A DNA stretch of 38,772 bases from positions 1-38,772 of the IMG/VR virus record IMGVR_UViG_3300010370_000084; one strand, written 5' to 3'. Of the stretch, positions 1 through 38,772 are shown piece after piece. The position numbers were made by a program, and so were the translations under genes. Under the pieces are notes generated by a model. That model was not told where the DNA came from. It was given only the letters and a program-made list of their open reading frames with translations, and did no database searches. This DNA comes from a virus. The number at the start of each line of letters is the position of its first letter. Position 1 is the first letter of the stretch.

Positions 1-1367
1 GGCCCCCACCACACCACGGTGTCTGCCTTGGTCAACGTCACACCATGCGCCGCAGCTTGAGGGATCAGTAGGATCACCTTGGGGTCCGTCTCAGTCTGGA
101 ACTGTTTGATGAACGTCGCCCGCAGACTTCCTGGTGTGCCGCCGTGGATCGCTGCGTTAGTGATGCCGTCTTTCGATAGCAGCTCCGTTAGTCGCTCTAG
201 CACGTGCCGGAAGGGGACGAACACAATCACTTTGTGCGTGGTGCCACGCACCACATCCAGCAGCTCGTTGTAACGGTTTGTGATATCGAACTCGATGACT
301 TCGCGCTCTGTAGAGTACGCGCTGCCTTGGGATACCTGCAGAAGTTTATTGAGTAGCCCTGCTGCGTTGACTGCGGTGATCTGTTCGCCCGCTGCGGTAG
401 CCATCATGTTCTTGCGGATGACTTCGTAATACTGCAGTTGTTGTTTGGTCAGCGGCACATCGCGTGTGGTGTAGAGCATGTCCGGCAGGTCGAGGCACTC
501 CTCCTTGGTGAACCGGATGGCAGGCTGCAGCACACGATGGACAGTCTCCGCTGCAGAGGCTTTGGGTATCCATTTGAACTGCGTTACCTTGTACATCACT
601 TGATCACGAAACGCCCCGAAGAATCGTGGTACCGACGCCGGGTTGACGATCTTAGCTAGACCATACGCATCCACAGGCGACTGCGCAGCCGGGGTGCCAG
701 TCATAAGCCATATGTATGTCTTGGGCAGCACCAGTGAGGCTAGTGCTTTCCATCGGTCTGTGGTTGCTGATTTAATCGCAGTCGCTTCGTCCACGATGAT
801 GAGATCAAACTGTTGCTTAGCGAGCGCCTCGCGCACAACCTTAACGCCATCGAAGTTGATGATGGTGAAGTCATACCCGCCACGCACAATCTCTTCGCGT
901 CTACGACGACTACCAACCGCAAGCGCCACCGTGCGGTGCATAACTGTCTTGAACAAATCTGACCGCCACGCCGTATCCATGATCGACACCGGGCACACAA
1001 TCAGCACCCGCTTGACAACCCCCACCGTCATGAGATAGTCCGCAGCCCACGCAGCGGCAGACGTTTTCCCGGTGCCTGCCTCGTTCAAACAGAAGCAACG
1101 AGGGTGTGTGGCAAGGAACGCAGCAGTCGTACGTTGATGATCAAACGGGGTGTAGATACCGGGCCACTTGTAGCGCCCGAGGATAGGGTTAGGTACGTTC
1201 TTGATGCGCAGGTTGCGTAAGATTCGCGCTTCGTCAAACCCCCAGTGCACGAGGATTTCACCAACCTCGCCTTCCTTGCGCAGCAGCTTGCTCTTGGGTA
1301 TGAGCTTTGTGATTTGCTCCGCCTTCTTGGTGCGGATGAGTAATGCCTTGTTGTCGATGATCTGCAC
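1..1367 (-). CDS. SNF2-type DEAD/DEAH-box helicase, C-terminus cut by window edge
   Basis: Superfamily 2 helicase of the SNF2 type, an ATP-driven DNA translocase probably used in phage replication or recombination. 455 codons are visible. A Q-like motif (YTPFDHQ) lies near residue 72, Walker A EAGTGKT at 96-102, motif II DEAT at 193-196, motif III TGTPAAQ at 223-229, and a motif V-like segment ADTVVWWG closes the visible part, so only the last motif (arginine finger region) is missing beyond base 1. I chose the GTG at 1367 because TTTGGAGAG stands just upstream and the reading frame is open from there; no ATG start fits. It is the last visible gene of the leftward block, behind an HNH gene and a hairpin cluster with a terminator. 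Family assignment is firm; the DNA substrate is not known. Confidence 0.9.
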   Translation of the reverse strand, partial: MQIIDNKALLIRTKKAEQITKLIPKSKLLRKEGEVGEILVHWGFDEARILRNLRIKNVPNPILGRYKWPGIYTPFDHQRTTAAFLATHPRCFCLNEAGTGKTSAAAWAADYLMTVGVVKRVLIVCPVSIMDTAWRSDLFKTVMHRTVALAVGSRRRREEIVRGGYDFTIINFDGVKVVREALAKQQFDLIIVDEATAIKSATTDRWKALASLVLPKTYIWLMTGTPAAQSPVDAYGLAKIVNPASVPRFFGAFRDQVMYKVTQFKWIPKASAAETVHRVLQPAIRFTKEECLDLPDMLYTTRDVPLTKQQLQYYEVIRKNMMATAAGEQITAVNAAGLLNKLLQVSQGSAYSTEREVIEFDITNRYNELLDVVRGTTHKVIVFVPFRHVLERLTELLSKDGITNAAIHGGTPGSLRATFIKQFQTETDPKVILLIPQAAAHGVTLTKADTVVWWG

Positions 1368-1380
1368 AGACTCTCCAAAT

Positions 1381-1537
1381 GTTTAATAGCCGAGGTGCGG
1401 TCTGCACTCGGCGTTTGTTATGTGTCTCCAAAAAAGCGAGGTGACTGGGGGGAGTCACCTCGCAAACCAACTTCACAAGGAGAGTCCGGGGAGACGCCGG
1501 ACCTCACAAGCCTACGTGGTCACACGTAGACTGTCAA
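1381..1537 (-). other. Hairpin-rich intergenic segment (four inverted repeats)
   Basis: Between the helicase and the HNH gene lie four separate inverted repeats: 1390-1412 (GCCGA/TCGGC plus GTGC/GCAC), 1436-1463 (an 11-bp perfect stem), 1485-1502 (GTCCGG/CCGGAC) and 1513-1530 (CTACGTG/CACGTAG). The second has a T-run and is listed as a terminator. The others have no T-run. The segment could be a structured 5' leader of the helicase mRNA, an RNA processing site or a former mobile-element border. No open frame was found in it. Confidence 0.5.
1430..1463 (-). terminator. Rho-independent terminator, leftward
   Basis: Perfect 11-bp stem (GCGAGGTGACT / AGTCACCTCGC) with a 6-base loop, followed in leftward reading by TTTTTT at 1435-1430. 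It lies downstream of the HNH gene and upstream of the helicase, so it should reduce helicase expression unless it is read through or antiterminated. Confidence 0.75.
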
Positions 1538-1789
1538 CTACTTCATGCCCGCTTTACGGGTTCTCGGGAAGCTACGGTTCGCACTCTTAGATACCGCGCG
1601 CAAGTTCCCCTTCGTAGTCCCACCGCCCTTGGCCATCGGCGTCACATGGTCAACGTCTTTACCATCGCCCTTACTGACTCGGCCTTCTTTCTCCAGCATG
1701 CGCCGAGCTTTGTTACGTGCAGCGCGGTTAGCGATCTGCTCAGGCTTGCCTTGGTACGAGTCATACTCGTTGCGGTAGTTACGTGCCAT
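1538..1789 (-). CDS. Small HNH endonuclease
   Basis: 83-residue basic protein with a compact HNH core: VDHVTPMAKGG near residue 46, then NLRAV and SKSANRS, giving the His-Asn-Asn order of the beta-beta-alpha metal fold. It probably makes single- or double-strand cuts in DNA. No zinc-knuckle cysteines and no extra DNA-binding domain are visible, so it may be a minimal free-standing homing nuclease or a helper in replication or packaging. It sits alone between the Cas4-like nuclease and a terminator. Phage HNH proteins that act with the terminase usually sit beside it; this one is 18 kb away, which favours a selfish or replication-linked role (inference). Confidence 0.8.
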   Translation of the reverse strand: MARNYRNEYDSYQGKPEQIANRAARNKARRMLEKEGRVSKGDGKDVDHVTPMAKGGGTTKGNLRAVSKSANRSFPRTRKAGMK

Positions 1790-1792
1790 ACA

Positions 1793-2446
1793 TCACCTAT
1801 GCTCACAAACGTCCTGTGAGACAGGACAAAATTTACACAGCCCACTGGGCGTGGCATTCCAAACATCGACCGCTACAGTATCCTCAATCGCTGCCGCATG
1901 TCCTGCCCATCGAGATAAAATGTCCGGCATGTGCTCACGATAATACCGAGCTTGGATCACATCCCCCGGCACAAGGAAGAACAGCATCGCCTTTACCTTC
2001 AGCACACTGGGATGGTGCGCCATCGTCATAGCCGCCATGAGTTCTAACTGCGATGTATCTGCATAGCGACTCGATTTGCCTGTCTTCCAATCTGCTAACC
2101 ACGCGATCTCATTGTTGACCACCAGCAGGTCAGGGATACCTCGGAACCACACGTCCTTATCGAAGAACCCGCAAGGTGTGAAGTCCTTGCGAAGCCCCAA
2201 CTTTTCTTCACAGAACCGTTGCCCAGGCATATCACGAATGCCTTCAAGCACCTCAGTGTGCCGTTGCAGATGTTCCGGTAGCTCCGTGCCGTCCTTGAGA
2301 AACTTCTCAATCGCTTCGTGCACAAGATTGCCGTATGTCGTAGCTTCGGTGGGTTGAGACTTAAACCGTTTGAGGATTCGAACCTGCTGGTACCGCCGTG
2401 CACAACCTTGGAAGTCTTTGATCGATGAGTGTGAGTGTATGAGCAT
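1793..2446 (-). CDS. PD-(D/E)XK nuclease, Cas4/RecB-like, with likely iron-sulfur cysteines
   Basis: 217-residue nuclease of the RecB/Cas4/AddB exonuclease group. The core is visible: GIPD at 103-106 followed by ADWKTGK at 118-124, the Asp and Asp-x-Lys of the PD-(D/E)XK fold, then a QLELMAAM helix. Four cysteines have the Cas4/AddB/Dna2 arrangement: C15 in the N-terminal GCARRY segment and C204, C207, C214 at the C-terminus (CKFC...C). In those families the four bind a 4Fe-4S cluster; that is inferred here. Start: the frame opens at 2488, but the ATG at 2446 lies just after the polymerase stop and gives the usual S-S-x-K-D-F beginning. It probably processes DNA ends in replication or recombination next to the polymerase and helicase. 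Confidence 0.82.
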   Translation of the reverse strand: MLIHSHSSIKDFQGCARRYQQVRILKRFKSQPTEATTYGNLVHEAIEKFLKDGTELPEHLQRHTEVLEGIRDMPGQRFCEEKLGLRKDFTPCGFFDKDVWFRGIPDLLVVNNEIAWLADWKTGKSSRYADTSQLELMAAMTMAHHPSVLKVKAMLFFLVPGDVIQARYYREHMPDILSRWAGHAAAIEDTVAVDVWNATPSGLCKFCPVSQDVCEHR

Positions 2447-2460
2447 GATTGTGTTTACAT

Positions 2461-3411
2461 TTAGCAATCCCCGTATGATGCACCCCACCCTACCTCACAT
2501 GCAAGGGGGAGCGTTTTAGCCCACGCCGGTCGCCACGACATACATTCCTCAACATATTTCACGGCTTCTTCAACCTGCGCCTCGGGTGCGACACAGGCAA
2601 CCGCATCATGGACAGTCAACACCACCTTGTACCGCTTGGCGATGCGCAGCATCTGCTCAGCCACGATGCACCGCGCGATCCCCTGGCAAAAATTCTCCAC
2701 ACTTTTGCCTCCGTATATGTCGATCACCTGCCCACGTGAGTCGTACACCCACCGCAAGGTGCCGTCATCCCGGCGCTCCTGCCGAAGCCCTGGGTACTGA
2801 ATGTGTGTACCGTTCGGAAGCGTAAGCCCCACGCCCGGCATAGCCTTCACGATATTCTGCCGGTCCACAACCATCGGCATATGCGCCGCCAGCATCGAGA
2901 GCGCAACGTCTGCAGTTTTCCATAGCTCAGGTATGCAGTAGTACGTCCGTCGATAGGTATCTACTATGCGCTTGGCTTCCGCATCGTCCACCACAACGCC
3001 CGCACCCGTCTTCAGGAAGAGCTGTAGCTTCTTGTGCCCGACTCCATAACCACAACCTAACACAGTTGACTTTCCAATGAACCGTTGTTCTTTTGTTATC
3101 TGGTCAGGCGCAACCCCGTAGATATGCGAAGCCATGATGCGATACACGTCTTGCTTTTGTTCAAACGCATCAACGAGGTCTTGCTGCCCCGCTAACCACG
3201 CCAGCGTCCGCGCTTCGATCTGTGAGGAGTCTGAATCAATCACCACGTAACCGGGCGGCGCTTTGATAGCTTTCTTGATCTTGCCTGCGTTAGCTGTGCG
3301 TGATGGAAGGTTTTGAAGGTTAACCGAATCAGAGTTGTGTACCAATCTACCGTTAGCTACAAACCTATGCCTCGGCCCGCAGTTTTTGATGTCGTATACC
3401 GCAACCAACAT
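2461..3411 (-). CDS. polA: C-intein plus C-terminal half of family A DNA polymerase (fractured gene)
   Basis: 316 residues. Residues 1-26 are a C-intein: the block F-like VYDIKNCGPRHRF, then NGRLVHN ending in the His-Asn pair used for Asn cyclisation, followed by Ser as the +1 nucleophile. Residues 27-316 are the polymerase palm and fingers: NLQNLPSR, motif A DSDSSQIEA at 59-67, motif B R110, K114 and YG at 122-123, motif C VHDAV with the catalytic Asp near 269. Start chosen at 3411 because AAAGGAGAAAAC stands directly before this ATG; the frame is open to 3489, but that extension overlaps the endonuclease and adds no intein motif. The N-terminal half is at 4029-5309 in another frame. Active polymerase should require protein trans-splicing. 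A 26-residue C-intein is on the short side for known split inteins. Confidence 0.92.
   Translation of the reverse strand: MLVAVYDIKNCGPRHRFVANGRLVHNSDSVNLQNLPSRTANAGKIKKAIKAPPGYVVIDSDSSQIEARTLAWLAGQQDLVDAFEQKQDVYRIMASHIYGVAPDQITKEQRFIGKSTVLGCGYGVGHKKLQLFLKTGAGVVVDDAEAKRIVDTYRRTYYCIPELWKTADVALSMLAAHMPMVVDRQNIVKAMPGVGLTLPNGTHIQYPGLRQERRDDGTLRWVYDSRGQVIDIYGGKSVENFCQGIARCIVAEQMLRIAKRYKVVLTVHDAVACVAPEAQVEEAVKYVEECMSWRPAWAKTLPLACEVGWGASYGDC
3334..3411 (-). other. C-intein segment of split polymerase intein
   Basis: 26 codons from ATG 3411 to the terminal Asn before Ser. It has the block F His (HRF) and block G (LVHN|S). The first 47 bases overlap the 3' end of the endonuclease gene in another frame, so the same DNA codes for both the endonuclease tail and the intein strand. 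Confidence 0.88.
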
Positions 3412-4165
3412 GTTTTCTCCTTTGTAAAATTTCGTCGTCTGTAAAGCCTTTATGTATCCACTGACGAACGGTTTCATAAGTGATGTCACTTCGCTGCGCT
3501 AGGATAGCTCGTACCCGCTCCCCCATAGTGGTTCGTTTGTATTGGCGTTTGTTTCTTGCTTGTTCCGAACGCGTGGCCCATCTCAGATTCCCAGGTTCGT
3601 AGTGCCGGTTGTTATCGATCCGATCTAACGAGTGTGCCGGCGTAGGTCTAGGGCCCAGGTTGTAGAGTATCCATTCGACTGCGCTTCTAATACTCGGGAA
3701 TCTAAACTCAATGCCTCTACCGCCATAATTTTCATAGACGACGTTTTTGGGGTTTGTACAGCGACCTTTAGCCCCCACAGCGGTAGCCCTAGTGCGCTGT
3801 ATATCTTCAACAGAAAACCGTTGTCGTAGCGGGTCATTCAGGAGGGTCTCGGCCAAAACCTCTAATGCTACTGCAGAGGCAACGGTAGCTTGGCGCCTAC
3901 GTTCTTCAGGGTCCATTCGTGCCATTTTTGCTCGGCTAGAGCAGGACCTGCAAAACTTAGAGTTACCGCTTAGGAGGTCACTAACCCTTAGCGCTCGCTC
4001 AACCCCGCAAGCACATCTGCACAAAACCCTATCTTTTGTAGTTACGAATAAGTCTCCTAGCGGTGTCCACGTCGTCTTGGGTAGGGCTTCGAGGAGTTTG
4101 GATTTTGTGGCCTCCCTGCATCGCATCTCGTAAGCTAATCTCGCCGGCGTCTGTGAATACGACAT
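3365..4165 (-). CDS. HNH homing endonuclease lying between the two polymerase halves
   Basis: 266-residue predicted homing endonuclease. An N-terminal segment has a zinc-binding pattern (CRCACG near 50, then CRSCSSR near 73). The middle carries the phage HNH family signature (GRCTNPKN, YGGRGI, HSLDRIDNN, GNLRWATRSEQ) and the C-terminus looks like a DNA-binding helix-turn-helix (ITYETVRQWI). Its 5' end overlaps the N-intein gene by 137 bases and its 3' end overlaps the C-intein gene by 47 bases, each in a different frame. Start uncertain: ATG 4165 or ATG 4126; neither has a strong ribosome site. It should cut intein-free polymerase genes and spread the split-intein block (inference from the family and position). 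It is not the EDxHD type first described for fractured genes. Confidence 0.82.
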   Translation of the reverse strand: MSYSQTPARLAYEMRCREATKSKLLEALPKTTWTPLGDLFVTTKDRVLCRCACGVERALRVSDLLSGNSKFCRSCSSRAKMARMDPEERRRQATVASAVALEVLAETLLNDPLRQRFSVEDIQRTRATAVGAKGRCTNPKNVVYENYGGRGIEFRFPSIRSAVEWILYNLGPRPTPAHSLDRIDNNRHYEPGNLRWATRSEQARNKRQYKRTTMGERVRAILAQRSDITYETVRQWIHKGFTDDEILQRRKHVGCGIRHQKLRAEA

Positions 4166-5309
4166 GATCGGGTGTCCCTGTTACGTTGTCCCATGTGATG
4201 ACTTCTTGGTAGCCGCTGAACTGAACACCTTCGTGCTCTACAAACTTTTCCCCATCCCACACAAGGTCGTCTGCGAGTACGTCAACGATACGTTTTGTCA
4301 TCACCCCATGCTGTGGATCATACACAATCACCTCAGTATCGGCAACTAAGCAGCCAGACCAACGACCCGAGTGTGCCCCGTAGTATCTAAGCGGCACAGG
4401 AAACTTGCCACGATAGGACATATCTATGAACCGCTGAGTGCGTGTCTCCTCGATCGTGCTCTTCACACCCAACCGTGCGGCAACGATAGCCTGCACTTCA
4501 ACGTCTTCGTGCTCAAGCAAAGCTTTGAACGCTTCATCAGTCTTCGCAAACGCGAGTGTCTGCTTACCCGTGGTCGGACTTGTCTTCATCGGTGGCTCAA
4601 CGCCACGCTCTTTGAGCATCTCAGCCAACTGCGGATTACTCATCAGACGAGATTTATCGTCGGCACTCAGCTTGCTGAGTAACGCTTCCTTCTTAGCCAG
4701 CACGTCCGCCAAGTGGTCCTGCAACAACTCACGATCCAGCTCAAGCACGGGGTCTATGAACATCCGCAGAGTGAGATCAATCAGTTGAAGCTCTTTGATG
4801 GGGAACCCACGCCGTAGGTACTGCGTAAACAACTCATACGTAAGCTCCACATCATTGACGCAGTAAGCACCATACCGTGCCAGTGACTTGGCATCGAAGT
4901 CTTTGTAGTTCTTACCGATTGCTGCAACAACTTCGTCACCCTTAGCACCGACTCCCATACGCTGGGCTTGAGTCTTGAGGCTATGGCTCTTCTCATGCGG
5001 AAACAAAGCGCGAGACATACCCATGATATCCAGCCACGCCTTGGGCTCCACGCCGTAGTGCCACTTGAGGATCGCACCATCGAACATGGTGTTCTGGGCT
5101 ACCACCATTGCGTTGCCCCAGTCGATAGCCGCCAGTGCTGCCTTTACTTCAGGCTTGGGGTACCACTTGGTAGGGCCGTGATCGATCTTGATGGCGACAC
5201 CAATCGTCTCGAACAGGGGGCTGCGGATGTACTCCTCGGTTGATATCTTTGAGAGCGAATACTCTCGGTCGTAATAAGTCTCCAGATCAAGCACAACGAC
5301 ATCAGACAT
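4029..5309 (-). CDS. polA: N-terminal half of family A DNA polymerase plus N-intein (fractured gene)
   Basis: 426 residues. Residues 1-160 are a DEDDy 3'-5' proofreading exonuclease: D8 and E10 (LDLET), NTMFD at 73-77, Y149 and D153 (YCVND). Residues 170-319 lead into the polymerase domain and stop inside the conserved HSGRWSG segment. Cys320 opens an N-intein of 107 residues: block A CLVADTEV, block B GTPDHVVFT with the Thr and His needed for the first acyl shift. The protein ends shortly after, without endonuclease or C-intein. The first bases overlap the VRR-NUC gene by 8. Together with 2461-3411 it gives about 609 extein residues. It belongs to the replication block of the phage. Confidence 0.93.
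   Translation of the reverse strand: MSDVVVLDLETYYDREYSLSKISTEEYIRSPLFETIGVAIKIDHGPTKWYPKPEVKAALAAIDWGNAMVVAQNTMFDGAILKWHYGVEPKAWLDIMGMSRALFPHEKSHSLKTQAQRMGVGAKGDEVVAAIGKNYKDFDAKSLARYGAYCVNDVELTYELFTQYLRRGFPIKELQLIDLTLRMFIDPVLELDRELLQDHLADVLAKKEALLSKLSADDKSRLMSNPQLAEMLKERGVEPPMKTSPTTGKQTLAFAKTDEAFKALLEHEDVEVQAIVAARLGVKSTIEETRTQRFIDMSYRGKFPVPLRYYGAHSGRWSGCLVADTEVIVYDPQHGVMTKRIVDVLADDLVWDGEKFVEHEGVQFSGYQEVITWDNVTGTPDHVVFTDAGEISLRDAMQGGHKIQTPRSPTQDDVDTARRLIRNYKR
4032..4352 (-). other. N-intein segment of split polymerase intein
   Basis: 107 codons starting at Cys320 of the N-half. Block A has the catalytic Cys1, and block B has the T-x-x-H pattern. The last ~20 residues (after KIQTPR) match no intein block and may be an association tail. 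The segment overlaps the start of the HNH gene. Confidence 0.88.
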
Positions 5310-5601
5310 CCGTTACTCCTATGACGCGAACAGCCTCGATGTTGGTCTCATCAACGACAAGCGCCACACCACCGGCTTCGCGTATTTTCATAATCTCAGC
5401 AGCTTGTAGTGCCGTTGGCACATTGCCTTTGGCTTTGCACTCGATAGCGAAGAACGCGCCGTTGACGCAGCCTACGATGTCAGGAATGCCTTGCCTGCCA
5501 TAGCCGTTAGCGGGGGGCATGAAGTAGTAGACCCCCATCTCATCAAGAATTTTGCGAACGGCTTTCTTAACTTTTACTTCAGGAGTTGCTGCCATAGCCA
5601 C
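5302..5601 (-). CDS. VRR-NUC domain nuclease
   Basis: 99-residue stand-alone VRR-NUC protein, a PD-(D/E)XK nuclease domain known from FAN1 and many phages and linked to branched or flap DNA. Visible: E8 in the first helix, GIPD at 38-41, E54-C-K56 as the E-x-K catalytic pair, and Q66 in the following helix. The length is typical of the phage form, which is thought to act as a dimer. It overlaps the polymerase N-half by 8 bases and the upstream DUF3310-like gene by 23 bases, so all are probably made from one mRNA. A role in resolving replication or recombination intermediates is inferred. Confidence 0.86.
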   Translation of the reverse strand: MAMAATPEVKVKKAVRKILDEMGVYYFMPPANGYGRQGIPDIVGCVNGAFFAIECKAKGNVPTALQAAEIMKIREAGGVALVVDETNIEAVRVIGVTDV

Positions 5602-5905
5602 GCCTCCGCAGTTCGTTGTACTTTTGTTTGTAGTGGTGATACTTACCAGCGTCGGGGCTGTCTTTCTTACCTTGCCGCATCGCGTACTTAATAAGATTTC
5701 CTTTGACGAAGCCCAAGAACTCTTCGCGGGTCAGCAGGACCTCCATCACGTCCCAGGGTTGTGGGTCCATCTCCTTGTAGTGGCTGCCGCCGACTTGGCG
5801 GTCGTTTGCAGAAGCGATAGGGGTAGTGTCATCCAGGGGGCTTTTGGCTTGTGTCATATCGTATTCCTCTAGTTTGCGTTTGATGATGTCGTTAAGGGTT
5901 ACCAC
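5579..5905 (-). CDS. DUF3310 protein, T7 gp1.7 nucleotide-kinase-like
   Basis: 108 residues. The block NDRQVGGSHYKEM, QPWDVME, FLGFVKGNLIKYAMR and GKKDS is the DUF3310 signature, the domain carried by T7 gene 1.7, a nucleoside monophosphate kinase acting on dTMP and dGMP. The start is GTG at 5905, supported by CCGGAG seven bases upstream; an ATG-free N-terminus makes the GTG likely. The stop of an overlapping short frame ends at the same point. In context with a DfrB-like reductase 500 bases upstream it could help thymidylate supply for phage DNA (inference). Many DUF3310 proteins are untested, so kinase activity is not assured. Confidence 0.8.
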   Translation of the reverse strand: MVTLNDIIKRKLEEYDMTQAKSPLDDTTPIASANDRQVGGSHYKEMDPQPWDVMEVLLTREEFLGFVKGNLIKYAMRQGKKDSPDAGKYHHYKQKYNELRRRGYGSNS

Positions 5906-5935
5906 GGCGCGTCTCCGGCTTCGCGGTGTAGTTCA

Positions 5936-6208
5936 TCAAAGGTGGGTTTGCCGTCGTGTAGGGGTGGGTTTGTGAGTGGTCGTAAAGACTCTAGGTTTGT
6001 TGGGAACGGCCACGTAGGCGGTGTGTCGGTAGGTCCAGAGCTTTTTGCCTTTGACGATTCGATAGCCTGCTGTTCCTTCATGCTCCATCTCCTTGAGGAT
6101 CTTTCGTATCGTAGTGGTTGAAACAAGAAACCGAATTGCTAGCTGGTCTACATGAAGAGGTGTCTTAATACTCTTGATGTATCGTTCAAGCTTATCCCTT
6201 GTTCGCAT
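5936..6208 (-). CDS. Small winged-helix/HTH DNA-binding protein
   Basis: 90 residues from ATG 6208, which has GGAGG seven bases upstream. Residues 1-58 look like a winged helix: a first helix ([11 protein letters not shown]), a helix-turn-helix ([20 protein letters not shown]) and a wing ([11 protein letters not shown]). The last 30 residues are low-complexity and basic. Reading the +1 frame after KGKKLW instead gives a more protein-like tail ending at 5899 ([18 protein letters not shown]), so a sequencing error, a frameshift or a recent mutation is possible. It overlaps the DfrB-like gene by 17 bases. Role probably regulatory; the target is unknown. Confidence 0.65.
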
Positions 6209-6392
6209 AGTTAACCTCCGGCACCCAGTGTTCCAGTGCTTTTGCCGGGTATATCTGTACAGACCCTTTCTCCGTCCAGCTCTCAACTGCATACCCTTCT
6301 GGGGTTAGTGTCGTGGAGTAGGTTCCTACGATAACCCCGTGCCACTGAGATCCAGATACTTTGCGAACTGTGTCGCCTCGTTTGAATTTCAT
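6192..6392 (-). CDS. Type II (R67/DfrB-like) dihydrofolate reductase
   Basis: 66-residue SH3-like protein. Against R67 DHFR as I recall its sequence, the 53 core positions align without gaps with about 34 identities: [11 protein letters not shown]17, G19, IVG, Y25, [10 protein letters not shown] and GSVQIYP. The R67 active-site residues K32, S65, V66, Q67, I68, Y69 map to K11, S44, V45, Q46, I47, Y48, all kept, as is W38 (W17). R67 is a homotetramer with one central pore that reduces dihydrofolate with NADPH and is insensitive to trimethoprim. The disordered N-terminus of R67 is absent, and a C-terminal tail ([12 protein letters not shown]) is extra. AAGGAGA precedes the ATG. Enzyme activity is inferred from the conserved residues. 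Confidence 0.88.
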
Positions 6393-7138
6393 TTGTTTTT
6401 CTCCTTCAGCTTTGCTTCGATTTGATCGAACAACTTTCGTGTATATCCTTTAATCGGGGTGTCTCCCCACGGCCCAATGATTTCCTTGATCTCCTCATCC
6501 GTCAGCCCGACCCATTGGCGCTTCGCTTGTTTCAACTCTGCTCTCAGCCGTTGCTGCTCATCCAGCATCTCAGCAAACTTTTCGTCGTATGCCTTTACCG
6601 TGTCCCAGTCAGGTTTAAAGTCGTTGATTGATTGTGGTGCTGTGTAGAGCGGTCGCACGTTGAAGCCCTTCTCGCGCTCAATATCGGCATAGTCCTGAGT
6701 CGTCCAGTCTCGAATTACTTCGTCCCGGTCGTCTGCCAGAAAGTCGTACATCCACGCAACCGGCCTCGCCTTCTGCCGCGCACAGACCAGACAACCGTCA
6801 CCGGGGATGATCGCCTTCCAGCCGCATTCCTCGCACAGTTCGAGTGAGGTTTGGTCGTACTGCTCTGCCTTGGCGCTTTTATATCCGTCATACCACGCGC
6901 TTTTCGCTTGCTCTCTTGCGGGGGCTAACGGATTGCATAAAGTGTTATCCCATGACACATATGAACCAGATGCGCTCTGCTTCTCAGCCTGATCGATGGC
7001 AGCGCGGAGGGCGGTAATAGTTTGGTTGATGAAATGCTCTGGAAAACTCATTACCTGCTCATGGGCGTACTCATGAAAGCAGGTAGAAACTGACTTCTCC
7101 AACGCCTCCAGCGCCTGCTTCATCGCTTCAATGCTCAT
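6389..7138 (-). CDS. Phage protein with zinc-ribbon core, unknown function
   Basis: 249 residues, mosaic in look. The N-terminus ([18 protein letters not shown]) and the segments PVAWMYDF and RPLYTAPQ are of a type that recurs in small accessory genes of proteobacterial phages and prophages. A central zinc ribbon is visible ([10 protein letters not shown] then CLVC near 105-120). The C-terminal third is a coiled coil ([18 protein letters not shown]) followed by WVGLTDEEI. It overlaps both neighbours by four bases (ATGA type), so it is translationally coupled. No catalytic motif seen and no function assigned. Confidence 0.75.
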
Positions 7139-7362
7139 GATGCGTACCCGTCTTTAATGATCTTTGCCTTCGCCTCTTCAATCGCACCGATCAGACCAAG
7201 CCTGTCTTGCTGCATAGATGTTTTGATCATGAATTGATTGCGGGCTTTCCAGAACAGCAACACGACCACGGTGTCTGGGTTCTCGTCCATCGCCTCTTGC
7301 AATACTTCGTGCGCGGATTCTTTATATTGATTCGGGATATCTACAGGTTTTAGTGCGCTCAT
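7135..7362 (-). CDS. Small hypothetical protein
   Basis: 75 residues, not recognised. Predicted alpha/beta: an acidic helix (ESAHEVLQEAMDENP), a hydrophobic strand (TVVVLLFW) and a C-terminal helix rich in Ala, Glu and Lys (GAIEEAKAKII). No cysteine pair and no membrane segment long enough for insertion. Its stop overlaps the start of the next leftward gene by four bases; a TTCG-loop hairpin lies just upstream. Confidence 0.6.
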   Translation of the reverse strand: MSALKPVDIPNQYKESAHEVLQEAMDENPDTVVVLLFWKARNQFMIKTSMQQDRLGLIGAIEEAKAKIIKDGYAS

Positions 7363-7369
7363 ATTTAAC

Positions 7370-7385
7370 CGGGGCCGAAGCCCCG
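7370..7385 (-). other. GC-rich hairpin with TTCG loop
   Basis: CGGGGC/GCCCCG stem with a TTCG loop in leftward reading, in the 30-base gap between two small genes. No T-run follows, so it is more likely an mRNA stability or processing element than a full terminator. Confidence 0.5.
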
Positions 7386-7392
7386 TCCTGTT

Positions 7393-7620
7393 TTAGTATT
7401 TCCAAGTAGCAGCTTTCACTGCCCACATCTGCCCGGTCTGGATCTCTGTGATGGCAATGCTCGCCATCCGTGCAATCTCCGCGTTTGGTTGGTTCGTGCG
7501 TAACTCATGAATCTCATCGATCAGTTCCGCGCATTTGCGCTTGATCGCATCAACCGTCGGGTCGTTGCTGGGGTTAAACGTCAGGCCAACTGCTTTTTCG
7601 CCGAAGGTCAAGTCACTCAT
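7393..7620 (-). CDS. Acb2/Tad1-like small helical protein, putative anti-CBASS sponge
   Basis: 75 residues. The pattern FGEKAVGLTFNPS, helix VDAIKRKCAELIDEIHELR, and second helix SIAITEIQTGQMWAVKAATW is, to my recollection, that of phage proteins grouped as Acb2/Tad1-domain (helical hairpin) proteins. Acb2 forms a hexamer that binds cyclic oligonucleotide signals and blocks CBASS immunity; some relatives act on Thoeris signals. The ATG at 7620 is chosen over 7626 because GGAGA is properly spaced only for it and it makes an ATGA overlap with the upstream stop. It sits in the train of small accessory genes where anti-defence genes are common. Function is inferred from family likeness only. Confidence 0.6.
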   Translation of the reverse strand: MSDLTFGEKAVGLTFNPSNDPTVDAIKRKCAELIDEIHELRTNQPNAEIARMASIAITEIQTGQMWAVKAATWKY

Positions 7621-7814
7621 TTCCATTCTCCAAATTGTCGATACATTGATTCAAACTCACCATCCCACGGAACAAACGACCGTGTGCCGTCGTGCATAGC
7701 CCACTTCCGATTGCATCTGGTGCAACCAACCTGCCGAGCGCCGGGATTAAACACTCGCTGCACCACATACTTGTGACCAAAAACCGCGCATAGAAATCGT
7801 TCTATCAGGCTCAT
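7617..7814 (-). CDS. Small zinc-ribbon protein, DUF1660-like
   Basis: 65 residues. FGHKY near residue 12 and C30-x-x-C33 followed by RKWAMHDGTR form a zinc-ribbon-like half site, and PWDGEF precedes the end. The look is that of the small prophage proteins grouped as DUF1660. Coupled to both neighbours by four-base overlaps. Function unknown. Confidence 0.65.
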   Translation of the reverse strand: MSLIERFLCAVFGHKYVVQRVFNPGARQVGCTRCNRKWAMHDGTRSFVPWDGEFESMYRQFGEWK

Positions 7815-8002
7815 ATCTCTACCCCAAACCGGTCGATGATGTCGTCCATTACTTCGTATGCCCCTCTGCGGTCACAGATTCTTATGCACTCACGAACAAT
7901 CAGCTCGGCAAACTTTTCAGGATCAAGTTCACCTGCAACATAGTCACCGTTGCTTTCTAACATCAGTGCTTGGTCATAAAGTTTTGCGATTCGTTCGTTC
8001 AC
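7811..8002 (-). CDS. Small hypothetical phage protein
   Basis: 63 residues starting at GTG 8002. The core FAELIVRECIRICDRRG is a recurring segment in small accessory proteins of many tailed phages. Mostly helical and acidic. Its GTG overlaps the stop of the upstream 44-residue gene (GTGA), and its end overlaps the next start by four bases. Function unknown. Confidence 0.65.
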   Translation of the reverse strand: MNERIAKLYDQALMLESNGDYVAGELDPEKFAELIVRECIRICDRRGAYEVMDDIIDRFGVEI

Positions 8003-8133
8003 AATATCCCCCTACCAGTCAGCACCCACATAAACGGGAATGCAATCAATCGAATCAGTCGCCCAAGGACGCTTGAGTTTCTGCTCGTATTGAACTCGAT
8101 GACTTGTTCTGTGTAGTCTGTTTGGTTGTTCAT
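7999..8133 (-). CDS. 44-residue protein with hydrophobic segment
   Basis: Very short gene supported by context: its ATG (8133) overlaps the stop of the upstream gene as ATGA, and its TGA overlaps the GTG start of the next gene. The protein has a polar N-terminal half (MNNQTDYTEQVIEFNTSR) and a hydrophobic second half (LIRLIAFPFMWVL) that could be a single membrane-associated helix. Function unknown. A competing frame, 8012-8227, overlaps most of the better-supported upstream gene. Confidence 0.55.
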   Translation of the reverse strand: MNNQTDYTEQVIEFNTSRNSSVLGRLIRLIAFPFMWVLTGRGIL

Positions 8134-8387
8134 TCCACCCTCTCATACGTTGCTTCAAAGATGTCAGGCTTGCAGGGGTAGTTTTCGTTTTTAATCCCGG
8201 TGATGATCCAATCGCCTGGGGTGACAATATGACCTCCCTCTAAAGTCTTGACCCAGCCATAGCTTTTATGTGCGGGGTCTGGATTACCCGCTATGTCTGA
8301 GAACGGGTATGGCTCGACAGCGGGATGATCACCCATCTTGAACCACTGCGTGGCCTCGATGACCACGGGCTTCTTTCTGAACTTCAT
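8130..8387 (-). CDS. Conserved small phage protein (MKFRKKPVVIEA family)
   Basis: 85 residues. It starts MKFRKKPVVIEATQW and carries GWVKTLEGGHIVTPGDWI, then NYPCKPDIFEATYERV near the C-terminus. This beta-rich family is widespread in phages and prophages of diverse bacteria; no function is established. The MKFRKKP start and the ATGA overlap with the upstream gene fix the start. Most likely an accessory protein made early. Confidence 0.8.
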   Translation of the reverse strand: MKFRKKPVVIEATQWFKMGDHPAVEPYPFSDIAGNPDPAHKSYGWVKTLEGGHIVTPGDWIITGIKNENYPCKPDIFEATYERVE

Positions 8388-8635
8388 TTCTCACCCCTTG
8401 CTCTGATAGAAGCAGCTATACGTTGCCGCTCTGATTGCAGTATCTCTAGCGTTCTGGTTTGTACAGCCTCTCCTGTCCCTTGCAAGGCCAACTGAGCACA
8501 CGCCTCTCGTTCATACTTCTGGCCAGCCTCGTAAGCCTCTCGCCAGAACTTCTCTAGGCCCGATGAGTTGAAGCACCAACCAGCAATCATTGAGCTGTAC
8601 TTCTCTGCTCTACTCAGAATGTCGTCTTGTGTCAT
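8384..8635 (-). CDS. Small helical protein, paralogue 1 of MTxDDI set
   Basis: 83 residues. It begins MTQDDILSRAEKY, contains YEREACAQLALQ in the middle and ends AASIRARGEK. The same layout (MTxDDI start, EREAC core, IRAR-EK end) is found in 8859-9146, and partly in 9143-9325, so the three look like tandem duplicates. Coupled to both neighbours by four-base overlaps. Function unknown. Confidence 0.65.
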   Translation of the reverse strand: MTQDDILSRAEKYSSMIAGWCFNSSGLEKFWREAYEAGQKYEREACAQLALQGTGEAVQTRTLEILQSERQRIAASIRARGEK

Positions 8636-8862
8636 CTCGTCTCTCCTGTTGCTTTGGCGATGGAGGCGCAGACTTCGGCGTAGACATCCGACGATTCAAA
8701 GCCGGCTGACAGAAGGAACGCCTCGCAAGTTTCCAATGCCTTCAGCAGATCAGGCGCTGCGGCTGCCAGTGTCCAATCATCTCGCGTGGTCGGGCCATCC
8801 AAATCCCAATCGCTGGACCCAACGTAAACAGCCTTCCACGGCCCTGGCGTGTGCTTGCTCAT
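8632..8862 (-). CDS. Small phage protein with HTPGPW start
   Basis: 76 residues. The N-terminal SKHTPGPWKA and the helix AAAAPDLLKALE are very common in phage and prophage accessory proteins of proteobacteria. It lies between two members of the MTxDDI paralogue set with four-base overlaps at both ends. Function unknown. Confidence 0.75.
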   Translation of the reverse strand: MSKHTPGPWKAVYVGSSDWDLDGPTTRDDWTLAAAAPDLLKALETCEAFLLSAGFESSDVYAEVCASIAKATGETR

Positions 8863-9146
8863 TTCTCACTCCTTGCTCGAATAGCTTCGGTCAGTTTAAT
8901 TGCCCACACAGGTTCGTCGTATTGCAAAGCGTAGTTATCTACCAACTGAGCGCACGCCTCTCGTTCTGCCTTTACCGCAACACACGCCGGTCGCTGGCAC
9001 TCATCATTGCAGGTGTGGATGCCGTCCCACCGCAAATGCTCCAGGATGCGGTCTGCAAATCGCTCTAGCTGCGTCTGATACGGCTTTTGACCAGCAACCC
9101 ATACACCAGCCTCTTTTGCGATACGCAGGATGTCGTCGCGTGTCAT
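8859..9146 (-). CDS. Small helical protein, paralogue 2 of MTxDDI set
   Basis: 95 residues: MTRDDILRIAKEAG, a helical FADRILEHL segment, two cysteines close together (C-NDE-C, then C), KAEREACAQLVDNY and the end AIRARSEK. Close in plan to 8384-8635, with an insertion of about 20 residues that carries the cysteines. Four-base overlaps at both ends. Function unknown. Confidence 0.65.
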   Translation of the reverse strand: MTRDDILRIAKEAGVWVAGQKPYQTQLERFADRILEHLRWDGIHTCNDECQRPACVAVKAEREACAQLVDNYALQYDEPVWAIKLTEAIRARSEK

Positions 9147-9325
9147 ACCTGCCCCCTTTCTTTAATAAGCCAAGCACATTGACAACGGCTGTCTGTCAGT
9201 GCAATACACACCTCTCGCTCGGCTGCGGCGACAAGGGCGGCGAAGCGTCGCAGTGACCCGTTGTCTCCATCAAAGCCTACGAATCCAGCCTCCCTAGCCA
9301 TTCGGGTGATGTCGTCCTTGGTCAT
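9143..9325 (-). CDS. Small helical protein, paralogue 3 of MTxDDI set
   Basis: 60 residues from ATG 9325, chosen because GGAGAG is correctly spaced and the start overlaps the upstream stop as ATGA; the open frame continues to 9409, but that part duplicates the zinc-finger gene in another frame. MTKDDITRMAREAG matches the start of paralogues 1 and 2, and AAEREVCIAL matches their EREACAQL core. It lacks their C-terminal IRAR-EK end. Function unknown. Confidence 0.62.
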   Translation of the reverse strand: MTKDDITRMAREAGFVGFDGDNGSLRRFAALVAAAEREVCIALTDSRCQCAWLIKERGQV

Positions 9326-9492
9326 CTCGTCTCTCCTTTTACCTTCGGCCCTGGCTTTTTTGGTTCGTACTTCAAACCACGCTCCATGATGATTTCCATC
9401 GTCTTCCACCGTTCACCGCACTGGCAGGCGTAGTATCTGAACTCACCCTTGACGGTTCGATGGCGTACGTCCGTTGTGCATACAGGACACAT
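9322..9492 (-). CDS. 56-residue zinc-finger protein, Ogr/Delta-like in look
   Basis: Gene of 56 codons between two longer ones: its ATG shares one base with the upstream stop (TGATG), and its stop overlaps the next start (ATGA). The protein has CPVC at residues 2-5, KGEFRYYACQC in the middle and GERWKTMEI, a four-cysteine zinc site like that of small phage transcription activators (Ogr/Delta) and NrdR-type ribbons. The C-terminal third is basic and proline-rich. A nucleic-acid-binding role is likely; activator function is only a guess. Confidence 0.65.
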   Translation of the reverse strand: MCPVCTTDVRHRTVKGEFRYYACQCGERWKTMEIIMERGLKYEPKKPGPKVKGETR

Positions 9493-9707
9493 CACTTGTA
9501 CTTCATCCGCGTGGGTGATGGAACGACAAACGAGTTCAACATCACTGGGCTATCCGGCTCGTGGTAGAAGTTACGCAGGTGCATCTCGTGCTCCTGCAAG
9601 AACATGTGTGGGTGCTTGGACTTCACGGCATTGATCGCTTCAGTGAGCGCCTTGTTGCTTTTTGATAGGTCTTTGGACTTCGGTACGGATTTGAGTTCAT
9701 TAAACAT
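9492..9707 (-). CDS. Small hypothetical protein
   Basis: 71 residues from ATG 9707, which has AAGGAGA eight bases upstream; the open frame reaches 9752, but the extra part has no ribosome site. Basic N-terminus (KSVPKSKDLSKSNKAL), a helical middle, and a proline-rich end (VVPSPTRMKYK). Not recognised. Confidence 0.6.
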   Translation of the reverse strand: MFNELKSVPKSKDLSKSNKALTEAINAVKSKHPHMFLQEHEMHLRNFYHEPDSPVMLNSFVVPSPTRMKYK

Positions 9708-9879
9708 GGTTGGTCTCCTTGAGAAACTGGATTGCAAGTTGTTGATACACAAGCCGGGACTCAGTTGTTATCTGTGCGCAAAGGTCTCGTGCTTCCATCA
9801 CACGGTTATCACGCAGAGCCTCTTCCAAGTCGGCTAGTAGCCGCTTCAGATTCAAAATACCTTCGCTGTAATCAATCAT
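9700..9879 (-). CDS. Small helical hypothetical protein
   Basis: 59 residues from ATG 9879, preceded by GAGGAAG. Two amphipathic helices (LKRLLADLEEALRDN and EARDLCAQITTESRLVYQQL) suggest a helical hairpin or coiled-coil dimer. Overlaps its neighbours by 8 bases on each side. Not recognised. Confidence 0.6.
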   Translation of the reverse strand: MIDYSEGILNLKRLLADLEEALRDNRVMEARDLCAQITTESRLVYQQLAIQFLKETNHV

Positions 9880-10267
9880 TTTCTTCCTCTTGCTTTTTGA
9901 TGTCGTATTCACTTACACCGGGTGCCAACAAATACAACTTGTAGTTGCGGTTGAAGTTAAGCCGGTCCATGTCAGTGAACCCACCACGAGTGCCCGCCCG
10001 CAGATCGGCCATGATGTTCTTCAGACGCAACCTGAACTGGCCCGCATCAAAGTCAAGCCACATGGCGTACTCATTGAGCCCTGACACAGACTCATCAAAC
10101 AGAAACCGCATCGCAGTGAAAGCCTCGATACGCAACCGCACACCACGTTTATTCTTCTCACGCAGAGGCTCAAGGCAAGCATCCCGCAGCGCGGTGTGAA
10201 CCACAAGCGCTAGCAACGTCCTACATGCTTGGGTTTGTTCTGCAGCGCCAAGCTCCATTGGTTTCAC
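9872..10267 (-). CDS. Hypothetical phage protein
   Basis: 131 residues if read from the GTG at 10267, whose GTGA overlaps the upstream stop and has AGGGG upstream; the frame is open to GTG 10288, and ATG 10258 is also possible. Predicted all-alpha in its first two thirds (TLLALVVHTALRDACLEPL, LRIEAFTAMRFLF), with an acidic C-terminal end (KKQEEEND). Not recognised. Sits between a putative DNA-binding gene and small helical genes. Confidence 0.6.
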   Translation of the reverse strand: MKPMELGAAEQTQACRTLLALVVHTALRDACLEPLREKNKRGVRLRIEAFTAMRFLFDESVSGLNEYAMWLDFDAGQFRLRLKNIMADLRAGTRGGFTDMDRLNFNRNYKLYLLAPGVSEYDIKKQEEEND

Positions 10268-10638
10268 GACCGGACCCCTGCCAGCCACCGCCAGAACCTA
10301 CGCCACGGCGACAGAGGGGGCGCTACCTCAACGAACGAACCGGGAGGAGGCGTGACTTTTTCTTCGACTGTTGAGCTTGAAAGCGTAACAAGCCCATTAT
10401 TTGTAAGTGGTGCGGGTTCCGATGGGAGGGAGGCAATCCCGCCCAGAGGCGTGATAGTAAGCTGCGCCTCTTTCCTGAGTAGTTTGCGCTCCTCATACAC
10501 CAGCGAGGGATGGCACTGATAGCGCTTGACGATGATGTCGATGGGCACACCTTTCTTCAGGGCACGGCGCACCTTGGCGCGTTTGGTCATCGGTTTGGGT
10601 CCACGCTTGCGAGTCGTTGGAATAATGTTAGCTGTCAT
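10264..10638 (-). CDS. Putative DNA-binding protein with HTH-like segment
   Basis: 124 residues. The N-terminal third is basic (RKRGPKPMTKRAKVRRALKK) and runs into GVPIDIIVKRYQCHPSLVYE, which reads as a helix-turn-helix (KRYQ-turn-SLVYE recognition helix). The rest is proline-, serine- and threonine-rich, apparently disordered, ending in an aromatic-basic tail (WRRFWRWLAGVR). A transcription or replication regulator is plausible. The start has no competitor; the end overlaps the next gene by four bases. Confidence 0.6.
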   Translation of the reverse strand: MTANIIPTTRKRGPKPMTKRAKVRRALKKGVPIDIIVKRYQCHPSLVYEERKLLRKEAQLTITPLGGIASLPSEPAPLTNNGLVTLSSSTVEEKVTPPPGSFVEVAPPLSPWRRFWRWLAGVRS

Positions 10639-10922
10639 TTGTTGTCCTTCAATTGTTTGAACTCAATAAGATTCAGATCACGATCAGTCAGGAACCACAT
10701 CACCAAGTCAGGCGGCGGAGCAGGCACAGGGACTATGTAATCACCCAGGTAGGCTATGTCCACAATCCGCTTAAGCCACGCAGGCTGTTCGCCTATGTTG
10801 CCGTGGCCCACAGTCTCAACCGCCTCACGGTATGTCCTTATTTCATACTTGTCATCTCTCTCCTCATAACGATGTGTGTAAGTCTCAAGCCACATGCCAG
10901 CCATCACGTATTGTTCAATCAC
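10635..10922 (-). CDS. Hypothetical phage protein
   Basis: 95 residues, not recognised. Aromatic and charged N-terminal half (MWLETYTHRYEERDDKY), a turn-rich middle, a proline run (VPVPAPPP) and the end FLTDRDLNLIEF. ATGA overlaps at both ends tie it to the DUF3150-like gene upstream and the HTH gene downstream. Confidence 0.58.
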   Translation of the reverse strand: MIEQYVMAGMWLETYTHRYEERDDKYEIRTYREAVETVGHGNIGEQPAWLKRIVDIAYLGDYIVPVPAPPPDLVMWFLTDRDLNLIEFKQLKDNK

Positions 10923-11830
10923 GCTGCAAGCTCCATCGGTTCATCTTCCGCTTCATCACTCAACCCCCAGTCACGATCGCCCAAAAGCTTCTCAACCCGA
11001 GCCCGCAGCACTTCACGGGTATCGGCCTCCTGACGCAGGGCATCCGTCGTCACCCCATCGACTGCACCTAGCAAACCCTTACGCATCGCCTCAAGCTGCG
11101 GATCGTTCGATACGTTGAAATGCTCAAGCAACCCACAAAGCTCATGCACATTACCCAGCAGTGAGTCGTATATCTTGCCGCGCTTGCCGTCAGTCTTTGG
11201 CGACAACTGCTTCTGCAGTCGAGTCAGTGCTGAATAGAGACGCTCCCAAGAGTCACGCGCTGCGCGCTCCTGCATGGCTTTCATTCGTTCCTCATACTGC
11301 GTAACCAAAAGCTGCTGCGCAGTATTCTCAAGGTCAATACGAAAGTCACCCGATGTGGGCAGCGGCATGTAAGTCAACGTAAATGCGAAGCGCCTACGAA
11401 CCTCAGACCGGCTCAGATACTCACGCCGATCAAAGAGTGAGCCCAACTGGAACGCAGCCGCAGACACCAGCGTGTCGTACTTGTCGAGGAACGCATCGAC
11501 GAGCCGCCAGAACTCACGCTCCTCGTTGTACATGATGTCTTGATGCGTCTGCAGTAACGACGCTGGCAGGATGCGCAGCCCACTGTCCGACCACGGTGAC
11601 GTGTATTTGTAGTTAGCCGCACGAAGCCGCGCTTGAAACGATGTGATGGCATCAAGCTCTGCACAATCAGCGAACAACGACTTGTACACCGACGCAGCCC
11701 GCTTACTCTTGGCCCCCTTACTGGAAGTCACTTCATCACGAGTGCGCTTGTCCTGCACCCGACCCATGTACGTGCTGATTGAAAGATCAACGAGCAACGC
11801 GCCACGCGCTTGACCTGACATGATGTCCAT
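10919..11830 (-). CDS. DUF3150-like protein of the MoxR/VWA module
   Basis: 303 residues, largely alpha-helical, with long charged helices and an acidic end (LSDEAEDEPMELAA). Position and length fit the DUF3150-type proteins that travel with CobS-like AAA+ and VWA genes in phages; the assignment rests mostly on this gene neighbourhood. AAGGAGAG precedes the ATG, and one copy of the 15-bp palindrome lies 13 bases upstream of it. No enzymatic motif seen. It may be a substrate or an adaptor for the AAA+ ATPase (inference). Confidence 0.6.
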   Translation of the reverse strand: MDIMSGQARGALLVDLSISTYMGRVQDKRTRDEVTSSKGAKSKRAASVYKSLFADCAELDAITSFQARLRAANYKYTSPWSDSGLRILPASLLQTHQDIMYNEEREFWRLVDAFLDKYDTLVSAAAFQLGSLFDRREYLSRSEVRRRFAFTLTYMPLPTSGDFRIDLENTAQQLLVTQYEERMKAMQERAARDSWERLYSALTRLQKQLSPKTDGKRGKIYDSLLGNVHELCGLLEHFNVSNDPQLEAMRKGLLGAVDGVTTDALRQEADTREVLRARVEKLLGDRDWGLSDEAEDEPMELAA

Positions 11831-11843
11831 GAAACTCTCCTTG

Positions 11844-11858
11844 TTTTAACGGTTAAAA
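11844..11858. promoter_or_regulatory. Palindrome TTTTAACGGTTAAAA, copy 1
   Basis: Perfect 7-bp inverted repeat with one central base. It fits exactly between the stop codon at 11859-11861 and the ribosome site of the DUF3150-like gene. One of six copies in the window; probably an operator. Confidence 0.7.
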
Positions 11859-12113
11859 TTATTCTGCTTCGGCACGAAGCTTGGTCATTGTGATCAGTGC
11901 GTCGTACTCAATCTGCGATAGAACTTTCAAAGTTAACATGTCCTCGACCTTTGGTTGATTGATTTTGTCTATGTAGTTGGTCCCATTGATACCTTTTCCC
12001 GTTCCCACCCACTCAGACACCTTGACCTCGCAGCCATCGACAACCTCGACTAATCTCTCAAGCTGTGCTGCGGTCAACACGATTGGGTTTGATATAGAAA
12101 CTAAGAATCTCAT
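11859..12113 (-). CDS. Hypothetical protein in MoxR/VWA module
   Basis: 84 residues from ATG 12113, which has GGAGG eight bases upstream and lies just past the stop of the VWA gene; the open frame to 12221 is a shadow of that gene. It starts MRFLVSISNPIVL, then a helical AAQLERLVEVVDGCE, a Gly/Asn-rich loop, and a helical end (SQIEYDALITMTKLRAEAE). Not recognised. Its stop abuts palindrome copy 1. Confidence 0.62.
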   Translation of the reverse strand: MRFLVSISNPIVLTAAQLERLVEVVDGCEVKVSEWVGTGKGINGTNYIDKINQPKVEDMLTLKVLSQIEYDALITMTKLRAEAE

Positions 12114-12114
12114 C

Positions 12115-13266
12115 TCACACCTCCACACGAATAGTTGTACCGAACGGCGCTTTGCGTTTGCCTGCGATGGCCCACAGCGTGGGCCAGTCTGATTTACCCC
12201 AACTGTTGCCGATCTCACCATCAGTCAGCACGATGACCGCCTCGGGCTTGATGCGGTTGTCTCGAAGATAATCAAACACCACGTCGGCACGTGTGCCGCC
12301 CCCACCCTTGGGCTTGAGTGTTGCCACTGCGAAGTGACCATCATCAAACACCTGATCCCCCGCCACTCGTGTATCCCAATACAACACACGCACACGACTG
12401 GGCCTGACCTGCTCGATGACCCCCTGAAGCTCCGACACAAACGCAGTCATCATGGCGCTACCGAAGCACGACCCCGAGGTATCAAGCGCCACCACAAGCT
12501 CGCCCATCGTGACCCCCTGCAGTGTGGGCATATACACGTCATCACTTAGGTAGCGTCGGTTCGGTTTGCGCCACGAGGACTCGTCCTTGCCTGCACAAAG
12601 CTCAGACACAAAGTCGCGCAACACTTCACGCCAATTAACCTTGGCTTCGAGCAACGCACCGAACACACCGTCCTGACTACCTGCACCATCCTTGCTACGC
12701 TGGCGCTTGACGATCTCACCCTGACGCACAAGCCGCTGGATCTCCTCGGTTAGCTTCTCACGCTCCTCAGCGCTGCGCCCATGGGCCTCATCCCACATGT
12801 GCTCATCGAACCCACCACCTCCGCTACCACTACCCCCGTTCTTTTTCAGGTCGTCATAGATCTGCCTGACCGACCAGCCCCGATACTTCTCATCGAGCAT
12901 CCCACCGATCTGCGGCATGCGTATGAACCCTGCATCCTTGTCGGCATCGAGCAACGATATGTTTACGAAATAATCCGCAGCCTGATTCGCAAGCTTGGGG
13001 TTTTCATCGAACAACCCGCGCCACATGTCCAGGTGCAGGTACGCCACATGCGTGGCCTCGTGGAGGATCACGAACCTAAGCTCGGGGTCACTGAGCTTCT
13101 CGATAAACGATTCGCCGTAGAACTTGTTGAGCCCATCGGTACAGGCTGTGGGTATATCTTCGCGCACCTCAGTGCGCCCCGACGCAAGTATCGGCCCGAA
13201 CGAACACCACATCTTGTGGTGCATGATGGACACGTGCTGCCTACGGATGCGATCTAACGGACTCAT
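12115..13266 (-). CDS. VWA-like protein with HEATH metallopeptidase-like domain (DUF2201 type)
   Basis: 383 residues. The N-terminal domain has FVILHEATHVAYLH with HEATH at 69-73, a zincin-type HExxH-like motif (H-E-A-T-H), as in the putative metallopeptidase domain of DUF2201 proteins. A glycine-rich linker follows (GGSGSGGGG near 144-152). The C-terminal VWA domain has the MIDAS motif D262-T-S264-G-S266, a GGGGTRADV segment near 315 for the conserved Thr, and LTDGEIG. VWA proteins of this sort work with a MoxR/CobS AAA+ partner, here encoded two genes upstream in the same operon. Target unknown; metal insertion, protein remodelling or a host-directed role are possible. Confidence 0.82.
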   Translation of the reverse strand: MSPLDRIRRQHVSIMHHKMWCSFGPILASGRTEVREDIPTACTDGLNKFYGESFIEKLSDPELRFVILHEATHVAYLHLDMWRGLFDENPKLANQAADYFVNISLLDADKDAGFIRMPQIGGMLDEKYRGWSVRQIYDDLKKNGGSGSGGGGFDEHMWDEAHGRSAEEREKLTEEIQRLVRQGEIVKRQRSKDGAGSQDGVFGALLEAKVNWREVLRDFVSELCAGKDESSWRKPNRRYLSDDVYMPTLQGVTMGELVVALDTSGSCFGSAMMTAFVSELQGVIEQVRPSRVRVLYWDTRVAGDQVFDDGHFAVATLKPKGGGGTRADVVFDYLRDNRIKPEAVIVLTDGEIGNSWGKSDWPTLWAIAGKRKAPFGTTIRVEV

Positions 13267-13439
13267 GGTTTTCTCCTAAGTTTGCCTTGCAATGCCCAGT
13301 CTTGAATGCTTCGTTCAACGCGCCCCATCTCATAGCGTTTCATGGGCGGCACATACGCAAGCCCGATGCGACCTGGGTGCCAATCTTTACGAAGCCGCAC
13401 CACCGTGCGACCGTCTGCTGTGTGCTCAGTAATCAGCAT
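13263..13439 (-). CDS. 58-residue protein between the AAA+ and VWA genes
   Basis: Short gene supported by tight packing: ATG 13439 follows the AAA+ stop by one base and has GGGGAA upstream, and its TGA overlaps the VWA start (ATGA). Basic protein: MLITEHTADGRTVVRLRKDW, then YVPPMKRYEMGRVERSIQDW. Not recognised; could be a small partner of the AAA+/VWA pair. Confidence 0.62.
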   Translation of the reverse strand: MLITEHTADGRTVVRLRKDWHPGRIGLAYVPPMKRYEMGRVERSIQDWALQGKLRRKP

Positions 13440-13440
13440 C

Positions 13441-14523
13441 TCAGTTCCCCTTCAGATACTTGGCTTGGCCTGCACTGAGCTCCGTGTATGCACGGCACAT
13501 GGCCAGCATCGTGAGCTTGGATTTAACGCCAGCGATTGTCGTTATGAACAAGTGACGTGCTTCGAATGACTCCCAGCGCTTGACGTACTCACAATACGCA
13601 GGCAACGACGCAGGCTGCGCCCGGTTCGCAAGTTTGAAAGCCATGAGAAAGTAAGCAGACACACCGTCCGGCAGGGGCGCATCCTTGGGGGAGGACTCGA
13701 TAAGTTTCAGTGGTGGCAGCTTGTCGTCCAGCAACACCGCAGCCTCAAGCATCCTCGCCGCAGGCTCACCGATCGTACCTGCCAGTGCAGGCAAGAGCGC
13801 ACTACCCAGACGGTCACGTTGTTTGATGATGTGTGACGCCCGCTCAAGCGCCCGCCCCGAGCAGTATGTCTTGGTGTTACCCGTCAGTGGGTTGAACACG
13901 TACGGGTTCTTAGGATTAGTGAGCGCGTCGTACCGCTCGAACACCTCGGGGGTATCAAACACAAACTTCATTACTGCAGGGTCGATATCGTTCTCAGCTG
14001 CCCACAGCAGCCACCCAGTGGGCTTCCCCTCAGCGTCAAGGACTTCGGGATTGGCGTAGTCCACCACCGTCATGCGGTTATAGCCATGTGCAGGCAGTGA
14101 GTCGCCCACCCCGTCAGAGTCTAGGTTACCGGTGGCGAATACGTAAGAGCCGTATGGCAAGGACAGGTCGCCCAATCTGCGGTCGTTGGCTAGTGGCCAC
14201 AGCATATTCAGCACGGGCTTAAGCGCTTTACTTAGCTCATCCAGCATGATGAGGACGGGTTGGTCAGACCCACGGCGCAGCCCGAACCGATTGTTCGGAG
14301 CGTAGGAAGTTGTCATGGTCTCGCGGTCCACCACCGGCATGGCGATATCGCCAAGGTCTAACTGAGTGCAGTCCACGTAGCAGGGGGTGTGGTCAGGCAG
14401 TTGCTTAGCGAGTTCCTTGAGGATCGCAGACTTACCCATACCCGGCTGCCCCCGCAGCATCACGGTGACTTGAGTACCCACGGTACGGATGAGGGTTACG
14501 GCTTGTTCGAAATTGACTTGCAT
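13441..14523 (-). CDS. MoxR/CobS-like AAA+ ATPase
   Basis: 360 residues. Walker A GQPGMGKS at 25-32, Walker B LIMLDE ending at D95-E96, and sensor 1 FATGN near 130. The ATPase lid and a helical C-terminus follow. The group is the CobS/MoxR AAA+ family, which forms hexamers and remodels protein targets with a VWA partner; in cobalamin synthesis CobS and CobT insert cobalt. Phages carry such pairs without cobalamin genes, and their task there is not known. It starts the AAA+/58-aa/VWA/84-aa/DUF3150-like run. Palindrome copy 2 lies 20 bases upstream of the ATG, so it may be under operator control. Confidence 0.85.
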   Translation of the reverse strand: MQVNFEQAVTLIRTVGTQVTVMLRGQPGMGKSAILKELAKQLPDHTPCYVDCTQLDLGDIAMPVVDRETMTTSYAPNNRFGLRRGSDQPVLIMLDELSKALKPVLNMLWPLANDRRLGDLSLPYGSYVFATGNLDSDGVGDSLPAHGYNRMTVVDYANPEVLDAEGKPTGWLLWAAENDIDPAVMKFVFDTPEVFERYDALTNPKNPYVFNPLTGNTKTYCSGRALERASHIIKQRDRLGSALLPALAGTIGEPAARMLEAAVLLDDKLPPLKLIESSPKDAPLPDGVSAYFLMAFKLANRAQPASLPAYCEYVKRWESFEARHLFITTIAGVKSKLTMLAMCRAYTELSAGQAKYLKGN

Positions 14524-14542
14524 GATGATTCCTTGTGAAGGT

Positions 14543-14557
14543 TTTTAACGGTTAAAA
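14543..14557. promoter_or_regulatory. Palindrome TTTTAACGGTTAAAA, copy 2
   Basis: Identical to copy 1. It directly abuts the stop codon (14558-14560) of the 57-residue gene and lies just upstream of the AAA+ gene ribosome site. The same stop-palindrome-ribosome site order as copy 1. Confidence 0.7.
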
Positions 14558-14731
14558 TTAAAAATCTGCTGACTGCACCACTTGTGCGCCTTGCTTCTCG
14601 CAGAGCACTACAGTTATTTCATATGTTTTCTTAGCTTTGAACATGGCAGCAGCTTTTAGCTGTGCTTCGTAAGACGTGGCGGCGTAAACCTCACAAGTCT
14701 TACCACGGTAAAAGCATTTATATCCGTTCAT
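14558..14731 (-). CDS. 57-residue conserved phage protein
   Basis: Short gene with AAGGAGTTTTAA before ATG 14731. The protein MNGYKCFYRGKTCEVYAATS, then YEAQLKAAAMFKAKK and YEITVVLCEK, belongs to a small family common in phages of proteobacteria; a beta-alpha-beta fold is likely. No function is known. It precedes the AAA+ gene, with palindrome copy 2 between them. Confidence 0.75.
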   Translation of the reverse strand: MNGYKCFYRGKTCEVYAATSYEAQLKAAAMFKAKKTYEITVVLCEKQGAQVVQSADF

Positions 14732-14776
14732 TTAAAACTCCTTGTAGGGTTTGGTTTTGGTTGAGTTAAACGACAA

Positions 14777-15511
14777 CTACAGGACAAACACATCAGACTC
14801 GACGGTGTGTTTCATCTCGGCTTTGGCAACAGCCATGAGCTTGGCCCAGCACTGAGACGTACTTGCTTCATCCCACTTACGCATGCCCCACACCGGCGTG
14901 TACTTGTAAGACGCAATCACCCCAGGCCAATACTCGGCAAACCTAAAGTCGGTTAGTGCCCCACTGATACGGCGGCTGTCAACCGCGAAGGGAGCATCGC
15001 CTGGGGTCGCATTCGCATACAGCACTGGGAACAATGCTTTGAACCCGGAGTCCTTGATTGCTTGTGTGAAAGCTTTAGTCTGTTCTCGATCCACCACCTT
15101 GCGGCAGAACGGCTTAAGTTCGGTGGGCACCCAATCCCCCGCCTCGTTGGGACGTAGCTCCATGCCATCGTAGTAACGCCAAGGACCAAGAGCCAACTGC
15201 GAGAGGTTGCCGAAGCGAACCGAGTAAATCGACATGCGGATACGGCACAGGTAGAGAGCCTCGGTTACCGCAGCCCGTGTCGTGGGGGACGACCCCCACC
15301 CATCGCAGTTAATGATGACGCGATCACCACTCTCAGGGATGATTAGTATGTCTGTGTTGTAACGACGCACAGCGATGCCGTCGTGCAGGAGCCGCACCCG
15401 CTCCCAGTCTCTACGCCTGCGTTTGGGGTCCAGGGGCTCTTCGCCTTTGAACCGGCCACGTTTGTACTGATGGCGCTCGATGTGATCTTTCAGCAGTTGA
15501 TACGGGTTCAT
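14777..15511 (-). CDS. Hypothetical phage protein
   Basis: 244 residues, not recognised. A basic N-terminus (KRGRFKGEEPLDPKRRRRDW), alternating strand-like segments (GIAVRRYNTDILIIPESGDR), and a tryptophan-rich second half (ALGPWRYYDGMEL, EYWPGVIASYKYTPVWGMR). No Walker, nuclease or methyltransferase motif. Possibly a DNA- or nucleotide-binding early protein. The start at 15511 is the only in-frame ATG near the upstream gene. Confidence 0.6.
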   Translation of the reverse strand: MNPYQLLKDHIERHQYKRGRFKGEEPLDPKRRRRDWERVRLLHDGIAVRRYNTDILIIPESGDRVIINCDGWGSSPTTRAAVTEALYLCRIRMSIYSVRFGNLSQLALGPWRYYDGMELRPNEAGDWVPTELKPFCRKVVDREQTKAFTQAIKDSGFKALFPVLYANATPGDAPFAVDSRRISGALTDFRFAEYWPGVIASYKYTPVWGMRKWDEASTSQCWAKLMAVAKAEMKHTVESDVFVL

Positions 15512-15537
15512 GGTTGAGTCCTTGTGGTTGGGGATAC

Positions 15538-15762
15538 TTAAAAAACTTTCTGTATACCAGCGTAGTTACCGAACCGATTTAACATCTTCTCCCGTGCCTG
15601 TTGTAGTGATGCGCAGTTGCGCCGGTACATCTCAATAGCGTGAAGCATGCTTTCCGGGTCGGCATCGGGGTGCCGCAGTAGCTCCAGCAGTTTGGATTCG
15701 AACTCACGTAGGTTACGGACCATCCGCGAGTACATCTGTTTTGCTTCATACACACGACTCAT
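15538..15762 (-). CDS. Small coiled-coil protein
   Basis: 74 residues, almost wholly helical: YEAKQMYSRMVRNLREFESK and CASLQQAREKMLNRF around a short break (HPDADPES). A helical hairpin is likely. Its ATG overlaps the stop of the zinc-ribbon gene upstream. Not recognised. Confidence 0.62.
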   Translation of the reverse strand: MSRVYEAKQMYSRMVRNLREFESKLLELLRHPDADPESMLHAIEMYRRNCASLQQAREKMLNRFGNYAGIQKVF

Positions 15763-15968
15763 CGCACCAGCCCGCCTTTATTGTTAAGCCCCGCCAGATC
15801 GGTCCGGCTTGTTATCAGCATGTAGTTAGACTTGTGTAGCGGTGCCACGGTGTGCCGCACGGCTCGGGCTTCATCCTCTCCGCACGGTAGACAGACTTTG
15901 TAGCCAGCTTGGAAGCGAGCGGGGTGGAAGCGATCGCCGCAGGCGCGGCAGGTTGGTTTACGGTTCAT
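15759..15968 (-). CDS. Small zinc-ribbon phage protein
   Basis: 69 residues. Two cysteine pairs (C8-R-A-C11 and C26-L-P-C29) make a zinc ribbon, followed by the conserved segment GEDEARAVRHTVAPLHKSNY and the end LAGLNNKGGLVR. The family is frequent in tailed phages of proteobacteria. Nucleic-acid binding is likely; the role is unknown. Confidence 0.75.
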   Translation of the reverse strand: MNRKPTCRACGDRFHPARFQAGYKVCLPCGEDEARAVRHTVAPLHKSNYMLITSRTDLAGLNNKGGLVR

Positions 15969-16007
15969 CTCAGTTCTCCTTGGTTGTGCCCCATGAGGGG
16001 CGGTAGG

Positions 16008-16196
16008 CTAAACGTGACTGTCAAGATGTGCTTTGTCTTGCAGAGCTAAGCGCAGCAAGCGCATCTGCTCGATTGCCTTCTCCCGTTCAGCGGGAGGTAG
16101 ATCATCAAGTTGCCCTCGGCTGTTCCTTTCGGCGTGGTAGAGAGCGTCGGCAGCAAGAGCGTAGGCGTACTGCTTGGGGGTGAATCCGTTCTTCAT
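16008..16196 (-). CDS. Small helical hypothetical protein
   Basis: 62 residues: MKNGFTPKQYAYALAADALY, then PPAEREKAIEQMRLLRLALQ. Two helices joined by a polar loop. Follows the 16198-16422 gene with a one-base gap. Not recognised. Confidence 0.6.
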   Translation of the reverse strand: MKNGFTPKQYAYALAADALYHAERNSRGQLDDLPPAEREKAIEQMRLLRLALQDKAHLDSHV

Positions 16197-16197
16197 G

Positions 16198-16422
16198 TCA
16201 TTCCTTTATGTAGTCTGAAACATTCCAATACTCATCGAGCGCAGGTTGCATACCCACACCCTCTGGCCCTTGCCATACCCACACGATGTCGCAGTCGGGG
16301 TACGCATTGAGGCACTGCTCCTCTGCATGGTCGGTATCCTCGGCGTAACACTGGAAGCCAAACGGGGGGTCAAGGGGCGTCAGAATGCCCTCGATCCGAT
16401 ACAGCACGACATAGTTCTTCAT
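16198..16422 (-). CDS. Small hypothetical phage protein
   Basis: 74 residues. MKNYVVLYRIEGILTPLDPP, then FQCYAEDTDHAEEQCLNAYP and VWVWQG. It has the look of a ferredoxin-like beta-alpha-beta fold seen in small phage proteins that begin KNYVVLYRI-type and carry a D-x-D-H-A-E-E-Q helix. Function unknown. Its start overlaps the stop of the upstream gene by four bases. Confidence 0.68.
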   Translation of the reverse strand: MKNYVVLYRIEGILTPLDPPFGFQCYAEDTDHAEEQCLNAYPDCDIVWVWQGPEGVGMQPALDEYWNVSDYIKE

Positions 16423-16592
16423 TTCACTTCTCCTTGGAACCTCGGGTCAGACTGTTTCGCCATCTCCACCAGCTTCTCGTGGAGCGCGGAGTACTCCTCA
16501 AAAATCTCATCGTCGTCATCGTTGCGGTCGGCATACGCCCATGCAAGTTCAGCCAAACTCCACAGTTCATGCGTGGTCAATGTGTTATTCAT
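16419..16592 (-). CDS. Small acidic protein, first gene of the leftward block
   Basis: 57 residues from ATG 16592, chosen for GGAGAACTGAG directly upstream; the frame is open to 16613. Acidic and helical (ADRNDDDDEIFEEYSALHEK). It is the first gene downstream of the promoter at 17101-17129, behind a leader of about 500 bases. Not recognised. Confidence 0.65.
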   Translation of the reverse strand: MNNTLTTHELWSLAELAWAYADRNDDDDEIFEEYSALHEKLVEMAKQSDPRFQGEVK

Positions 16593-17093
16593 CTCAGTTC
16601 TCCTTTCAGGCATGTAGCCTGGGTTTGGTTTGCGTTTAGTAAAGCAGTAGCCCCCTGGTAAGGGGGCGTTTCGTAAAGCTCATCAGTGCACGTTCCCGTG
16701 CAGACCCGGCATGTGCCGGGTTTCGCTTATTGGTTTGGTCTTGGTTAGCTTTTATTCATATGTCCTGATACCTGCACCCTCAGCACCCTGCTGGGTGCAC
16801 TGAGTTTGGATAGTGGGCTTAGATATCGCCAGATCATATGGAGGGCTTGCACACATGTGCACAGCACATGCTCTTACCTCACGCTTACTCCCCGAAGGAA
16901 CGTCACACGGGCAAACCTCGCATTAACACGAGGCCGCACTGGTACAAGCAACTACCCGCAAAGAGCAGGTAGACAGACGTGTCCGGGGTTGCATATAGCA
17001 ACAGCGGCTTGCCCGCACCCCCTATTTTTAACCGTTAAAATTAACGGGCTAGTTGGTGCGGTACAGCAGGTTGTGAAAGAACGAATTACTACG
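16593..17093 (-). other. Non-coding, hairpin-rich leader of the leftward block
   Basis: About 500 bases between the predicted transcription start (~17094) and the first gene. Inverted repeats include 16651-16667 (CCCCCT/AGGGGG type), 16706-16722 (CCCGGCA/TGCCGGG), 16788-16798 (GCACCC/GGGTGC type) and CCTCG/CGAGG near 16917-16933. None ends in a convincing T-run in leftward reading. It could hold antitermination, attenuation or RNA-processing signals. No coding frame with a ribosome site was found. Confidence 0.5.
17026..17040. promoter_or_regulatory. Palindrome TTTTAACCGTTAAAA, copy 3
   Basis: Perfect copy, about 54-68 bases downstream of the predicted start of the main leftward promoter, so a bound protein could block elongation or loop to the copies at 17942 and 18019. 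Confidence 0.7.
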
Positions 17094-17100
17094 AACCCAT

Positions 17101-17129
17101 ATTGTACATGAGTCGCGTTACTTTGTCAA
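17101..17129 (-). promoter_or_regulatory. Strong sigma70-type promoter, leftward
   Basis: TTGACA (17129-17124), 17-base spacer, TACAAT (17106-17101) on the minus strand: an exact -35 consensus and five of six at -10. The predicted start is near 17094. It should drive the whole leftward replication and accessory block. An exact FNR-type box lies upstream at about -60.5. Confidence 0.82.
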
Positions 17130-17147
17130 GTGATTGTGTATGGTTTA

Positions 17148-17161
17148 TTGATATAGATCAA
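17148..17161. promoter_or_regulatory. FNR/CRP-type box TTGATATAGATCAA
   Basis: Exact match to the FNR-family consensus TTGAT-N4-ATCAA, centred near -60.5 of the leftward promoter, the usual spacing for a class I activator site. Binding by a host FNR-type oxygen regulator is inferred. Confidence 0.55.
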
Positions 17162-17281
17162 AGTGGTTGGGTTTAGTCTGTTGAGTGAGTGTGTTACGTT
17201 ATTCCGGCACCAGTGGAGGGGTGGTTTTAGGGGTCGGGAGGGATTTTAGACAGTAGTGATTACTTCAGTTGATGGGGGTAT

Positions 17282-17926
17282 GTATCGAGAAATACGATAC
17301 ACGGAACTGTGTACTTACGTTACGGGGAAACGTTACAGGCGCGTATCGCGTATCGTTGGGGGTCGCGTATCGGAACACTTTTTCACGATACGCAGGCGTA
17401 ACGCGTAACGAGACGCATACTACAGAGAGGAAAAATGGCGCGTATCGTTGTATCGTTGATTTCAGCTTTTTAAGCGTCTGGCGCACCCCCCCCCCCCCTG
17501 AGCGCAAAAACGCATCTCCATAAAAAGCAAAAAAATAACTTCCGGCAGTTTGCTTTTTTCAGGCTGGCGTTCAAAAAACTGCGTTACAACGATACATATA
17601 TATAAAACTTCTTCTTCTTCTTATTATTATTAGGCGTTTGTTGTTACGCAACAACGCTTTTTCCCCTCTTTGGTGCAGTTTTCCATACACACTCACGTGA
17701 CATAGTGTCTAACTGAACAAATTTCCTTGTAACGTTTTTACGTAACATTCCCCCTTTTTTGCGATACGCGTGTTACACGCTTGTAGCGTTTTTTACGATA
17801 CACAAAATTGTGTTATGTGGCTTGTAACGAAATTTACGATACATAAAAAAGAGTGTAGTGGTCGTGTATCGTTTTCGCGTATCGTTGTGACACAGTTACA
17901 AAAGCCCGTATCGTTTTCGCGTATCG
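17282..17926. repeat. Cluster of 16 GTATCG/CGATAC hexamers
   Basis: Sixteen exact copies of GTATCG or its complement in about 645 bases (roughly 0.3 expected), many as CGTATCG, in both orientations, mixed with seven GTAACG/CGTTAC hexamers. Spacing is irregular. Looks like iterated binding sites for a replication initiator or regulator. Confidence 0.75.
17486..17498 (+). repeat. Homopolymer of 13 C
   Basis: Thirteen consecutive C bases within the non-coding control region. The length may vary between phage particles or be uncertain in the assembly. Confidence 0.85.
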
Positions 17927-17939
17927 TTGTGACACAGTT
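17866..17939. repeat. Two 32-bp direct repeats, period 42
   Basis: Copies at 17866-17897 and 17908-17939 are identical. Each has two GTATCG motifs and ends GTGACACAGTT. Palindrome copy 4 follows three bases after the second copy. Confidence 0.85.
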
Positions 17940-17941
17940 GA

Positions 17942-17956
17942 TTTTAACCGTTAAAA
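17942..17956. promoter_or_regulatory. Palindrome TTTTAACCGTTAAAA, copy 4
   Basis: Perfect copy with symmetry extended by two bases on each side (GATTTTAAC...GTTAAAATC). Sits directly beside the second 32-bp direct repeat. Confidence 0.7.
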
Positions 17957-18018
17957 TCAGCTCCCATGCACCCCTGCGATGATAGTTTGTTTTTACCTGC
18001 GAAGCAGGTCTGTATTTA

Positions 18019-18033
18019 TTTTAACCGTTAAAA
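18019..18033. promoter_or_regulatory. Palindrome TTTTAACCGTTAAAA, copy 5
   Basis: Perfect copy with the longest symmetry: arms of 10 bases (TTATTTTAAC / GTTAAAATAA). Flanked on both sides by small GAA-loop hairpins. Confidence 0.7.
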
Positions 18034-18158
18034 TAACAGCCTGAAAGGCTGCTGATTAGTTGTTTGCAGGACTCACCTGCCCTCCCGCGCTCACTCGCAC
18101 GCACACTCGCTCACGTGCTGCCGCCTACTATCAACAAGCCCGCGAAAAACGCGGGCGT

Positions 18159-18182
18159 AAAAAAGCCCCGCCGAAGCGGGGC
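18159..18182 (-). terminator. Rho-independent terminator behind the 18202 gene
   Basis: AGCCCCGC/GCGGGGCT stem with a TTCG loop, then TTTTTT in leftward reading. A second GC-rich hairpin (GCCCGCG/CGCGGGC) follows at 18138-18156. Together they should separate the 18202-18771 gene from the control region. Confidence 0.85.
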
Positions 18183-18201
18183 TGATGCTACTGGTTAAGT
18201 C

Positions 18202-18771
18202 TTATTTCCAGCCGTGCGACTTGACCCAGGCCAGAAACAGCGCGACCCGTCCGGGTTCCGAACCAACTGCCAAGACTGCCGCGCCGAACTGATCAGGCTT
18301 GACCGACTTGGGGACCGTAAGCGCCACGGTACGTTTCTTGGCGTCGACCTTCAAGCTCGCTGCAGTCGTGGGTCTGTGCGACTTGGCCTTGGCGCCGGCT
18401 TTGCCACGTCCGGTCCGTTCATTAGCGGGTATTGGTTTAAGTCCACCATCTTCCGGGGCAAAGTGTGCCCGGGCATGCCAAGGTTGGCCCCAATGAAGCG
18501 CACGCTTTAGGCCCGACTTATACGCATTGGCAGTTGCCCGCGAGAGAATGCCCGTATCAACGCAGGCCCCGAAAATCTCGACCCCTATAACCTTTGCCGT
18601 GTCGATCTTATCCAGACCTTCCACGACTGCACAGTCAATTGCGAAGTTAACCGCCACAGCGCGCTGGGTTGCCGCTTCCGCTTGGGTTGCTGCGATCCGA
18701 TCTGCAGTGTCCGCGAACACGGTAAGAGCATTGTCGATTGCATCAGCGAGAACCTTGTTTACGTTATCCAT
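18202..18771 (-). CDS. Unknown protein with own promoter and terminator; candidate regulator
   Basis: 189 residues from ATG 18771, preceded by AAGGT; the frame is open to 18837, but that part would begin upstream of the predicted transcript start. The N-terminal half is helical (NKVLADAIDNALTVFADTAD, then RATANAYKSGLKRAL), the middle is basic and disordered (RTGRGKAGAKAKSHRP), and the C-terminus looks like a small alpha/beta domain (RTVALTVPKS, GRVALFLAWVKSHGWK). No named family recognised. It is the only gene isolated at the divergent point, with palindrome copy 6 touching its -35 box, which makes it a candidate for the protein that binds the palindromes and controls itself. This is inference from position. 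Confidence 0.7.
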   Translation of the reverse strand: MDNVNKVLADAIDNALTVFADTADRIAATQAEAATQRAVAVNFAIDCAVVEGLDKIDTAKVIGVEIFGACVDTGILSRATANAYKSGLKRALHWGQPWHARAHFAPEDGGLKPIPANERTGRGKAGAKAKSHRPTTAASLKVDAKKRTVALTVPKSVKPDQFGAAVLAVGSEPGRVALFLAWVKSHGWK

Positions 18772-18793
18772 GGTGTTTACCTTGTGAAGTTGC

Positions 18794-18810
18794 GTGGTCA
18801 CGTCGACCAC
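18794..18810 (-). other. Inverted repeat at predicted transcript start
   Basis: GTGGTC, 5-base centre, GACCAC, spanning about +1 to +17 of the predicted 18202-gene transcript. May be an operator or a 5' RNA hairpin. Confidence 0.5.
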
Positions 18811-18817
18811 AGAACGG

Positions 18818-18845
18818 ATTGTACACTGTTCCTTCACAATGTCAA
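18818..18845 (-). promoter_or_regulatory. Sigma70-type promoter of the 18202 gene
   Basis: TTGACA (18845-18840), 16-base spacer, TACAAT (18823-18818) on the minus strand; start near 18811. It shares both boxes with the main leftward promoter. Palindrome copy 6 begins two bases upstream of the -35 box. Confidence 0.75.
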
Positions 18846-18846
18846 A

Positions 18847-18861
18847 TTTTAACGGTTAGAA
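18847..18861. promoter_or_regulatory. Palindrome TTTTAACGGTTAGAA, copy 6 (one mismatch)
   Basis: One base differs from the other five. It abuts the -35 box of the 18202-gene promoter, a position that suits either activation or repression. Confidence 0.65.
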
Positions 18862-18983
18862 TCAGACCCCACCGTACGGGGGGAACCCCTTTTGCCGGTT
18901 ATGGGACCCACGCGCGCTTACGCTGAGTGCTAAATCCACGCAACCCACTTCACCGCTTCGCTTCACTTAGTTAACTTCGCTTG
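18862..18983. other. Short non-coding spacer before the repeat array
   Basis: No gene or clear signal. It carries CTTCGCTT and AGTTAACTTCGCTTGC, which recur in similar form at the far end of the array (19186-19206), so the array may be bounded by a degenerate direct repeat. Confidence 0.4.
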
Positions 18984-19188
18984 CCTGCGTTCCACCTGCG
19001 TTTTCCTTAACTACCTGCGTTCCACCTGCGTTCCACCTGCGTTCCACCTGCGTTCCACCTGCGTTCCACCTGCGTTCCACCTGCGTTTTCCTTAACTACC
19101 TGCGTTTCACCTGCGTTCCACCTGCGTTTTCCTTAACTACCTGCGTTCCACCTGCGTTTTCCTTAACTACCTGCGTTTCACCTGCGTT
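18984..19188. repeat. Array with 16 copies of CCTGCGTT
   Basis: Sixteen copies of CCTGCGTT. Most are spaced 11 bases (unit CCTGCGTTCCA or CCTGCGTTTCA), and four are followed by TTCCTTAACTA, giving a 19-base step. All are in one orientation. It ends 155 bases before the small terminase start. An 11-base step places sites on nearly the same DNA face, as in iterons or pac-type packaging sites. No unique spacers, so not CRISPR. Confidence 0.85.
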
Positions 19189-19288
19189 AACTTCGCTTCG
19201 CTTGCCTACATACCCCCCTTTCACCAAAACAAGCCCTCAAAAAATTTTTGCTAAATTTCTCACAACTCTACTTCACTCAGTTAACCCC

Positions 19289-19316
19289 TTGCATATAACC
19301 TTGCCTGTGTTACGAT
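19289..19316 (+). promoter_or_regulatory. Possible sigma70-type promoter of the packaging/structural block
   Basis: TTGCAT (19289-19294), 16-base spacer, TACGAT (19311-19316). Four of six matches in each box, so weaker than the leftward promoters. It is the best match upstream of the small terminase. Confidence 0.4.
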
Positions 19317-19343
19317 GCGGTATCCGCTACTTGCGTGCATATT

Positions 19344-19925
19344 ATGGAAGTCCCAGAAATCGAGGTTGACGTACCGTTCGTCCCGTATGTGCCGACCTTT
19401 GAGGATTTGCAGGCACGGGTTACTGCTGCGCTTCGAAGTGTTGAAGATGTATATCCAGACGGGCTTCCCGTCTCTGACGACAATATTCAAACTGCGCGAG
19501 CCGTGTTAGCGGGTGCCGTATCCCCCACTCCTGAAGTGCTTGCCGAGCCCGGCGTAGTAGTACATCTAAAAGCGATCCTTGATGAATACGACAAGGAAGT
19601 TGTGCAGTCTGCACAGCAGATACGCGCTTACGTCACCAATAAACTGATTCTTGACTCAACTCACCCAGACCCACGTGTGCGGTTAAAGTGTTATGAGATG
19701 CTGGGTAAGATTAGCGATGTTGGGTTGTTCACAGATAAGACTGAAGTAACCATGCGGCATCGGCCTACTGCCGAGCTAGAGCAGTTGTTGCGTGAACGCC
19801 TTGCAAAAACACTGGAAGCCGTGCCTGAAGCATTACCTGCCCCTGAAGTGCCAAACGTACCCGTGCCAGAGCTATCGCAATTTTTAGGTGAAGTCAGTGA
19901 GCGGTCTGAGCAAAGCGGAAGTTGA
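19344..19925 (+). CDS. Terminase small subunit
   Basis: 193 residues. Placed directly before, and overlapping, the large terminase gene. The helical central region (HLKAILDEYDKEVVQSAQQI, NKLILDSTHPDPRVRLKCYE) is the DNA-recognition and oligomer core expected for small terminases that form rings at the packaging site; DPRVRLKCYEMLGKI is typical. The N-terminus is acidic and proline-rich, the C-terminus proline- and glutamate-rich (VPEALPAPEVPNVPVPEL), probably the part that contacts the large subunit. The start is ATG 19344; GTG 19335 is in frame too, and neither has a clear ribosome site. The upstream repeat array may be its DNA target (inference). Confidence 0.78.
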   Translation: MEVPEIEVDVPFVPYVPTFEDLQARVTAALRSVEDVYPDGLPVSDDNIQTARAVLAGAVSPTPEVLAEPGVVVHLKAILDEYDKEVVQSAQQIRAYVTNKLILDSTHPDPRVRLKCYEMLGKISDVGLFTDKTEVTMRHRPTAELEQLLRERLAKTLEAVPEALPAPEVPNVPVPELSQFLGEVSERSEQSGS

Positions 19926-21465
19926 GCGCCTGCTGGCGGGGGTTAAGTCGATGTCCCAGCAGGACATGCTGGATACACTTGCGCTTTTGGAGGAACTTGA
20001 GCGTCGGAATCGGATAGCTCTGTGCCAGAACGACTTTTTAGCCTTCATAGCAGCAGTTGACTCCGCGTATAAGTTTGGAACCCACCTTAAAAAACTAGGT
20101 GGTCTGTTGATGGAGATCGAAAAAGGGCTAAAAGACAGGATCGCAGTATCCATGGCTCCGCGATTTGGCAAGTCTCAGATGATTTCTATCTATTACCCAG
20201 CGTGGTACCTGGGTAAACACCCCGATCACAAGATGATTTTGGCCTCGCATACGTCTGATTTGGCCGTTGATATGGCCCGGAAAGTGCGAAATTTGATGCA
20301 ATCTGACGTTTATATGGCCATTTTTCCTGGGGTTAATATCGCTGCAGACGCTAAAGCGGCTGGAAAGTGGAATACCACCAAGGGTGGCGAGGTGTTTGCC
20401 GTGGGTGTTGGGGGTGCGTTGGCTGGCCGTGGCGCACACTTGGCAATTGTCGATGACCCGCTTTCAGAACAAGACTTAAAGGCAGGCAATACAGCCTCTT
20501 TGGACACGGTTTATGAGTGGTTCCGTGCGGGTTTGCGTACACGTTTGATGCCGGGGGGCCGGATAGCGATATTACACACTCGCTGGCACCAACGGGACCT
20601 CATTGGGCGGCTAACTAAGGATGCCTTGCTAAATCCAGAGGCGGATCAGTACGAGATTTTTGAGTTTCCTGCCATTCTTACCAGTGCCAACCCTGCAGCA
20701 GACCCCACAGCCCCTGGGTATGATCCAGAAGCACCGCTAGAACTGCAGAAAAGTCTGTGGCCTGAGCAGTGGAGCTTGGAGAGTTTGCTGCGGACCAAGG
20801 CGTCCATGCCTGCGTGGCAGTGGAGTGCACAGTATCAGCAAGAGCCAACGTCGCAAGAGTCGGCGCTCATTAAGCGCGAGTACATCAAATGGTGGGAGAA
20901 AGAAGACCCGCCCGAGGTTGACTATATTGTGCAGTCTTGGGACACGGCGATGACGACTAAAGAGCGGTCTGACTATTCTGTGTGCCAGACGTGGGGGGTG
21001 TGGCAGAACGAAGATGGTGTGGATAATGTCATCTTGCTGAATCGCGTCAAGGGTAAGTACGAGTTTCCCGAACTAAAACAGCAGGCACTGCAGCAGTTTA
21101 AAGAGTGGCGTCCCGACACGCTCATCATAGAAACTAAAGCGTCAGGCCAGCCGCTCGTCGATGAGTTGCGGCGCTCAGGTATATATGTGCAGGAGTTCAG
21201 TCCGGGTAAAGGGCAGGATAAGATTGCGCGTGTCAATGCTATCAGTGATATGTTTGCAAGCGGGCAGGTTTGGTTCCCTGAGACACATTGGGCGACTGAG
21301 GTTGTAGAGGAGTTGGTTGCGTTTCCTGCAGGGGAGCACGACGATGATGTTGATGCCACATCACTGGCATTGGCACGGATACGCCGGGGTGGGCTGCTGC
21401 GGTTAAATTCTGACTATGAAGAGCCCGATGAGTTTTCTCGCCCACGACGCGGTGGGTATTACTGA
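19897..21465 (+). CDS. terL: Terminase large subunit
   Basis: 522 residues, the ATP-driven packaging motor and nuclease. Walker A APRFGKS at 87-93, Walker B IVDD near 184-187, then coupling motif HTRWH. The RNase H-like nuclease has SWDTA with D near 349, ETKASG with E near 412 and the acidic DDDVDA near 482-487, all three metal ligands present. The start GTG 19897 has AGGTGA at proper spacing; GTG 19888 is an alternative without it. It overlaps the small subunit by 29 bases, and the portal gene follows after 10 bases. Length and motifs are normal for the family, so it should be active. Confidence 0.95.
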   Translation: MSGLSKAEVERLLAGVKSMSQQDMLDTLALLEELERRNRIALCQNDFLAFIAAVDSAYKFGTHLKKLGGLLMEIEKGLKDRIAVSMAPRFGKSQMISIYYPAWYLGKHPDHKMILASHTSDLAVDMARKVRNLMQSDVYMAIFPGVNIAADAKAAGKWNTTKGGEVFAVGVGGALAGRGAHLAIVDDPLSEQDLKAGNTASLDTVYEWFRAGLRTRLMPGGRIAILHTRWHQRDLIGRLTKDALLNPEADQYEIFEFPAILTSANPAADPTAPGYDPEAPLELQKSLWPEQWSLESLLRTKASMPAWQWSAQYQQEPTSQESALIKREYIKWWEKEDPPEVDYIVQSWDTAMTTKERSDYSVCQTWGVWQNEDGVDNVILLNRVKGKYEFPELKQQALQQFKEWRPDTLIIETKASGQPLVDELRRSGIYVQEFSPGKGQDKIARVNAISDMFASGQVWFPETHWATEVVEELVAFPAGEHDDDVDATSLALARIRRGGLLRLNSDYEEPDEFSRPRRGGYY

Positions 21466-21475
21466 GTAAGGATAC

Positions 21476-23794
21476 ATGATGGCAACGAGCATGATGGACA
21501 AAGGCCTGTATCAGGCCCCCACCGGGTTGAGTCCCTTAGAGGATGAGCCCCTGGAGATTGACATCGTAGAACCCGAGATGGTGACGCTGGCTGACGGCAG
21601 TGTAGAGATTACGTTGATCCCTGAGCAGCAGGCCGCAGGGGGCGAGTTTAATGAAAACTTGGCTGATGTGCTGGATGAAGGTGAGTTGACTAAGCTGGCC
21701 TCTGAACTTATCGGGCTGGTGGATGCTGATATTAACGCACGTAAAGATTGGGCCGATACGTACGTGAAGGGGCTTGAGGTCCTTGGGTTTAAGTACGAAG
21801 AAAGAACGGAGCCTTGGGATGATGCGTGTGGTGTGTACTCCACACTGCTAGCGGAAGCTGCGATACGGTTCCAAGCAGAGACCATGGCTGAGACGTTCCC
21901 GGCGCAGGGGCCTGTGAAGACCAAGATTCTTGGGACTGTGACTAAAGAGAAAGAGCAAGCGGCTGAGCGCGTCAAAGCGGATATGAACTACCAGCTGACA
22001 GAGCGGATGGTTGAGTACCGCAACGAGCATGAACGGATGCTGTATAGCTTGGGGCTTGCGGGGTCTGCGTTTAAGAAGGTGTATTACGACCCAAGGCTTG
22101 GGCGGCAGGTGTCGATCTATATCCCCGCAGAAGATGTAATCGTGCCGTATGGCACCTCTCACTTGCAGACTGCTGAGCGCGTGACGCACATCATGCGTAA
22201 AACGAAGAATGAGCTTGAGCATCTGCAAGCGGCTGGGTTTTATAAAGATGTTGACCTTGGTGAGCCGGTGCAGTTTCATACGGACATTGAGAAAAAGAAA
22301 GCCGAGGAAGGTGGGTTCACGCTTCAGACCGATGATCGCTACGCGCTGTATGAAGTGCATGCCGAGTTGAAGATTGAAGGTGTGGACGACGAAGAAGAGT
22401 TACCGAAACCCTACGTGGTGACTATCGATAAGGGTACGACTAAGGTCTTGGCGATCCGTAGGAACTGGGACCCCACTGATAGCTTGCACCGTCTGCGTCA
22501 GCACTTCGTGCACTACGGCTATGTGCCTGGGTTTGGGTTCTATTGCTTGGGGCTTATTCATATTATTGGCGGGTATGCACGAGCAGGGACCAGCATCATT
22601 CGGCAACTCGTTGACGCAGGCACACTGAGTAACCTTCCTGGAGGTCTTAAAGCACGTGGGCTGCGAATCAAAGGCGATGACACGCCGATTGCGCCGGGTG
22701 AGTTTAGGGATGTGGATGTGCCGTCGGGCACGGTGCGCGACAACATTATGACCCTGCCGTACAAAGAGCCAAGCCAAGTGCTTGCGCAGTTGCTTGAACG
22801 AATTACCCAGGAAGGCCGCAGGCTGGGTGCGATATCTGACATGAATATTAGTGATATGTCAGCGCAGGCTCCGGTGGGTACGACGTTGGCTCTCTTGGAG
22901 CGTACTCTCAAGCCGATGACAGCGGTGCAGGCTCGCGTTCACTTTGCGATGAAGCAAGAGTTCAAGCTTCTAAAAGAGCTTATCGCTGAGTACGCTGATG
23001 AGCCGTATGACTACGTGCTTGAAGGTGTTGATCGACGGGCGCGTAGTGAAGACTATGCGATGGTTGAAGTTATTCCTGTAAGCGATCCCAACGCGAGCAC
23101 GATGGCGCAGCGGGTTGTGCAGTATCAAGCGGCGTTCCAGATGGCGCAGAGCGCCCCGCAGATTTATGATCTTCCTTACTTGCATCGACAGATGCTTGAG
23201 ACGCTGGGTATCAAACAGGCCGACAAGATTGTGCCGACGGCTGAAGATCAGAAGCCCCGCGATCCTGTGTCCGAGAACATGGGTGCGCTTACTGGTAAGC
23301 CCCTCAAAGCGTTCATCTACCAAGATCACGAAGCACACTTGGCGGCGCATCAGTCGTTCATGCAGGACCCGATGATCATGCAGGCGATTGGTCAGAATCC
23401 GATGACGCAGCAGATCATGGCATCGCTACAAGCTCATATTGCTGAACACCTTGGGTTTATGTATCGCAAGCAGATTGAAGAGCGTCTGGGTGTGCCGCTA
23501 CCCCCGCCCGAGGAGCAGTTGCCTGAAGAGGTTGAAGTTCAGCTTGCACGGTTGGTGGCTGACGCAGGCAAACAGTTGACTCAAATGCACCAGCAGCAGG
23601 CTGCGCAACAACAGGCTCAGCAGCAAGCACAAGACCCGCTGTTTCAGCTCCAGCAAGCGGAGCTTCAGGTTAAGCAAGCTGAGGTGCAGCGCAAAACTGC
23701 AAAGGATCAAGCCGATATTGCCATTGATGAGAAGAAACTTCAGCTCGAAGGACTGCGGCTGGCTGCGCAGGCTAACAAACCCGTTGGACGATAA
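21476..23794 (+). CDS. Portal protein
   Basis: 772 residues. The dodecameric portal ring at the packaging vertex. Length, position after the large terminase, and conserved stretches (EPWDDACGVYSTLLAEAAIR, MAETFP, HIIGGYARAGTSIIRQL, then DMSAQAPVGTTLALLER) mark the large portal family of podoviruses. The C-terminus is a long glutamine-rich coiled coil (QMHQQQAAQQQAQQQAQ and on to residue 765), like the barrel helix of P22-type portals that reaches into the capsid. AAGGATAC precedes ATG 21476. Confidence 0.9.
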   Translation: MMATSMMDKGLYQAPTGLSPLEDEPLEIDIVEPEMVTLADGSVEITLIPEQQAAGGEFNENLADVLDEGELTKLASELIGLVDADINARKDWADTYVKGLEVLGFKYEERTEPWDDACGVYSTLLAEAAIRFQAETMAETFPAQGPVKTKILGTVTKEKEQAAERVKADMNYQLTERMVEYRNEHERMLYSLGLAGSAFKKVYYDPRLGRQVSIYIPAEDVIVPYGTSHLQTAERVTHIMRKTKNELEHLQAAGFYKDVDLGEPVQFHTDIEKKKAEEGGFTLQTDDRYALYEVHAELKIEGVDDEEELPKPYVVTIDKGTTKVLAIRRNWDPTDSLHRLRQHFVHYGYVPGFGFYCLGLIHIIGGYARAGTSIIRQLVDAGTLSNLPGGLKARGLRIKGDDTPIAPGEFRDVDVPSGTVRDNIMTLPYKEPSQVLAQLLERITQEGRRLGAISDMNISDMSAQAPVGTTLALLERTLKPMTAVQARVHFAMKQEFKLLKELIAEYADEPYDYVLEGVDRRARSEDYAMVEVIPVSDPNASTMAQRVVQYQAAFQMAQSAPQIYDLPYLHRQMLETLGIKQADKIVPTAEDQKPRDPVSENMGALTGKPLKAFIYQDHEAHLAAHQSFMQDPMIMQAIGQNPMTQQIMASLQAHIAEHLGFMYRKQIEERLGVPLPPPEEQLPEEVEVQLARLVADAGKQLTQMHQQQAAQQQAQQQAQDPLFQLQQAELQVKQAEVQRKTAKDQADIAIDEKKLQLEGLRLAAQANKPVGR

Positions 23795-23796
23795 CC

Positions 23797-23994
23797 ATGG
23801 CCAAAACCGTCTTTGACGTGCTGTTTGAAAAAATCGCTGCCCATAAACAGGCAGTTGCTGACTCGCTTGTATCCGGTGCAGGTAAAGACTACGCCGAATA
23901 CCGAGAACTGTGTGGCTTGATTCGAGGACTAGAGACCGCACAGCGTGAAATACAAGACCTCGCGCAAAACTACCTGGATGATACCAATGAGTGA
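23797..23994 (+). CDS. Small helical protein between portal and co-chaperonin
   Basis: 65 residues, helical (VFDVLFEKIAAHKQAVADSL, YRELCGLIRGLETAQREI). Begins two bases after the portal stop and ends overlapping the next start by 8 bases. Small proteins of this sort at this position are usual in related phages, but the function is unknown; a head-completion or scaffold-linked role is possible. Confidence 0.65.
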   Translation: MAKTVFDVLFEKIAAHKQAVADSLVSGAGKDYAEYRELCGLIRGLETAQREIQDLAQNYLDDTNE

Positions 23995-24352
23995 ACCTCA
24001 AATCACTGATGCTGATTTTGAAGCTCAGTTGCCCAAACCGGTGGGATACCACCTGCTGATTGCGTTGCCGAAGGTTGAAGAAACATTTGAATCAGGGATT
24101 GTTAAGGCCGACCAGACCAAGCATGCAGAAACAGTGCTCTCTATGATGGGCGCGGTGCTGGATATGGGTGACCAAGCCTACTCTGATCCCGAGAGATTTC
24201 CGAATGGCCCATGGTGCAAGACTGGCGACTTCGTGATGTTTCGCCCCAACTCGGGTACCCGCTTCAAAGTTAATGGCCGTGAATACCGGCTGCTAAACGA
24301 CGACAGCATTGAAGCGATTGTTGCTGATCCGCGTGGCGTTACGCGAGCATGA
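23987..24352 (+). CDS. GroES-like co-chaperonin
   Basis: 121 residues from ATG 23987; the frame opens at 23945, but there it shadows the upstream gene. The GroES fold is visible: PKPVGYHLLIALPKVEE as the first strand, an insertion with GAVLDMG, GPWCKTGDFVMF, and the end EYRLLNDDSIEAIVAD, equal to the last strands of Cpn10. Phages such as T4 (gp31) carry a co-chaperonin so that host GroEL can fold the large capsid protein; the same is inferred here, and it lies five genes before the capsid gene. The mobile loop is less clear (EETFESGIVKADQTKH). Confidence 0.75.
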   Translation: MSEPQITDADFEAQLPKPVGYHLLIALPKVEETFESGIVKADQTKHAETVLSMMGAVLDMGDQAYSDPERFPNGPWCKTGDFVMFRPNSGTRFKVNGREYRLLNDDSIEAIVADPRGVTRA

Positions 24353-24360
24353 GGTGAAAT

Positions 24361-25410
24361 ATGCCATTCCAAAAAGTTGAGTTTGAGTTTCCCGACCCCG
24401 ACAAGCCCGAAGAAAAGGGCACTGTCGAAGTGGAAGTAAGCTCGGCTGAAAACGTCTTAGACGTTGAGCCAAAAGAAAAACCCAAGGCTGAGCCCGCACC
24501 GGCCCCAGCGCCTGAAGCTAAAGCTGCTGAGGTTGAAATTGAGGTGGTGGACGATACGCCACCCAAAGACCGTGGGCGAAAACCAACTGAGCCTCCCTCG
24601 GAGGTGACAGATTCTGAACTGGAAGAGTATTCAGATAAAGTCCAGAAGCGCATCAAGCAGTTCTCCAAGGGCTATCACGACGAGCGCAGACGGGCTGAGT
24701 CCGCACAGCGAGAGCGTGAAGAAGCTATTCGCCTAGCGCAAAAGCTTATTGAGGAGAATAAGCGGCTACAAGAGGCACAAACCAAAAGCCATGCGGCACT
24801 GCTTGAACAAGCCAAAGCACGGACTGCAGCGGAGTTGGAACAGGCTAAACGAGCTTATAAAGAGGCTTATGAGTCAGGTGATGCCGATAAGGTTGTTGCT
24901 GCCCAAGAAGCGCTGACCACTGCCAAGATTCGTGCAGATAAAGTGGCTAACTTTAAACCAGCCGCTTTACAACCTGCTAAAACTGTTGTACAAACCGAAT
25001 CTGAACCTACACCCGCCCCAGCACCGGTTGTTGATCAAAGGGCCGTGGAGTGGCAAAAAGCCAATTCATGGTTTGGCGATGATGACGAAATGACGAGCTT
25101 TGCGCTGGGGTTGCACCAGAAGCTTGTCAAAGAAGGCGTCGATACTCGAAGCGACGAATACTACGAGCGGATTAACCGCCGTATGCGCGAAGTCTTCCCA
25201 CAGCAGTTTGAAGACGACGAAGAAGTACCTACTAAACCGGCCACCAAGCCGAGCAAAAAAGCCAACGTCGTAGCCCCCGCTACGCGCAGTACCGCCCCTA
25301 AAAAGGTTGTGCTAACGCAAACCCAAGTAGCACTTGCGAAACGGTTGGGTGTTCCGTTGGAACTTTACGCCCAAAAGGTTGCTGAACAAATGAGGAATCA
25401 AAATGGCTGA
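24361..25410 (+). CDS. Head scaffolding protein
   Basis: 349 residues with a typical scaffold plan: an acidic N-terminus, a proline/alanine/glutamate linker (AEPAPAPAPEAKAAEVEI), a long coiled coil (about residues 75-200, with EEAIRLAQKLIEENKRLQEA), another proline linker and a basic C-terminal helix (LAKRLGVPLELYAQKVAEQM). In such proteins the C-terminal helix binds the capsid protein during procapsid assembly. It stands between the portal and capsid genes, where scaffolds belong. No protease motif seen. Confidence 0.75.
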   Translation: MPFQKVEFEFPDPDKPEEKGTVEVEVSSAENVLDVEPKEKPKAEPAPAPAPEAKAAEVEIEVVDDTPPKDRGRKPTEPPSEVTDSELEEYSDKVQKRIKQFSKGYHDERRRAESAQREREEAIRLAQKLIEENKRLQEAQTKSHAALLEQAKARTAAELEQAKRAYKEAYESGDADKVVAAQEALTTAKIRADKVANFKPAALQPAKTVVQTESEPTPAPAPVVDQRAVEWQKANSWFGDDDEMTSFALGLHQKLVKEGVDTRSDEYYERINRRMREVFPQQFEDDEEVPTKPATKPSKKANVVAPATRSTAPKKVVLTQTQVALAKRLGVPLELYAQKVAEQMRNQNG

Positions 25411-25852
25411 GAACCGCACTGATCGTGAATTGACCACCCGTGACCGCACTGCCCGCCGCAAGTCTTGGGCTCGTCCTGAGCTGCTGCCAACTCCGAACCC
25501 GGAGCCTGGGTATGAGTTTCATTGGGTACGTGTCAGTACCATGGGTCAGGCTGATCCCATGAATGTCTCCTCAAAACTTCGTGAAGGTTGGGAACCTGTT
25601 AAAGCTTCTGATCATCCAGAGATTGTTACGATGGGCGTTGAAAATGATCGCTTCAAAGATAACATCGTCATTGGTGGTTTGATGCTGTGCAAGACCCCGA
25701 CCGAATTTGTTGAAGACCGCAATCAATACTTCCAGCAGCAAGCTGATGCACAAATGAATGCGGTTGACAATAACTTTATGCGCGAGAATGACCCGCGTAT
25801 GCCGCTCTTTAGGGAGCGTAGTACCAAGGTCACTTTCGGTTCAGGTTCATAA
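25403..25852 (+). CDS. Conserved structural or assembly protein upstream of capsid
   Basis: 149 residues. The conserved core has GYEFHWVRVSTMGQADPMNV, KLREGWEPVKASDHPEI and IGGLMLCKTP, ending in a helical QMNAVDNNFMREND. It is a known companion of capsid genes in related phages; its function has not been established to my knowledge. Overlaps the scaffold end by 8 bases, AT-rich gap and GGAG before the next gene. Confidence 0.68.
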   Translation: MAENRTDRELTTRDRTARRKSWARPELLPTPNPEPGYEFHWVRVSTMGQADPMNVSSKLREGWEPVKASDHPEIVTMGVENDRFKDNIVIGGLMLCKTPTEFVEDRNQYFQQQADAQMNAVDNNFMRENDPRMPLFRERSTKVTFGSGS

Positions 25853-25866
25853 TTTAGGAGTCTCAA

Positions 25867-26697
25867 ATGGCTTACCCCACTGTTGACAAGCCCTACGGGC
25901 TAAAGCCGATCAATTTGATCGGTGGTCAGGTGTTCGCGGGCTCTACGCGGATGTACAACATCACCTACGCGTACGCTACGGACATTTTCTACGGCGACTT
26001 CGTCGCCCTCGTGCGTGGCAATCTGGAGCGCATCAGTGTTACCGCAGGCGCTGCTGGTACTCTGGTCGGCATCTTCCTGGGTTGTTCGTACACTAACCCC
26101 ACGACCAAGCAGAAGCAATTCTCGCAGTATTGGCCCGCTTCCACGGCGGCTGGTGATGCGGTTGCGTATGTTTGCGATGATCCTGATACGGTCTTCCAAG
26201 CGGCTATCTGTTCGTCTGGTACCACGATTGCCTCTGGCGCTCGTGCCTTGATTGGCCAGAACCTTGAGTGCTTGAATAACTCTGGTGATGCCAATACTGG
26301 CAACTCGCGTAACGCTCTCCTGGCTCCGACCGACACCCCGTTGACGACCGCCACGTTCCCGATCCGTGTGATTGGTGTTGTGCCTGAGACCGCTGTGTCG
26401 CTAGGTACCGCGACGTTCACCAGCATTGCTACCGCAACGATTACCTGCTCGGCGCTTCCGTTTGCGCTGCCTGTAGGTACTGATGTAGGCTCGATTGCTT
26501 CGAACGGCCAGTACATCCCCTCGGGTTCGTTTGTGGACACCGCTGCCGCTGCTGGTGCGACGACTGTTGTTCTGAATCAAGCGCCGGTTGCTGCGTTCGC
26601 TTCTAGCGCGACGTTGGTGTTTACTCAGTACCCCGAGCTGTTGGTTAAGCTCAACTTTGGCCAGCATGAGTATTACGCTGGTCTCGCTACGGCCTAA
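25867..26697 (+). CDS. Virion structural protein, probable head decoration
   Basis: 276 residues. Starts PTVDKPYGLKPINLIGGQVF, then beta-rich and rich in Ala, Thr, Gly and Ser, with few charges, as decoration and head-fibre proteins are. The ribosome site TTTAGGAG lies upstream. It stands directly before the major capsid gene. Exact role (cement, spike or fibre) is not visible from sequence. Confidence 0.65.
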   Translation: MAYPTVDKPYGLKPINLIGGQVFAGSTRMYNITYAYATDIFYGDFVALVRGNLERISVTAGAAGTLVGIFLGCSYTNPTTKQKQFSQYWPASTAAGDAVAYVCDDPDTVFQAAICSSGTTIASGARALIGQNLECLNNSGDANTGNSRNALLAPTDTPLTTATFPIRVIGVVPETAVSLGTATFTSIATATITCSALPFALPVGTDVGSIASNGQYIPSGSFVDTAAAAGATTVVLNQAPVAAFASSATLVFTQYPELLVKLNFGQHEYYAGLATA

Positions 26698-26709
26698 AGG
26701 AGTTAAATC

Positions 26710-27618
26710 ATGGCTATTTCACGTGCCCAACTACTGAAAGAACTCCTCCCAGGGCTTAATGCGCTGTTCGGTATGGAGTACAAGCGTTACGGCGAAGAGC
26801 ACAAAGAGATTTTCGAAACCGAAACCTCTGAGCGTTCGTTCGAAGAGGAAACCAAACTGTCTGGCTTCTCCGCCGCTCCGGTGAAGAACGAGGGCAGCGC
26901 GATTGCCTACGATAACGCGCAAGAAGCTTGGACCGCTCGCTACAACCACGAAACCATTGCGATGGGTTTCTCGCTGACCGAAGAGGCCATCGAGGATAAC
27001 CTGTACGACAGTCTGTCGTCCCGGTATACCAAAGCTCTGGCTCGTGCTATGGCGTACACCAAGCAAGTCAAAGCTGCGTCTATCCTGAACAACGGTTTTA
27101 GCTCCGCTGTGACCTACGGCGACGGCCAAGCTCTGTTCTCGACGGCGCATCCTCTGGTGTCTGGTGGTACCAACAGCAACCGTCCTGCGGTTGCCGCTGA
27201 CCTGAATGAAACCTCCCTTGAGGCGGCTGTTATTCAGATCGCTGGTTGGACCGATGAGCGTGGCTTGCTGATCGCTGCTAAGCCCCGCAAGCTGGTTGTG
27301 CCTCCGGCACTGATGTTCGTTGCAACCCGTCTGTTGGAGACTGAACTCCGCGTGGCGACCGCTGACAACGACATCAACGCGCTGAAGAACAACGGCTCCA
27401 TCCCTGAAGGCTATACGGTTAATCACTATTTGACCGATACCAATGCTTGGTTCCTCTTGACGGACGTTCCTAACGGGCTCAAGCACTTCGTGCGTACGCC
27501 TCTGCAGACTTCCATGGATGCGGACTTTGACACAGGTAACTCAAGGTACAAGAGCCGCGAAAGGTACAGCTTCGGCGTCTCTGATCCGTTGGGCGCATAT
27601 GGCTCACCGGGCGCGTAA
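26710..27618 (+). CDS. Major capsid protein (Mu gpT-like, HK97 fold)
   Basis: 302 residues. The plan is that of gpT-type capsid proteins: an N-terminal helical arm (LKELLPGLNALFGMEYKRYG), E-loop region with FSAAPVKNEG, GFSLTEEAIED, the P-domain helix AMAYTKQVKAASILNNGF, FSTAHPLVSGG, PRKLVVPPAL, and DPLGAYGSPGA at the end. AAGGAG precedes ATG 26710. No obvious N-terminal delta domain, matching a separate scaffold gene. A strong terminator follows within 40 bases, separating it from a homing endonuclease gene. Confidence 0.88.
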   Translation: MAISRAQLLKELLPGLNALFGMEYKRYGEEHKEIFETETSERSFEEETKLSGFSAAPVKNEGSAIAYDNAQEAWTARYNHETIAMGFSLTEEAIEDNLYDSLSSRYTKALARAMAYTKQVKAASILNNGFSSAVTYGDGQALFSTAHPLVSGGTNSNRPAVAADLNETSLEAAVIQIAGWTDERGLLIAAKPRKLVVPPALMFVATRLLETELRVATADNDINALKNNGSIPEGYTVNHYLTDTNAWFLLTDVPNGLKHFVRTPLQTSMDADFDTGNSRYKSRERYSFGVSDPLGAYGSPGA

Positions 27619-27652
27619 ACGCAAGTAAATCAAGCACTTAGCTTGATTGAGA

Positions 27653-27674
27653 GGGGCCTTCGGGCCCCTTTTTT
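27653..27674 (+). terminator. Rho-independent terminator after capsid gene
   Basis: GGGGCC/GGCCCC stem with TTCG loop and six T. A second, A/T-richer hairpin (AATCAAG/CTTGATT) precedes it at 27628-27649. Together they should set a high, separate level for capsid mRNA. Confidence 0.9.
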
Positions 27675-27692
27675 ACGTGGTTTAATCACTAC

Positions 27693-27721
27693 TTGACACC
27701 CTCTTCTCATATCCGTAAGAT
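27693..27721 (+). promoter_or_regulatory. Sigma70-type promoter of the endonuclease gene
   Basis: TTGACA (27693-27698), 17-base spacer, TAAGAT (27716-27721). Lies between the capsid terminator and the homing endonuclease start at 27754, giving the endonuclease its own promoter. Confidence 0.75.
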
Positions 27722-27753
27722 AGTGACATTCGATCACTACAGGGGGCTCCAAA

Positions 27754-29205
27754 ATGCCACGGAACATGACAGCACGGCAGAATGCAATTGCCGCAGGATG
27801 TAAGACCTACGAGACTGGTATCCCTTGCAAGCAAGGGCACTTAGCCCCCAGAGCTACGTTAACTGGCACTTGCGTTGAGTGCACAAGGTTGGCGTCCCTT
27901 GCGTGGTTGGCTAAGAATCCGAATAAAGCGGCGGCGTACACGTCGGCGTATAGAACTCGGAACCCGGAGCTTGTACGTGTTAAAGACCGGGAGGCAAAAC
28001 AAGCGTTAAGAAAACACCAGCCAGAAAAAATGCGGGAGGCTAACAAACGTGCTTACGTTAAGCGCGTTACGGCTGAAGGTCGAGAAGTCCACCCTAACGG
28101 AGTGTTCCCGATTGCTGGGTTTTTATCACGCCTTGCGGATGTTCATGGGGGCGCTGTTCAGTACGTAAGTGGGTATACAAAAATATCTGCGAATGCCGAG
28201 TTCAAGTGCGTCACACATGGTGCCCACTTCATATCTACACCCCATGCGGTCTTACGTGGAGCCAACCCATGTACACGGTGCAATCACACGAAGTCTTCGG
28301 GCGAAGAGGAAGTCGCACAGTTTTTAGAGACGTTTACCACGGTCGTACGCCGCGACCGTACTTTGGTGAAGCCGAAAGAGCTAGACATCTACGTACCGGG
28401 TGCACAACTTGCGGTGGAATACTGCGGGGAGTTTTATCATAGCCACGCAACTGCCGCTGATGAGCAGGCCAACAAAAGTAAACATGCGCAAAAGTACCAA
28501 GCTTGCCGCGATAAAGGTGTACACCTGATTACGCTCTATGAGTCTGAGTGGAAAGCCCGTAAACCCGCTATCAAGCGGCTACTGCGTTACGCTGTGGGCG
28601 CAGGTCGTGGGAGTCTAATGGCGCGTAAGTGTGACGTATCTCGGGTTAGTAGTGATGAAGCCCGTCAGTTTTACGAGCGGTACCACGTCCAAGGCGGCAA
28701 CGGCGCTGGTGAGCACTATGGCCTCTATTGGAACGGTAAGCTTGTTGCGTGTATGCGGTTCACTTATGGGGCGAATGACCGAGGGCCGCATGCGTCACGG
28801 AGTTGGACGCTTTCACGATATGCCACACGTGTAACTGTGCAGGGCGGCGCGTCTCGCCTGTTTAAAGCGTTTTTGGCTGACTACCAACCAACAGAAGTCA
28901 AATCGTTTTCTGATAACCGGTTTTTTGATGGCAGCATGTATGAAAAGCTTGGGTTTGAGCTGGAACGAGAACTTGCACCCGACTATGCTGTCTGGAGCCC
29001 TAAGCTTGGGTTGCTTCTTAAGACACAGTACCAACGGAAGTTCATCCAAAAGCGGCTAGAAGAGCACGGCCTCGCGTATATTTTTGACGCTGATACAGAC
29101 CCCCGTACTGAAGCAGAGATGACCTACTTGATGGGGGCGCGGCGCATTTTTGACTGCGGTAAGAGGCGGTGGGTCTGGAGGCTTGACACCCCCCAAACAA
29201 CCTGA
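27754..29205 (+). CDS. Vsr-like (EDxHD-type) homing endonuclease with acetyltransferase-like C-terminus
   Basis: 483 residues. N-terminal zinc site (C25, H29, C40, C43), a second Cys/His cluster (C152, H155, C173, C176), then a Vsr/PD-(D/E)XK-like nuclease core: EEEV at 184-187, ELDIYVP with D211, LAVEYCGEFYHSH with E222, H229 and H231, and LITLYESEW near 258-266. The C-terminal domain (GLYWNGKLVACMRF, GGASRLFKAFLADY, SFSDNRFFDG, YEKLGFE) resembles a GNAT fold. I recognise the plan as that of the large free-standing phage endonucleases related to I-Bth0305I, the family also reported inside fractured intein genes. It has its own promoter and stands behind a terminator, so it is a cargo gene, not a virion gene. 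Target probably a neighbouring gene in related phages lacking it. Confidence 0.78.
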   Translation: MPRNMTARQNAIAAGCKTYETGIPCKQGHLAPRATLTGTCVECTRLASLAWLAKNPNKAAAYTSAYRTRNPELVRVKDREAKQALRKHQPEKMREANKRAYVKRVTAEGREVHPNGVFPIAGFLSRLADVHGGAVQYVSGYTKISANAEFKCVTHGAHFISTPHAVLRGANPCTRCNHTKSSGEEEVAQFLETFTTVVRRDRTLVKPKELDIYVPGAQLAVEYCGEFYHSHATAADEQANKSKHAQKYQACRDKGVHLITLYESEWKARKPAIKRLLRYAVGAGRGSLMARKCDVSRVSSDEARQFYERYHVQGGNGAGEHYGLYWNGKLVACMRFTYGANDRGPHASRSWTLSRYATRVTVQGGASRLFKAFLADYQPTEVKSFSDNRFFDGSMYEKLGFELERELAPDYAVWSPKLGLLLKTQYQRKFIQKRLEEHGLAYIFDADTDPRTEAEMTYLMGARRIFDCGKRRWVWRLDTPQTT

Positions 29206-29211
29206 TACAAC
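29183..29211 (+). promoter_or_regulatory. Sigma70-type promoter overlapping endonuclease stop
   Basis: TTGACA (29183-29188), 17-base spacer, TACAAC (29206-29211). It lies in the last codons and stop of the endonuclease gene and faces the next structural gene at 29298, so it can restart transcription for the tail block. Confidence 0.65.
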
Positions 29212-29297
29212 ACTACTATTCCGGGGTTACCGGTATTGCAGACAGTCCCGGCTGACGACATGCAGGCTGCAGTACCGAAAATCGCATGTGAGAGATC

Positions 29298-29828
29298 ATG
29301 GCCAACACTACATTCAGCGGGCCGGTACGGTCCCAAAACGGTTTCCAAACCGTTACCATCAATTCGTCTACCGGTGCTGTTACTACGGCTGCGGTGTCCA
29401 TGGGTGTTTCTGGGATTGTTGCAACCCCGGTGGCTCTGGCTGATGGTAATGCAACGATGACCGCTGCAACTAACGGCGGCGGTGTAATCAACATCGTTCC
29501 CAACGGTACCCAAGACAACACCTACACGCTGCCTGCCCCGGTGGCGGGTCAGTCGTTCACGTTTGTGTACGGCGGCGGTGCTGCGGATGCGACGGACTTC
29601 ATCATCAACACGGGTTCGAACACCAACTACTTTATTGGCGGTGTGGCGTTCCACGATACGGATGATGGTGCTGTGTCGGTTGTGTACTCGGACGGCAACT
29701 CCAACAGCAAAATTCAGGTCAATGTGCCTGCTGCCGCGCAGATCACTGTGATTGCCAAAGACGGTACGAACTGGCAAATCTTCGGTACGGTTGTTGGTGC
29801 GACTGCCCCTGCGTTTGCCGACCAGTAA
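29298..29828 (+). CDS. Virion structural protein, beta-rich
   Basis: 176 residues: FSGPVRSQNGFQTVTINSST, then alternating strands rich in Thr, Gly, Ala, Val and Asn (ATPVALADGNATMTAATNGG, FTFVYGGGAADATDFIINTG). Low charge and a lack of helices suit a decoration, fibre or tail-tip protein. A weak ribosome site GAGAGATC precedes ATG. It follows the endonuclease insertion and may once have been close to the capsid gene. Confidence 0.65.
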   Translation: MANTTFSGPVRSQNGFQTVTINSSTGAVTTAAVSMGVSGIVATPVALADGNATMTAATNGGGVINIVPNGTQDNTYTLPAPVAGQSFTFVYGGGAADATDFIINTGSNTNYFIGGVAFHDTDDGAVSVVYSDGNSNSKIQVNVPAAAQITVIAKDGTNWQIFGTVVGATAPAFADQ

Positions 29829-29840
29829 TAGGAGGCACTC

Positions 29841-30440
29841 ATGGCCTCTATGCAATATGATGTCTGGGCGGTAACCCCCGCCACAGACGATGCGTACTAC
29901 CGGGCAAATGCCTCGATTGCGGATGCAGGTTCACTGTCTCTGCTTGAGAACACCGTCGGCCCTAACGGGTATGGGTATAAGGTCATCATCACGTCGGCAG
30001 GTGATGACTCAGGTATCACGTTCACGATCACGGGCATCAAGGTTGGTGATTTGACCAACACCGTTGTGAGTGAAACTTTGACTGGACCCAATGCCACGAC
30101 GGTAACCTCCAACAACTTCTACGCACGGGTTGATTCAATCACGGCAAGCGGGGCTTCGGCGGGTAACGTCAAGATCGGAACAACAGGTAGCCTTGCGCTG
30201 CCTCGCACCCGCATCAAAGGTCTGTACTACGTGGGCACTGGCAGTGCTGGATCAGTCAAGTTCAACACCAATGGGCTTGCGCGTAACCTGAAACTGCAGG
30301 TTAATACTCCGGCATCGGCCACGTCAGTCAATAGTTTGTACATGGCGGCAGAGGGGATTATCACTACCCTTAGTGGTAAAGACGACTTCTGCGTTGTCAC
30401 GCTGACAAACGTGACCTACTGCACCATCATCTGCGGGTAG
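29841..30440 (+). CDS. Virion structural protein, beta-rich
   Basis: 199 residues. SMQYDVWAVTPATDDAYYRA, GPNGYGYKVIITSAGDDSGI and TFTITGIKVGD, ending in a strand-rich FCVVTLTNVTYCTIICG. GGAGGCACTC precedes the ATG. Composition fits a head- or tail-decoration protein. Not assigned further. Confidence 0.65.
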   Translation: MASMQYDVWAVTPATDDAYYRANASIADAGSLSLLENTVGPNGYGYKVIITSAGDDSGITFTITGIKVGDLTNTVVSETLTGPNATTVTSNNFYARVDSITASGASAGNVKIGTTGSLALPRTRIKGLYYVGTGSAGSVKFNTNGLARNLKLQVNTPASATSVNSLYMAAEGIITTLSGKDDFCVVTLTNVTYCTIICG

Positions 30441-30443
30441 ATC

Positions 30444-30698
30444 ATGGCTAAGACACCTGCTTGGCAGCGCAAAGAGGGGAAAAATCCTGAAGGCGGGCTC
30501 AATGCCAAGGGGCGGGCGTCGTACAACAGGGCTAACCCTGGGAAACCGGGGCTTAAGGCTCCTCAACCGGAAGGTGGTGCTCGGCGTGATTCATTCTGTG
30601 CCCGGATGAAAGGGATGAAGAAGAAGCTCACGTCTGAGAAAACTGCTAAAGACCCAAACAGTCGTATCAATAAAAGTTTGAGAGCATGGAAGTGCTAA
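30444..30698 (+). CDS. Small basic phage protein (DUF6321-like)
   Basis: 84 residues, very basic. AKTPAWQRKEGKNPEGGLNA and KGRASYNR, then SFCARMKGMKKKLTSEKTAK and a Cys at the end. The family recurs in podovirus structural blocks, and I associate it with DUF6321, with moderate certainty. The charge suggests binding to DNA or to the acidic portal/capsid interior. Confidence 0.68.
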   Translation: MAKTPAWQRKEGKNPEGGLNAKGRASYNRANPGKPGLKAPQPEGGARRDSFCARMKGMKKKLTSEKTAKDPNSRINKSLRAWKC

Positions 30699-30700
30699 CC

Positions 30701-30907
30701 ATGGCTGATGTAGACCCTAAAGAGTTTGGCGCTCTTGAGGCTGACGTTCGTAACCTCATGAAAGAAATTCACCTGCTGCGTCAGGATATGAAGGTTATGA
30801 AAGAGACCATTGATCAGACCAAGGGTGGTATCTGGGTGGTCATGGCTTTTGCCGGTACGGTTGGTGGTGCCATTACGATGGGCCTTAAACGGCTGTTTGG
30901 TGGCTAA
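30701..30907 (+). CDS. Small membrane protein, holin- or spanin-like
   Basis: 68 residues from ATG 30701, just after the previous stop (TAACCATG). The first 45 residues are a charged coiled coil (GALEADVRNLMKEIHLLRQD, MKVMKETIDQ), followed by one membrane helix (GGIWVVMAFAGTVGGAITMG) and a short basic end (LKRLFGG). Coiled coil plus one C-terminal membrane helix is typical of small class holins. Holin function is inferred; no endolysin is seen nearby. Confidence 0.6.
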   Translation: MADVDPKEFGALEADVRNLMKEIHLLRQDMKVMKETIDQTKGGIWVVMAFAGTVGGAITMGLKRLFGG

Positions 30908-30908
30908 C

Positions 30909-31304
30909 ATGCCTTCGACCAGCAAAGCCCAGCACAATTTGATGGCGATGGTCGCTAATGACCCCGCCGCTGCTAAGCGGATGGGGATTTCTCAGAAGGT
31001 TGGCCGCGAGTTCATGAAGGCCGACAAAGGCCGTAAATTTAACGAGGGTGGTGACATGAAAGAATCCAAAGCTATGATGGGTAAAGAGCTTGCCTTTATG
31101 AAAAAGAAGGGCGCTCCCAAAGCCATGATCAAGCACGAGATGGCTGAAGCCAAAGGTATGAAGAAAGGCGGCGCTACCAAGAAGATGATGGGTGGCGGTA
31201 TGGCCTACAAATCGGGTGGGTACACCAGTGCGGCTGATGGCGTTGCCAAGAAAGGCAAGACCAAAGGTACGATGGTCAAGATGGCCTACGGCGGGAAGTG
31301 CTGA
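30909..31304 (+). CDS. Basic small structural-block protein with GKTKG end
   Basis: 131 residues from ATG 30909. Very rich in Lys, Met and Gly: PSTSKAQHNLMAMVANDPAA, KVGREFMKADKGRKF, then ELAFMKKKGAPKAMIKHEMA. The end GYTSAADGVAKKGKTKGTMV is shared with the next gene. It is a recurring protein of podovirus structural blocks with unknown function; DNA binding or capsid-internal packing is plausible. Confidence 0.68.
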   Translation: MPSTSKAQHNLMAMVANDPAAAKRMGISQKVGREFMKADKGRKFNEGGDMKESKAMMGKELAFMKKKGAPKAMIKHEMAEAKGMKKGGATKKMMGGGMAYKSGGYTSAADGVAKKGKTKGTMVKMAYGGKC

Positions 31305-31305
31305 G

Positions 31306-31626
31306 ATGGAAAAGATGTCACGCGATCGCCGTAAAGAACGGCCCATGCCGCTCCCCATGGACGACAACGCTGCTGCCGCAGCTGATGCAGAGCGCCGCGC
31401 TAAGATGTACCGCGAAGAAGACACCATGACTCCGCGTCCTGATGTTGAGCGCAAAGCGATTGATGAGGCGCGCCGTGAAGCTGAGCGTATGAAGATGCAA
31501 GAGGCGTTTGAAGCCGCGCGTCAGCTCGGGCCTCGGAAGTATGCTAAAGGCGGCTCAGTTGGTTCGGCTTCCGCCCGTGCAGATGGTTGCGCACAGCGTG
31601 GTAAGACTAAAGGTCGAATGATATGA
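31306..31626 (+). CDS. Small charged protein with GKTKG end
   Basis: 106 residues from ATG 31306, two bases after the previous stop. A long charged helix (ADAERRAKMYREEDTMTPRP, VERKAIDEARREAERMKMQE) leads to YAKGGSVGSASARADGCAQR and GKTKGRMI at the end. The C-terminal segment matches the end of the preceding protein. Its stop overlaps the start of an HNH gene (ATGA), so that gene was inserted exactly at its 3' end. Function unknown. Confidence 0.65.
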   Translation: MEKMSRDRRKERPMPLPMDDNAAAAADAERRAKMYREEDTMTPRPDVERKAIDEARREAERMKMQEAFEAARQLGPRKYAKGGSVGSASARADGCAQRGKTKGRMI

Positions 31627-32102
31627 CTACCCTTGCCGAAAGGTTTTGGGCTAAGGTAAGCCAAGGGCCTATGCACCAATGCTGGGAATGGCAAGCTGCT
31701 ACTAACGCAAAAGGGTATGGTTGGTTTTGCGTACATTTGGGGAAATCTACCACAGCGCATAGAGTGGCTGCGTGGTTAGTAAATATGTTACCGTCGCTTG
31801 ACCACCAACTACATGTGCTACACAAATGTGATAACCGAAAGTGTTGTAACCCAGATCATTTTTTCCTTGGTAGTAACAAAGATAATGTAGCGGATAGAGT
31901 CGCCAAAAATAGAAGCGGTAGCGCCCGGCTTCATGGCGAGTTGAATGGGCAAGCCAAGTTGACTGACGCACAGGCAACGCAAATTAAAATTTTATACACC
32001 AATAAAGTTTATAGCCAAGGCATGCTAGCAAAACAGTTTAATATACGGCAATCGCAAGTAAGCCGAATAGTAAATGGTGTTAGACGCGGAGGTGTATCTT
32101 GA
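31623..32102 (+). CDS. HNH homing endonuclease (HNH_3 type) with HTH
   Basis: 159 residues. ERFWAKV and CWEWQAATNAKGYG, then HRVAAWLVN and the HNH core VLHKCDNRKCCNPDHFFLG, SNKDNVADR: the class HNH_3 of phage homing nucleases such as I-HmuI relatives. The C-terminal third is a helix-turn-helix (GMLAKQFNIRQSQVSRIVNG). Base composition is clearly more A/T-rich than its neighbours, a sign of separate origin. It fits without gaps between two structural-block genes with four-base overlaps, and would be transcribed with them. Confidence 0.85.
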   Translation: MTTLAERFWAKVSQGPMHQCWEWQAATNAKGYGWFCVHLGKSTTAHRVAAWLVNMLPSLDHQLHVLHKCDNRKCCNPDHFFLGSNKDNVADRVAKNRSGSARLHGELNGQAKLTDAQATQIKILYTNKVYSQGMLAKQFNIRQSQVSRIVNGVRRGGVS

Positions 32103-32383
32103 TGCCGTCACGCGGGATGGGGGCTATAAACCCCTCCAAAATGCCTTCAGGCGTACGCAAGAAGCGCCGGGACAATACGGACTTTACGGAGTACGCTGAA
32201 GGCGGCTCTGTGTCCCGCGTGAACGAAGCTGGCAACTACACTAAACCCGGCATGCGGAAAGCGTTGTTCAACAAGATCAAAGGTCAAGCAACGCAGGGTA
32301 CTGGTGCGGGGCAGTGGTCGGCCCGTAAGGCACAGCTTCTGGCTAAGCAGTACAAGGCTAAGGGCGGCGGCTACCGTGACTAA
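32099..32383 (+). CDS. Small basic conserved protein of structural block
   Basis: 94 residues. Basic N-terminus (INPSKMPSGVRKKRRDNTDF), EYAEGGSVSRVNEAGNY, and the strongly conserved TKPGMRKALFNKIK, GQWSARKAQLLAKQYKAKGG. The family is common in podovirus genomes close to tail-connector genes; function unknown. It overlaps the HNH gene by four bases and the next gene by eight. Confidence 0.7.
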   Translation: MMPSRGMGAINPSKMPSGVRKKRRDNTDFTEYAEGGSVSRVNEAGNYTKPGMRKALFNKIKGQATQGTGAGQWSARKAQLLAKQYKAKGGGYRD

Positions 32384-32612
32384 ACCCTCGCAACAGAGCT
32401 TAAAAGATTGGACCCAACAGCGTTGGACTACACGCAGCGGAAAGCCTTCATCCAAGACGGGCGAGCGGTATCTTCCTGAAGCTGCCATCAAGTCTTTGAG
32501 CCCTGCGGAGTACGCAGCAACCACCCGAGCCAAACGAGCAGGAAAGGCTAAAGGTAAGCAGTTTGTAGCGCAACCCAAGGGCATTGCTCAGAAGACAGCG
32601 AGATTTAGATGA
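32376..32612 (+). CDS. Small basic conserved protein (KDWT family)
   Basis: 78 residues from GTG 32376, with AGGGCGG before it; the frame opens at 32304, but that part shadows the upstream gene. SLKDWTQQRWTTRSGKPSSK, TGERYLPEAAIKSL, EYAATTRAKRAGKAKGKQF form the signature of a small basic phage family of unknown function. The protein has many Lys, Arg and Ser and probably binds nucleic acid. It overlaps the connector gene by four bases. Confidence 0.7.
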   Translation: MTKPSQQSLKDWTQQRWTTRSGKPSSKTGERYLPEAAIKSLSPAEYAATTRAKRAGKAKGKQFVAQPKGIAQKTARFR

Positions 32613-33544
32613 CAACCTCTGGTGCAACGACGTTTTTCCCAGACTTCACTGAGGTCGCTGAACTGGCTTGGATGCAGGCCGGTCGGGAGATGCGTTCGGG
32701 CTTTGACCTGAAAGTTGCCCGCATGGCCATGAACATGCTCACCATTGAGTGGGCTAACCGTGGTCTAAACATGTGGACGTACGAGCAAGGCACCATCACG
32801 CTCGTGCCGGGGCTGCCAACCTACGCGCTACCACTGGATACCATCGATCTTCTCGATCACGTAATTCGCACTGGGGCTAACGCACAGTCAACGCAAGCGG
32901 ACCTAAACATCACCCGCATTAGTGTCTCAACGTATGCCACCATACCAAACAAGCTTGCTCAGGGACGACCAATTCAGGTGTGGGTGCAGAGACTCTCAGG
33001 GCAGGTAAGTCCTACGGGTGCGACGCTCAACGGCGGTATTAACGCTTCAACGACCACGATCACGCTGTCGTCGCTGGCTAACTTGCCTTCTGCGGGCTTC
33101 ATCCGAGTGGACTCGGAAGACATCTATTATGGCTGGCTCAATACGTCGAACAACACGTTGGGTGGTGTGGTACGTGCGCAGAACGGAACGACGGCTGCAA
33201 GCCATTTGACAGGCACAGCGGTCTATAACCCAAATCTTCCTTCAATCACCGTGTGGTTGACCCCGGACAATACGCAGACGTATCAGTTTGTGTACTGGCG
33301 ACTTCGCCGTGTCCAAGATGCTGGCGCTGGTATCGAGACACCGGATATGAACTTTCGTTTCCTGCCTTGCTTGATTGCGGGGCTGGCGTTTCAGATTGCT
33401 ATGAAGACTCCAGAACTGTCGGACCGGCTGCAAGTGTTGAAAGCCGAGTACATGGAGCAGTTTGAGTTGGCAGCGGCTGAGGACAGAGAAAAAGCTGCAG
33501 TACGTTTCGTTCCCCGCAGACAGTTTATCGGTAGCGGTGCCTAA
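32609..33544 (+). CDS. Head-tail connector / tail tube-type protein with inserted beta module
   Basis: 311 residues. The helical N-terminus (FTEVAELAWMQAGREMRSGF, ARMAMNMLTIEWANRGLNMW) and C-terminus (FRFLPCLIAGLAFQIAMKTP, LKAEYMEQFELAAAEDREK) look like the adaptor family (gp11/gp4-like) that bridges portal and tail. Between them, about residues 132-210, sits a beta-rich module (NASTTTITLSSLANLPSAG, FIRVDSEDIYYG, VRAQNGTTAASH) of a kind found in phage tail and fibre proteins. Adaptor function is inferred from position and helical parts. Confidence 0.65.
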   Translation: MTTSGATTFFPDFTEVAELAWMQAGREMRSGFDLKVARMAMNMLTIEWANRGLNMWTYEQGTITLVPGLPTYALPLDTIDLLDHVIRTGANAQSTQADLNITRISVSTYATIPNKLAQGRPIQVWVQRLSGQVSPTGATLNGGINASTTTITLSSLANLPSAGFIRVDSEDIYYGWLNTSNNTLGGVVRAQNGTTAASHLTGTAVYNPNLPSITVWLTPDNTQTYQFVYWRLRRVQDAGAGIETPDMNFRFLPCLIAGLAFQIAMKTPELSDRLQVLKAEYMEQFELAAAEDREKAAVRFVPRRQFIGSGA

Positions 33545-33931
33545 ATGGGCAATAGGTTCGCCAGTGGAAAAATCGCTATCGCAATGTGCGATATTTGCGG
33601 GTTCCGCTTTAAGTTGCGAGACCTGAGCGAACTGGTTGTCAAGACGAAGAAAATTAACCTGCTGGTATGTAAAGAGTGTTGGTCGCCTGACCACCCGCAG
33701 CTTCAGTTGGGGATGTACCCGGTTGATGATCCACAGGCTTTACGTAACCCGCGAAGAGATACGACGTACGTAACGGCAGGTGTGAATGCAGAGGGTAACT
33801 TGACCGGTGGTTCACGTGATATTCAGTGGGGCTGGTACCCAGTGGGTGGCGCAAGCGCAAACGATGCAGGTTTGACACCGAACTACTTGGTTGGAGTCAC
33901 TTCTGTTGGTACAGTAACGGTTACGACTTAG
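33545..33931 (+). CDS. Conserved zinc-finger structural-block protein
   Basis: 128 residues. MCDICGFRFKLRDLSELVVK and LLVCKECWSPDHPQLQLG form a C-x2-C, C-x2-C zinc site; then YPVDDPQALRNPRRDTTY and IQWGWYPVGG, ending in strands. The family is well conserved in phages of this architecture and lies among connector and tail genes, so a structural role is likely. Starts one base after the previous stop. Confidence 0.75.
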   Translation: MGNRFASGKIAIAMCDICGFRFKLRDLSELVVKTKKINLLVCKECWSPDHPQLQLGMYPVDDPQALRNPRRDTTYVTAGVNAEGNLTGGSRDIQWGWYPVGGASANDAGLTPNYLVGVTSVGTVTVTT

Positions 33932-33939
33932 GAGTTATC

Positions 33940-34122
33940 ATGGATGCGAAGAAGGCCGTGCACAAGCACGAAAAAGCAATGCACCCCGGCAAGCCGCTGA
34001 CCAAGTTTGCTAAGGGCGGCAAGACGAATCTGCAGATGAAAGAACTGGGGCGGAACCTTGCCAAGGTTGCCAACCAAAAAACTTCCTCTTTCAAGTATAA
34101 GAAGTCTGGGAGGGGTGTGTAA
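33940..34122 (+). CDS. Small basic protein with FAKGG motif
   Basis: 60 residues from ATG 33940, with TTAGGAG upstream. AKKAVHKHEKAMHPGKPLTK, FAKGGKTNLQMKELGRNLAK, ends with KKSGRGV. The [YF]A[KE]GG motif is shared with 31306-31626 and 32099-32383. Function unknown. Confidence 0.65.
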   Translation: MDAKKAVHKHEKAMHPGKPLTKFAKGGKTNLQMKELGRNLAKVANQKTSSFKYKKSGRGV

Positions 34123-34289
34123 TGAAACAAAATCCCAAAGCGAAGCCTATCCCGCAGGCAAAAAGCCCGGAGGGCGTTGACCTCAAGAACTCGGGGTATC
34201 CTGAGAAAAACGTCAAGACCACGGGTATAAAGATTCGTGGTACCGGTGCTGCGACCAAGGGTGTGATGGCGCGTGGGCCGATGGCCTAA
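34122..34289 (+). CDS. 55-residue conserved phage protein
   Basis: Short gene whose ATG shares one base with the upstream stop (TAATG); AGGGGTG stands before it. KQNPKAKPIPQAKSPEGVDL, then KTTGIKIRGTGAATKGVMAR and GPMA at the end. The terminal IRGTGAATKG-MARGPMA is strongly conserved in podoviruses of this kind. Basic and unstructured; possibly a virion-internal or tail-associated peptide. Confidence 0.72.
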   Translation: MKQNPKAKPIPQAKSPEGVDLKNSGYPEKNVKTTGIKIRGTGAATKGVMARGPMA

Positions 34290-34298
34290 GAGGTTCTT

Positions 34299-35207
34299 AT
34301 GAACTATGGTGAGCTTCAAGCGAACGTCCAAGATATCGTAGAGAACGCGATACCTGCGGCTACGCTCGCCATGCTTGTTCGGCAAGCTGAGCAAAAGATT
34401 TACAACACCGTTCAATTTGCAAACTTGCGCAAGAACGTCACGGGCAGCATGTCCGCGAACAATAAGTACCTCTCTGCACCGAACGATTTTCTGTCGGTCT
34501 ACTCTCTGGCGGCTGTCAAAGCCAATGGCGAGTATCTGTATCTGTTGAACAAAGATGTGAACTTTATCCGTGAGGCGTACCCAAGCCCCACAAGCACTGG
34601 ACTGCCTAAACACTACGCGATCTTTGGACCTACGTTCTCTGACACCAACGAGTTGTCGTTCATTCTCGGGCCTACGCCTGATGCAGCGTACTCAGCAGAG
34701 CTGCATTATTACTATTACCCCACTTCGATTGTTCAGTCTTCGATTGCAACCTTCGGTGCGATTACTGCGGGCTCTTCCTATACCAACGGAACTTATTTCA
34801 ACGTGCCGTTGACGGGCGGTAGTGGGTCTGGTGCGACTGCGCGGGTTGTGGTTTCAGGTGGTGCGGTTACGAGCGTGACGCTTCAGAATCCTGGGGTGTT
34901 CTACGCAGTGGGTAATACGCTTTCAGCAGCGGCGTCCAGCATTGGTGGTACTGGGAGTGGGTTTTCGATTCCAGTAGCTACTGTAGATAACGCAACGGGC
35001 ACGTCGTGGCTTGGGGACAACTTTGATACGGTGCTGCTGAACGGTACGTTGATCGAAGCTATCCGATTCATCAAGGGTGAACAAGAGACAGTGCAGATTT
35101 ACGAAACCCTGTACGCACAAGCGATTGCACTGGCTAAACAGTTGGGTGACGGCAAGCAGCGTATGGATGCGTACCGCGATGGTCAAGTTCGGGTACAGGT
35201 GAAGTAA
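34299..35207 (+). CDS. Head-tail adaptor protein with inserted beta module
   Basis: 302 residues. Helical N-terminus MNYGELQANVQDIVENAIPA and AMLVRQAEQKIYNTVQF, then PNDFLSVYSLAAV and FILGPTPDAAYSAELHYYYY: the phage adaptor family. The C-terminal helices (LIEAIRFIKGEQETVQIYET, LYAQAIALAKQLGDGKQRMD) close the fold. Between residues ~150 and 235 an extra Gly/Ser/Val-rich beta module is inserted (TNGTYFNVPLTGGSGSGATA, VVVSGGAVTSVTL, GGTGSGF), of a type better known from tail fibres. It probably decorates the neck surface. Confidence 0.75.
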   Translation: MNYGELQANVQDIVENAIPAATLAMLVRQAEQKIYNTVQFANLRKNVTGSMSANNKYLSAPNDFLSVYSLAAVKANGEYLYLLNKDVNFIREAYPSPTSTGLPKHYAIFGPTFSDTNELSFILGPTPDAAYSAELHYYYYPTSIVQSSIATFGAITAGSSYTNGTYFNVPLTGGSGSGATARVVVSGGAVTSVTLQNPGVFYAVGNTLSAAASSIGGTGSGFSIPVATVDNATGTSWLGDNFDTVLLNGTLIEAIRFIKGEQETVQIYETLYAQAIALAKQLGDGKQRMDAYRDGQVRVQVK

Positions 35208-35626
35208 TGTCGATTGTCCAGACCCAGACCACGAGCTTCAAGGCGGAGCTATATCAGGCTATTCACGACCTGACCACGGACACCATTAAGATTGCTTTGT
35301 ATACGGCTGAAGCTGATCTTAACGAAGCTACGACTGCATACACAGCGACAAACGAAATCACTGGTACGGGATATACGGCTGGTGGCGAAATCATGACTGG
35401 CGTGACAATCGGCACGTCTGGGTATGTAGCATTCGTAAACTTTGATAACGTTTTGTGGAACCCTGCTGCCTTCACAGCGCGATGTGCTCTGATCTACAAT
35501 GCGAGCAAGGCCAATCGGTCAATCGCCGTCCTAGATTTTGGCTCCGACAAGACCACAACCACTCAATTCTTAATCACCATGCCTGCGAACACTGCCACGA
35601 CGGCTTTGATTCGTTCTTCTAACTAA
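35207..35626 (+). CDS. Tail or neck structural protein, beta-rich
   Basis: 139 residues. FKAELYQAIHDLTTDTIKIA, then LYTAEADLNEATTAYTATNE, GYVAFVNFDNVLWNPAAFTA and a strand-rich C-terminus. A repeatedly seen phage structural family; position between adaptor and tail genes suggests neck or tail. One-base overlap with the adaptor gene. Exact role unknown. Confidence 0.7.
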   Translation: MSIVQTQTTSFKAELYQAIHDLTTDTIKIALYTAEADLNEATTAYTATNEITGTGYTAGGEIMTGVTIGTSGYVAFVNFDNVLWNPAAFTARCALIYNASKANRSIAVLDFGSDKTTTTQFLITMPANTATTALIRSSN

Positions 35627-35635
35627 GAGGCAAAC

Positions 35636-36160
35636 ATGAAAAGTCACGAAGGTGCTAGCGCTGGCGGTGTATTCCGGGCTGAGTGCTATGGCGCAGATGG
35701 CGAACTGAAGTGGACGAGTGAGTCCAAAAACTTGGTTGTGAACCAAGGTCTGCAGGATATGAACGCCAAGTATTTCACGGGTAGTGGCTATACAGCGACG
35801 TGGTACGTAGGCATTTACGGCGCAGCGGCGTCAAATAATCCGGCAGCGGGCGACACAGCAGCTTTGCATGCAGGCTGGACTGAGGTGACTGATTACAGTC
35901 AATCGACGCGCCCCCAAGCGGTATTTGCAAGCCCCACCACTGCAGACCCTTCGGTGGTTACGAACTCAGCTTCTCCGGCGACATTTAGTATCAATGGTAC
36001 GACGGTGGTTGGCGGAGCATTTCTGATCAGTAACAACACCAAAGGTGGTACGTCTGGTGTGTTGTTCTCTGCATCAGACTTCCAGGCACCGGGGGATCGC
36101 TCGGTCGTATCGGGTGACACCATCGTGGTCACCTATACCTTTAGCCTTGACGCAGCGTGA
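35636..36160 (+). CDS. Tail structural protein, beta-rich
   Basis: 174 residues. GGVFRAECYGADGELKWTSE, SKNLVVNQGLQDMNAKYF, then WYVGIYGAAASNNPAAG and Thr/Ser/Val-rich strands to the end. The start pattern (GADGELKW ... NLVVNQGL) belongs to a common phage tail/structural family. A role as a tail or fibre-attachment protein is inferred. Confidence 0.7.
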   Translation: MKSHEGASAGGVFRAECYGADGELKWTSESKNLVVNQGLQDMNAKYFTGSGYTATWYVGIYGAAASNNPAAGDTAALHAGWTEVTDYSQSTRPQAVFASPTTADPSVVTNSASPATFSINGTTVVGGAFLISNNTKGGTSGVLFSASDFQAPGDRSVVSGDTIVVTYTFSLDAA

Positions 36161-36167
36161 GGTCATC

Positions 36168-36347
36168 ATGGCAACTAAGTTCAAGCGTGGTGATCTAGTC
36201 AAGGTCAATACTGTCGTGCCTTCTGGGGAGGTTGAAGCTTTTCGGATGGACGAGGACGGGGTTGTGTGGTGCCGGATGACGTGGGTTGATGTTGAGGGCA
36301 ACCAACAAACTCGTTGGTTCAAAGAAGACGATCTGGTCAATGAATAA
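36168..36347 (+). CDS. Small SH3-like protein (DUF2158/YodC-like)
   Basis: 59 residues from ATG 36168, with GAGG upstream. TKFKRGDLVKVNTVVPSGEV, VVWCRMTWVDVEGNQQTR and WFKEDDLV form a small beta-barrel like the YodC/DUF2158 family. Not related to the DfrB-like protein beyond the barrel: no VQIY strand. It lies between tail genes; function unknown. Confidence 0.65.
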   Translation: MATKFKRGDLVKVNTVVPSGEVEAFRMDEDGVVWCRMTWVDVEGNQQTRWFKEDDLVNE

Positions 36348-36856
36348 TGTCGTTCTCCTCTGGATCGTTCGCTGAACTTCCATTCGCCACGGTTGGTGGG
36401 ACGATCTATTTTCCTACGATCTCTGAATCTGCAACGGGTTCAGATGCAGTAACAACGATTGTTACTTTCTTAAGTTCTGTCACGGAACTGGCCACTGGAT
36501 CGGATACGACGTCCGGCACGTTTACTGTTTTGTCTTCAGTGTCTGAGACGGCAACGGGCTCGGATCAAGTAAGCTCACTGATCAATTTCCAGTCTTCTGT
36601 TTCAGAGTCCGCGACAGGCGCAGATACAACTTCAGCGGTTCCGTTCTACCCTGGGACAATTATTGAGGGTGCTACGGGGACTGACAGCTTCGCTACCAGT
36701 GTGACGTTCTTGGCGAGCGTATCGGAAACAGCAACCGGATCGGATGTAATTGTTGGGCGTCCGCTATGGGAGCCGATTGATGACGATCAGACGGCGAACT
36801 GGACCATCATAAACAATACGCAGTCTTCGGGCTGGACTAACATAGACGCGGTGTAA
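36347..36856 (+). CDS. Tail protein with ETATGSD repeats
   Basis: 169 residues. Contains about six repeats of 20-27 residues built on SVSE-x-ATGSD (e.g. SSVSETATGSD, SSVSESATGAD, ASVSETATGSD), then LWEPIDDDQTANWTIINNTQ and SSGWTNI. Serine/threonine-rich repeats of this type occur in phage tail and fibre-attachment proteins. One-base overlap with the upstream gene and two bases before the fibre gene. Copy number of the repeats may vary between relatives. Confidence 0.7.
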   Translation: MSFSSGSFAELPFATVGGTIYFPTISESATGSDAVTTIVTFLSSVTELATGSDTTSGTFTVLSSVSETATGSDQVSSLINFQSSVSESATGADTTSAVPFYPGTIIEGATGTDSFATSVTFLASVSETATGSDVIVGRPLWEPIDDDQTANWTIINNTQSSGWTNIDAV

Positions 36857-36858
36857 TC

Positions 36859-38772
36859 ATGGCACTTGTACTGAAAGATCGGGTTCGGGAAACGACGACA
36901 ACTCAAGGCACGGGCACAGTTACGCTGGCTGGTGCGGTTGCGGGATTCCAGAGCTTTTCTGCCATCGGGAATGCTAACACCACGTATTACACCATCAACC
37001 TTCCGGGCGTTAATGAATGGGAAGTTGGTATCGGTACTTATACGGCGTCGGGCACGACGCTCAGCCGAGATACGGTGCTGTCTTCGTCAAACAGCGGGAA
37101 TCTGGTTAACTTCTCGGCAGGTGTTAAAGACGTCTTCTGTACCTACCCTGCTGGCCGGTCGGTGTACTACGACACCGCGACTAACGTCACACTGAACACC
37201 TTAGCTGCCACAACCATCGACACGACGAACCTAGAGGTTACGAACGTCAAGGCTAAGGATGGTACTGCTGCTATCACGCTGGCTGATTCTACTGGCGCGG
37301 TCACCGTCTCTACAGCACTCACGGCTAACGGTGGGGCTGTGTTCAACGAGAATGGTGCTGATGTTGACTTCCGTATTGAGGGTGATACAGATGCGAATCT
37401 GATCTTTGCTGATGCGTCTACGGATCGGGTTGGTATTGGTACTAATGCGCCTGCATCTAAAATTCATGCGTTTACAACAACAGATACGATAGCCATTCAA
37501 GTTGAATCAAGTAGCACAAATGCGTATCCATTGTTTTCTATAAAAAACAGTGGGGCATCTGGTCGTGAATACGTAATAACGACAGGAGGGTCAGCGACGG
37601 GTTTGCCAGGGGCTTTGTTAATTCGTGACGCAACTGCTGAAGCTAATAGGTTAACAATCACCTCCGGTGGTCAAGTCAACATCGGCGGCAACTTCACCAG
37701 TACAAACAACACGCTACAAGTTACTGGTAATGCTGCTATCGGTTATACAACAGCAGCACCTACTACTGGGCTGATTGTTGCTGGTAATGTTGGGATTGGG
37801 ACTCAAAGTCCAACCACTGCATATGGATATACGAGAGTAATTGATATTGCAGGACAATTCCCTGGAGTTAAATTCACTCCGTCTGGGGCTAATACCTTTG
37901 GGTTCCAAATTGGCGCTGGAACTAATGGCTTCCAATTCTATGACGTTGCGGCTTCTGCTGAACGCATGCGTATCACCTCCACCGGCACACTAAACATTGT
38001 CGGTGCTGGCGTAGCAGGGTCTACCCAGGCTGTTAGTTTCAATGGTAGCGCTCCGGTTGATTCGTTGGTATTGGCATCGTCGGGCGTGATTTCAACCGGA
38101 AAAGATATGTCGATCTACGGCATCACCGTAGGTCGTGGTGCAGGTGCTGTGTCCACCAACACTGCGGTGGGTGCGAGTGCTTTGGCGGGCACAAACACCG
38201 GAGGCGGAAACGTCGGCGTTGGTATTTCCGCGCTGGCTGCAAATACTGGGGGCGACAACAACACTGCTGTGGGCAATTCCGCACTTGCCACTAATACCAA
38301 CGCCCAGTACAACACCGCAATTGGTTCTGCAACACTGCTGGCGAACACAACTGGCGCAAATAACACCGCTATTGGACGTGCGGCGCTGATTTCAAACACG
38401 ACTGCCAGCAACAACGTAGCTGTCGGTTTTCAAGCGGCCAACAACAACACTACCGGAACCAATCTGGTGGCGATTGGCACTCAGGCTGGGTATTCAAACA
38501 CGACAGCCAACAACAACATCTCTATTGGGTATCAGGCACAACAGGTTACAACAACCGGAGCAAACAACATTGCTGTCGGCACTATTGCTTTGGCGCTCAA
38601 TACAACTGGCGCAAGCAATATCGCTATTGGAACTCAGGCGCTTTATTCCAACACCACCGCCTCTAACAACACTGCTGTTGGGTATCAGGCGGGATATTCA
38701 CAAACAACCGCAGATGGAAACGCTTTATTTGGTTATCAAGCGGGAACGTCTCTCACAACTGGAAATCTAAAC
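36859..38772 (+). CDS. Tail fibre/spike protein, C-terminus cut by window edge
   Basis: 638 codons visible, open at the end. The N-terminus (ALVLKDRVRETTTTQGTGTV, AVAGFQSFSAIGNANTTYYT) is the virion-binding type seen in fibres that begin with a KDRV-ETT segment. The middle has DRVGIGTNAP, AIGYTTAAPTTG and ERMRITSTG, as in fibres with a C-terminal S74 chaperone. From about residue 430 a repeat NTTGxNNxAIGxxAL of ~20-23 residues runs to the window edge, forming a trimeric beta-structure. The C-terminal chaperone domain, if present, lies beyond base 38772. The start ATG 36859 follows the previous stop by two bases. It should bind the host receptor. Confidence 0.85.
   Translation, partial: MALVLKDRVRETTTTQGTGTVTLAGAVAGFQSFSAIGNANTTYYTINLPGVNEWEVGIGTYTASGTTLSRDTVLSSSNSGNLVNFSAGVKDVFCTYPAGRSVYYDTATNVTLNTLAATTIDTTNLEVTNVKAKDGTAAITLADSTGAVTVSTALTANGGAVFNENGADVDFRIEGDTDANLIFADASTDRVGIGTNAPASKIHAFTTTDTIAIQVESSSTNAYPLFSIKNSGASGREYVITTGGSATGLPGALLIRDATAEANRLTITSGGQVNIGGNFTSTNNTLQVTGNAAIGYTTAAPTTGLIVAGNVGIGTQSPTTAYGYTRVIDIAGQFPGVKFTPSGANTFGFQIGAGTNGFQFYDVAASAERMRITSTGTLNIVGAGVAGSTQAVSFNGSAPVDSLVLASSGVISTGKDMSIYGITVGRGAGAVSTNTAVGASALAGTNTGGGNVGVGISALAANTGGDNNTAVGNSALATNTNAQYNTAIGSATLLANTTGANNTAIGRAALISNTTASNNVAVGFQAANNNTTGTNLVAIGTQAGYSNTTANNNISIGYQAQQVTTTGANNIAVGTIALALNTTGASNIAIGTQALYSNTTASNNTAVGYQAGYSQTTADGNALFGYQAGTSLTTGNLN

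Follow-up and report, generated by a model that had tools for sequence, protein, structure and literature searches.

The window, by which we mean the whole stretch of DNA analysed (an IMG/VR virus record of 38,772 bases, possibly a fragment), contains a small gene whose 66-residue product is near certain to belong to the R67/DfrB family, as judged from its sequence, its key residues and its predicted fold, and this dfrB is a genuine gene of a freshwater phage, kept under purifying selection. In sister phages, relatives of the gene recurrently adjoin genes of 7-deazaguanine synthesis, and the explanation that we tentatively put forward, as somewhat short of probable, is that the protein would be a real R67-type NADPH-dependent pore reductase with a dihydropterin as its substrate, perhaps in the synthesis of 7-deazaguanine.

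The original prediction had placed an R67/DfrB-type gene at this position; the coordinates were right, and the strand is the minus strand (Table 1). The ORF starts with an ATG at 6392, preceded by a good ribosome-binding site, and it matches the Pfam family PF06442 (DHFR_2) with an E-value of 5.7e-21 and 74.6 bits (gathering score, 25 bits), R67 DHFR in the PDB with an E-value of 1e-16, and the PHROG family phrog_31682, the function of which is not annotated there. The match to R67/DfrB is far beyond chance. Alignment of the core with DfrB1/R67 gave 35 identical residues out of 53, where about 34 had been given, and the equivalents of K32, W38, S65, V66, Q67, I68 and Y69 (the last four form the pore lining of R67) are all present, as had been predicted, together with that of S59. 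Relative to R67, the protein carries the changes W45T, H62E and K33V, and the 21-residue N-terminal tail is absent, the protein beginning two residues ahead of the core. K32 of R67 takes part in the electrostatic binding of DHF and NADPH, W38 lies at the dimer-dimer interface, and W45 tolerates substitution with little effect and is not conserved in distant homologues (PMC9835603).

Table 1. Features of the window around dfrB, with the evidence for each.
Feature	Position	Strand	Evidence
DfrB/R67-type ORF, 66 aa	6192..6392	minus	ORF list, Pfam, PDB match, AF2 fold
VQIY tetrad V45-Y48 (V66-Y69 of R67)	6249..6260	minus	position from ORF, residues by alignment
K11 (K32 of R67)	6360..6362	minus	no variation in 117 distinct cores
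W17 (W38 of R67)	6342..6344	minus	no variation in 117 distinct cores
Shine-Dalgarno motif AAGGAG	6401..6406	minus	sequence; 8 nt ahead of the dfrB ATG
Upstream gene, mosaic early-type phage protein (ALRAAI / PVAW...PLY / WVGLTDEEI modules)	6389..7138	minus	ORF list, profile searches
Downstream winged-helix (DeoR-type HTH) protein	5936..6208	minus	PF08220, E 1.9e-4, barely above cut-off
DUF3310 protein (gp1.7 / nucleotide-kinase-associated domain)	5579..5905	minus	PF11753, E 6.6e-11
PolA pieces	2461-5309	minus	profile searches

The AF2 model of the monomer has a pLDDT of 90, and Foldseek aligned it to R67 structures with target-normalised TM values of 0.92-0.97 and 0.6 Å. The protein almost certainly folds as an R67-like, SH3-like protomer, a statement that concerns a single-chain prediction and not a solved structure, and the R67/DfrB-type identity proposed at the outset is thus supported by the DHFR_2 match, the key residues and the modelled protomer alike. 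Among 76 distinct viral cores, K32, W38, V66, Q67 and Y69 do not vary, I68 and S65 have one variant each (I is kept in 75), and K33, W45 and H62 drift. The invariant core residues are specified by varying synonymous codons (with the exception of W, which has one codon), the median dN/dS over 374 viral DfrB pairs is 0.11, and between the window gene and that of locus L002 dN is 0 at a dS of 0.42. This pattern of conservation would fit a pore that is in use; it should be noted that a conserved non-catalytic oligomer would yield part of the pattern too.

The start codon of dfrB overlaps the stop codon of the upstream gene in the sequence ATGA, and the 3' end of dfrB is overlapped by the downstream winged-helix ORF, the start of which (6208) was picked by eye. 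These neighbours are mosaic early proteins: in relatives the modules of the upstream protein are swapped, and in L004-L006, which have a 98% identical match, a PVAW...PLY module takes the place of the C-terminal tail. The window also encodes a terminase, PolA, an SNF2-helicase and a PD-(D/E)XK nuclease, and the earlier description of the locus as a replication block near a gp1.7-like gene was fair, in view of the DUF3310 gene and the PolA pieces. The polA gene itself is apparently broken into an N-terminal part (4029-5309) and a C-terminal part (2461-3489), which end and begin, respectively, with intein-like stretches and are separated by an HNH-like ORF (3365-4165) in a different frame; judged by eye, this looks like a fractured gene that carries a split intein together with a free-standing endonuclease. 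Elsewhere in the window, DUF2201 (metallopeptidase and VWA) adjoins an AAA ATPase at 12115-14523 on the minus strand, a MoxR/VWA-like pair in a phage, and at 36165-36347 on the plus strand another small SH3-like protein is encoded (MATKFKRGDLVKV...), which matches phrog_3261 weakly and DHFR_2 not at all.

Of the suggestion that phages are a reservoir, the part that is supported is that they hold a large and diverse pool of the family; for the resistance genes they would be a possible source only. Alignment searches returned 264 DfrB-encoding stretches in IMG/VR and 41 DfrB loci in 84,980 bacterial and archaeal species, a ratio that is indicative only because the collections differ in size and sampling, and 26 records of public phages match DfrB, several of which are already labelled dihydrofolate reductase. 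An unrooted tree was built from 117 distinct cores of about 50 residues; it has many open forks, and DfrB12-21 were left out. This phylogeny, a check that had been proposed and that was made here with dfrB1-4, 6 and 10, places the window in a set of 13 rows (99/99) that are all from phages, separate from the resistance clade, a shallow group of 20 rows (99/95) that unites the cores of dfrB1, 2, 3/10, 4 and 6 with 14 genome rows, mostly from Burkholderiales or unclassified Proteobacteria. The remaining rows are mostly viral, with alphaproteobacterial and other genome loci among them, and the viral cores nearest to DfrB1 are 76% identical to it. With its few columns, many unresolved forks and no root, this tree does not show which way dfrB passed between phages and bacteria. 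None of the marks of a clinical resistance gene (a place in the resistance clade, a score above the trim_DfrB cut-off, a length of 78 aa with the tail, an integron cassette) was found for the window gene, which scores 83 bits against the NCBI resistance model trim_DfrB, below the cut-off of 137.

Non-canonical DfrB proteins were also seen in bacterial records. One of 67 aa, encoded at L083:4977-5180 (NZ_CP143525.1) and also in L082, L224, L225 and L226 (WP_257792703.1 where annotated), shares 80% identity with the window protein across residues 2-56. It matches six Pseudomonas plasmid records, and in the five that were inspected it is part of a class 1 integron, where it runs opposite to the other cassettes. 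The L083 copy is bounded on both sides by GTTRRRY and accompanied by an attC-like stretch. The cores nearest to it are viral (80%), and its placement in the tree is unsettled. In a Burkholderiales MAG (L177:5500-6300), a non-canonical DfrB is flanked by repeated GCCTAAC...GTTAGGC sites, as in a bacterial integron array, and in a Polynucleobacter MAG (L178 and L213, JALRHB010000011.1) two different DfrB domains share one 21-kb contig with phage-like ORFs.

When the neighbours of viral DfrB loci were clustered, the recurrent families were QueD (PF01242 and phrog_2389), FolE (PF01227 and TIGR00063), QueE (QueE-like, phrog_2076, 1e-52) and a TGT-like (DpdA-like) protein. The sub-clade of the window comprises 58 loci (L001-L057 and L080), and in the fetched flanks of 46 of them at least one of these four genes is present. 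The start of DfrB overlaps or abuts the end of a partner gene in 29 loci (QueD in 14, FolE in 9, the DpdA-like gene in 6) and a QueE ORF starts inside the 3' end of DfrB in eight, counts to be read with the proviso that related loci are not independent and that compact phage genomes commonly have overlaps of four bases. Half of the 12 loci without partner genes are near-copies of the window's phage. No QueD, QueC, QueF or DpdA-like gene was found in the window, and no FolE or QueE ORF is evident in its ORF list; among the rows closest to it in the 13-row set are DpdA-adjacent forms (L009, L014, L017, L020, L023, L027 and L036). Near the bacterial, plasmid and cultured-phage DfrB loci, no deazaguanine genes were found.

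QueD was detected in 22 of 53 DfrB records versus 103 of 50,697 public phages, a contrast that is rough because the methods differ (profile versus tblastn). QueC gave one marginal match in the 53 records and QueF none over the cut-off, and the sister phages, if they follow the scheme of PMC6884629, would stop before preQ0 or borrow the QueC of the host. QueF was considered as the reason for an NADPH enzyme and rejected, as its matches are all sub-threshold and their positions beside DfrB point to FolE, with which it shares the T-fold. In the reverse view, a strict count found DfrB in two of the 80 closest QueD loci and in one of the 80 closest DpdA-like loci, and DfrB is thus optional in such regions. 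In an adjacency null, DfrB ranked second among the families present in at least eight loci; because another small gene from this same neighbourhood adjoins the deazaguanine genes more regularly, adjacency alone is suggestive only. The deazaguanine neighbourhood of DfrB appears to be new to the literature searched, in which few subscription journals or preprints were covered and no relevant report of a link between dfrB and queuosine was found.

The label "DpdA-like" is a supported guess and not an assignment. The protein had no sequence match in Pfam, PHROG, NCBIfam, PADLOC or the PDB; its AF2 model is poor (pLDDT 56), with archaeosine TGT still the top match (E 2.6e-3), and its alignment keeps the TGT hallmarks DSGGFQ and FDCASPF. 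The protein at L020:3256-4998 and its relatives form a large unannotated phage family with these hallmarks, present in at least 507 IMG/VR stretches, which is possibly a new type of DpdA.

With NADPH as its cofactor, R67 reduces a 7,8-dihydropterin ring, and dihydro- and tetrahydropterins are also what FolE, QueD and QueE work on; it is this shared pterin chemistry that speaks for a functional tie between DfrB and its partners. The established route to preQ0 is not known to require an extra pterin reductase, which counts against such a tie. By analogy with relatives that have been assayed, the window protein is likely to be a catalytic reductase. It represents a minimal R67/DfrB-type protomer, four copies of which could assemble the R67 pore, and the pore would perform NADPH-dependent reduction of a 7,8-dihydropterin, as R67 does with dihydrofolate. 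More weakly, the neighbourhood suggests that the natural substrate in the clade may be linked with the pterin-handling part of 7-deazaguanine synthesis (FolE, QueD, QueE), where DfrB might, for example, keep or regenerate the tetrahydropterin used by QueE. In the window phage, the substrate would be a dihydropterin or dihydrofolate made by the host, since its genome lacks the deazaguanine genes, and DfrB there would therefore act, if at all, independently of such a cluster. A pterin or 7-deazaguanine role is plausible, the chances being evenly balanced at best for the sub-clade and lower for the window phage.

The original prediction had proposed a natural role in thymidylate supply, and this is not supported. 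A plain dihydrofolate reductase that raises the supply of tetrahydrofolate and thymidylate during infection seems unlikely, if still worth serious consideration: R67 itself reduces dihydrofolate, DUF3310 is close to dfrB in the window, and phage genes for FolA-type DHFR are frequently found beside thyA (PMC7725336), but neither thyA nor thyX nor folA was found in the window (which may be a fragment), and none of the three recurs as a close neighbour of viral DfrB loci in the neighbour clustering. Among the 53 DfrB-bearing phage records, thyA is present in seven (one of them weak) and thyX in two, which speaks for this role to some extent, and folA is present in none; as many records are fragmentary and there is no matched base rate, these counts speak against it without being decisive.

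It is quite doubtful that the protein is a non-catalytic, SH3-like oligomerisation module that is shuffled among mosaic early phage proteins, with its DHFR activity latent. In many viral loci the DfrB domain is fused at its N- or C-terminus to unrelated sequence, which speaks for such a module, and it has been argued that catalysis arose from a non-catalytic fold (PMC9835603); however, the residues of substrate binding and pore (K32, V66, Q67, Y69) are invariant in the viral cores while K33, W45 and H62 drift, and the window's clade consists mostly of stand-alone proteins. DfrB is known for resistance and dfrB genes occur in class 1 integrons, yet it is highly improbable that the phage has lately acquired a mobile resistance gene under trimethoprim use: the score against the resistance model is below the cut-off, neither integrons nor resistance genes were noticed in the window, and the position within the phage-only set, apart from the resistance clade, led us to reject this candidate. 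A reductase acting on a dihydropterin is the reading that we prefer.

Where dfrB came from and what it does in nature have been named as open questions (PMC11662351, PMC9774602), and the latter would become testable if the DfrB pore takes part in the pterin steps of DNA modification in phages. The deazaguanine context of most of the closest relatives hints at a role of the DfrB family before antibiotics. A farther-reaching proposal, which we regard as rather unlikely, is that DfrB was first a phage pterin/7-deazaguanine enzyme, serving DNA-base modification against restriction, and that the trimethoprim-resistance genes of integrons descend from the phage pool via Burkholderiales chromosomes. 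Viral sequences hold much of the DfrB diversity found here, and the 2024 study that named Burkholderiales as the original hosts of dfrB, leaving its natural role open, does not mention phages (PMC11662351). Tools that apply strict resistance models would overlook such forms, including the non-canonical DfrB in class 1 integrons of Pseudomonas plasmids.

Phage carriage of DfrB is already published, in 2020, 2023 and 2025 (PMC7265639, PMC9835603, PMC12466917), and the window gene itself thus offers limited novelty. In comparison with R67/DfrB1 (PF06442; PDB 1VIE, 2RK1), it shares 35 of 53 core residues, K32, W38, the SVQIY motif and the predicted protomer (0.6 Å), whereas it differs in the missing tail, in W45T, H62E and K33V, and in its phage context without an integron, outside the resistance clade. 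The phage homologues DfrB-H3 (Pseudomonas phage) and DfrB-H4 (Vibrio phage), the latter of which gave trimethoprim resistance in E. coli, likewise keep VQIY, K32 and W38 and not W45, but they form part of longer proteins encoded close to DNA methylase genes, and the window protein stands alone; a further homologue, DfrB-H5, is active and tetrameric (PMC9835603). As far as the available parts of the reports go, DfrB2-like genes on four contigs of freshwater viromes (PMC7265639) and eight dfrB candidates of lytic phages (PMC12466917) are similar in being phage-encoded, with 50-72% identity to known DfrB, and differ in that function and gene context were not studied there. The Burkholderiales genes (PMC11662351) and the environmental DfrB12-21 (PMC9774602) resemble the window gene in being non-clinical with an open natural role, the former, unlike it, falling within the resistance clade and the latter being absent from the tree. 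The phage clusters for 7-deazaguanine DNA modification comprise FolE, QueD, QueE, QueC and DpdA and, in the available part of that report, DfrB is not named among the pathway members (PMC6884629); the window has no such cluster, and the DfrB phages differ from the published clusters in that QueC is essentially absent and QueF absent over the cut-off. Nevertheless, it is these clusters that the sister phages resemble, with FolE, QueD, QueE and the DpdA-like gene beside DfrB.
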